Part shown: piece by piece, positions 1-34,289 of the stretch
Layout of the letters: each line of letters begins with the position of its first letter
How positions within the stretch are numbered: position 1 is the first letter of the stretch
IMG/VR virus record: IMGVR_UViG_3300042868_009220
Coordinates: 1-34,289 of that record
DNA length: 34,289 bases
Reading direction: 5' to 3' (one strand)
Source of the DNA: a virus
Program-made: the position numbers and the translations under genes
Notes under the pieces: generated by a model
What the model was told of the DNA's origin: nothing
Databases searched by the model: none
Seen by the model: the letters and a program-made list of their open reading frames with translations, nothing else

Positions 1-127
1 AACCAATCCGCCACGCCGGCCAGAAACTCCGCCCCGGAAATCAACGAATCGGCAATGGCTTCCCCAATGCTTTGCCCGCCAAACCCCGCCACGAAATTCG
101 TGAACGCTTCATTCAGCGCCGTAACCG
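1..127. repeat. Terminal direct repeat, left copy (circular closure)
   Basis: These 127 bases recur exactly at the right end of the window. The tape measure reading frame continues across the join without interruption, so the two ends represent the same DNA and the genome unit is 34,162 bp. An overlap of exactly 127 bases is what an assembler with k=127 leaves on a circular or circularly permuted molecule. It is therefore probably an assembly signature and not a biological terminal repeat. Confidence 0.95.
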
Positions 128-875
128 CCGGGGCCAAATTCGCCACAACTTGCGTTACAACGCCCTCAATGGCTTTTTGAACCAGCGTGAAACTATCGTT
201 CATGGCCTCGACATTCTGGCCCTGTACGTTCGTGAGCGCCAGCCCCAGGCGGTCCGCCATTTCCATAGCCTGCCGGATACCGTCCGCGCCGCCCGAAAAC
301 ATCGGCAACAGGTCCGCCCCCGCCTTACCAAACAGAGCGATAGACGCGGCGGCCCGCTCCGCTTCCGTTGGCAGGGCCGAAATAGACTCCGCGATAGCTT
401 GGAACCGCTCCGGGCCGCTCATCCCCTGGAGATCGGCAACGGATAGGCCAATCCGGCCAAACGCGGCCACGGCCGTTTTCGAGCCCTCCGCGGCCAAAAC
501 AAAAGCCCGGTCCGCTTTCGTCATCGCGTTCGCGATTTTATCGACCGATACCCCGGCCAGATCCCCCGCCAGCGCCAGCCCGGCAAACTCGCCGTAGGTG
601 GAACCCGTCCGGGCCGCCAGTTTCGAAATCTGGTCGATGGATTCCGCCGTGGCCGCGCTCATCCCCTGGAGAGAACGAACGGCGCTTGAAACTCCAGACG
701 CGACAGACCCAAACAATTGCGCGCCGCTTATCGCCGTGAGCATCCCCAGGCCACCGCGGAGCCCCTTCACGTCCGCGGCCAGCTTGTCGAAAGCCGACGA
801 GGCTTGCCGGGTGCCCGCCAGTAGGCCGGAAGTGTTCGCGGTGAATACCGCCGCAATCCTAGACGTTGCCGTCAT
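1..875 (-). CDS. Tape measure protein, N-terminal part (continues at 34162)
   Basis: Tail length-determining protein. The ATG at 875 overlaps the stop of the tail chaperone frame as ATGA and follows a clear GGGAGG ribosome binding site. The frame runs off the window at base 1 and continues from 34162 down to the stop at 33481, giving about 518 residues. The visible part is rich in Ala, Gly and small helical segments, with typical phrases such as FDKLAADVKGLRGGLG near the start and ALFGKAGADLLPMFSGG further on, as in the PhageMin_Tail/TP901 type. Its position directly after the frameshifted chaperones supports the call. It is short for the family: at about 1.5 angstrom per residue it predicts a tail of roughly 80 nm. 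Confidence 0.85.
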   Translation of the reverse strand, partial: MTATSRIAAVFTANTSGLLAGTRQASSAFDKLAADVKGLRGGLGMLTAISGAQLFGSVASGVSSAVRSLQGMSAATAESIDQISKLAARTGSTYGEFAGLALAGDLAGVSVDKIANAMTKADRAFVLAAEGSKTAVAAFGRIGLSVADLQGMSGPERFQAIAESISALPTEAERAAASIALFGKAGADLLPMFSGGADGIRQAMEMADRLGLALTNVQGQNVEAMNDSFTLVQKAIEGVVTQVVANLAPAVTALNEAFTNFVAGFGGQSIGEAIADSLISGAEFLAGVADW

Positions 876-1560
876 CGGGCCGCCTCCCGCGCGTCTAGCT
901 GCGCCGCGAACGCGGGAACCTTCCGCAACTCCGCCAGCATTTCAGCCTCAGACTGAAACGTGATTTCCTCGCCGGTATAGGTGGGGAGGAAAAGTTTTTC
1001 GAAATCCGGGGCAACCTTTGCGCCGGCCGCCGCCGCCAACAGCGTTACTTGACGGCCGGACCGCCGCCACGGGTCGCCCCAAGGCCGTAGTTCGTAATAT
1101 GCCCGCCATTCACGTATAGCATCCATCGAAAGGGTTCCCGCCAGTGAATCAACGTCCGGAATCCCCATTTCGAGAGCCAAACTCAGGAGAAATTCCCGCT
1201 CCGGGTTTTCCTTCAGCTTTTTTTTTCCGCATCATCCGCGTATAGGCCGCGCAAGACCGTTTGCCACGCGGCAACATAAACCCGCATAACAAACTCCGGG
1301 GGCAATCCCCGAACCGATTCCGCTTCCTCCGCCGGAAACATCCGCGACCCGTCCGGGTTCGCCAAACATACCGCCACCGTCTCCGCCACCAATTCGGCCG
1401 GCGGTTCCGACCCGTTAAGCTCGCGGTGCCGCCTTACCAGATCGTGCCATTCCAGAAACGTAGGGGAACGCATTTCGACCGAATCCGCTTCCCCTTCAAT
1501 CGCCACCGCCCGCACGGGACAAGCCAGTTTCGATAAGACCGTTTCACGACTCAGCGGCAT
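872..1560 (-). CDS. Tail assembly chaperone, -1 frameshift fusion (G-T type)
   Basis: The upstream frame (1560 to 1213) and an open frame without its own good start (to 872) are joined by a run of nine A on the coding strand at 1226-1218. Slipping back one base on the tract changes ...GAA AAA AAA AGC TGA into ...AAG CTG AAG GAA and leads without a stop into the second frame, giving about 229 residues. The ORF-start residue of the downstream part would be a TTG with no ribosome binding site, which argues that it is made only by frameshifting. Lambda G/GT and most siphoviruses use this arrangement directly ahead of the tape measure gene, as here. The frameshift itself is inferred. Confidence 0.8.
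1213..1560 (-). CDS. Tail assembly chaperone, unshifted product (G type)
   Basis: A protein of 115 residues starting at ATG 1560 after AAAGG and ending DAEKKS at 1213. It contains segments typical of tail assembly chaperones, for example SPTFLEWHDLVRR and an acidic C-terminal half. It lies between the tail tube genes and the tape measure gene, where the chaperone always sits in siphoviruses. The family binds tape measure protein and helps polymerise tube protein around it. Its last codons are the slippery tract used to make the longer fusion. Confidence 0.75.
   Translation of the reverse strand: MPLSRETVLSKLACPVRAVAIEGEADSVEMRSPTFLEWHDLVRRHRELNGSEPPAELVAETVAVCLANPDGSRMFPAEEAESVRGLPPEFVMRVYVAAWQTVLRGLYADDAEKKS
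1218..1226 (-). promoter_or_regulatory. Slippery A9 tract for programmed -1 frameshift
   Basis: Nine T on the plus strand equal A9 on the coding strand, followed by GC TGA. It contains A AAA AAG, the strongest class of bacterial -1 slippery heptamer. The zero-frame stop follows immediately after AGC. Confidence 0.8.
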
Positions 1561-1577
1561 ACAAAAACCTTTCCGAA

Positions 1578-1973
1578 CTAGATGAGTTGAAATTCCCAGG
1601 TGGCGCGAACCAGATCACCGACCGCGCCGCCGATCCCGAGTTTACTAGGGAACCCCGGATAGCTTACAGATCCCCAGGATCCGGAAACCGAAAGGTTTGC
1701 GACATAACCAACCGAAAACGTAGAAACCGCGGGCGAACCGAGGAATTCAAGCGTAATGGTTCCCGGCTTGATTAGGCCCGCCTCTAATTGCATGACGCAA
1801 CGGGATTGCGAGCCACCGCCGACAACTACCGCGCCCAGGTTTGTAACGTCGTTCGCTTCACAGGTCGCAAGCGTAATATCGAAACGAATCAAGCCGCCTA
1901 GAAACTTGCCGTCCCAATAGGCCACCGTCCCTTGCGCGTCCGGGTATAGGCTCTGGAATTCTTTTTCATCCAC
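1578..1973 (-). CDS. Second tail tube-like protein
   Basis: 131 residues from a GTG start at 1973, chosen because GGGGGT precedes it at good spacing and no ATG lies in frame nearby. The protein is beta-rich, with an early 'DAQGTVAYWDGKFLG' phrase matching the 'DSQGTIFIFDGVTFE' phrase of the next upstream gene, and it ends VRATWEFQLI. It is probably a tail tube or tube-related paralogue (tube cap, decorated tube or second major tail protein). Assignment rests on position between the tail terminator/tube genes and the chaperones, and on the shared phrase. No enzyme motif is seen. Confidence 0.55.
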   Translation of the reverse strand: MDEKEFQSLYPDAQGTVAYWDGKFLGGLIRFDITLATCEANDVTNLGAVVVGGGSQSRCVMQLEAGLIKPGTITLEFLGSPAVSTFSVGYVANLSVSGSWGSVSYPGFPSKLGIGGAVGDLVRATWEFQLI

Positions 1974-1984
1974 GCCACCACCCC

Positions 1985-2452
1985 CTAGGCCGAAACAGGC
2001 CCAGAAGAAATAGCGGGCAACAGCTCAGGGCCGACAGGGGATGCCGCGGGGGCGGCCGCAGGGGCCGAAGTTGTTTCCGGCGCTTCAATCCGGAAACTGG
2101 CGGTCCCCTTCAAAACGTCACCAACCGCCGATTCAACCTCATATTCCGTACACCATGCCATGCCCGAAATATTCAGCTTTTCGCAGGTAATGGGGTGGGG
2201 TTCCGTTGTATCGGGTTCGGTCAACCCGAGGAATGAAACGGTAATCACCGCTTCCGTTCCCTTTGTGGAATCCTCGATAAGCGGCGCGTCTTGATAAACC
2301 CGCTTGGTTCCGGAGGCTTGATTGACCGTAGAAACGTCAATCTTGTTTCCTTCAGTATCCGGGCCGCTCTTTTTCTTCTTAACGTTCGTCGCTTCGAACG
2401 TCACGCCGTCAAAGATGAAGATTGTTCCCTGACTGTCTTCAATGTCCGCCAT
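1985..2452 (-). CDS. Major tail tube protein (probable)
   Basis: 155 residues; the ATG at 2452 overlaps the stop of the upstream gene as TAATG. Beta-rich, with DSQGTIFIFDGVTFEA at the N-terminus, KRVYQDAPLIEDSTKGTE in the middle and VLKGTASFRIEAP near the end, the pattern of small siphovirus tail tube proteins. The last 30 residues are a low-complexity Ala/Pro/Ser extension, perhaps exposed on the tube surface. It follows the tail terminator and precedes a related second copy and the chaperones. Confidence 0.65.
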   Translation of the reverse strand: MADIEDSQGTIFIFDGVTFEATNVKKKKSGPDTEGNKIDVSTVNQASGTKRVYQDAPLIEDSTKGTEAVITVSFLGLTEPDTTEPHPITCEKLNISGMAWCTEYEVESAVGDVLKGTASFRIEAPETTSAPAAAPAASPVGPELLPAISSGPVSA

Positions 2453-2850
2453 TATTTTTCCGCCTCCCGAAAGCGTAGTTCGAACGACATTACAACCGAA
2501 AAAGTGGGCTTGCCCTCGCCGGCCAGATCCACAACATCACCGTCCGCTTCATCTACTAAAAAGCATCGCTCTATAGTGACTCCCGCGGCGGTCCCCTTGA
2601 AATTATCCACGGCCCGCCGGATGGATTCCGCCAGTTCCTTACCCTCGCCGTACATATCCGCGTAAACCGTCACCGTGAAAGCGGCCACCGGGATGCCCGC
2701 GTTGTTCATGGTGGTACGCTCGCGGTTCGTGTTCGTACGCATATAGACCGCGTAGGGCGGAACAGCGCTTTCCGCGGCTTGAACCGGAAACGTCGAAATC
2801 CCCGCGGCTTTCTCAATCGCCCCACGTAGCCAGATTTCCGGGTATGCCAT
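2452..2850 (-). CDS. Tail terminator / tail completion protein
   Basis: 132 residues. The N-terminal part (WLRGAIEKAAG...VPPYAVYMRTNTNRE) and the mixed alpha/beta plan resemble DUF3168-type and lambda gpU-like tail terminators, which cap the finished tail tube and join it to the head. It lies between the gp10-like neck protein (2 bases away) and the tube gene, the expected position in HK97-like modules. The family call is from position and general pattern. Confidence 0.6.
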   Translation of the reverse strand: MAYPEIWLRGAIEKAAGISTFPVQAAESAVPPYAVYMRTNTNRERTTMNNAGIPVAAFTVTVYADMYGEGKELAESIRRAVDNFKGTAAGVTIERCFLVDEADGDVVDLAGEGKPTFSVVMSFELRFREAEK

Positions 2851-2852
2851 TC

Positions 2853-3434
2853 CTATCCTCGCTTTCTCTTGTCCAAATACTTTTGCAATTCACGCCCGGC
2901 CGCTTCCAGGCCGGCCGCTAAATGCAGGTCCATAGAATTCGCAATTCCGGGGGCCATGCTTTGAAACAGCGAACGCAAGAACCAGCGCGGAGAAACCCGC
3001 CCGCGGCCGGCCCCCTTGCCGTTCGCCCTGGCCGCCGTTCCTTCTTCCACCCAAAGCGCATGATTTCCCTTTCCGGCCCCGCGGGAAAACGTCACCCGAG
3101 CCGTAAAAGAGCCATGATTCACTTTGTTCGAAAACTTCGTGATCGTGATAATGGACCGCCGCAGACGGCCCGGCTTGATAATGCTTTTTTTGCCGGAACC
3201 CGCCTGGAACCGGCCGCCGCCGTCCCGCTTGACCGCGGCCCGCGATACCCGCCGGCCGGACGATTTCGGCGTTGCCGCCTTTAAGGCCGGAACAAAAGGC
3301 CGGATGGCCCGATTGACCGCCGCCTTGATATGTTTTTTGGCGAGCGCTTTCGGCAGTTGTCCGTATGCCTGCCCCAGGGCGCGGCAATCCCCCGAGTACC
3401 GCAACGAATCGAAAACTAGGAAATCGTTCGCCAC
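2853..3434 (-). CDS. HK97 gp10-like neck protein
   Basis: 193 residues starting at GTG 3434 inside the TAGTG overlap with the upstream gene; GAGGAG lies just upstream. The centre is strongly basic (KKSIIKPGRLRRSIIT) and is followed by NHALWVEEGTAAR and RGRVSPRWFLRSLF, the hallmarks of the HK97 gp10 family ('ya..vEfGT....p.Pflrpa'). These proteins join the head-closure ring to the tail. Its position third after the capsid gene fits. Confidence 0.75.
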   Translation of the reverse strand: MANDFLVFDSLRYSGDCRALGQAYGQLPKALAKKHIKAAVNRAIRPFVPALKAATPKSSGRRVSRAAVKRDGGGRFQAGSGKKSIIKPGRLRRSIITITKFSNKVNHGSFTARVTFSRGAGKGNHALWVEEGTAARANGKGAGRGRVSPRWFLRSLFQSMAPGIANSMDLHLAAGLEAAGRELQKYLDKRKRG

Positions 3435-3757
3435 TAGCCGCGCTCCTCACATGTCAATTCATGCTCTTGTCGGTGCCCGCGCTCAACAATGCCGGAAATG
3501 AACAAAATCCGGTTTTCGCGAGACTGCCAGCGGAGCCGCATGGAACCGCGTAGGCCCGGCAGATAGCGCATCCGGACCGTGTGCGACAACTCGCCGCCGG
3601 TTTGTTGCCGCCGAACACTTTCCGCGTACGAACTAGCTTCCACGCTGGCCCGCCGAACGGCAAAGCGTTCCCAGGTTTGGAACGTCTCCCCGAAATCGTT
3701 CGTGGAATCGACCGGCGCTTCCACCACGACAATTTCCCGAAGCGGCCCGGAACGCAT
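3434..3757 (-). CDS. Head closure / head-tail adaptor (SPP1 gp16-like)
   Basis: 107 residues. The ATG at 3757 overlaps the previous stop as TAATG with GGGGG upstream, so I prefer it over an upstream in-frame ATG at 3775. It shows the usual plan of the Phage_H_T_join family: an N-terminal strand (REIVVVEAPVDS), NDFGETFQTWERFAVRRASVE, then TVRMRYLPGL and a hydrophobic NRILFISGIVE. The family closes the portal channel after packaging. Confidence 0.7.
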   Translation of the reverse strand: MRSGPLREIVVVEAPVDSTNDFGETFQTWERFAVRRASVEASSYAESVRRQQTGGELSHTVRMRYLPGLRGSMRLRWQSRENRILFISGIVERGHRQEHELTCEERG

Positions 3758-4386
3758 TAATAGCCCCCGTTCCACGATTCGGAAGCCAAAAGAGCATCAA
3801 CGGCCATAGGCATAACAACGGCCCCGGATTCGGTCGCCACCGCCTCCCGGTTTTCGTACCAACTAGCCACCAGCATTTTTACCGCGGCCCGGACCTGCGC
3901 CGGAACTTCCTCCGCCGTACGTAGGCCGGCCCAGAAGCGTATATAAACGCTGGACTCACAACAGACCCCAGGCCACCCCGAGCGGACCCGCAAGACGGCC
4001 GGCCAACAGTCATCATCGACCACGTAGGCCGTCACGGGAACCGGCGTTTTCACGCCGTCACCGTCCCGATGGTGAATCGTCACCGGGTAGTCTTCATCGA
4101 CCAACAGCGGCGGCATCGGGAGCCGTATGCCCGCACAATCGCAGCCGCAGCCAACGCCCAAAAGCCGCGCCTGCCAATGCGTTGCCGTCAGCGTCGATCC
4201 CAACCGGCTTTCGACCATCCGCCGGGCCGCCGCAATCCAGGCCATTAGCTGTAAATCGTCATCCGCAACATCTAGCGGAATCCGCAAGTGTTCTTTCATC
4301 TGAAACAACGAAACCGGCTCAATCACCGGTTCCGCGATTCGGCGGAGGGAATCATAGGGGAGCGCCAATCGGGCCGAACACGCCAT
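3757..4386 (-). CDS. Head-tail connector, gp6/phiE125 gp8-like
   Basis: 209 residues. The N-terminus EPVSLFQMKEHLRIPLDVADDDLQLMAWIAAAR is the typical opening of the gp6-like head-tail connector family, continuing VESRLGSTLTATHWQ. Later come a beta-rich middle with Cys clusters (VGCGCDCAG) and a C-terminal helix with VRAAVKMLVASWYENRE, also typical. It is the first gene after the capsid terminator and starts the connector/tail block. The CGCDC insert is unusual and could bind metal, but this is only a pattern. Confidence 0.8.
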   Translation of the reverse strand: MACSARLALPYDSLRRIAEPVIEPVSLFQMKEHLRIPLDVADDDLQLMAWIAAARRMVESRLGSTLTATHWQARLLGVGCGCDCAGIRLPMPPLLVDEDYPVTIHHRDGDGVKTPVPVTAYVVDDDCWPAVLRVRSGWPGVCCESSVYIRFWAGLRTAEEVPAQVRAAVKMLVASWYENREAVATESGAVVMPMAVDALLASESWNGGY

Positions 4387-4400
4387 TCGTCAACGCTCCA

Positions 4401-4444
4401 GAAAAAGAGACCCCCCCGCGCCGCTTCCATGCGGCGCGGGGGGG
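4401..4444 (-). terminator. Rho-independent terminator after the capsid gene
   Basis: A perfect 14-bp stem (arms 4411-4424 and 4431-4444, GC only) with a 6-base loop is followed on the minus strand by TCTCTTTTTC. It lies 20 bases after the capsid stop and before the connector gene. It would limit read-through from the capsid gene into the tail genes and so set a high capsid to tail ratio. Confidence 0.85.
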
Positions 4445-4464
4445 CAATGAACCCAGACGAAAAA

Positions 4465-5808
4465 TTACTTTGTCGAAGTGGTGGAAGATTTCGTCGTGGA
4501 AGTGACGGGGGCAGACTTTGCAGCCGGACCATCGGTAGCCAGCGGAGTCGCGCCAGTAGTTGTCAGCTTCGCCACGTAGCTAGGCGAATGGTTCGCCCAG
4601 GCATACCGGGCAGTTCCGACGAAAACCGTTTCGTCGTATTCGATGGCCCGCTCAGTCGATGCCCGAATCTGAAGCCCGGCCGGCTTATACCCAATGGCAC
4701 AGGCCGAACCGAAATCACCATAGAGCGCCAGAACATCGGCCGGCAGATCCTGCGATTGATAGACCGGAGCCCCATAAACCACCGGGCGAACCGCGTCACC
4801 GATACTAGCGCCGATGGCCCCAGCGGCAACGCTCATAATCTGGCCCCAGCCGGCCGGGGAAACGACCCACGCACGGCTCCGGGCGTTCGGATTCACGCAA
4901 GAAACGACCTGCGCGAGAATCTGAGCGGACAGGGTTCCGGAGGACGAAACAATATTCGACGCTGGAACCATGCCGCAGAGCCCGCCGCCGGGGATGCCGG
5001 CCGCCACGTCACCCTGTAGCCACGTCTTATCAATCTTCCGAGCGAACGCGTATGCGAACTGAGCCGCCACAAGCTGCGCGACGGATACAAACGCGTCTTC
5101 CATCAATTCATTCGAAACCTGAGCCCGCGCGCCGATTTTCTTAAGATCGAGCGCCGCCCGCGTTCCGCCGCCGAACGTAACGGGCTGGATTTCGCAATTC
5201 TCCAGATAGAATTCCGCCTCTTGAATCATCTCCGCGACGGGAAGATACATTCCGGGGCCATTCACCGCGTAGGTGGAACAAACCTGGGTGGCAACAGACG
5301 AATAGGACAGGAGATTCAGAATCCCCCGGTAAATATCGTTGTAAACCAGTTCCGAGCCGCGGCCGTCATACGTAGGCGAAAGCTCGCCCATCGCATTCGG
5401 TTCCTCAGTTGGCGTTGTGAAATCGCCCCGCAATTCGCCGCGGGCCAACGCCCGGAGAAACCGGCCAGCCTTTGCCGCGTCTTCCGCGTTGTCGAAACCG
5501 TGAATCTTTCCGAGCGTCAACGCGGCCCGCCGGGCCATCGGGGCCGGGGCCGGGGCCGGGGCCGCCGGAACAACGCCCGAAGCGGTGGCCGCACTCCGGA
5601 CCGCCTCCGCCTTGACCCGCGCGTCCGCGATTTTGTTTTCCATTGCCAGGGATGAACGCAACGAATCCAGTTCCGCCACCAGCGCATTCAGCTTTTCAGC
5701 CTGTTCGGTCGCGCCCGCCTCAACCGGCGTTGCCGATTCGACGGCCTCAATTTCGGCAAGTTTGGTATCGACTTCCTCGATGATCGCGGTCTGTTTCGAA
5801 TTCGGCAT
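4465..5808 (-). CDS. Major capsid protein, HK97 fold
   Basis: 447 residues, ATG 5808 after GGGAG. The N-terminal ~70 residues form a charged helical scaffold (delta) domain, followed by a Val/Ala/Pro linker (APAPAPAPMARR) and then the HK97 coat region: YNDIYRGILNLLSYSSVATQV, VTFGGGTRAALDLKKIGARAQVSNELMEDAF, WLQGDVAAGIPGGG, ending with a Ser/Thr/Lys tail. The prohead protease probably removes the delta domain near residues 90-115; the exact site is not visible. It lies downstream of portal and protease as expected, but separated from the protease by four inserted genes. Confidence 0.9.
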   Translation of the reverse strand: MPNSKQTAIIEEVDTKLAEIEAVESATPVEAGATEQAEKLNALVAELDSLRSSLAMENKIADARVKAEAVRSAATASGVVPAAPAPAPAPMARRAALTLGKIHGFDNAEDAAKAGRFLRALARGELRGDFTTPTEEPNAMGELSPTYDGRGSELVYNDIYRGILNLLSYSSVATQVCSTYAVNGPGMYLPVAEMIQEAEFYLENCEIQPVTFGGGTRAALDLKKIGARAQVSNELMEDAFVSVAQLVAAQFAYAFARKIDKTWLQGDVAAGIPGGGLCGMVPASNIVSSSGTLSAQILAQVVSCVNPNARSRAWVVSPAGWGQIMSVAAGAIGASIGDAVRPVVYGAPVYQSQDLPADVLALYGDFGSACAIGYKPAGLQIRASTERAIEYDETVFVGTARYAWANHSPSYVAKLTTTGATPLATDGPAAKSAPVTSTTKSSTTSTK

Positions 5809-5890
5809 TGCAAAAGCTCCCGGTTTTTACGCCGGGTAAACCTCCCGGTCCCCCGAAAGGTAAACACATTCCCGAACCCCTTGAATTAAA
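5809..5890 (-). other. Intergenic leader of the capsid gene
   Basis: 82 bases between the HExxH gene and the capsid gene. On the minus strand it carries a short hairpin-forming CCCGG...CCGGG pair around the ribosome binding site region and AT-rich sequence near its far end. A separate capsid promoter or 5' UTR is possible, but no convincing -35/-10 pair is seen. Confidence 0.3.
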
Positions 5891-6577
5891 CTATTCAACA
5901 GCGCGCCGAAATCGTTCGGAATTCCATTCGATGAACGCGGCCAGCTTTTCCGCGTCCGGATAGTTGGGGTCTACTTTCGCCGCAAGCGCCAACATTACGC
6001 GGCAATAGAATTCCATCTCTCGCGCGAAATCTTCCGTCTCCCCGCGGGCCGACAAGCCCAACTCCCGCCGCGCAAACGTGCCATGCACGTACGCTACCCA
6101 TTCTTCAACAAGATAAATCGGTTCCGCGTCCCAATCCCGGCGCTGTTCCACTAGATACAGTTGATATATCCGCCCGCGTTGACTCTCCGGAATGGCCGCG
6201 GCAACGTCGCCAATCGTCAACCGCGGATGAGCGATAGAAACCGACCGGCCGCCCAAAAGATAGATCCCGTGAGCGCCCCGGACTTTCGGAACCCGAACGG
6301 ATACCCCGTGCGTTCCTTCATGCGTCCATGTCACCAGATCGGTGGGGTCTGTTTGGTCCCGCCAATACTCTTGGTTCGGTAGCCGCGCGAGAACATCCGC
6401 CAGTACCGCGGGGCTCGACCGGACCGGCCGGCCCACAACAGACGGACCCGCCCAGAATTCAAGCGCGGCCGAACAACGGTCCGCCGGTTTCGACGGCTCG
6501 ACAACCGGAACCCGCAACGCCGGCCGGATGGATAGCGCGAACGCCAGCGCAAACAACGCAAGCGCGAACCATCGCAT
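5891..6577 (-). CDS. Exported protein with HExxH motif (putative metallopeptidase)
   Basis: 228 residues. Residues 1-20 form a signal peptide or N-terminal anchor (MRWFALALFALAFALSIRPA). Residues 86-90 read HEGTH, the HExxH zinc-peptidase signature, in the hydrophobic context LVTWTHEGTHGVSV. About 70 residues later VEEWVAYVHG (E158/E159) could supply a third, gluzincin-like zinc ligand. The rest is a mixed helical domain with no family I recognise. It lies between the exported Ala/Pro-rich gene and the capsid gene. I infer a secreted or periplasmic protease, possibly acting on the host envelope; a non-catalytic role is possible. GGGGG sits 5 bases before the ATG. Confidence 0.6.
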   Translation of the reverse strand: MRWFALALFALAFALSIRPALRVPVVEPSKPADRCSAALEFWAGPSVVGRPVRSSPAVLADVLARLPNQEYWRDQTDPTDLVTWTHEGTHGVSVRVPKVRGAHGIYLLGGRSVSIAHPRLTIGDVAAAIPESQRGRIYQLYLVEQRRDWDAEPIYLVEEWVAYVHGTFARRELGLSARGETEDFAREMEFYCRVMLALAAKVDPNYPDAEKLAAFIEWNSERFRRAVE

Positions 6578-6603
6578 ACCGGCCCCCGACTATAGCCGCG
6601 GGG

Positions 6604-7275
6604 CTACTGTTTAGCGGCCCTATACGCGTCCCTGGAAGCCTCGACAGCGTTCCGCTTGATTGCATCCCCAATAGCCCGCCGGCCGAGCCGATAGGCTCTA
6701 TGATCCAGCCGGGCCGCTTCCTGCGTTTCGTGCATTTCCTTTCGAGCGTCTCGCAACTGACCAAACAACGCCGGGGGCTCTGCGCCCGCTCCAGGGGCCG
6801 CGGCCGCCATAGGGGGGCAATTGCCATTCTGACAATTGCCGCTCTGGTAATTGCCGCCGGCATCGCCGCCGGCATCGCCAATAATGACCCGCATATCAAG
6901 CGGAACGTTGATCCGGAAACGTTCCTCAATCGGTGCCGCCGCCCGCATTTCCGGGGCAGGGGCCGGGGCCGGAACGTAATCCGGAACCGGGGCAGGGGGT
7001 GGGGCCATTTCAACCACCCGCGTTTCCACCGGAACCGCCGGGGCCGACCGAGTGGAACCGCCAGCCGAACCATTGCCGGCCGAAGTTTGAACAGACCCGC
7101 CAGCCGAACCGAAACCGGCAGACCACCGGGGGGAACCGCCGGAATAACCGTTGACCGGGGCAGGGGCCGAACGCGTTGAACCGCCCGCCGAACCATTGCC
7201 CGCGGCGGCCGCCAGACCCACCACAAAAACAGAGCCGACAACAGCGGCCGCGAACAGGCCAAACACGTTTTTCAT
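6604..7275 (-). CDS. Exported Gly/Ser/Ala/Pro-rich protein of unknown function
   Basis: 223 residues from ATG 7275 (AGGGA upstream). MKNVFGLFAAAVVGSVFVVGLAAAA is a clear signal peptide. It is followed by GNGSAGGSTRSAP-type repeats at least twice, a Pro/Ala linker (PPPAPVPDYVPAPAPAP), a short segment ERFRINVPLDMRVIIGD, Gly/Asn-rich GGNYQSGNCQNGNCPP, and a charged C-terminal helical region (RDARKEMHETQEAARLDHRAYRLGRRA). It looks like an extended cell-surface or envelope-spanning protein with a helical end. It lies in the exported block between CAP and HExxH genes. No function can be assigned. Confidence 0.65.
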   Translation of the reverse strand: MKNVFGLFAAAVVGSVFVVGLAAAAGNGSAGGSTRSAPAPVNGYSGGSPRWSAGFGSAGGSVQTSAGNGSAGGSTRSAPAVPVETRVVEMAPPPAPVPDYVPAPAPAPEMRAAAPIEERFRINVPLDMRVIIGDAGGDAGGNYQSGNCQNGNCPPMAAAAPGAGAEPPALFGQLRDARKEMHETQEAARLDHRAYRLGRRAIGDAIKRNAVEASRDAYRAAKQ

Positions 7276-7283
7276 AGCGTTCC

Positions 7284-7787
7284 CTATCGAAATGATTGCG
7301 TCCAGTAAAGCCGGCCGTCTGCCGACCGCGAACAACCTACCCCGATAGTTCCCGCCCTTGAATTCAGAATGTTTTTGCGGTGCCCAGGCGAATTCATCCA
7401 CGCCCGCATAACCGACTCCGGGGAATCTTGCCCATACGCCACATTCTCCGCGTACCCGTTTTTCGAATGCGACATTCTCCGCCGCGCGGCTTGTTGTTCG
7501 CTCCAGCTTCTCGAAACATCCATAAGAACGGGGGATGTTTCGAGCGGCGCGAGCCCCCGCCGCGAACGTTCATCATTAACCAGCGAAACCACCCGCATTT
7601 CCGCGACCGATCCCGCCGGCCGCGCGACCGTTTTCGGCCGGTCCGGAACCGTTGTGGTTTTCGCCACCGTCCACGGCGGCGGCGGGTCCGCCCGCAACGC
7701 CGGAACGCCGGCCGCCGGCGCGACAATCAACAGAGCCGCGCCGGCCGTTTGCCAAGCCCTAAGCCTCATCCCGCAAGTTGTCAGCAT
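7284..7787 (-). CDS. CAP/SCP domain exported protein
   Basis: Up to 167 residues. The start is ATG 7787, or ATG 7769 giving MRLRAWQTAG; both leave a hydrophobic signal segment AGAALLIVAPAAGVPALRA. The rest is a CAP (SCP/PR-1-like) domain: VNDERSRRGLAPLE, a His in RRRMSHSKNG, the ENVAYGQ motif, MRAWMNSPGHRKNIL and the final IGVGCS...YWTQSFR. These are the conserved CAP motifs. Bacterial CAP proteins are exported and bind lipids, metals or glycans, but their function is mostly unknown. A CAP gene inside a phage head module is unusual. It overlaps the end of the membrane protein gene. Confidence 0.85.
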   Translation of the reverse strand: MLTTCGMRLRAWQTAGAALLIVAPAAGVPALRADPPPPWTVAKTTTVPDRPKTVARPAGSVAEMRVVSLVNDERSRRGLAPLETSPVLMDVSRSWSEQQAARRRMSHSKNGYAENVAYGQDSPESVMRAWMNSPGHRKNILNSRAGTIGVGCSRSADGRLYWTQSFR

Positions 7788-8031
7788 AAACCACCGCTAG
7801 TAAGAGTTCCCGACACATTCCCTGCGCCTTGGTGTTCCCGTGTTTCTCGAAACGGTCTTTCAGTTCCAAGATTTCCTGTACCGTCTTCCGTTCAAATTCA
7901 CGCCGCGTCGATACCGGAACCCGACCAACCGTAGACGCAAGCCACGCCCCGAATAAATGCAACGCCCACGGCGTTAGAAGAATCAAAACGCCCACGCTCG
8001 CGATAATGTTTGCCGGCGTCAGGTAGCTCAT
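7759..8031 (-). CDS. Small membrane protein (one N-terminal TM)
   Basis: 90 residues. The ATG at 8031 overlaps the protease stop as ATGA. Residues about 9-32 (IIASVGVLILLTPWALHLFGAW) form a single membrane helix. The rest is a charged, probably coiled helix (TRREFERKTVQEILELKDRFEKHG) exposed on one side. It could be a holin-like or spanin-like protein, or an anchor for the neighbouring exported proteins. No family is recognised. Confidence 0.6.
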   Translation of the reverse strand: MSYLTPANIIASVGVLILLTPWALHLFGAWLASTVGRVPVSTRREFERKTVQEILELKDRFEKHGNTKAQGMCRELLLAVVYADNLRDEA

Positions 8032-8723
8032 CCGCGGCCAGCCTTTCGCATAGCTTGCCGCTTTGCCGCTTCCGCCTTAACCCGCGCCGCCACCGACCGG
8101 GCAACCACCCGCCGCCACGATTCCCCGTCGCCGGACCGGGCCGCGGCCAATTCCTGCCGAATCGTCCGCCCGCGGAATTCTTCCACCGACCGCAACGCAA
8201 CAGACGCGTCTAGATATGCGCCGGTCGTGACTAGGGAAACGTCGTACAGGCCCGAAACCGCCCGTATGGTCCGGATAGTCTGGCCGGAATCGTCATACGA
8301 ATAGGTTTCATCTTCCGGACTGACCGAGAACGCGAACGAACTTCCATAAACGTCACCGCGAGCCACCAGGGAAGCCAGATCGCGGGCTAATTGGGTATCC
8401 GGGGGCTCGATTTCGAATGCCAGCCCCCGCGCATCGCTCGAAAGGGTAAGCGTTCCGCTAGACGTTCGCCCCAATAGCTGGCCGGGATCATGGTTCCAAA
8501 GCGCCACGCAATCGGAAGCCCTCCGGGCCGCGGCCGATGGCCGGCCCGGACCGTCGAATTTTCGCGATAGGACCGCATCAAAAGCGCCCGGCAAGAGGAT
8601 TTCCCGAAACCCCCCCAGATCCTGCGATAGTGAATCGTAAACGGCCGCGTACCCGCGAAACATTCGCCGGCCGTCGCCGCGTTCCTCAACCGTCACCGGG
8701 TCGCCAAAATCTCGCCGTTCCAT
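8028..8723 (-). CDS. HK97-type prohead maturation protease
   Basis: 231 residues. It shows the S78/U35 family plan: FRGYAAVYDSLSQDLGGFREILLPGAFDAVL at the N-terminus, catalytic His in ALWNHDPGQLLGRT (H78), LAFEIEPPDTQLARDL, and catalytic Ser in GDVYGSSFAFSV (about S128/129). The protein should cleave the N-terminal scaffold domain of the capsid protein during head maturation. It follows the portal gene by 16 bases. The Arg/Ala-rich C-terminal tail is usual. Confidence 0.9.
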   Translation of the reverse strand: MERRDFGDPVTVEERGDGRRMFRGYAAVYDSLSQDLGGFREILLPGAFDAVLSRKFDGPGRPSAAARRASDCVALWNHDPGQLLGRTSSGTLTLSSDARGLAFEIEPPDTQLARDLASLVARGDVYGSSFAFSVSPEDETYSYDDSGQTIRTIRAVSGLYDVSLVTTGAYLDASVALRSVEEFRGRTIRQELAAARSGDGESWRRVVARSVAARVKAEAAKRQAMRKAGRG

Positions 8724-8739
8724 CGTTGAACCCCTGTTT

Positions 8740-10149
8740 CTATGCCGGGACCGCCGCCGCCGCCGGGACCGCGCCCGCTACCATGATTTCCACTAGGCCC
8801 GAATCCATTTCCGGAAACGTTGCCGATATGAGCGCTTCCGCGCCGATTGCCGACAGCGTTCCAGCGCTCACGGCCGCCAGTATTTCGAGAACGGCCGCCG
8901 ATGAACCGCTTTCCGGCTTGCCCGCTTCCCCAACAATGGCCGGCAGCGGCGCGAGATTGTTCGCCGGCAGATAATACTGATCCGCTCCCGAGGACGGGAT
9001 CGGCGGCATATCCTCCAGCCGCCGAATATCGTTCGGGCTCAACACGCCCAGGCCGGCAAGCGCTCCATAGTAGGCCGACCGGGCCGAGGAATCCCCGCGC
9101 AGCATCCCGCGAACGTCAAGGCTAATCGAATAGCCCGGCATCCCACCCAGTAGCGAACGCGTGAAGGCCGATTCGACCCGCCGGCACCATGCCACCAGCG
9201 TATTTTGAAGGAAAGATAGTTGTTCCTGTTCGGCATTCGAAAACGTTGAACGGCTGTTTTCCCCGATCATTGAACAGGGAACGCGCATCGCCCTCGCGAT
9301 TTCCTGCACAAGAAAGATCCGCATCTCGATAAGCTGCGCGGATTCGTTCGAAGCCCCGGATAATTCCTTGAGCGTAACGCCGTTCGGGAGGATGGCCGTA
9401 CGGCCCGCGTTCGCGCTCCCGCGGTGCATCCGTTCCCAATCATCCCGCAGCGCCGCCTGAGCCTCCCGCGGGATCGGCAGCGCGGATTCCATCACGATCC
9501 CCGGCCTCGCGTCGTTTTCCCAAAACTTCTGCGCGTAGCTATCCATCGACCGCGCCAGCTTCAACACGCCGGCCGACAACGAAAGCGGAACCATGCCCAT
9601 AATTCCATCATCCGACAGAAACCGGATATGAATTACGTCTTCCTCCCGGTATTCATGCGTTTCGAAACCGGGTTCCCGATGAACGTACAACAGCGCGTTG
9701 TTTTTGAGCCGTTTAAGCTCCACATGCGCCGGGTGCATGACCCAGATTTCGGTAACGTTCCCCGAGCGGTCGAAAACCTTTCTGGCAAACGCGTTGCCCC
9801 AGGTAGCCGTATGCGCCACCATCGTTTCCAGTAGCTCGTACGATGACTGCCACGGGTTCGGCCGGGAATGCAGAACCGCGTAAAGCGGATTGTCTGTAGC
9901 CCGTTCCTTTGTCCCGTCCGAATTCACCCGCATAAGGTGGAACGGTAACTGCGCGACCCCCTCCGCCAGACAGCGAACACAGGCCAGGAATGCCGATACT
10001 TGCAGCGCGGTAACGGGATTCGGACTTGCCACCCCGCCGAAACTATCGCCCCAATTAATCGGGGGCAGCGTCGTTCCGCCCCAGGCGGACCGCATTTCCC
10101 GTAGATCGTAATCTCCGCCGCCGGCCGGCTCCGCCAAAAACCCGATCAT
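8740..10149 (-). CDS. Portal protein, HK97 family
   Basis: 469 residues. I chose ATG 10149 because it overlaps the TerL stop as ATGA; an upstream in-frame ATG at 10167 is possible. The body shows the family motifs: VSAFLACVRCLAEGVAQLPFHL, SYELLETMVAHTATWGNAFA, VIHIRFLSDDGIMG, and the long helix region FSNAEQEQLSFLQNTLVAWCRRVESAFTRSLL. The Ala-rich C-terminus after about residue 400 is variable in the family. The portal ring is the DNA entry vertex and docks TerL. Confidence 0.92.
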   Translation of the reverse strand: MIGFLAEPAGGGDYDLREMRSAWGGTTLPPINWGDSFGGVASPNPVTALQVSAFLACVRCLAEGVAQLPFHLMRVNSDGTKERATDNPLYAVLHSRPNPWQSSYELLETMVAHTATWGNAFARKVFDRSGNVTEIWVMHPAHVELKRLKNNALLYVHREPGFETHEYREEDVIHIRFLSDDGIMGMVPLSLSAGVLKLARSMDSYAQKFWENDARPGIVMESALPIPREAQAALRDDWERMHRGSANAGRTAILPNGVTLKELSGASNESAQLIEMRIFLVQEIARAMRVPCSMIGENSRSTFSNAEQEQLSFLQNTLVAWCRRVESAFTRSLLGGMPGYSISLDVRGMLRGDSSARSAYYGALAGLGVLSPNDIRRLEDMPPIPSSGADQYYLPANNLAPLPAIVGEAGKPESGSSAAVLEILAAVSAGTLSAIGAEALISATFPEMDSGLVEIMVAGAVPAAAAVPA

Positions 10150-11780
10150 AGCCTTATCAGTTCCCATGAATCGGCCGCCTTCACTTGAGCCGTACTATGC
10201 AACCCTAAGGCCATAACCAGCGCGACAATACCGTCTATCTTTTCCCGTGACGCTTTTTTCGAAGGCCGGATATTGCCGTTCGAATCCTCTTGAACCGCGA
10301 CATTCCCGGCCATCCATGCCAGAACCGGGGAAACCATCCGGATTTTCTGCCCGACTACCAGCGTTTCCAGAAGTTTTGAAGGGGCCGATAAAGAACCAAA
10401 AGACTGTGAGAAACCATAGACTTCCGTTCCATCCCCTTGAATTTGCGTCATGGTTGCAGCCGCGTTCCAGCGGTCCGCCGCCAGCCCAAGAACGCGATGT
10501 TCCGCCGCATATTCGCGGATATGCTGCAACACCACCCCGTAATCGCATATATCCCCGTCTGTGCCGATTATCCAACCCTCGCGCAGCCACTGCGCGTACG
10601 GGATCCGGTCTTTTAGTTCGCGTTCCGCGGCATTCTTCCGGGGAATGAAAAACCGGCAATCAACGTCAAACGTGCCATCGTCAGACGGAAACAGCGCGAC
10701 TAGAGCCGTAATGTCATACGTACTCGCGAGATCCAGCCCCAGATAACACGGCCGGCCGGCCAGCGGAACCGGCGGCGGAATGTTCCCTAGCGCCCAGGTT
10801 TCCGGAGAGAACCAACGAACGTCCGATTGTGTCGGAACGTTCATCCGATACCGCAACCATGAATTCAAGGCCGCCGGCCGCGACCGGGCCTCCGCGGCAT
10901 CCGCCGCGAAAGATTCCTCCGATACCGTGATGCCGAGCGACGGATTCGCCTGTTTCCAGAGTTTAGGATCGAAATACTTTTCCGGGTCCGCCTGTTCCGG
11001 GGCCGCGTAGACTTTCCCGAAAAACGTAGGATCGGTTTCCGGGTCCGCCTGGACCCGTTCGGCATACTGCCATTGATCCCACCAGATAGCATTCGGGCCG
11101 CGGTCAAAGCCCGCCGTCGAAATGCTTATCAACAGACTTTGCCGCCGGGCCGCCCCCGCATACCTTAAAGCGTCAAAGAGGCGGCGGTCCCTTTGGGCGT
11201 GTAGCTCATCGAAAAGTATGGCACTCGCGTTGATGCCTTCCGCTCTGAAATTGTCGCCGGAAAGAACGGAATACCGGGAGAAACTTTGCCGGTGAATGAT
11301 CGTGTTCCGGCTTTCGACTACCTCCAGATTCCGCGAAAGGTACGGGCTCCCCTTTGCCAGGGCAAAACATTCCCGCGCGATAATCCCCGCCTGGAATCGG
11401 TCCGCGGCGGCCGAATAGACTTCCGCGCCGGGCTCCCCGTCCGCGAACAAAAAAAAGAGCGCCAGCGCCGAAAGTAGCGTGGATTTTCCTTGTTTTTTCG
11501 GAGTGAATATCGCCGCCGTGCGATACCGCCGCCGCCCCTCTGGATCGACCCAACCGAAAAGCGGTTCCAGAATGTCGTGACGCTGCCAATCCATCAACCG
11601 GAACGGTTCGCCGGCCCATTGCCCTTTCGAGTGAATACAGAATGTCTCTATGAACTTACAGACCCGATCCGCTTTCCGTTGGTCGAATATGAACCCCGGA
11701 ACGTATTCCGGCCGATCATAGCCCGCGGGCCGGTTTTTCGGCGGCCGGCCGCGCCGCTTTTTAGCTGGCAATCCGGCCAT
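10146..11780 (-). CDS. terL: Terminase large subunit
   Basis: 544 residues. ATPase domain with Walker A TPKKQGKST (residues 93-101), Walker B AILFDELHA (D191, E192), and a coupling-type SISTAG segment. The C-terminal RNase H-like nuclease begins YLGLDLASTYDITAL and continues with FFIPRKNAAERELKDRIPYAQWLREG. This is the HK97/P27-type Terminase_1 family. It is 7 bases downstream of TerS and overlaps the portal gene. The protein packages and cuts phage DNA. This family usually works with cos or pac sites, which I could not locate. Confidence 0.95.
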   Translation of the reverse strand: MAGLPAKKRRGRPPKNRPAGYDRPEYVPGFIFDQRKADRVCKFIETFCIHSKGQWAGEPFRLMDWQRHDILEPLFGWVDPEGRRRYRTAAIFTPKKQGKSTLLSALALFFLFADGEPGAEVYSAAADRFQAGIIARECFALAKGSPYLSRNLEVVESRNTIIHRQSFSRYSVLSGDNFRAEGINASAILFDELHAQRDRRLFDALRYAGAARRQSLLISISTAGFDRGPNAIWWDQWQYAERVQADPETDPTFFGKVYAAPEQADPEKYFDPKLWKQANPSLGITVSEESFAADAAEARSRPAALNSWLRYRMNVPTQSDVRWFSPETWALGNIPPPVPLAGRPCYLGLDLASTYDITALVALFPSDDGTFDVDCRFFIPRKNAAERELKDRIPYAQWLREGWIIGTDGDICDYGVVLQHIREYAAEHRVLGLAADRWNAAATMTQIQGDGTEVYGFSQSFGSLSAPSKLLETLVVGQKIRMVSPVLAWMAGNVAVQEDSNGNIRPSKKASREKIDGIVALVMALGLHSTAQVKAADSWELIRL

Positions 11781-11787
11781 AGGCTAT

Positions 11788-12258
11788 TCATGCCTCCCGA
11801 AGGAATTCGGCCATAGGATCGGATTCGGTTTCCCGTACGGTGGCGCTCGACCGGCTTGCGGGAGTCAGTCCAAATTCGCATTCCAGCCGAATCAATTGAA
11901 CGTTGTATTGAATCAATAACAGCGTTTCCGGCCGGGGGGCAATTACGCCGGACGGTTTTTCGTATGTCTGGCCGAGCGTCTGGACGATCTGGTAACAGGC
12001 CCACCAGAGCGCATAGACCCGACAATACCGCGCCCATGTTTCGCGTTCCGACTCCCCCCAGACCCGCATGGTCGAAAGCATCGGAACCGACTCAATCCAT
12101 TTCGCCAGCGCCGCGCCGGTTAGATCCGGCGGAGCATCCGCCCCCGCCGCGGCGGATTTTGGCGAACGCTTTTCAATGTCGCCTAGGTTCTCTTGCGACG
12201 GGTTGCCTTTAAGGATCTTGAGAACCAGCGGAGTAGCCCGCGGGCCGCGCTTTCCCAT
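11788..12258 (-). CDS. Terminase small subunit, P27 family
   Basis: 156 residues. The N-terminus MGKRGPRATPLVLKILKGNPSQ is the standard P27 start ('G.RGP.P.P..LK.L.GNP'). The middle is helical (WARYCRVYALWWACYQIVQTLG) and the C-terminal LIRLECEFGLTPASRSS is the 'lGLsPssR' end of the family. It recognises viral DNA and works with TerL. ATG 12258 follows GGGAAAG. A 140-base gap separates it from the HNH gene and holds a possible promoter. Confidence 0.93.
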   Translation of the reverse strand: MGKRGPRATPLVLKILKGNPSQENLGDIEKRSPKSAAAGADAPPDLTGAALAKWIESVPMLSTMRVWGESERETWARYCRVYALWWACYQIVQTLGQTYEKPSGVIAPRPETLLLIQYNVQLIRLECEFGLTPASRSSATVRETESDPMAEFLREA

Positions 12259-12398
12259 TGTTTACTTTCCCAGAGTAGTTCCGATTTCCGAATAAAGGAT
12301 AAAGGAAATTACCGGAACGCTCAATTACCCCCAGACATTTGTACGCCGGGAAGCCCGAGGTTTTGGATAGGGGAGGGTTTTGAGCGGCCGGCCCCCCC
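12259..12398 (-). promoter_or_regulatory. Possible late promoter ahead of terS
   Basis: One of the few real gaps in the genome. On the minus strand TTGAGC (12324-12319) and TATCCT (12301-12296) are 17 bases apart, a fair sigma70-like pair. The start of terS is about 38 bases after the -10. It could drive the packaging and head genes. The match is only 4 of 6 at each hexamer, so it is tentative. Confidence 0.35.
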
Positions 12399-12692
12399 CT
12401 ACCTCCGCCGCTGTTGTTCATCGCGGATTTTCCGCCCGTGGCACACGTTACACCGGACTGCCAGATTCTCCGGGGCATCCGTTCCACCGTCTTTGAGCGC
12501 GCGTATGTGATCGACTTGAGCGGCAAGCCCGACCACCACCCGCGAACAATCGGCGCAGGTATAAGCATCGCGAACCAATATCTTTTGCCGCAGCCTCCGC
12601 CATTGCGGGGTTAGATAGTGCGCGTTGTGCCCGGCCGGCCGCGCTTTCGTTCGTAGCCGAGGGGGCCGGTATGCCGGGCAACGCTCAGGCAT
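12399..12692 (-). CDS. HNH endonuclease next to terminase
   Basis: 97 residues. The HNH fold is visible: YTCADCSRVVVGLAAQVDHI supplies the first CxxC and the catalytic DH, and ENLAVRCNVCHGRK supplies the Asn/His part and second CxxC. The N-terminus has the basic YLTPQWRRLRQKILVRDAY lead-in. HNH proteins coded next to TerS/TerL in HK97-like phages are needed with the terminase for cos cutting and packaging. It overlaps the preceding small gene by 8 bases. Confidence 0.9.
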   Translation of the reverse strand: MPERCPAYRPPRLRTKARPAGHNAHYLTPQWRRLRQKILVRDAYTCADCSRVVVGLAAQVDHIRALKDGGTDAPENLAVRCNVCHGRKIRDEQQRRR

Positions 12693-12861
12693 TGCCGCGA
12701 ACCGCCGCCAAGGCCAGATCCTGTTCGGCTTGCAGGGCCGCTTCCTCCGCGGCCGTGTCTTCCAAGACCTCGATCATTTCTTCCACCTCCGCCGTACAAT
12801 CCGGCGTTGCCGGGTAGACGGGTGGGGGGCAGACCATTTCCGGAAACGTTCCATCATCCAT
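12685..12861 (-). CDS. Small acidic protein, unknown
   Basis: 58 residues from ATG 12861 with AAAGGG upstream. The N-terminal half is Pro/Cys-containing (FPEMVCPPPVYPATPDCT), the C-terminal half an acidic Ala/Glu helix (VEEMIEVLEDTAAEEAALQAE). It lies between the last fibre gene and the HNH gene and overlaps HNH. It may be an accessory to the fibre. No family is recognised. Confidence 0.55.
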   Translation of the reverse strand: MDDGTFPEMVCPPPVYPATPDCTAEVEEMIEVLEDTAAEEAALQAEQDLALAAVRGNA

Positions 12862-12877
12862 AGACCAACCCTTTCGA

Positions 12878-14140
12878 TTACCATGCCGCCAACGCAACCC
12901 GCCGCCACGTATTCGCCGCCACGCATACATAGAGAAACCCGGCATCGTACCGAACGCTTCCGGCCGTGCCCGGAGCCGCCGCGCTGGCCGGCGTTGCCGC
13001 CACGATCCCCGCCACCGCAGACGCTGGTATGGATCCCGCCGCGAACGAATGCGCCGCGCCGGTCGCCGTGATATTGCCGACCACCTCCAGCGCGCCGCGT
13101 ACCTTTGCCGCGCCGCCGACTTCCAGGGGAACCGTAGGGGTAGACCAACCTACCCCGAGATTCCCGGCAAAGTATGAATCCGCCTTACTGACGCTAGACA
13201 GGGCAAAGGAATTCGCGGCTTTCGGGATCGTGTCGGCAATGGATATGCCGATATTGTTCGTGCCTCCAGACGCTTGCGCCTGAATGGCAATGTTTGTAGT
13301 GGCAACGCCCAACGCCCTAGCGTCAACGCCAATGCCCGTGCCGACTGTTCCCGAGGATTCCGCATAGATCCCCGTGATGGATCCGGTTGTGGCCGAACCG
13401 CCTTTACATACCGCGACGATTCCCGCGCCCGTTTGACCAGCGCCAGCGCCGGAAACATTAAACGTGCCGCCCGTGCCCGATTGCGAACGGGTAACAGATA
13501 GCCCGTCCAGGATCGTAGTGTATCCCGTTGTCGCAACCTTAAAGTTATCAGTACTGATATTGATAGAAACCGCATTCGTTGCCAACGCGTCAAGCGTTAC
13601 CGCCGCCGATTTCGAGCCATCCGGGGAAACGGACCCGAGCGTCAACCTAGTATCCGGTGGAAGTGTTGCCGTGCCCGCAGAAAGTACCTGCGCCCGCAAC
13701 AAAGCCCGCTGATTGAGTGTGGACGGCGTGTATGTGCCGACCGAATTGAATCGAATGATGCCCAGTTCATCACCCACCGCTACCGCTGTTGGCGCAGTAA
13801 TGGTTCCACGGGAGCGCCGGATGGTGAAATTAGGCCCGTTCCCTTGATCCCCTGAGCCCTCAAATAGAAACAGGGGCCGGGCATTTTCGACCGCGACCGT
13901 GAATGAAGTTCCAGCCGGGGGCTTTATCGCCAGTGCCCCCGTCATCGTGTCGCCCGTGACGTTCACGTAACGGGTATCTAACGTCGTTTGCGAAACGTGA
14001 ATCAACCCGTCTGTGCCAATCGTCGCGACGTTCGCCGCGTCGATAGAAACCGCCGTTGGCCCAGCCGGGCCGGGAACACCTTGCGGCCCGCGCATGGATT
14101 CCCAAGCCGCGCCGCTCCAAACGTATAGCTCCGTTGCCAT
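12878..14140 (-). CDS. Tail fibre / adhesin with short collagen-like N-terminus
   Basis: 420 residues; ATG 14140 after GAAAGGAAAGGGG. It starts MATELYVWSGAAWESMRG, followed by a short collagen-like piece (GPQGVPGPAGPT), then long beta-rich repeats (LDTRYVNVTGDTMTGALAIKPP typical of phage fibres) and a Gly/Ala/Thr-rich shaft. The C-terminus GSVRYDAGFLYVCVAANTWRRVAL is a short terminal piece seen in many phage fibres. It probably binds the host surface. The opening 'YVWSGAAWESM' phrase is shared with the neighbouring fibre genes. Confidence 0.75.
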   Translation of the reverse strand: MATELYVWSGAAWESMRGPQGVPGPAGPTAVSIDAANVATIGTDGLIHVSQTTLDTRYVNVTGDTMTGALAIKPPAGTSFTVAVENARPLFLFEGSGDQGNGPNFTIRRSRGTITAPTAVAVGDELGIIRFNSVGTYTPSTLNQRALLRAQVLSAGTATLPPDTRLTLGSVSPDGSKSAAVTLDALATNAVSINISTDNFKVATTGYTTILDGLSVTRSQSGTGGTFNVSGAGAGQTGAGIVAVCKGGSATTGSITGIYAESSGTVGTGIGVDARALGVATTNIAIQAQASGGTNNIGISIADTIPKAANSFALSSVSKADSYFAGNLGVGWSTPTVPLEVGGAAKVRGALEVVGNITATGAAHSFAAGSIPASAVAGIVAATPASAAAPGTAGSVRYDAGFLYVCVAANTWRRVALAAW

Positions 14141-14179
14141 TCCCGGCCCCTTTCCTTTCGAGTGATTGAACCGCCCAGA

Positions 14180-14764
14180 CTATTTGACGATCCAGAGCGC
14201 GCCGGGGGCAATCGGAACGGGTTCCGTTAGTTGTACGTAGACTTCGTTGTTCCGGCCCGCGGGGCCGACCTCACCCGCCGGACCCGCCACGCCCGCCGGC
14301 CCCTGTTCGCCGGCAACGCCGGCCGGACCCTGTTCCCCGGCAACGCCAGCGGAACCCGCCGGACCCGCGATACCTTGCGGCCCCTGGATCGACCCGCCGG
14401 ATACATAACTATCCGTTACCGAATCATAAACCCAGAAACTATCATCCGCCTGGACAATGTAGCTATCACCCTGCGCGGCCGGTTTCGGCAGATCGGCTTC
14501 CGTTGCCACCTCGCCGCGGAAGTTAATCCCGAGCCCCGCGGAGCCCTGAATACCCTGTTGACCGGCCGGCCCCTCCGGACCCGCTGGCCCCGCCTCGCCG
14601 GCCGGACCCGCCACGCCTTGAATTCCTTGCGCGCCGGCCGGACCCGCGGGGCCAATTTCGCCAGCCGGGCCAGCGCTTCCAGCCGGGCCGGCATCGCCAG
14701 CCGGGCCGCGGATGCTCACCCAGGCCACGCCGTCATATACCAGAACGTCTTGTGTATCAGCCAT
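14180..14764 (-). CDS. Collagen-like fibre protein
   Basis: 194 residues. [20 protein letters not shown] is followed by Gly-X-Y repeats ([20 protein letters not shown] and so on), an intervening globular module ([39 protein letters not shown]), a second Gly-X-Y stretch and a short end [20 protein letters not shown]. Collagen-like triple helices are common shafts in phage fibres. The module 'GDSYIV' is a copy of one in the 645-residue fibre. Confidence 0.75.
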
Positions 14765-14766
14765 CG

Positions 14767-15048
14767 CTAGACCCTTCGCTTTCTCAAAATTGGATATTTC
14801 GCCCGCCGATACGTTACCGACGATGACAAACGCCCATATTCAACCCGCTTTACCAACGGAACCCGTTCCAGACCCGCCAATAGCCATACATCCCCCTTTG
14901 CCGGCCCCGTAGGTTCCGACAATTGGGGTCCAAATACGTCGATGGAATCTCCGGGCGGCCCAGGCGGACCCACAGCGCCGCCGGCCGTACCCGCCGCGGC
15001 AATTTCTTGCCACGTAGTACCATCCCAGAAATAAAGTGAATTCGCCAT
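14767..15048 (-). CDS. Short fibre-associated protein
   Basis: 93 residues. Opens [20 protein letters not shown], the same 'YxWdGxxW' opening as its neighbours, then a mini-collagen GPPGPPGD, the [24 protein letters not shown] version of the shared module, and a basic C-terminus ([19 protein letters not shown]). It looks like a minimal member of the same fibre family and may be a shortened paralogue. Confidence 0.6.
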
Positions 15049-15051
15049 TCG

Positions 15052-15468
15052 TCACGGCCGGGGCTGGATATAAAATTCGATCTTGCGGCGGTCGCGGCCG
15101 GGAACGTTCGATAAATCCTCTAGCGTACAATCCAGCTTCGAATATCCGTTTGCCGTGAATGTCTTCGAAAACGTCCGCGGAACGTAGCCGTTTCGCGGGA
15201 TCTGGACGCATTGAAACATGAAAACTTCTTCCGGATCGGTAGGGGCACCGATTCGCGCGGAAAACTCGACTTCATACCCCGGCTTATAAACAACGTCGCA
15301 AGCGTACAAATACGGGGGCTCCGCGGCGGCCGCTTCTTCCCATACCAATTTCCAAGCGCCGCCCGCGAGAACATACATTTTCTTTGGCGCGACCCATGCG
15401 CCGCCGACCAAAACCCCTTTCGGGGCCGCGGGTTTCCATGCTCCGGCGTTGAGAACTTGAACGGCCAT
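15052..15468 (-). CDS. Tail/fibre protein with GGAW repeats
   Basis: 138 residues from ATG 15468 within a TGATG overlap with the large fibre. Three short repeats ending AW (LNAGAWKPAA, LVGGAWVAPK, LAGGAWKLVW) are followed by a beta-rich domain (YLYACDVVYKPGYEVEFSARIG and so on). The small 'GGAW' repeats occur in phage tail-tip and fibre proteins. It probably works with the large collagen-like fibre. Confidence 0.6.
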   Translation of the reverse strand: MAVQVLNAGAWKPAAPKGVLVGGAWVAPKKMYVLAGGAWKLVWEEAAAAEPPYLYACDVVYKPGYEVEFSARIGAPTDPEEVFMFQCVQIPRNGYVPRTFSKTFTANGYSKLDCTLEDLSNVPGRDRRKIEFYIQPRP

Positions 15469-17405
15469 CAATATTCAACCCATAGGGTTCCCGCGTTTAG
15501 ACCCGTTACCGCAGGGGCCGCGCCGCCGGCCGCCTGAGCGATGACCCGCCCGTCTACATAATCCCGCCGGACCGCTTCGCCGGCCGCGGGAGCCGTCGCG
15601 GGTAGCTCAACCATGCCCGTCGTTAGAATCTTTTCCGCAGTCGAGCCGCGCCGCAAAACGGGGCCACCAGTGCCGAACCGCAGAGCGTCACCGGTTCCGC
15701 GTACGTCAAGAACAACGCCTACCGTGACGGTGGCCGAACCGCAGTTTATAAGATTCGTTGAACCGCTCCGGATTGCGATTCCACCAGAACCGCCCATAAT
15801 CGCGAACGTCGTTCCGGCAACCAGCATAAAGTTTACGCCGGACGGGGCCGTTATAGTCCCCGTCATCGTGCCGCCGGCCGTCTTGAGAAACTGTGTCGCG
15901 CCGGAAATCGCACCGGATACCGCACCATCGACATACTTTTTATTTGTCAGTTCATTGTCAGCGGAGGGGGTAAACGGCGTTGACGGATTCGCCCCGAGGA
16001 ATTGAACCTGTGCCGTATCGGGGGCGGCCACGAACGCTTGTTTACCGCCCGGCATATACAGGCGGTAATAAGCGCCATCGTAGTACGTGTAAACATCGGT
16101 TCCGTTAAATCCGGCGGGGCCGGCGTTTGGCGCGTACCTCAACGGCCCGTTCATAACGTCGCCGGCTTTGTTAACGTAGTTGCCCGCTAGACTCGCGGAA
16201 CAAACTCCGTTTGCGTCAATCGCCAGACCGTTGCCGATTTTGATACCGCCCAAAATGGCCGCGCTCGCTTTGGGGAGCGTGTAGTCTGTGCCAGCCGCGG
16301 CGCTAATCGTGCCATCGGCCGCGACCGTGATACCGGGGCCGATTTTCACGCCACCCAATACGCTCGCCGTTGCAATAGCCGTAGGCCCGGCCGGGCCAAC
16401 TGGACCCGCCGCGCCATCCTCGCCCGCCGGACCCGCCGGCCCCGCTGGCCCCACGCTCCCGGCTGGACCCGCCGCGCCATCCTCGCCCGCCGGACCCGCT
16501 GGCCCAACGCCACCGGCAGGACCGACCGGCCCCGCCGGACCCGGCCCGCCGGCCGCGCCGTCCTGGCCGGGGATTCCTTGCGGCCCTTGAATCCCTTGCG
16601 GCCCTTGAACCGGGCCGGCATCGACCCAGGCCGCCGTATCGGCATCCCAGACATATCCCCGCGCGGGAATCGGGTTCGCGACAATCCAGAGATCACCCTG
16701 AGCCGCGGCCGCCGGCAATTCAGCCGCCGTTTCCACGGTCCCGCGATATGTGATGCCCAACCCCGCCGGCCCCTGGATCCCCGGCGGACCTTGCAAACCG
16801 TCCGCGCCATCCTCGCCGGCAACGCCCGCCGGCCCCGAGGGGCCAACCGGACCCGCCACGCCGGCCGGACCGTCTAAACCCGTTTCGCCGCGCGGAATCT
16901 TGAACGACAAAAGCGCTTTCGAGGAATTGCCGACGTTGACCACCTCCGCGGGTAGGCCCGCGTCGATAGTGACGGTTTCCGCAACGTCTACGGATGCCGC
17001 CGGCCCAGGCGGACCGACCGGGCCAACCGGCCCCGATGGAATTTCGGTATCCGGGGCATTCAACCGGATCCATAGGTCGCCCAGATCGGCCGGGGGTGGG
17101 GTCGTTTCCGAAACGATATGCTGCCCGCCGTCATCGCCGGCCGGCCCTTGAATCGGTCCAGTGTTTACCCATTCCTCGCCGTTCCACGCCGCGCCGTCTC
17201 CGGGCGCGAAACCCTCCGGCGTTCCTGGTGGAACCGGGTCCGGAACGATCCATAGATCCCCCTCCCCCGGCGATTCCGCCGGCGGCCAGGAGGACGCAAC
17301 GCCCATTAGCTCGATTCCGGAACCCGGCGGACCCGCCGGCCCCTCCGGACCGCCCCATACAACGATTTCGACAGGGGCCGAAGCGGTTATTTCTGCGCGT
17401 TTCAT
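15468..17405 (-). CDS. Large collagen-like tail fibre
   Basis: 645 residues; the start overlaps the upstream gene as ATGA. N-terminal half: three collagen-like Gly-X-Y blocks separated by globular modules that share the 'GDLWIV...W...GPIQGP.G' pattern (about residues 33-90, 90-135 and 205-270), then a long pure Gly-X-Y stretch (VGPAGPAGPAGEDGAAGP type). C-terminal half: beta-rich fibre repeats (GGVKIGPGITVAADGTISA, DVMNGPLRYAPNAGP, TMTGTITAPSGVNFMLVAG). This is typical of a trimeric receptor-binding fibre with a triple-helical shaft. Confidence 0.8.
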   Translation of the reverse strand: MKRAEITASAPVEIVVWGGPEGPAGPPGSGIELMGVASSWPPAESPGEGDLWIVPDPVPPGTPEGFAPGDGAAWNGEEWVNTGPIQGPAGDDGGQHIVSETTPPPADLGDLWIRLNAPDTEIPSGPVGPVGPPGPAASVDVAETVTIDAGLPAEVVNVGNSSKALLSFKIPRGETGLDGPAGVAGPVGPSGPAGVAGEDGADGLQGPPGIQGPAGLGITYRGTVETAAELPAAAAQGDLWIVANPIPARGYVWDADTAAWVDAGPVQGPQGIQGPQGIPGQDGAAGGPGPAGPVGPAGGVGPAGPAGEDGAAGPAGSVGPAGPAGPAGEDGAAGPVGPAGPTAIATASVLGGVKIGPGITVAADGTISAAAGTDYTLPKASAAILGGIKIGNGLAIDANGVCSASLAGNYVNKAGDVMNGPLRYAPNAGPAGFNGTDVYTYYDGAYYRLYMPGGKQAFVAAPDTAQVQFLGANPSTPFTPSADNELTNKKYVDGAVSGAISGATQFLKTAGGTMTGTITAPSGVNFMLVAGTTFAIMGGSGGIAIRSGSTNLINCGSATVTVGVVLDVRGTGDALRFGTGGPVLRRGSTAEKILTTGMVELPATAPAAGEAVRRDYVDGRVIAQAAGGAAPAVTGLNAGTLWVEY

Positions 17406-17776
17406 TCCCGCACAATCTCCAGGGGGCCGGCTATCGCCGTATGTTCAACGTCACCGGGAGCCCGGCCGCGCATGCGCCACCGATAGACCCCAGGATTCAA
17501 AGCGGTCTGGATTTCCGAGAGGCTTAACCGCACAAGCCCCTCCGCGGCGGCGGAAACGTCCACGGCCATTTCCGCCAGCGGTTCCACGCCCGCGACCGTC
17601 GAAACCCAGGCGCGAAACTCCACGCCCGTAAGATCGATAGCGACTTTCTCAGACCAACCCGGAACGGCTTGCCGAAACAAGAACGAACGCTGCCATTCAT
17701 CGCCGCGCCGAATGCGCAGCGTCAACCGCGGCGGTTCGGCATCCGAGACAGCGGCCCAGGCCGGATAGTCGTTCAT
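17402..17776 (-). CDS. Fibre-linked beta-sandwich protein (BppU-like, tentative)
   Basis: 124 residues; ATG 17776 overlaps the preceding 38-residue ORF as ATGA. The pattern RLTLRIRRGDEWQRSFLFRQ, IDLTGVEFRAWVST, LVRLSLSEIQTALNPGVYRWRM and HTAIAGPLEIVRE matches the N-terminal domain of baseplate/fibre proteins (BppU-like), which link fibres to the tail tip. It precedes the large collagen-like fibre and overlaps it. Confidence 0.55.
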   Translation of the reverse strand: MNDYPAWAAVSDAEPPRLTLRIRRGDEWQRSFLFRQAVPGWSEKVAIDLTGVEFRAWVSTVAGVEPLAEMAVDVSAAAEGLVRLSLSEIQTALNPGVYRWRMRGRAPGDVEHTAIAGPLEIVRE

Positions 17777-17889
17777 GGATTTTTTCTGTACCAATCCGCA
17801 ACGCGATTCCGCCACGCGTACGGATTCGCGGGAGCGTCCGCGGGTGGGGTCCGCGGCTTTTTCGGAACCGGCTTTTTCTTTTTGCCCAT
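17773..17889 (-). CDS. Very short basic protein (38 aa), translationally coupled
   Basis: 38 residues: MGKKKKPVPKKPRTPPADAP, then NPYAWRNRVADWYRK. The stop overlaps the next start as ATGA, the same tight join used elsewhere in this genome, and the protein has an ordered basic-Pro-aromatic composition. No strong ribosome binding site is seen. It could be a real small protein or a leader for the next gene. Confidence 0.45.
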   Translation of the reverse strand: MGKKKKPVPKKPRTPPADAPANPYAWRNRVADWYRKNP

Positions 17890-17925
17890 GCCAGACCGTA
17901 ACGGCCCGGCCGGCCCCCTTGAATT

Positions 17926-18300
17926 TCAGCGGTTCGAAATCGCCGCGCGGATACTACTCCGCGATACAACCCGTTCGTTCACCGGACTAACGCCGTAGCC
18001 CATGCGCCGCATTCGTTCCTCTTCGCTCCAGCCCGCCCGAATTTCCGCGGCCCGCGCGGCAATTAGCTCCGGGGGAAAATCTTCCTCCGTTGGTTCCGGG
18101 CATCGCCGGATACCGTTCCGGCATCCGCGGCGGATTGGGGGTAGGTCCGCCAACTGGTCAAGCCGCCGCGCGTTGAACGCGTCCCGAGTGATTCGCAATT
18201 CGTTACATATCACCGTAACGGCTCGACCCTCCGCCCATAATCGCCGCACCAACCGGATTTCGTTTTTCGTCAATTGCCGCCCGCGGGATGGCTGGAGCAT
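17926..18300 (-). CDS. Helix-turn-helix DNA-binding protein
   Basis: 124 residues; ATG 18300 chosen because AAGGGGG precedes it by 4 bases. Residues about 10-50 (LTKNEIRLVRRLWAEGRAVT, VICNELRITRDAFNARRLDQL) form a homeodomain-like/GcrA- or resolvase-type HTH. The C-terminal part has Cys residues and EEDFPPELIAARAAEIRAGW, typical of small phage HTH proteins whose role is unknown. It overlaps rusA and is the last gene of the replication block, just before the structural genes, a suitable place for a late-gene activator (inference). Confidence 0.65.
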   Translation of the reverse strand: MLQPSRGRQLTKNEIRLVRRLWAEGRAVTVICNELRITRDAFNARRLDQLADLPPIRRGCRNGIRRCPEPTEEDFPPELIAARAAEIRAGWSEEERMRRMGYGVSPVNERVVSRSSIRAAISNR

Positions 18301-18743
18301 TGTTCCCCCTTTGGTTCGGAAACTGGAACAATCCAAACATCTACGAACGATTGCGGGCCATACCGGCGGCGGACAAAACCTAGATCCGCCTGCGCGTCAT
18401 CCGCGAACGCGAGCCCCTTGAGCGCGTCTAAAACCCCTTTCGCGATATTGTCCGCGTCCCCGATTGCGCGGCCCGGATACGCCGGCGCAGATTTCGCCAG
18501 CCCGCCAGACTTCAAAAAATGCGACGGGGGCCGCTCGACCATTGCCACGACCGAGACTTCCACCAGACCGGCCGCAGGGGTCACGCCCGCGGCCATTGCC
18601 CCCAGGCGGACCGCCTCCCGAAAATCATGAATGGGATGAGATTTCGGAACGTAGGCCCGCGAAAACTGGCCGATACGCGCGAACCGCGGCCGCGGTTGCG
18701 GAATCGGTTTCCCGAAAACCCGAAAAGAAATCATGGCTTCCAT
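18270..18743 (-). CDS. rusA: RusA-family Holliday junction resolvase
   Basis: About 157 residues. The start may be ATG 18743 or 18734 (MISFRVFGKP); ATG 18773 is also in frame but would overlap the preceding gene. Key features: ISFRVFGKPIPQPRPRFAR at the N-terminus and RAIGDADNIAKGVLDALKG followed by AFADDAQ, which carry the three acidic residues and Lys of RusA. It resolves four-way junctions formed in recombination-dependent replication and fits with RecT and the SSB-like protein. Confidence 0.9.
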   Translation of the reverse strand: MEAMISFRVFGKPIPQPRPRFARIGQFSRAYVPKSHPIHDFREAVRLGAMAAGVTPAAGLVEVSVVAMVERPPSHFLKSGGLAKSAPAYPGRAIGDADNIAKGVLDALKGLAFADDAQADLGFVRRRYGPQSFVDVWIVPVSEPKGEQCSSHPAGGN

Positions 18744-18754
18744 GCCAGGGAATT

Positions 18755-18934
18755 TCAGTTTTGCGAATGCCAAGCCCGGTTGCGTTCCGCGGCAAACGTA
18801 GCCGCGCGGAGCCGTTCAACGTCCGCGGCCGTTTGGGATCGGAACCACGCAACGCCCGAAACGAAACCCGCGATGAAAACGCCAACGCAAACCAGAACCC
18901 CGGCCACGATCCAGACGAACGCCAAGATTTCCAC
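18755..18934 (-). CDS. Small membrane protein
   Basis: 59 residues from GTG 18934, with GGGAGG 7 bases upstream. A long hydrophobic helix (ILAFVWIVAGVLVCVGVFIA) is followed by GVAWFRSQTAADVERLRAA, a charged tail. It lies between the initiator-like gene and rusA. No family; a membrane-associated accessory protein or an early-expressed holin-like protein are both possible. Confidence 0.55.
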   Translation of the reverse strand: MEILAFVWIVAGVLVCVGVFIAGFVSGVAWFRSQTAADVERLRAATFAAERNRAWHSQN

Positions 18935-19083
18935 GGCAAAGCCTCCCGAGTAATTCGAAAAACATACCGCCGCCGGGAAATACCATCCAGCCGGCAAGTA
19001 CCGGAACCCGTACTACGAACCGCCCATAGCCCGCTCGAAACCGTTCCCGAAGTGCCCATTTCCGAACTACGGGCCAAAACAGC

Positions 19084-20127
19084 CTATGGCCCTGTGACGC
19101 TCTGGCTTGCGTTCTCCCGGCCGTTTGTAGTCAGAACGTCCGGACATGCCGCCCCGCCCCCAATCGGCCGCGTACGGGCTTCCTGTAGCCTCTGGCGGTG
19201 TATCTCCAGCGCCTCCGCTTGGTTCGTTTCGAATTCCTCTTGGGAAAGCATCCGGTTGAAAAACCTCCCGGCAAGTTCCTCCGGGCAACCCGGCGGCGCG
19301 GCCCGCCATGTTTTCTTTTTCCGCGATTCCCGGCGTTCCGCCTCGATTTTTTCGTCCAGCGTCATCGGGCCAAAACCCAACCCCGGCCGTTTCGAAACCT
19401 GCCCGCCGCCCCGATCCTGCGAACGGGTCAACCACGCCGTGACGAATTGCCGCCACCGGGATTTTTTCGCCTTCGCCGGATTCGCCTTGAGCCATTCGCC
19501 CATCCGGGCCAACTCGCCGGCAATGTCGCAAGCCGGGTAGGCCGCCCGCCATGCCGCCCGGTCCGCCTCCGCGATCCCCGACCATCCGCCGGATGAATCC
19601 CATGAAATCGAATCGGACGGCAACGACCGGGAACGCGGCTTCCGCGTTTCGGTCGTTGCAACATCCGAAGGATGTTTATTCTCTTCTCTTCTCTTCTCTT
19701 CTCTGGGAACGCTTTTGTCACAACTTTGTCCCACTTTTTTTGGGACAAGAGCGTTCCGTTGTGGAACGCTGTCAGCGTTCCGCGACCGAAAAACCTGTTT
19801 TCTAACGGCAGAAAGCGCTCTTTTCTTGGCAGACTCGCCGTTGTGGCGGTCGAATTTTGGAATGTCGAAACAGTCCCCGTCGACAACCAACCAACCCACC
19901 GAAACCATTGCGCGCGCGAATCCGGGCGCGCCGAGGTGTTCATCAACAAACTGTTCGCCGCCAATGTCGCAGGCCCGACCGTCAACCGTATGGCGATCCG
20001 CCCAGCCCCACAAACGGAACAACTTCCCCAAAACTGAATCACGGTCCATCCCAAGAACCCGAGACATTCGGACCACCGCGGGATCGTCCGCCAGATCATG
20101 CCGTAGTTTTATCCAATCGCCGGCCAT
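19084..20127 (-). CDS. Phage replication initiator-like protein
   Basis: 347 residues; ATG 20127 in a TAATG overlap. The N-terminal domain MAGDWIKLRHDLADDPAVVR, SRVLGMDRDSVLGKLFRLW, DIPKFDRHNGESAKKRAL is the winged-helix type found in lambda O/DnaD-like phage replication proteins. A basic, low-complexity linker follows (PREEKRREENKH, coded by a tandem AGAAG-type tract near 19680-19700). The C-terminal DIAGELARMGEWLKANPAKA...RWRQFVTAWLTRSQD matches the DnaT/DnaD-type helical end. I infer origin binding and helicase loading. No helicase or loader gene is seen, so host proteins are presumably used. Confidence 0.7.
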   Translation of the reverse strand: MAGDWIKLRHDLADDPAVVRMSRVLGMDRDSVLGKLFRLWGWADRHTVDGRACDIGGEQFVDEHLGAPGFARAMVSVGWLVVDGDCFDIPKFDRHNGESAKKRALSAVRKQVFRSRNADSVPQRNALVPKKVGQSCDKSVPREEKRREENKHPSDVATTETRKPRSRSLPSDSISWDSSGGWSGIAEADRAAWRAAYPACDIAGELARMGEWLKANPAKAKKSRWRQFVTAWLTRSQDRGGGQVSKRPGLGFGPMTLDEKIEAERRESRKKKTWRAAPPGCPEELAGRFFNRMLSQEEFETNQAEALEIHRQRLQEARTRPIGGGAACPDVLTTNGRENASQSVTGP

Positions 20128-20495
20128 TATTTGCCCCCCCTGTTCGTAGCTACCGCAACGTCTGTGCCATCCGACAAAACCCGCCGCAATTCGTACCCCG
20201 TCCCCTCGATTTTTCGCAGAACTAACGCAATCAACCGTGATGCCTGAATCATTGAAAGCCTTTCGGCCGTCATCGTGTCCAGAATCCTTATCCGCAACGC
20301 TTCCAGATCATCCGGGTCTATCGTGTCTTCAATTACCGTAGTGAATTCCGTTCCAAGCCGGCCCGCCTTCTCCGGGTCTAGTTCGGGCTCTATTCGCAAC
20401 CCGGACGGGGCGCGCGGAATAACGTAGCGGTCCCCCGGAATTCGCGGCGACAAACCTAGTTCCCGCATCCATTCCGGACGATTGTCCATATTCAT
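20127..20495 (-). CDS. Unknown early protein
   Basis: 122 residues; the start overlaps the upstream gene as ATGA. N-terminal Pro/Arg-rich region (RPEWMRELGLSPRIPGDRYV), middle acidic (EDTIDPDDLEALRIRILDTM), then SMIQASRLIALVLRKIEGTG. It sits directly before the initiator-like gene and overlaps it, so it may act with it. No motif is recognised. Confidence 0.6.
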   Translation of the reverse strand: MNMDNRPEWMRELGLSPRIPGDRYVIPRAPSGLRIEPELDPEKAGRLGTEFTTVIEDTIDPDDLEALRIRILDTMTAERLSMIQASRLIALVLRKIEGTGYELRRVLSDGTDVAVATNRGGK

Positions 20496-20686
20496 TCCTG
20501 GCCCCCTTTCTCCGCGTTCATTTCGTGCCAGTACCGAACCCGAGCGGCCCGGAAAGCGTTTTCTAGCGCCCGCCGTAGTTCGCCCAACAGAATTTCGAAT
20601 TCACCATCCGTTGCCCCATGTTTCCGGCATTCGAAAACAAGAACCCCGGCCAGCTTTTCCGCCACCGATCCAAAACGCTCATCCAT
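20492..20686 (-). CDS. Small unknown early protein
   Basis: 64 residues from ATG 20686 (GGGGG upstream), overlapping the end of the preceding gene by 8 bases. Mostly helical and charged (EFEILLGELRRALENAFRAA, RVRYWHEMNAEKGG). No family recognised; coupling on both sides supports that it is expressed. Confidence 0.55.
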   Translation of the reverse strand: MDERFGSVAEKLAGVLVFECRKHGATDGEFEILLGELRRALENAFRAARVRYWHEMNAEKGGQE

Positions 20687-21170
20687 GAACCACCCCCTTT
20701 GATAAGAACCCAGGCAATTCCCCGACCGGCCGTAAGGCCAATTGGGGTACAAGAAAAACGCCCCGCGCGTAACTGTCAGACCAAAAACGAACGTCCTGAG
20801 CCGCGCGGCATTCGATCCAGCCGATGAGCCGGACCCCCTCGCGGAAAACGTCGCCAACGCAAGCCAACACACAAGCCGCGGCCGCGTCATCGGACGGGTA
20901 GACCTGTAGGGCCGCGCCGGCCCGGTCAATCGTCCGGACCTCCACGCCGGCAACGTCCGGGGAACCGGGTTCAACGAACCCGAGCGGATAGCGGCCGAGG
21001 AATTTCGCTACCGCCAATTCCCCCAGGCATCCGATGAAATCCGACCCGAGCCCCCGAGCCCCCGCGGGTTCGTACCGCTCGCCCTGGCCGGACCGCAGCC
21101 TATTCATCCGGCGTTCCACCGCGTTGCCCGCGGCCATCCGGATTTCACGTTCGGACAAACGAACTAGCAT
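20679..21170 (-). CDS. Conserved phage protein, possible PD-(D/E)XK fold
   Basis: 163 residues from ATG 21170, with AAAGGA well placed upstream. The central part has SDFIGCLGELAVAKFLGRY then PDVAGVEVRTID, followed by VRLIGWIECRAAQDVRFW. A Glu in a helix followed by PD..EVR resembles a diverged PD-(D/E)XK nuclease core, with Arg at the position of the usual Lys. Similar proteins are common in phage early regions and remain of unknown function. Activity is therefore uncertain. Confidence 0.55.
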   Translation of the reverse strand: MLVRLSEREIRMAAGNAVERRMNRLRSGQGERYEPAGARGLGSDFIGCLGELAVAKFLGRYPLGFVEPGSPDVAGVEVRTIDRAGAALQVYPSDDAAAACVLACVGDVFREGVRLIGWIECRAAQDVRFWSDSYARGVFLVPQLALRPVGELPGFLSKGVVHG

Positions 21171-21202
21171 CAAGAATCCTTTCTGTGAAAAACCATCCCT
21201 GG

Positions 21203-21238
21203 AAAAAACAGCCTGCCCGGAGCCTTAACCCGCTCCGG
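21203..21238 (-). terminator. Weak terminator or attenuator upstream of 21170 gene
   Basis: A perfect 7-bp stem (CCGGAGC/GCTCCGG, 21217-21238) with an 8-base loop is followed about 10 bases later on the minus strand by TTTTTT (21208-21203). The gap between stem and T run is larger than usual, so it may be an attenuator or only partly active. It lies in the 143-base gap after the SSB-like gene. Confidence 0.4.
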
Positions 21239-21313
21239 AAATCCCTGGAGTGATTCGCGGCCGGGCCACCGGGAAACCGATGCTAGGCCGCGCAGTCTGT
21301 CCGCGTTGAACGC

Positions 21314-21778
21314 TTAGAACGGAACGTCTTCAAGGCCGCCGGCAGCGCCTTGACCAACTTTGTCACCCCCCCGGCCGGCCGCCGGGGCCGCACGGACCGC
21401 GGGCCGCTTTTCCACCGGCAGCGGCGGCGGCGCGAACCAGCGGCCGACGCTTGCCCGCTCCCGGCCCGCGCCGGAAACCTTGCGCAAGACTTCCACGCCA
21501 ACCCGCCGGCCGACGAATTCTCCCGGCAGAACTTCCCCCTCCGGAACGATTCCCGCCGCGCGACAGATCACCGCGAGACGCTTTTCCGCGTCCAGGCCCG
21601 TACAGTCTTCGAATTCCCAAAGCTCCGCGCCCCGAGTGACTTCAAGAACCAGCGCCAAACAGTCTTTTTCATTAGCCCACGGCGCAGGCTTTTCGGATGC
21701 CGAAACAACGACCGCAACATATTCCCCGGCCGGCGGCAATTCCGCGGAAACGGCCGCCGCTTTTTCTGAAAAACGCAT
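21314..21778 (-). CDS. SSB-like / DUF669-type ssDNA-binding protein
   Basis: 154 residues. N-terminal part with AELPPAGEYVAVVVSASEKP and LALVLEVTRGAELWEFEDCT is an OB-like beta domain of the DUF669 pattern. A Pro/Ala/Gly-rich linker leads to the final tip GLEDVPF, very similar to the acidic SSB tip (DDIPF) that recruits partner proteins. It lies next to RecT in the recombination block. I infer a phage single-stranded DNA-binding protein. It carries the repeated 36-base leader directly upstream. Confidence 0.65.
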   Translation of the reverse strand: MRFSEKAAAVSAELPPAGEYVAVVVSASEKPAPWANEKDCLALVLEVTRGAELWEFEDCTGLDAEKRLAVICRAAGIVPEGEVLPGEFVGRRVGVEVLRKVSGAGRERASVGRWFAPPPLPVEKRPAVRAAPAAGRGGDKVGQGAAGGLEDVPF

Positions 21779-21783
21779 GATAG

Positions 21784-21819
21784 ATCCCCAGGTATGCCAA
21801 TCGAACGACGCCCGGCAAC
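21784..21819 (-). repeat. 36-base leader repeat, copy 1 (before the SSB-like gene)
   Basis: 35 of 36 bases match 22356-22391. It runs from the start codon region of the SSB-like gene back over the ribosome binding site (GGGGAT). The far end forms a hairpin with adjacent sequence (GCCCGG...CCGGGC, to about 21829), overlapping the stop of the upstream gene. It is likely a structured mRNA leader or protein-binding site. Confidence 0.75.
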
Positions 21820-21820
21820 G

Positions 21821-22348
21821 TTACCGGGCTTTCTTAAACTTGACCTGACCAACTCCACTACGTACCGACAGATCGACCCTAAGCGGTTTCATACGCCGCG
21901 AACGCTTGGGGGGTACATTTCCGGGCTTTACTCGCCTTGCAGGACGAATACGCCGCTTGTCCCGTTCGTTCAAAGCTTCCAGCGTGTAAGACGGCCGCGG
22001 CTTTCGTAGTTCAAAGCCGGCAACGTCGCGGAACGGCTTGCCCCGGTCGAATGATTCAACAAGCTTGCGCATATCCGGCGACATCTGAAAACGTTCAACC
22101 CTTCGAACGCCGTCAACCCCAGGCAAATCAACGTATGCCACGCTTTTGAAAAACATAACTTTCGTAGCGTCAAACTGCCTTTGGCAAGCTTTCGCAAAAA
22201 CACAGTGACCGGGGTCTTTCGTCCTCGCGTCTTTAACGTCCGATGGACGAATGAAAACCCGCAAATCCTTTTCAGCGTCCACTACCTCTAGTTCGCCCCA
22301 TAAACGCCGGATAGCCCGCGCGGCCTTATCCATCAAAACTCTAGCCAT
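21821..22348 (-). CDS. Unknown basic early protein
   Basis: 175 residues from ATG 22348 (GGGGAT upstream; the upstream in-frame ATG lies in the leader repeat and is less likely). N-terminal MARVLMDKAARAIRRLWGEL, central KDPGHCVFAKACQRQF and VMFFKSVAYVDLP, and a very basic C-terminal tail (KPGNVPPKRSRRMKPLRVDL). The charge suggests nucleic-acid binding. It lies between RecT and the SSB-like gene. No family recognised. Confidence 0.55.
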   Translation of the reverse strand: MARVLMDKAARAIRRLWGELEVVDAEKDLRVFIRPSDVKDARTKDPGHCVFAKACQRQFDATKVMFFKSVAYVDLPGVDGVRRVERFQMSPDMRKLVESFDRGKPFRDVAGFELRKPRPSYTLEALNERDKRRIRPARRVKPGNVPPKRSRRMKPLRVDLSVRSGVGQVKFKKAR

Positions 22349-22355
22349 CGTTGAA

Positions 22356-22391
22356 ATCCCCAGGTATGCCAATCGAACCACGCCCGGCAAC
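22356..22391 (-). repeat. 36-base leader repeat, copy 2 (before the 22348 gene)
   Basis: Near-perfect copy of 21784-21819, at the same position relative to the ribosome binding site and ATG. The far end also forms a hairpin (CCGGC...GCCGG) using the end of the intergenic sequence after recT. Confidence 0.75.
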
Positions 22392-22402
22392 AAGCCGGAC
22401 GT

Positions 22403-23014
22403 TCAACCCTCTTGAGACTCCGCCCGGTCAATCGCGATTTCCCGCGTAGAAACTTCCGGCCGCATCCGGTCCGCCTCATCGGGGTCCACGATCCCCGCAA
22501 ACCCGAACGCGTACCGGGCCGCTTGAACGTATGCCTTGTGACGCAGCATCCGGGCCGGCCAACGATTCCACGCGGGGCTATCGCCCTTGCATTCGGCCAA
22601 ATATTCAACGGCCTCCGTTGGGTACTGCCGGTCTTTCCGAAATAGCCGGCAGACAATCGCGACCAACTGGCCCTGTTCGCGAATGTCTTCGAATTGAACG
22701 CCGTCAAACTCCGGATGAGCGTTGACCATTGCCACCCAACCATCCACCGAAACGACCGCTTGAAAGCCGCCTTTGTTCGGCACCGCGAAAATCTGCCGCG
22801 CCACCGGGTCCAGGCCGTAGCGGTTCGCAATCATCAAAAGCGCCGCCAACTGTTCGCGGGTAGCTTGCCGCATCCCCAACAGATCCCGGCAGACCGATTC
22901 ATACGCTCGCGGCTCGATCCCGTTCCGGCCGGCCATCGTCGCCAACAGACTTACCCGCGGTTCCGCCGCCGCCGGCATCTCCGCGTAGGTTTCAGATACT
23001 TCGCCAATCGCCAT
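22403..23014 (-). CDS. RecT/Bet single-strand annealing protein
   Basis: 203 residues; ATG 23014 with GGAGG upstream. The family core is visible: QLAALLMIANRYGLDPVARQ, IFAVPNKGGFQAVVSVDGWV, AMVNAHPEFDGVQFED, PAWNRWPARMLRHKAYVQAAR and YAFGFAGIVDPDEAD. These match Red-beta/Bet of the RecT superfamily. It anneals single strands in recombination-dependent replication. No Exo/RecE-type partner is recognised, except perhaps the PD-(D/E)XK-like protein at 20679-21170. It carries the TTCGG leader. Confidence 0.93.
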   Translation of the reverse strand: MAIGEVSETYAEMPAAAEPRVSLLATMAGRNGIEPRAYESVCRDLLGMRQATREQLAALLMIANRYGLDPVARQIFAVPNKGGFQAVVSVDGWVAMVNAHPEFDGVQFEDIREQGQLVAIVCRLFRKDRQYPTEAVEYLAECKGDSPAWNRWPARMLRHKAYVQAARYAFGFAGIVDPDEADRMRPEVSTREIAIDRAESQEG

Positions 23015-23028
23015 TTCAAAACCTCCAA

Positions 23029-23046
23029 AGTGTGGAAACCGAACTA
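23029..23046 (-). repeat. Early leader element (recT)
   Basis: On the minus strand TAGTTCGGTTTCCACACT followed by TTGGAGG, the ribosome binding site of recT. It belongs to a family of leaders seen at 24593-24615 and 25578-25600, with weaker relatives elsewhere in the early region. Confidence 0.6.
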
Positions 23047-23065
23047 CAAACCAGAAAATCCGACG

Positions 23066-23890
23066 CTAGCCAGGAAAACCGGCTATGTCCGGAATACGAA
23101 AAACGCATTCCGCGTTCCCGTGAACTTTCAACATCGGCCGCCGGTCTAAATACCAACGTATCGCCGTGCAAGCCCGAACATAAACCGCGACCCTTTCAAC
23201 GGTTCCGCAACGACTAACATTTCCGGATAAAAACAAATCGCGGAGCCGCAGGCCCGCCGAATCCTCCGGACCTGAAAAAACGCCCGAACCCAATTGGGTT
23301 TTTAAAGACGCAAGCCGCTCCCGATCCTCGCAAAACCAAGCCGACGCAATCGCCGCCGCTAGACAAGAATTCCGGAGACCAACCGATCGATGTTCCGGCA
23401 TCGCAAATTGCATCGCATCCCTACAGGCATGATGCAAAACCAAAAGCGGCCCGTTGGATATTCGTTTCCCCGCCGGCATCCCGCGCGCCATGCAATACCC
23501 GACACCAATCAAACGCGCAATCGCGACCGTCTGAAAACTTGCCTTCTCACCAAGAAAAGTGAAGGTATCGGCGGCGGCGCGTGTCTTTCCCGTATCAATG
23601 GAATCCATGTGGTTTCGCAGAATTCCGCGAAAGACCATCATTTCAACCGGTTGCCCTGCCTCAACAATCGCAGCCAATCTATGCTGCCCATCTGCCAGAT
23701 TTCCTAAATGATCGAACGCAATACCCTGATGGGTTAAACGCCAGCGCCCGGCCTTTATCTCAGCCGCATATTCCCGCACCCGCGACATAGCCAAATTACG
23801 ATTTCCAAAGTTGTTCTCCAACAGCCATTTTTCGGCCATATATGGAAAAATAACAACAACGCTTCCCAATATGCCATTCTCATTTACCAT
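23066..23890 (-). CDS. ParB-like domain protein
   Basis: 274 residues; ATG 23890 chosen because GGGGAG precedes it and the upstream in-frame codons lie in intergenic sequence. N-terminal part MVNENGILGSVVVIFPYMAE, REYAAEIKAGRWRLTHQGIA, then NLADGQHRLAAIVEAGQPVE: the 'DGQHRL' signature of ParB/Srx (ParB-N) domains. The C-terminal part is helical. Such lone ParB-like proteins are common in actinophages and other phages, with roles suggested in DNA modification, nicking or regulation. The catalytic residue set is not complete enough to predict activity. Confidence 0.7.
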   Translation of the reverse strand: MVNENGILGSVVVIFPYMAEKWLLENNFGNRNLAMSRVREYAAEIKAGRWRLTHQGIAFDHLGNLADGQHRLAAIVEAGQPVEMMVFRGILRNHMDSIDTGKTRAAADTFTFLGEKASFQTVAIARLIGVGYCMARGMPAGKRISNGPLLVLHHACRDAMQFAMPEHRSVGLRNSCLAAAIASAWFCEDRERLASLKTQLGSGVFSGPEDSAGLRLRDLFLSGNVSRCGTVERVAVYVRACTAIRWYLDRRPMLKVHGNAECVFRIPDIAGFPG

Positions 23891-23928
23891 CTTTGAAAAC
23901 TCCCCAGGATGAAAAGTAAAAACCAAAA

Positions 23929-24165
23929 CTAGAAACCAGAATTCAACCTCTCCCGCTCCGCGTCGATAGCCCGGACCCACGGCCGGACTTTCTCCAGCCG
24001 TAGTTTTGCCCGTAACTCCGCCGCCTCATCTCCCCGATACAACCCACGGCCCAGATGCTCCCGCATGTCGGCCGCGGCAAGAACCGCACTCAATGCGCCA
24101 TAAACCAGAGCATCTTCAAACGCCCGCCGGCCCTGCGCGACTGTATTACTGTGTGGAACCGCCAT
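23929..24165 (-). CDS. Small helical early protein
   Basis: 78 residues from ATG 24165 (GAGGGGG upstream). Helical, with VYGALSAVLAAADMREHL and charged LRAKLRLEKVRPWVRAIDAE. It lies between the 134-residue gene and the ParB-like gene. No family recognised. Confidence 0.5.
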   Translation of the reverse strand: MAVPHSNTVAQGRRAFEDALVYGALSAVLAAADMREHLGRGLYRGDEAAELRAKLRLEKVRPWVRAIDAERERLNSGF

Positions 24166-24175
24166 GTTTGCCCCC

Positions 24176-24580
24176 TCAGAATGGAAGAACCGAATCAATA
24201 TCAACGCCGACCACCTCGCCCGATTCCGACTCGCGGACCTGTAGCCCCAGTTCATTAACGCACTCGACTACCCCGCGGCTTTGCCCGCCGGCAACCCGGA
24301 ACCAAACTTCCTCCCCAACCACCGGCGCGTAGCCGTAGGCGGAGGAAAAGAACCGCGGGGGCGCGACTAGATCCGCCGCCGCCACCCGTAGCGATTCGGT
24401 GGCCGAGCGTTGAACGACAAGAACGGCCCGGCCGCCGTCATCGCATAGGCCCGCGACAACGCCGCTAGAAAGCCCCCGGCCGTAGCGGTACCAGACTACC
24501 GCCCCGTGCCGCGGCAACGTGCCGCCGTAGGTTTCGGCCATTCCGGCCGCCGCTGCCAAATAATCCGTTTCGAGCCCCAT
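24176..24580 (-). CDS. Unknown early protein with SH3-like beta repeats
   Basis: 134 residues from ATG 24580 with GGAGGAAG upstream. Two similar beta segments are visible: HGAVVWYRYGRGLSSGVVAG with VLVVQRSATESLRV, then VGEEVWFRVAGGQSRGVVEC with GLQVRESESGEVVGVDI. Each looks like a KOW/SH3-type barrel, so this may be a tandem small-barrel protein. Function unknown. Its last codons form part of the leader of the next gene. Confidence 0.5.
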   Translation of the reverse strand: MGLETDYLAAAAGMAETYGGTLPRHGAVVWYRYGRGLSSGVVAGLCDDGGRAVLVVQRSATESLRVAAADLVAPPRFFSSAYGYAPVVGEEVWFRVAGGQSRGVVECVNELGLQVRESESGEVVGVDIDSVLPF

Positions 24581-24592
24581 ACCGCTTCCTCC

Positions 24593-24615
24593 GTGAAGTG
24601 TGGAAAACCGAACAA
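24593..24615 (-). repeat. Early leader element (24580 gene)
   Basis: Minus strand GTTCGGTTTTCCACACTTC, then the ribosome binding site GGAGGAAG and ATG. Nearly the same as 25578-25600, and a 19 of 22 match to the minus-strand partner of the palindrome at 26127-26142. Confidence 0.65.
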
Positions 24616-24659
24616 CGATATACCAAACCAACCGCCGACCTTGCAACCATCCGGCCAAA

Positions 24660-24932
24660 TTATTTCCAAAGAATCGGATTTCCGCGGGCGCGTCGAGCCA
24701 GCTTCAACAGTTTCGATTCCGCCGCATCGCGGACCTTCAAATACGGATTCGTAATCGGTGCCCCCGTCCGCGGGTTCGCGACTACCGCGCCGTTTTTCGT
24801 GATCGACTCTTGAGCCTCGCGATACTCCGCCCAGGCATTCGCATACATCGCGGCAACGTCTGGATCGGTGCCCGCATCCAACAAAATCTGCCGGACCATT
24901 TCGAGCGTAAGCTCCGCCGCTACTTTGCCCAT
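24660..24932 (-). CDS. P27 terminase small subunit-like protein in the early region
   Basis: 90 residues; ATG 24932 lies within the 3' end of the PLD-like gene (13-base overlap), with GGGGG upstream. The C-terminal half VVANPRTGAPITNPYLKVRD then AAESKLLKLARRARG closely resembles the C-terminal half of P27-family small terminases ('...NP.lkvrd.a...L.klA...G'). The N-terminal half is a short helical region. A true TerS exists at 11788-12258, so this one is a second, short P27-like gene with another role. Confidence 0.6.
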   Translation of the reverse strand: MGKVAAELTLEMVRQILLDAGTDPDVAAMYANAWAEYREAQESITKNGAVVANPRTGAPITNPYLKVRDAAESKLLKLARRARGNPILWK

Positions 24933-25564
24933 GTTTTGACCCCCGCCAGTTGAAACGGTTTCAGTTCATCCATCGACCATGATTCATGAACCCCGGTTGC
25001 GTCTTCCGCTTCCCGCCGCGCGCAGAGCCGGGGCAGAATCGGGATTTCGTTTTCGATTTCGTGGACTAGATCGAACGCGGCATCCCCTTCAGAAACGTCG
25101 AATTGTTCGAACCGCGGATTGAAATTCAGATTCATAGAGCCCCGCGCCAGTACCCGGTATGTCGAATCCCAGACCGTCGCTATTTTTGCGTGATTCATGC
25201 AGATCCGAACCGACTCCGGGCCGAACTTATCCCGCCAGCGGTCAATTAATTCGACGTTCCGCTGTTCGGCCGAGCGGTCGATAACCAAACGGCCGCCGGA
25301 TAGCCGTTCATCGCGGAGAAGTTTTTCGAACGCTTCGACCTCATAATCGGCTATGCACCAAGTCCATACGGAAATTTGGGGCCGGTCTAGCTCGTTGATA
25401 AGGTGGGAAACTACATCAATCATCGAAATCTGGCCGCGCGTGACCGCGAAAACCGACATTCCCGATTGAACCGGGCCGATACATTCGGCCGCGGTCTTTT
25501 GAGCGTTCCAAGCATTCGCAACGCGTGACGCTTTCGCGGCCGTAGGCTTTTTTTCCTTCGCCAT
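24920..25564 (-). CDS. PLD-superfamily (HKD) protein
   Basis: 214 residues; ATG 25564 after GAAGGG. One HKD-type motif: MNHAKIATVWDSTYRVLARG continues SMNLN, giving H125, K127, D133 and the GSxN element at 142-145 (spacing of the Asp is one longer than usual). Upstream are strands typical of the fold (QISVWTWCIADYEVE, RLVIDRSAEQRNVE). Single-motif members act as dimers, either as nucleases (Nuc type) or lipases. The early position with a P27-like neighbour favours DNA processing. Confidence 0.7.
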   Translation of the reverse strand: MAKEKKPTAAKASRVANAWNAQKTAAECIGPVQSGMSVFAVTRGQISMIDVVSHLINELDRPQISVWTWCIADYEVEAFEKLLRDERLSGGRLVIDRSAEQRNVELIDRWRDKFGPESVRICMNHAKIATVWDSTYRVLARGSMNLNFNPRFEQFDVSEGDAAFDLVHEIENEIPILPRLCARREAEDATGVHESWSMDELKPFQLAGVKTWAK

Positions 25565-25577
25565 GATGAAACCCTTC

Positions 25578-25600
25578 GTGAAGTGTGAAGAACCGAACTA
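25578..25600 (-). repeat. Early leader element (PLD gene)
   Basis: Minus strand TAGTTCGGTTCTTCACACTT, 13 to 20 bases before the ribosome binding site and ATG 25564. Same family as 24593-24615 and 23029-23046; the first bases contain the stop codon of the upstream gene. Confidence 0.65.
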
Positions 25601-25873
25601 TAGGGAACGGACCAACCGTTTTCCAGAGCCGAAAGCCATCGCGGGAGCCGGAACCGCCCGGAGAGCATAGGCCAGCCGGCCATAAAGCCGCCCGTCGAAC
25701 CGGGCATCCCCAACCAACTGCCAACGGTAGCCGGCCGGAACGCCGGGCCGGCCGCCAACGAAAACCGCCTCGACCCGCTCCGTTCGGTGAACATAGTAGG
25801 AAACGAAACCGTCGTTTTTGCGGAACCAACCGCGACGGATTTCGGCCAACTGAATTTGAACCCCTGGAGCCAT
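25598..25873 (-). CDS. Unknown early protein
   Basis: 91 residues from ATG 25873 (AAAGGG upstream). Beta-rich with GFVSYYVHRTERVEAVFVGG, RPGVPAGYRWQLVGDARFDG, then YGRLAYALRAVPAPA. Similar layout to the next gene in the row (short, Tyr/Trp-rich, 'yyv..te'), as in small phage cargo proteins. No family. Confidence 0.5.
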   Translation of the reverse strand: MAPGVQIQLAEIRRGWFRKNDGFVSYYVHRTERVEAVFVGGRPGVPAGYRWQLVGDARFDGRLYGRLAYALRAVPAPAMAFGSGKRLVRSL

Positions 25874-25919
25874 TGCAAAACCCTTTCGTGTTGAAACCGG
25901 AAACCGCCGCGGGCGGCCC

Positions 25920-26102
25920 CTACTTGTGAACCTCGTACGTCATGCCCTTGCCATGAACCCAATCGGCTTCCAGATACCAGCGGGAACCGACAACCGAGCG
26001 GAAAGCGCCGATTTCGGGGACGAAATAGGCTTTTCCAGTGCGTACCAGCCATTCCAACTGAGCCTGTACAATCGTCTTTTCGTAGGTTTTTCCGGAGAAC
26101 AT
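25920..26102 (-). CDS. Unknown small early protein
   Basis: 60 residues from ATG 26102, preferred over an upstream in-frame ATG at 26147 because GAAAGGG lies at correct spacing and the upstream part covers a palindrome. MFSGKTYEKTIVQAQLEWLV, GKAYFVPEIGAFRSVVGSRW and a final MTYEVHK. First gene after the terminator/operator region and so probably the first early gene. No family. Confidence 0.5.
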   Translation of the reverse strand: MFSGKTYEKTIVQAQLEWLVRTGKAYFVPEIGAFRSVVGSRWYLEADWVHGKGMTYEVHK

Positions 26103-26126
26103 CGTTTTCCCTTTCGTGTTGGCGTT

Positions 26127-26142
26127 GTTCGGTGTTCCGAAC
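26127..26142. promoter_or_regulatory. Palindromic operator candidate, copy 1
   Basis: Perfect inverted repeat GTTCGG-TGTT-CCGAAC. The same palindrome with a different spacer lies at 26482-26497, and both are followed by ACTT on the plus strand. It lies 10 to 25 bases past the -10 of the candidate promoter at 26152-26181, an ideal operator position. Confidence 0.6.
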
Positions 26143-26151
26143 TTCATACCA

Positions 26152-26181
26152 ATAATACGCCGGGAACGTCGAATGGTTCAA
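26152..26181 (-). promoter_or_regulatory. Candidate early promoter
   Basis: TTGAAC (26181-26176) and TATTAT (26157-26152), 18 bases apart on the minus strand, just after a terminator and just ahead of the palindrome. It would drive the early row from 26102 leftward. Confidence 0.5.
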
Positions 26182-26182
26182 G

Positions 26183-26210
26183 GAAAAACCCGAGAAATTC
26201 GGGATTTTTC
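26183..26210. terminator. Bidirectional intrinsic terminator after the HTH gene
   Basis: Stem GAAAAA-CCCGA / TCGGG-(A)-TTTTTC with a 5-base loop and one bulge. Both strands give a GC core flanked by A and T runs, directly after the stop of the 26469 gene. It separates that gene from the early row. Confidence 0.75.
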
Positions 26211-26469
26211 AGCCGGCCCGGCGGGGCCGCGGCTTCGCTTTCCGGGCGGCTTTCGGCTTGTCCCGGTTGCAGGCCGCGCGGCTCGAAAGTGTCTTCCGGA
26301 ATTCCTCCGCGGTCCGCTGAGTGACCACCCAGGGGCCGCCGAGGGTCTTGATAGCTTCCACCCGGCCCGCCTTGATCTGCCGGCGGAAATAGTTGGACGA
26401 ACAGCCGGCAAACGCGGCCGCCCGTTCGGCAGTCATCAGCGGCGAGTCTGTGAGAATCATAGAATCCAT
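26209..26469 (-). CDS. HTH (excisionase/MerR-like) DNA-binding protein
   Basis: 86 residues; ATG 26469, or 26460, which is better spaced from GGGGG. Residues about 12-60: MTAERAAAFAGCSSNYFRRQ, IKAGRVEAIKTLGGPWVVTQ, RTAEEFRKTL, the helix-turn-helix plus wing pattern of the excisionase/MerR-like HTH_17 family ('ta.eaA...gvs...i......g.l.......'). A basic tail follows (KPKAARKAKPRPRRAG). It lies opposite the integrase gene with the att/control region between. It could be Xis, or double as the switch regulator, as no CI-type repressor is seen. Confidence 0.75.
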   Translation of the reverse strand: MDSMILTDSPLMTAERAAAFAGCSSNYFRRQIKAGRVEAIKTLGGPWVVTQRTAEEFRKTLSSRAACNRDKPKAARKAKPRPRRAG

Positions 26470-26481
26470 GCCCCCAATATC

Positions 26482-26497
26482 GTTCGGGCTTCCGAAC
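26482..26497. promoter_or_regulatory. Palindromic operator candidate, copy 2
   Basis: Perfect inverted repeat GTTCGG-GCTT-CCGAAC, 12 bases before the ATG of the HTH gene. The same arms occur at 26127-26142. A dimeric regulator binding here would repress the HTH gene. Confidence 0.6.
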
Positions 26498-26566
26498 TTG
26501 TCCAGTTAAACCATGCCCCCGCCAGACGGTGGGGGCAAACAATCGGTAGGAAAATCCGGGCTTCCC

Positions 26567-26600
26567 GCGAATCCTGCCCCGTTTCGGGAACAGGATTCGC
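26567..26600. repeat. 34-base inverted repeat (candidate att core)
   Basis: Arms GCGAATCCTG and CAGGATTCGC are perfect inverted copies of 10 bases around a 14-base centre that holds a second small inverted repeat (CCCG...CGGG). It is 220 bases from the integrase start. The left arm with the next bases (CGAATCCTGCCCCG) resembles a tRNA T-arm end. It may be the attP core or a recombinase site; neither strand has a terminator T run. Confidence 0.45.
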
Positions 26601-26787
26601 GGTTTGCCAATGGCGGGGACAGGAATCGTCTTGCGCAACCAATAAACCCAACGCAATCCGACCAACCGGATAGACCGCGACCTTGTGCGCGACAGACCCA
26701 TACCGCATAACCAAATTACCCCCCCCCTACGATCTGTCTTACCAACACCCCGTAGCCCCCCAACCTAGCGATTACAAAAACTTTCCC

Positions 26788-26801
26788 GCGCATGGATGCG
26801 C
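26788..26801. promoter_or_regulatory. Palindrome ahead of the integrase
   Basis: GCGCAT-GG-ATGCGC, 19 bases before the integrase ATG. It could be an operator or an integrase arm site. The ribosome binding site (AAGGG) lies between it and the ATG. Confidence 0.35.
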
Positions 26802-26820
26802 CCCACAATAAGGGCACACC

Positions 26821-27729
26821 ATGTCGCTAACCGATTTCCTACAGACGATCTATATCCCCCTCCGCCTCCGCGGACGGTCCCAAAACAGCGTCCGGCTACT
26901 CGCGCACGCTATACGGCAATATTCGAAATTCCTCCGCCGGGATGCCGTCTTGGAGGATTTCGACGATCTAACCGTTTCGCAATTCCTTTCCCACCGGGGC
27001 GCGACACTCTCCCCGTATTCGGTCGAGCGCGAGCGGTCCGGACTACTCGCGCTCTGGAGACTCGCCGCAGACCGGCGGCTTGTGGATCTCCGGCCATGCG
27101 TCCAGGCAGAACTACTCCCCGAGCGGATCCCGCGGGCCTTTACCGTCGCGGAACTTGAGCGCCTCTATGCCGCCGCCGAGGATACGCCCGGATGGATAGG
27201 CCCGGTTGCGGCCGGCGCGTTTTGGACCGCCGCTATCATGGCCCTATACGAATCGGGAGAGCGTATCGAGGCGATGCTAAACGCCCCGAAATCGGGCTAT
27301 ACGGCCCCGTTCCTCCGCGTTCCCGCCAGCATTCGCAAAGGGAAACGAACCCCGCGCATCTACGAATTTTCGGCCGATACTTGCCGGCTTGTCGAAATCG
27401 CCGCCAAACATGACGCGGCCACGCTGTTTCTATGGCCGATGGACCCAAGCGGCATCTACAACCATTTCCACAAAATCACCCACCGCGCCGGGTTGGGGTC
27501 CGGCCGTGACGTTATGTTTCATTGCATCCGCCGGACAACCGCCAGCCATCTAGCCGCCGCCACGGGTAGCGTTGACGCGGCAACGGCATATCTGGGGCAT
27601 TCTTCCGACCGAATCACCCGCCGTAGCTATATCGATCCGCGCATAGTGGGGGCCGCAGGGGTCAAACCGCTTGACGCACTCCCGCGGATTCGACCGCCGG
27701 CCGGGCCGAAAATCCATCGGATTGCATGA
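26821..27729 (+). CDS. int: Tyrosine recombinase / integrase
   Basis: 302 residues, the only plus-strand gene. The N-terminal SAM-like region (SLTDFLQTIYIPLRLRGRSQ, HAIRQYSKFLRRD) is followed by the catalytic domain with R148 (YESGERIEAML), Lys in IRKGKRTPRIYE, H234-x-x-R237 (MFHCIRRTTASHL), H260 (AYLGHSSDRI) and nucleophile Y270 (TRRSYIDP). The full R-K-H-R-H-Y set is present. XerC/D-like in size and plan. It integrates and excises the prophage. Its 3' end overlaps the GT8-like gene by 68 bases in convergent orientation. Confidence 0.95.
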   Translation: MSLTDFLQTIYIPLRLRGRSQNSVRLLAHAIRQYSKFLRRDAVLEDFDDLTVSQFLSHRGATLSPYSVERERSGLLALWRLAADRRLVDLRPCVQAELLPERIPRAFTVAELERLYAAAEDTPGWIGPVAAGAFWTAAIMALYESGERIEAMLNAPKSGYTAPFLRVPASIRKGKRTPRIYEFSADTCRLVEIAAKHDAATLFLWPMDPSGIYNHFHKITHRAGLGSGRDVMFHCIRRTTASHLAAATGSVDAATAYLGHSSDRITRRSYIDPRIVGAAGVKPLDALPRIRPPAGPKIHRIA

Positions 27730-28432
27730 CCCGCCACGCCGTCCGGTCGATCCGCTGCCCGCGCAGCTTCCGCCCCGTGAAATGGTAGATGAACCCATTC
27801 ATCCGGCCCGTATTGTGTTCCGGGCGAATGTCCTGGCCGGCCGCTACCGTGTTCCAGGCCGCCGGCAACCACGTTGCCGGGGCCGCCTTCGAATGCAACA
27901 GGAGCGATAGGCAGACCTGTTCCGGTAGCCGCCGAGGGTTCCAGCGGTTCCGCTGCCCGCACTCGCGGAGCCGATGGAATAGGCCCGCGTGAACTTGCGG
28001 CCCGTACAGAAAGAAACCGCCGTTCAAGTGTTTCGAATCGGGGCAGGCGGGTAGGCCCGTCCATTTCGACCATTGCCCAACGCAAAATTCCCTGTGAAGG
28101 GAAATCGTTTTCCCGTCTTCATAGCCAACGTCCCCGGCCGCGCCCGGAAACTGACAGGCGGACACTACCCCGATACTCTCCGCCGGGACCAACGCGAACG
28201 GGTCCGGCGCGTCATCGCGGATGAGCATATCGGCATCTAGCTGTAGAACGCGTTCATAGTCCGCCAGCCGGACCGGCGCGAATGCTTTCTGCCAAAAGAT
28301 ATGAACGGGAGCCAGCCGCCCGCGTAGCTCGACAAACTCCACGCCCCAACGGGCCGCGGCCGCCTCGAAACTCTCCCGGCTTTTCGGGTGGATCGACTGC
28401 CCCCCGACGTTCAACACCGCGAGCGCTTTCAT
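27662..28432 (-). CDS. Glycosyltransferase, GT8-like (GT-A)
   Basis: 256 residues; ATG 28432 overlaps the upstream stop as ATGA. MKALAVLNVGGQSIHP opens the nucleotide-binding fold, DYERVLQLDADMLIRDDAPD carries the DxD metal motif (D66, D68), and KHLNGGFFLYGPQVHAGLF is the 'LNGG.f' motif of GT8. The later HNTGRMNGFIYHFTGRKLRG fits the family end. It probably transfers a sugar from a nucleotide donor. It is the last gene of the late row and runs into the integrase from the other side. Confidence 0.8.
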   Translation of the reverse strand: MKALAVLNVGGQSIHPKSRESFEAAAARWGVEFVELRGRLAPVHIFWQKAFAPVRLADYERVLQLDADMLIRDDAPDPFALVPAESIGVVSACQFPGAAGDVGYEDGKTISLHREFCVGQWSKWTGLPACPDSKHLNGGFFLYGPQVHAGLFHRLRECGQRNRWNPRRLPEQVCLSLLLHSKAAPATWLPAAWNTVAAGQDIRPEHNTGRMNGFIYHFTGRKLRGQRIDRTAWRVMQSDGFSARPAVESAGVRQAV

Positions 28433-29733
28433 GCTGCCACCGACGCGCGGATATGCCCGGCCGCCGCCGCCAACGCTTCCGGCGCTGGTTCCAGGCCCAG
28501 GAATCCCACCAGAGCCCCGGCCACCGCCGCGGGATCCGCCAGCATTTCCGCCCATGCCACCCGAAACACCCGCTCCGCCGGGAAGCCGCGCAGAAACGCT
28601 TCCCGTTCGCCGTGTAGCCATGTTTGGACGGCCGCGGCTTCCGCATCCGAAACCGCCAGCCAGCCCCGAGCGGCCCGGCTGCGCCGCTGGAGACTGTCAA
28701 TGGATTCCGCCAGCGGCCGTTCACAAACCACGACCCGCAACGCGTCCCCGGCGGCCGCCACCAACTCCGGACCCATTGCGCATAGGTGGGGATATTTTCC
28801 GCCGGCTATTGCCCGCGTTTGCATCCGGCCCCGAATCCAGCCGGCCAATTGCCGCGCCGCCTCCCGCCTATCCGCGATTTCGCACCGGGGGAACTTTGCG
28901 GCCCGTTCACAGATCGCGGCCAGCCCGACCGCCTCACCTCCGCCGCCGTTTTTCCGTTCCCACCCGCCAAGGCGGTCGCCCATGCTTACCCCCAGCTTGT
29001 GCAGAACCATAGCCGTCGCGCTCGATCCCGAGCGGTGTAGGCCCATGACCGCGACAAACTGTTTTGAATCCGGAACCGTCGCGGCCCTCGCGCCCCACCA
29101 ACGTTCGATAACATCCTTTCCCGATATGTTTGACCGGCCCGCCGCCTGCCCGCAAAGCCAGACGGCCGGCGCGTAGAACCCGCTTTCCTCCGCTTTGTGA
29201 AGGCGGCCGAAGTGGTGGTCAATATGGCAGGAATTCTTCCACTGGTCGCACGACTCAAGCCACCGATAAAGCCGCAACAGCCCGGCCCGGCCGCGAACCG
29301 CGTAGGCATGCGTCCGGTTGATATTCGAAGCCTTGACCACCAGCGGATTTCCGGGGATTGCCAGCGGCGGCCGCAAGTGTTGCCCGCCTAAATACGCTTG
29401 CGTCCAGCCGGCCGGGAGCGCGTCGAAATACCTTTCCGCCGCTTCACTGAAACCGGGGGAAAACGTCGCGTCATCCTCGAAAATCAAAACGCGTTCCTGC
29501 CCGGCGTTCAATGCGTCTTCAATGATTCGTACATGGGACCGATAGCATCCCCACGCGCCTCCGCCCTGCCGCCACCATTCCGGGCTCTTGCATTTCGCGC
29601 CATCGACCGCGACTTCCAGGCCAATAGGCCCATACGGAAAATCTGCCGGAACCCCGGCCCGGAACGCGGCCAGCCGATCCGGCCGCCGGGCCAACGAAAC
29701 AACCGCCACCCGGTCAAAGCGTTTATTAGACAT
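28429..29733 (-). CDS. GT25-like glycosyltransferase fused to a sulfotransferase-like domain
   Basis: 434 residues from ATG 29733, with GGGG just upstream. Residues 1-210: GT25-like (LPS/collagen-type) with FDRVAVVSLARRPDRLAAFR, GCYRSHVRIIEDAL and ERVLIFEDDATFSPGF (EDD motif at about 86-88). Residues 225-434: sulfotransferase-like, with the 5'-PAPS-loop pattern FVAVMGLHRSGSSATAMVLH (about 229-241), LRVVVCERPLAESIDSLQRR and the end VFRVAWAEMLADPAA. This suggests sequential glycan transfer and sulfation. The fusion is one open frame. Confidence 0.75.
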   Translation of the reverse strand: MSNKRFDRVAVVSLARRPDRLAAFRAGVPADFPYGPIGLEVAVDGAKCKSPEWWRQGGGAWGCYRSHVRIIEDALNAGQERVLIFEDDATFSPGFSEAAERYFDALPAGWTQAYLGGQHLRPPLAIPGNPLVVKASNINRTHAYAVRGRAGLLRLYRWLESCDQWKNSCHIDHHFGRLHKAEESGFYAPAVWLCGQAAGRSNISGKDVIERWWGARAATVPDSKQFVAVMGLHRSGSSATAMVLHKLGVSMGDRLGGWERKNGGGGEAVGLAAICERAAKFPRCEIADRREAARQLAGWIRGRMQTRAIAGGKYPHLCAMGPELVAAAGDALRVVVCERPLAESIDSLQRRSRAARGWLAVSDAEAAAVQTWLHGEREAFLRGFPAERVFRVAWAEMLADPAAVAGALVGFLGLEPAPEALAAAAGHIRASVAA

Positions 29734-30130
29734 ACCCCAGCTTTCTTGCATTGCGGATCGCCCGCGCCACGACAAGCCGCGCCACCGTCGCCACAAACGG
29801 CAGTTTCCGCCGGCCGCTTTCCTCGCGCAACCATTCAACCACCGTTGCCCGGTTTTTATCAACCCAGGCAACGCCGCGCACGTCCATTTCAGCGGCCCGA
29901 GCGTTACATTTACAAGTAGGGGAAGAACGTATTCCCACCAGAGACAATAACTTTTTTAGCTCCGTTCCCGCGCCGCCCCGAGGGGTCCGCCGCCGAGGAT
30001 ACGCCGGGTGGTTTTCGTCTATCGTCCACATGGGACCGTCCCGCGAAACCACGCACGGCATGACCGCGGCCAACAGGTAGCCGCGCTCCCGGCATCGCTC
30101 AAAAAGGTGCCGCCTATGGCATGTAATCAT
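29726..30130 (-). CDS. Conserved small protein with CKC motif
   Basis: 134 residues; the ATG overlaps the upstream stop as ATGA. MITCHRRHLFERCRERGYLL, AAVMPCVVSRDGPMWTIDEN, HPAYPRRRTPRGGAGTELKK, LLSLVGIRSSPTCKCNARAA then EMDVRGVAWVDKNRATVVEW. The Cys pattern (C4, C13, CKC around residue 73) could bind metal. I recall similar proteins in phage-like regions of Planctomycetota, but the function is unknown. Confidence 0.65.
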   Translation of the reverse strand: MITCHRRHLFERCRERGYLLAAVMPCVVSRDGPMWTIDENHPAYPRRRTPRGGAGTELKKLLSLVGIRSSPTCKCNARAAEMDVRGVAWVDKNRATVVEWLREESGRRKLPFVATVARLVVARAIRNARKLGYV

Positions 30131-30891
30131 GGGAGTGGGTTAACGTCACGGGTTGCGCCGAACGAAATGCTACAGGTAACGCCGTCGCTTACGCCTGCAC
30201 CCTTCCAGACCTCCGGCCGCGTCACGAGCGCTTTGGGGCCGGGGGCCGCAACCGTGCCAAACTTCCAGCCATCGGGGTACTTAGGCAAAGGCAACAACAC
30301 TCCGTCGACATAACTGCTCCAGAATCCTTCTATACACTGCGGCCCGCCTTCGATTGTTTCGATGCTTAAGCGGGCACCGTCGCAATTCCCAAAAATCTCA
30401 GTTCCGCGATCTAGCCTAATGCCTAACACAGGCCAATCCGGCGGGAGTTTTAGCGTGCCTTTCCATACCAAAAGCTCATCATACAATTCAGGTCTTGGGA
30501 TATATTCTAGTTCGACCTCTTGATTTAACGCCTCCGCGTATCCGGCCGAAACGCCGGGAATACACCACGGCAACGGGTCTGAATCGACAAACCCGCATAG
30601 CTTAACCGTGGCCGTTCTGGGAACATTCTCGCCGCAAACCCAAGGAGGCGGCTGCGGGTTGCAAGCCTCGTGGGCTAGGTCAAGGTCTATGAACCCGCCC
30701 TGATCTAGGCAGACATCATTGGGGAGAAAGACTGTCTGGATGTTGTTTGGGAAGCTGGAGTTACAGAAGTAGCAAGGCGGATCGGGCGGCGACGACGAAC
30801 TAGACGAAGACGAACTGGAAGACGATGAACTAGAAGACGATGAACCGCAGCATTCGCAGTCGCTGCGAACCGTCCGGGTAGCGCTGTTCAT
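30127..30891 (-). CDS. Poly-Ser/Cys-rich tail-associated protein
   Basis: 254 residues from ATG 30891 (ATGA overlap with the Cys-repeat gene). MNSATRTVRSDCECCG is followed by a run of about 18 Ser, then a short PPDPPCYFCNSSFPNN segment and a beta-rich globular domain (VFLPNDVCLDQGGFIDLDLA, LKLPPDWPVLGIRLDRGTE, GPQCIEGFWSSYVDGVLLP). The 'CxCCG-Ser-run' opening matches the one in the upstream gene. It is probably an exposed tail or baseplate protein. Confidence 0.55.
   Translation of the reverse strand: MNSATRTVRSDCECCGSSSSSSSSSSSSSSSSSSPPDPPCYFCNSSFPNNIQTVFLPNDVCLDQGGFIDLDLAHEACNPQPPPWVCGENVPRTATVKLCGFVDSDPLPWCIPGVSAGYAEALNQEVELEYIPRPELYDELLVWKGTLKLPPDWPVLGIRLDRGTEIFGNCDGARLSIETIEGGPQCIEGFWSSYVDGVLLPLPKYPDGWKFGTVAAPGPKALVTRPEVWKGAGVSDGVTCSISFGATRDVNPLP
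30806..30850. repeat. 45-base poly-Ser coding repeat, copy 1
   Basis: 44 of 45 bases match 32086-32130. Codes for serine in both genes and ends with CGCAG at the Cys codons. Confidence 0.8.
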
Positions 30892-32588
30892 GTTCCCTGC
30901 CATACCCGCGCCCATATTTTCGTCTTTGTCACAACAAGCTGGCCGTCTTCACAGCTTACATCCGTAACGACTTCCAGCCATTCGCCGGGGCCGAACGAAC
31001 CCGAGCCCGGCGGCCCGGAGGATGAGCCGTCGCTACTAGGGGGAGCGCACCCGCAAACCTCGCAGCATTCGGCCGCCGTATCGTACGGGCCGCTCACGGG
31101 CGTGTTACCGTCCCAACGATCCCCCGATTCGTTCGGTTGCCGGCAAACCGCCTTTGTTTCCTCGCCGTTCGGCCAATAACAGTACCACGCGCCACCGCTC
31201 CCGCTAGAAGGGGGAACACAGCCGCAAGCCTCACAACATTCGGATTCCGTACCATACGGGCCGCTTTGCGGGTCCAGACCTTCCCAGACTCCGCCAGGGG
31301 CAGACGATTGCCGGCATATCGCCTTTGTCTGGTCCCCGTCCGGCCAATAACAGTACCAGGGCGGCGGCGGATTACATTCCGCTTCGCATTCCTCGCGGGT
31401 ATCGTGCGGCCCCGAACTAGGGAATAGCGGTTCCTGGCCCTCGCCAGGGGTCCACAAGCCTAGTTCATCATCTTTCGAGTCTGATACATGGCATTCCTTT
31501 ATCGGGCTCCCGTCTTCCGCCGTGCCGACCTCATAACAGTACCAGCGGCCCCAATAACTGGAACCGTCGCTAGACGTTGAACTAGACGAATCACCGCCGC
31601 AGGCCGCCGCGCATTCGGCAGCGGTTTCGTACGGTCCCGATTCCGGGGAAAGCGGTTCCCCGTCATCGCTCGACCCGTCGCCGGGGCCGGGTGGGGTCCA
31701 GAGCGCGGCCGGGTCTTCCGGATCGTCTGGAGTATGGCATTCGCGGATTGGGGTTCCATCGGATGCCGTATCGACAACGTAACAGTACCAGGGGCCGCCG
31801 CCGGATGAATCGGACGAACCCGAACCGGATGAACCAGAAGACGATGAACCCGATGAACCCGATGAACTTGCGCAGCCGCAAACCTTGCAGCATTCTTCCT
31901 CTGTATCGTATGGCCCGCTTACGGGCGTATTCCCGTCATGGCAGTTTCCGGATTCGTTCGGCTCCGCGCAATATGCCTTGGTTTCCTCGCCGTTCGGCCA
32001 ATAACAATACCAACCGCCCCCCGATGAACTGGAAGACGAACTAGGTTCGCTGGAGGAATCCGACGATTCAGAAGACGAACTGGAAGAAGACGAACTGGAA
32101 GACGATGAACTGGAAGACGATGAACCGCAGCCGCATTCCATAACGCGCAGGATTCGCCAAAACGGTTTTTCGCCGTCATCCCGCGGAAATTCGTACCGCG
32201 CCTCCACCACCGATTCCGCCGGCAGCGGTTCCGATATGTCTTCCTCGCGGGCCAAATTCCAGAGCCGAACGACCGTGGAAACGTCGCGCAGCGTTTGCGG
32301 TTCGTTGTCGCCGCCGGCCGGCGTGAACCCAACGCCGCAGCCCTCCGCCGATTCGGCCGAGGAAAGGAAAACTTCCTCCGCCTCGACTTCCCCGCACGAC
32401 TCCAGATCCGACAACAGCCGGAAGAACAATTCCTGCGGCGGTTCCTCCGGCCGATACTTCCAGTGACCCGCGCCGGGCCGGCCGCCGCCACGCTCGACTA
32501 GCTCGACAGCCCGCGCGATACGCTCCGCCGATTGCCGGCCGAAGACAACGCCCGTTCCCCGCGCAGCGGATTTCCGGGGGCCGCCCAT
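30888..32588 (-). CDS. Cys-rich five-repeat protein with poly-Ser linkers
   Basis: 566 residues; ATG 32588 within TAATG overlap. Residues 1-150 are a helical/charged domain (QSAERIARAVELVERGGGRP, SAESAEGCGVGFTPAGG). Then CGCG and a Ser run, and five repeats of about 45-65 residues: each opens WYCY, has one or two further Cys in the middle (TKA.C or .ECH), then SGPYDT..EC...C. Copies 1, 4 and 5 are close (WPNGEETKA type); copies 2 and 3 are a longer subtype (DGTPIREC type). The linkers are Ser/Gly-rich. It ends EWLEVVTDVSCEDGQLVVTK. Likely an extended tail-tip or surface adhesin. Confidence 0.6.
   Translation of the reverse strand: MGGPRKSAARGTGVVFGRQSAERIARAVELVERGGGRPGAGHWKYRPEEPPQELFFRLLSDLESCGEVEAEEVFLSSAESAEGCGVGFTPAGGDNEPQTLRDVSTVVRLWNLAREEDISEPLPAESVVEARYEFPRDDGEKPFWRILRVMECGCGSSSSSSSSSSSSSSSSSSESSDSSSEPSSSSSSSGGGWYCYWPNGEETKAYCAEPNESGNCHDGNTPVSGPYDTEEECCKVCGCASSSGSSGSSSSGSSGSGSSDSSGGGPWYCYVVDTASDGTPIRECHTPDDPEDPAALWTPPGPGDGSSDDGEPLSPESGPYETAAECAAACGGDSSSSTSSDGSSYWGRWYCYEVGTAEDGSPIKECHVSDSKDDELGLWTPGEGQEPLFPSSGPHDTREECEAECNPPPPWYCYWPDGDQTKAICRQSSAPGGVWEGLDPQSGPYGTESECCEACGCVPPSSGSGGAWYCYWPNGEETKAVCRQPNESGDRWDGNTPVSGPYDTAAECCEVCGCAPPSSDGSSSGPPGSGSFGPGEWLEVVTDVSCEDGQLVVTKTKIWARVWQGT
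32086..32130. repeat. 45-base poly-Ser coding repeat, copy 2
   Basis: 44 of 45 bases match 30806-30850; a direct repeat about 1.28 kb away, in the N-terminal Ser run of the Cys-repeat gene. Confidence 0.8.
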
Positions 32589-33472
32589 TAGGTAATGCCC
32601 CCGAACCACCCGAACGGCGCTTGCGCGTACGGGTTCGCGCCGTCGCCGTCGTTAATGATCCGCGGGAACCCCGGCGTTCCGTTCGGAACCGCAACGCCAC
32701 CCGATAGGCTCGCGGGTTCCTTAATCGGCTTTTTGTCCTGGCCGAGGATGGCCGCCGTATATTCCCCGCTGCCCGTAGGATTGCCGGCCCCGTCAACGAG
32801 TTGTTGATAGCCAATATCCAGCGGTTTCAGAACCCAGGTATCCGAACGGTAGGCGAAATCGAACGTCACTTCCCAATAGACAAAAACTCCGTTCGAAGTG
32901 CCCTCCGTTTTCTTGTTGAACCGGCCGCCCTGGCACTTCCACGTACGCGGGGGGCAACCAAGCCACGTATCAGAGTTGATTTTGTTCGTATACCCTTGCA
33001 GGGCCGATACGCCGGAATAGTCCCCAAAACACCGCGTCAAACTCACTTGGAAATCGGCAATATCCATAGTGAGATCCGGCAGCGCAATTCCGGCCGAATT
33101 CGTGATCGGTTGCCGGTTTATATCCTGCCAACAGGGGCCGGATGAAACCGAACTACCCCCGGTCCACACGTCCGGGGGCAACTTGAAAGGATCCTCATCC
33201 CCCTCTTTACTAGGCGTGTAGTACCGAACCGTAAGAAGATAGGATAACAGCGTGTTGCCGCGCGGCTTGCAATCAAATTCCATCGCGAAAACGTTTCCAT
33301 CGTCCGGATGACTCGCGCCAAACTGGATCCCGGCCGCCTGCGCAATTACCGCCATCGACTCCCGCGGATTATCAACGCGAACGATGAATGAACGCGTATA
33401 CGTATATGTCTCGCGGAATTTACCCGAGACTCCGCGATCATCCATACTCTCGACAACGGCTACAACGCCCAT
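32588..33472 (-). CDS. Tail-tip / distal tail protein candidate
   Basis: 294 residues, ATG 33472, 8 bases after the tape measure stop. Beta-rich with ETYTYTRSFIVRVDNPRESM, GNTLLSYLLTVRYYTPSKEG, GCPPRTWKCQGGRFNKKTEG and a NGVFVYWEVTFDFAYRSDTW segment; the Gly-rich end reads PNGTPGFPRIINDGDGANPY. The place directly after the tape measure is that of the distal tail protein/baseplate hub in siphoviruses. No family motif is certain. Confidence 0.5.
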   Translation of the reverse strand: MGVVAVVESMDDRGVSGKFRETYTYTRSFIVRVDNPRESMAVIAQAAGIQFGASHPDDGNVFAMEFDCKPRGNTLLSYLLTVRYYTPSKEGDEDPFKLPPDVWTGGSSVSSGPCWQDINRQPITNSAGIALPDLTMDIADFQVSLTRCFGDYSGVSALQGYTNKINSDTWLGCPPRTWKCQGGRFNKKTEGTSNGVFVYWEVTFDFAYRSDTWVLKPLDIGYQQLVDGAGNPTGSGEYTAAILGQDKKPIKEPASLSGGVAVPNGTPGFPRIINDGDGANPYAQAPFGWFGGIT

Positions 33473-33480
33473 ACAAACCC

Positions 33481-34289
33481 CTAGAAATTGAATTCGTCTA
33501 GGCCGAGATCCAAATCATCGATCCCGTCCCGAATGTCTTCCAAAACGTCAATCTGTTTTTCGCTCTGGTTTTGACGGCCTTCCGGTTGCATTAGCCGGAG
33601 CATTTCATTTACGCCGGCCGCCGAACGGGCATCTAGACCCTTTGCCAGCCGGCTTTCGTCAATGACGATTTCGACCGGCGCTTTTTTGGTCGCCTCTTTT
33701 TCGTCAATCGTCTGTTTTACCGCCGTGTCCGCGGCATCCCTGGCCGCGTTTATGTCGGCCTTTATGGCCCGGAATGCCGTTGTGACCGGCCCGGCTATAT
33801 CGTCGCCCGTATCCTCCGCCCGCTCCCCAAACGCGTCCGCGAACAGCCGGCCGGCTTCCGTTGCATTCGTGCCCATAGCGTCCGCGTAGGCCGTCGCCGT
33901 GTCCGAAAAACCATCCGACAACGCCCGCGCGCCCTCCGCCAAATCACCCGCGCCGGGAATGTAGTCCGCAACTTCCGCAACCGCCGCCAAAACGCCCGAA
34001 ATCACGTTCGCAATCACCCGCCCGAACGTATTTCCGACAAGCTCCAACACCTTAAACACGCCCGCCGCGGCGCTTATCGCCCGCGAAAACAGATCCACGA
34101 CCGTTTCCCAGTAGCCGCCCACGTCTTTCGCATACCGCCAGACCTCCGGAATGTTCGCAATAAACCAATCCGCCACGCCGGCCAGAAACTCCGCCCCGGA
34201 AATCAACGAATCGGCAATGGCTTCCCCAATGCTTTGCCCGCCAAACCCCGCCACGAAATTCGTGAACGCTTCATTCAGCGCCGTAACCG
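33481..34289 (-). CDS. Tape measure protein, C-terminal part (joins 1-875 after circularisation)
   Basis: Continuation of the tape measure gene; the last 127 bases duplicate the start of the window. This part carries hydrophobic segments (ADWFIANIPEVWRYAKD, FGRVIANVISGVLAAVAEVA), an Ala/Asp-rich helical stretch and a charged end (EKQIDVLEDIRDGIDDLDLG). Stop at 33481. Confidence 0.85.
   Translation of the reverse strand, partial: VTALNEAFTNFVAGFGGQSIGEAIADSLISGAEFLAGVADWFIANIPEVWRYAKDVGGYWETVVDLFSRAISAAAGVFKVLELVGNTFGRVIANVISGVLAAVAEVADYIPGAGDLAEGARALSDGFSDTATAYADAMGTNATEAGRLFADAFGERAEDTGDDIAGPVTTAFRAIKADINAARDAADTAVKQTIDEKEATKKAPVEIVIDESRLAKGLDARSAAGVNEMLRLMQPEGRQNQSEKQIDVLEDIRDGIDDLDLGLDEFNF
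34163..34289. repeat. Terminal direct repeat, right copy
   Basis: Exact copy of bases 1-127. It should be trimmed once when the genome is circularised. It lies inside the tape measure gene, so counting it twice would split that gene artificially. Confidence 0.95.

Follow-up and report, generated by a model that had tools for sequence, protein, structure and literature searches.

Why would a phage place four genes for membrane and exported proteins between its prohead protease gene and its major capsid gene? The question is raised by virus record IMGVR_UViG_3300042868_009220, which was analysed over its whole length of 34,289 b (the window), and in which the first-pass annotation had proposed this block as a candidate for an unusual lysis or host-envelope system.

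Genome and locus organization

The window carries a 127-b terminal direct repeat and its tape-measure ORF is split across the record ends; the genome is therefore complete or nearly so, or circular. Portal and TerL genes (Pfam) lie upstream of the protease gene, and from there the minus strand reads, 5' to 3', protease, TM protein, CAP protein, Gly/Ser/Pro-rich protein (GSP), HExxH protein (HEGTH) and capsid. The slot is bordered upstream by the prohead protease gene (8028-8723, minus strand; PF04586, E=1e-40) and downstream by the major capsid gene (4465-5808, minus strand; PF05065, E=6e-21). Between them, spaced by overlaps or short gaps, are minus-strand ORFs for a TM protein of 90 aa (7759-8031, with a 4-b overlap with the protease gene), a CAP-domain exported protein of 161 aa (7284-7769, its ATG overlapping the TM stop; an alternative longer open start at 7787 would give a product of 167 aa), an exported GSP of 223 aa (6604-7275), and an exported HEGTH of 228 aa (5891-6577), putatively a zinc peptidase whose family has no name as yet. 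All four are thus ORFs at, or very near, the positions first assigned to them. The CAP protein is the sole Pfam-recognised protein among the four products, and PHROGs gave marginal matches at most for TM, GSP and HEGTH. Hydrophobicity analysis also agreed with the export and membrane assignments made earlier, with an N-terminal hydrophobic stretch in each of CAP, GSP and HEGTH, and one TM segment in the TM protein.

Elsewhere on the minus strand, the protein at 28429-29871 matches glycosyltransferase family 25 in its N-terminal part and a sulfotransferase in its second part, and is followed by a glycosyltransferase-like ORF at 27662-28621; two poly-Ser proteins with repeated Cys-rich units (WYCYWPNGEETKAYC...; PPCYFC) are predicted at 30127-30915 and 30888-32609.

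Predicted properties of the four products

The CAP protein scores 65.6 bits against PF00188 (gathering cut-off 21.1; E=9.2e-18), in line with the domain first proposed for it, and matches the PDB SCP-domain protein 4ifa (E=4e-11). The cavity residues H107, E114 and H136 are invariant among 13 homologues, and the corresponding His, Glu, His pattern is present in 32 of 33 distinct CAP ORFs; by profile score and conserved cavity residues alike, the protein is a member of the PF00188 superfamily. All homologues are strongly cationic (net charge +9 to +14), and an envelope-acting effector is proposed as the role of the protein. To our knowledge, wall hydrolysis is not an established activity of CAP domains, and no papers on CAP-domain endolysins were found in the literature searched. 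In Bacillus phage Stills, ordinary lysis genes accompany a CAP protein whose role is called unknown (PMC4541274), which cautions against naming CAP the endolysin. The window protein shares PF00188, secretion and the bacterial H...EN...HRxN pattern with YkwD-type CAP/SCP proteins, among them those of Bacillus phages Slash, Staley and Stills, but its gene stands in linkage with genes for TM and HExxH proteins, whereas the Slash and Stills proteins carry LysM and Stills additionally has its ordinary lysis genes. A further CAP-like match in L099 (88-540) was dropped for want of Pfam confirmation; a separate, clear CAP gene is present in the L099 genome.

For HEGTH, no Pfam match and no convincing PDB or BFVD match in sequence or fold was obtained (Foldseek, and VIA-align for PDB); the best hit of the fold search was a designed protein (Z 5.2). 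The HExxH motif and a (D/E)E about 67 aa downstream are kept in 55/55 distinct full-length homologues. An AF2 model built from 19 sequences (mean pLDDT 87, core above 95) places HExxH on helix 81-93 and the conserved E159 on helix 155-172, an arrangement that is shared with the gluzincins (HExxH...E), from which HEGTH differs in being mostly helical and in matching no known peptidase in sequence or fold. As no fold was matched, the assignment of HEGTH as a zinc metallopeptidase is drawn from the motif and its helix placement; its fold may be a new one, or so reduced that the searches miss it. On the peptidase-like fold, named earlier as a point to be checked, there is a confident model with HExxH and Glu on separate helices, but no solved structure that matched it. 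A profile search of genome contigs gave no homologue in cellular sequence, and tblastn against phages and plasmids gave zero matches. Two related observations are a HEGTH homologue with a C-terminal thioredoxin-like fusion (L108, 5908-7005; Pfam scores just under cut-off), and a 419-aa protein with a HEGGGH motif (L007, 58-1317) encoded upstream of the cassette in podovirus-type phages.

The TM protein has a single TM segment near its N-terminus, followed by a positive flank and a predicted cytoplasmic part of about 50 aa. Its homologues comprise 85-99 aa; their N-termini are uncharged or acidic, the flank after the TM segment is mostly positive, and residues V13, G14, P21, L57, G65, A69 and L76 are invariant in an alignment of 12 rows; by the positive-inside rule over these 12 homologues, the topology appears to be N-out/C-in. 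No Pfam or PHROG family was assigned, and there was no match to DUF2730 (releasin) in Pfam at E<=1. Phage Mu lyses its host with the SAR endolysin gp22, the releasin gp25 and a two-component spanin, and gp25 is a 99-aa, single-TM, N-out/C-in protein with a cytoplasmic domain (PMC9239132). Similarities to Mu are the apparent topology of the TM protein, the N-terminal hydrophobic segments on the enzymes (signals or anchors, possibly SAR-like) and the lack of a recognised holin; the cassette differs from Mu in its gene order and families, in a TM protein without DUF2730 match, and in having CAP and HExxH proteins as its enzymes and no lysozyme-type endolysin. A releasin-like or holin-like regulator is proposed by this analogy. 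The TM protein had been cast as holin or anchor; a classical holin is doubtful, given one apparently N-out/C-in segment and a predicted cytoplasmic part of about 50 aa, which make it look more like the Mu releasin. A rival holin candidate (18755-18997, minus strand; 80 aa, one strong TM segment) is encoded beside RusA and replication genes, and is the only other small, strongly hydrophobic protein of the window genome.

GSP, for which no Pfam match was found, has close homologues in L003, L005 and L024, and a basic, helical C-terminus (RDARKEMHETQ...AYRLGRRA). At the corresponding place, L007, L036, L033 and L042 encode a smaller exported protein whose C-terminus is basic in a similar way (only 18-25% aligned identity to GSP). 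By position and C-terminus, GSP is predicted to correspond to the small exported proteins that podovirus-type phages encode next to CAP, and a function as outer-layer disruptor is proposed.

Conservation, linkage and exchange of the cassette

Relatives of HEGTH were found in viral contigs only (22, then 35, then 76 loci with deepening profile), and TM, CAP and HExxH genes recur together in some 35 distinct viral contigs, whose head genes are of two unrelated types. In siphoviruses with HK97-type portal, the order TM-CAP-GSP-HEGTH is found between protease and capsid (L003-L005, L024, L025 and L030; also L033, L072, L079 and others). The second background is a group of roughly 60-kb phages whose portal matches are P22-like and whose terminase matches are T4-type; here the cassette comes after the capsid and decoration genes, in the permuted order HEGTH-TM-CAP followed by a small exported protein (L007-L021 and others). 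Two contigs of 49-63 kb (L034/L035, G010/G011) retain TM and CAP, with HEGTH tens of kb off among DNA-metabolism genes; in G011, TM-CAP follows the capsid gene and precedes a small exported (GSP-like) gene. The jumbo contigs G021 (533 kb) and G022 (340 kb) encode a divergent HEGTH plus a CAP gene (E 2e-31 and 9e-27), whose products begin with a lipobox-like sequence as judged by eye.

At HEGTH loci that score E<1e-85 and have 2.5 kb or more of contig to either side, CAP is present within 3 kb in 29/32 and TM in 28/32, always on the same strand, counts that include near-identical contigs and are upper estimates of independent events; among more distant or lower-scoring loci, only 2/13 have CAP and TM within 3 kb. 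Pairwise distances among HEGTH, CAP and TM correlate (r=0.60, 0.74 and 0.85; 0/2000 permutations) over 35 distinct loci, close kin included. CAP or TM is missing nearby in L029, L086 and L078 (short contigs); TM is absent at L026 and L029, and at L029 CAP is also absent from the slot. With identities of 32-70% among contigs and the HExxH/(D/E)E motif kept in every full-length homologue compared, the four-gene block is, by these alignments, not a product of chance.

The siphovirus-type contig L141 encodes a recombinant HEGTH (13623-15069) with an N-terminal part of siphovirus type and a catalytic part of podovirus type; the catalytic part and the following HNH gene match the podovirus-type locus L036. 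To judge from this hybrid, HEGTH alleles are exchanged between phages of different virion types, and the function of the cassette would thus be exchangeable between them. Conservation of the block in relatives had been named as a point to be checked, and it is kept there as well as in phages with unrelated heads, so that the finding is firmer than could be known from the window at first reading. As far as gene content and linkage tell, the block is a co-inherited, mobile set of exported and membrane proteins, common to unrelated phages without recognisable endolysin.

The protease-capsid slot in other phages

With loci anchored on the portal gene, the capsid gene was found directly after the protease gene in the outgroup loci L168, L169, L172, L173, L175, L177 and L178, as had been assumed to be the normal arrangement. 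A sister set (L158, L160, L162 and L165) carries an insert of 2.7-3.3 kb in the same slot, with genes unrelated to the cassette: an approximately 166-aa 'TWxEFGELLxALLR' protein without any family, and TM proteins. In L160, L162 and L165 the slot also encodes an exported protein of 358-379 aa with invariant C106, H273 and N296-S-W-G (GxCxxWG..H..NSWG), which has no Pfam match and weak PDB matches to cathepsin L (E~0.1). Because the AF2 model was poor (pLDDT 42, from three sequences only), its candidate assignment as papain-like is taken from the motif and the cathepsin-L matches. CAP and TM are both absent in the sister genomes G015-G017. In L100/L101, a gene for an exported C39-type peptidase adjoins HEGTH upstream, and the L100 protein weakly resembles an endolysin PHROG.

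Search for standard lysis genes

The absence of an endolysin elsewhere in the genome, as first reported, was confirmed for Pfam families: no endolysin or holin was found among the window ORFs besides the block. An ORF-by-ORF Pfam survey of the window, of G006 and G011, and of the sister genome G015 gave no lysozyme, amidase, transglycosylase or known wall endopeptidase, hence no endolysin in G015 either, and CAP is the sole wall-linked match in the window, G006 and G011; an endolysin that has diverged far, or a domain concealed within a tail protein, could escape Pfam. Amidase_2, Phage_lysozyme and M15_4 gave no matches in 17 cassette-bearing records, many of them partial, and the controls were detected; over all 25 records searched there was one match, to Phage_lysozyme (E=7e-47) in the outgroup genome G029. 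Most relatives are incomplete contigs, in which absence of an endolysin is weak evidence. Like the canonical holin-endolysin-spanin cassettes of Caudoviricetes, the block comprises a few co-oriented membrane/exported genes near late genes; unlike these, it has no enzyme from a known endolysin family and, in siphoviruses, lies inside the head operon, in the protease-capsid interval.

Host

The host is probably a member of the Planctomycetota, a prediction drawn from distant HEGTH family members only. Distant HEGTH genes adjoin DUF1501 genes (L102, L111) or a DUF1559 gene (L109); DUF1559 genes are described as planctomycetes-group-specific in Rhodopirellula (PMC2754498), and DUF1501 clusters have been discussed as PVC-linked (PMC4452313). 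A portal alignment search of genome contigs gave distant relatives only, in Pseudomonadota and Actinomycetota, and therefore no host or prophage. Early accounts gave planctomycetes walls of protein, and peptidoglycan was demonstrated in them afterwards (PMC4432640); the genes for peptidoglycan synthesis are mostly non-essential in Planctopirus limnophila (PMC10632474), and the need of planctomycetes for peptidoglycan is a long-standing dispute (PMC4432640, PMC10632474). Lysis by an exported peptidase would suit hosts with low peptidoglycan dependence. The unusual host wall imagined in the first-pass annotation fits this indirect evidence, i.e. the DUF1559 neighbours and dispensable peptidoglycan genes, with the reservation that the host is deduced from distant members. 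No description of lysis by planctomycete phages was found in the literature searched.

Proposed function and alternative explanations

The explanation that we favour, at somewhat better than even confidence, is that the four genes are a late lysis or envelope-exit cassette of non-canonical exported enzymes, which replaces the holin-endolysin-spanin set in phages whose hosts, probably Planctomycetota, have an envelope with an unusual reliance on peptidoglycan. It is drawn from the co-inheritance of HEGTH, CAP and TM, the occurrence of the same set with both HK97 and P22 head types, the lack of a canonical endolysin by Pfam, the slot that is empty in the outgroup and filled with other exported/membrane genes in the sisters, and the Planctomycetota hints with dispensable peptidoglycan synthesis. 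In the course of events that we infer, the cassette would share its transcription with the head genes at a late stage of infection; HEGTH and CAP would leave via Sec and stay tethered on the outside of the inner membrane through their N-terminal signal/anchor segments, and the N-out/C-in TM protein would time or enable their release or activity in the fashion of a releasin or holin. HEGTH, acting as a zinc peptidase, would then cut protein or peptide bonds in the wall layer, the cationic CAP protein would act on, or bind, wall or membrane, and the small exported protein with its basic helical tail would aid breakage of the outer layer. An unusual lysis or host-envelope system is thus retained as the best reading, with the block conserved and no endolysin found by Pfam; it is unproven, no fold was matched for HEGTH, and the holin role is doubtful.

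The exported proteins might instead remodel the host envelope or exclude superinfection, by altering or shaving surface proteins in infection or lysogeny and so blocking rivals or changing host behaviour. All four products are exported or membrane-bound, the window phage encodes an integrase (PF00589) and so may be temperate, and PHROGs puts the CAP family in the moron/host takeover category; however, the position of the cassette inside the head operon of the siphoviruses, or beside the capsid gene in podovirus-type phages, suggests late expression, the set is retained over unrelated phages and is not patchy, and this explanation, which we regard as unlikely, would leave genomes without any recognisable lysis gene. 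Slightly more doubtful is that a part of the block (TM and CAP, perhaps HEGTH) is auxiliary to lysis, with a divergent protein elsewhere in the genome as the true endolysin: many window ORFs have no family, some loci lack TM (L026, L029) or CAP in the slot (L029), and CAP is not a proven hydrolase, but Pfam gave no other candidate in the window, G006, G011 or G015.

A virion or head-assembly role, e.g. as capsid-associated entry proteins, would account for a linked set always beside capsid genes, and is very improbable: the products have N-terminal export segments, one set serves HK97- and P22-type phages in differing order, HEGTH alleles recombine between these two types, and the block is absent from outgroup phages with like head genes. 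It was set aside for the export segments and the exchange across morphotypes.

Returning to the lysis cassette, a wider version of it can be formulated, in which lysis by Planctomycetota phages involves no peptidoglycan-degrading endolysin at all, a protein-dependent envelope being dismantled by a new-fold exported zinc peptidase together with CAP, basic exported and releasin-like proteins, and in which the sister slot provides an exported cysteine peptidase; we put this forward tentatively, as more probably wrong than right.

Significance

The presence of the cassette in viruses that probably infect planctomycetes suggests an undescribed exit route from hosts with little dependence on peptidoglycan. 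A conserved, endolysin-free cassette of unrelated phages would be a clue to the components on which the cohesion of the planctomycete envelope depends, would open the way to a new peptidase family, and would serve annotators as a lysis marker for phages that now seem to have no lysis genes.
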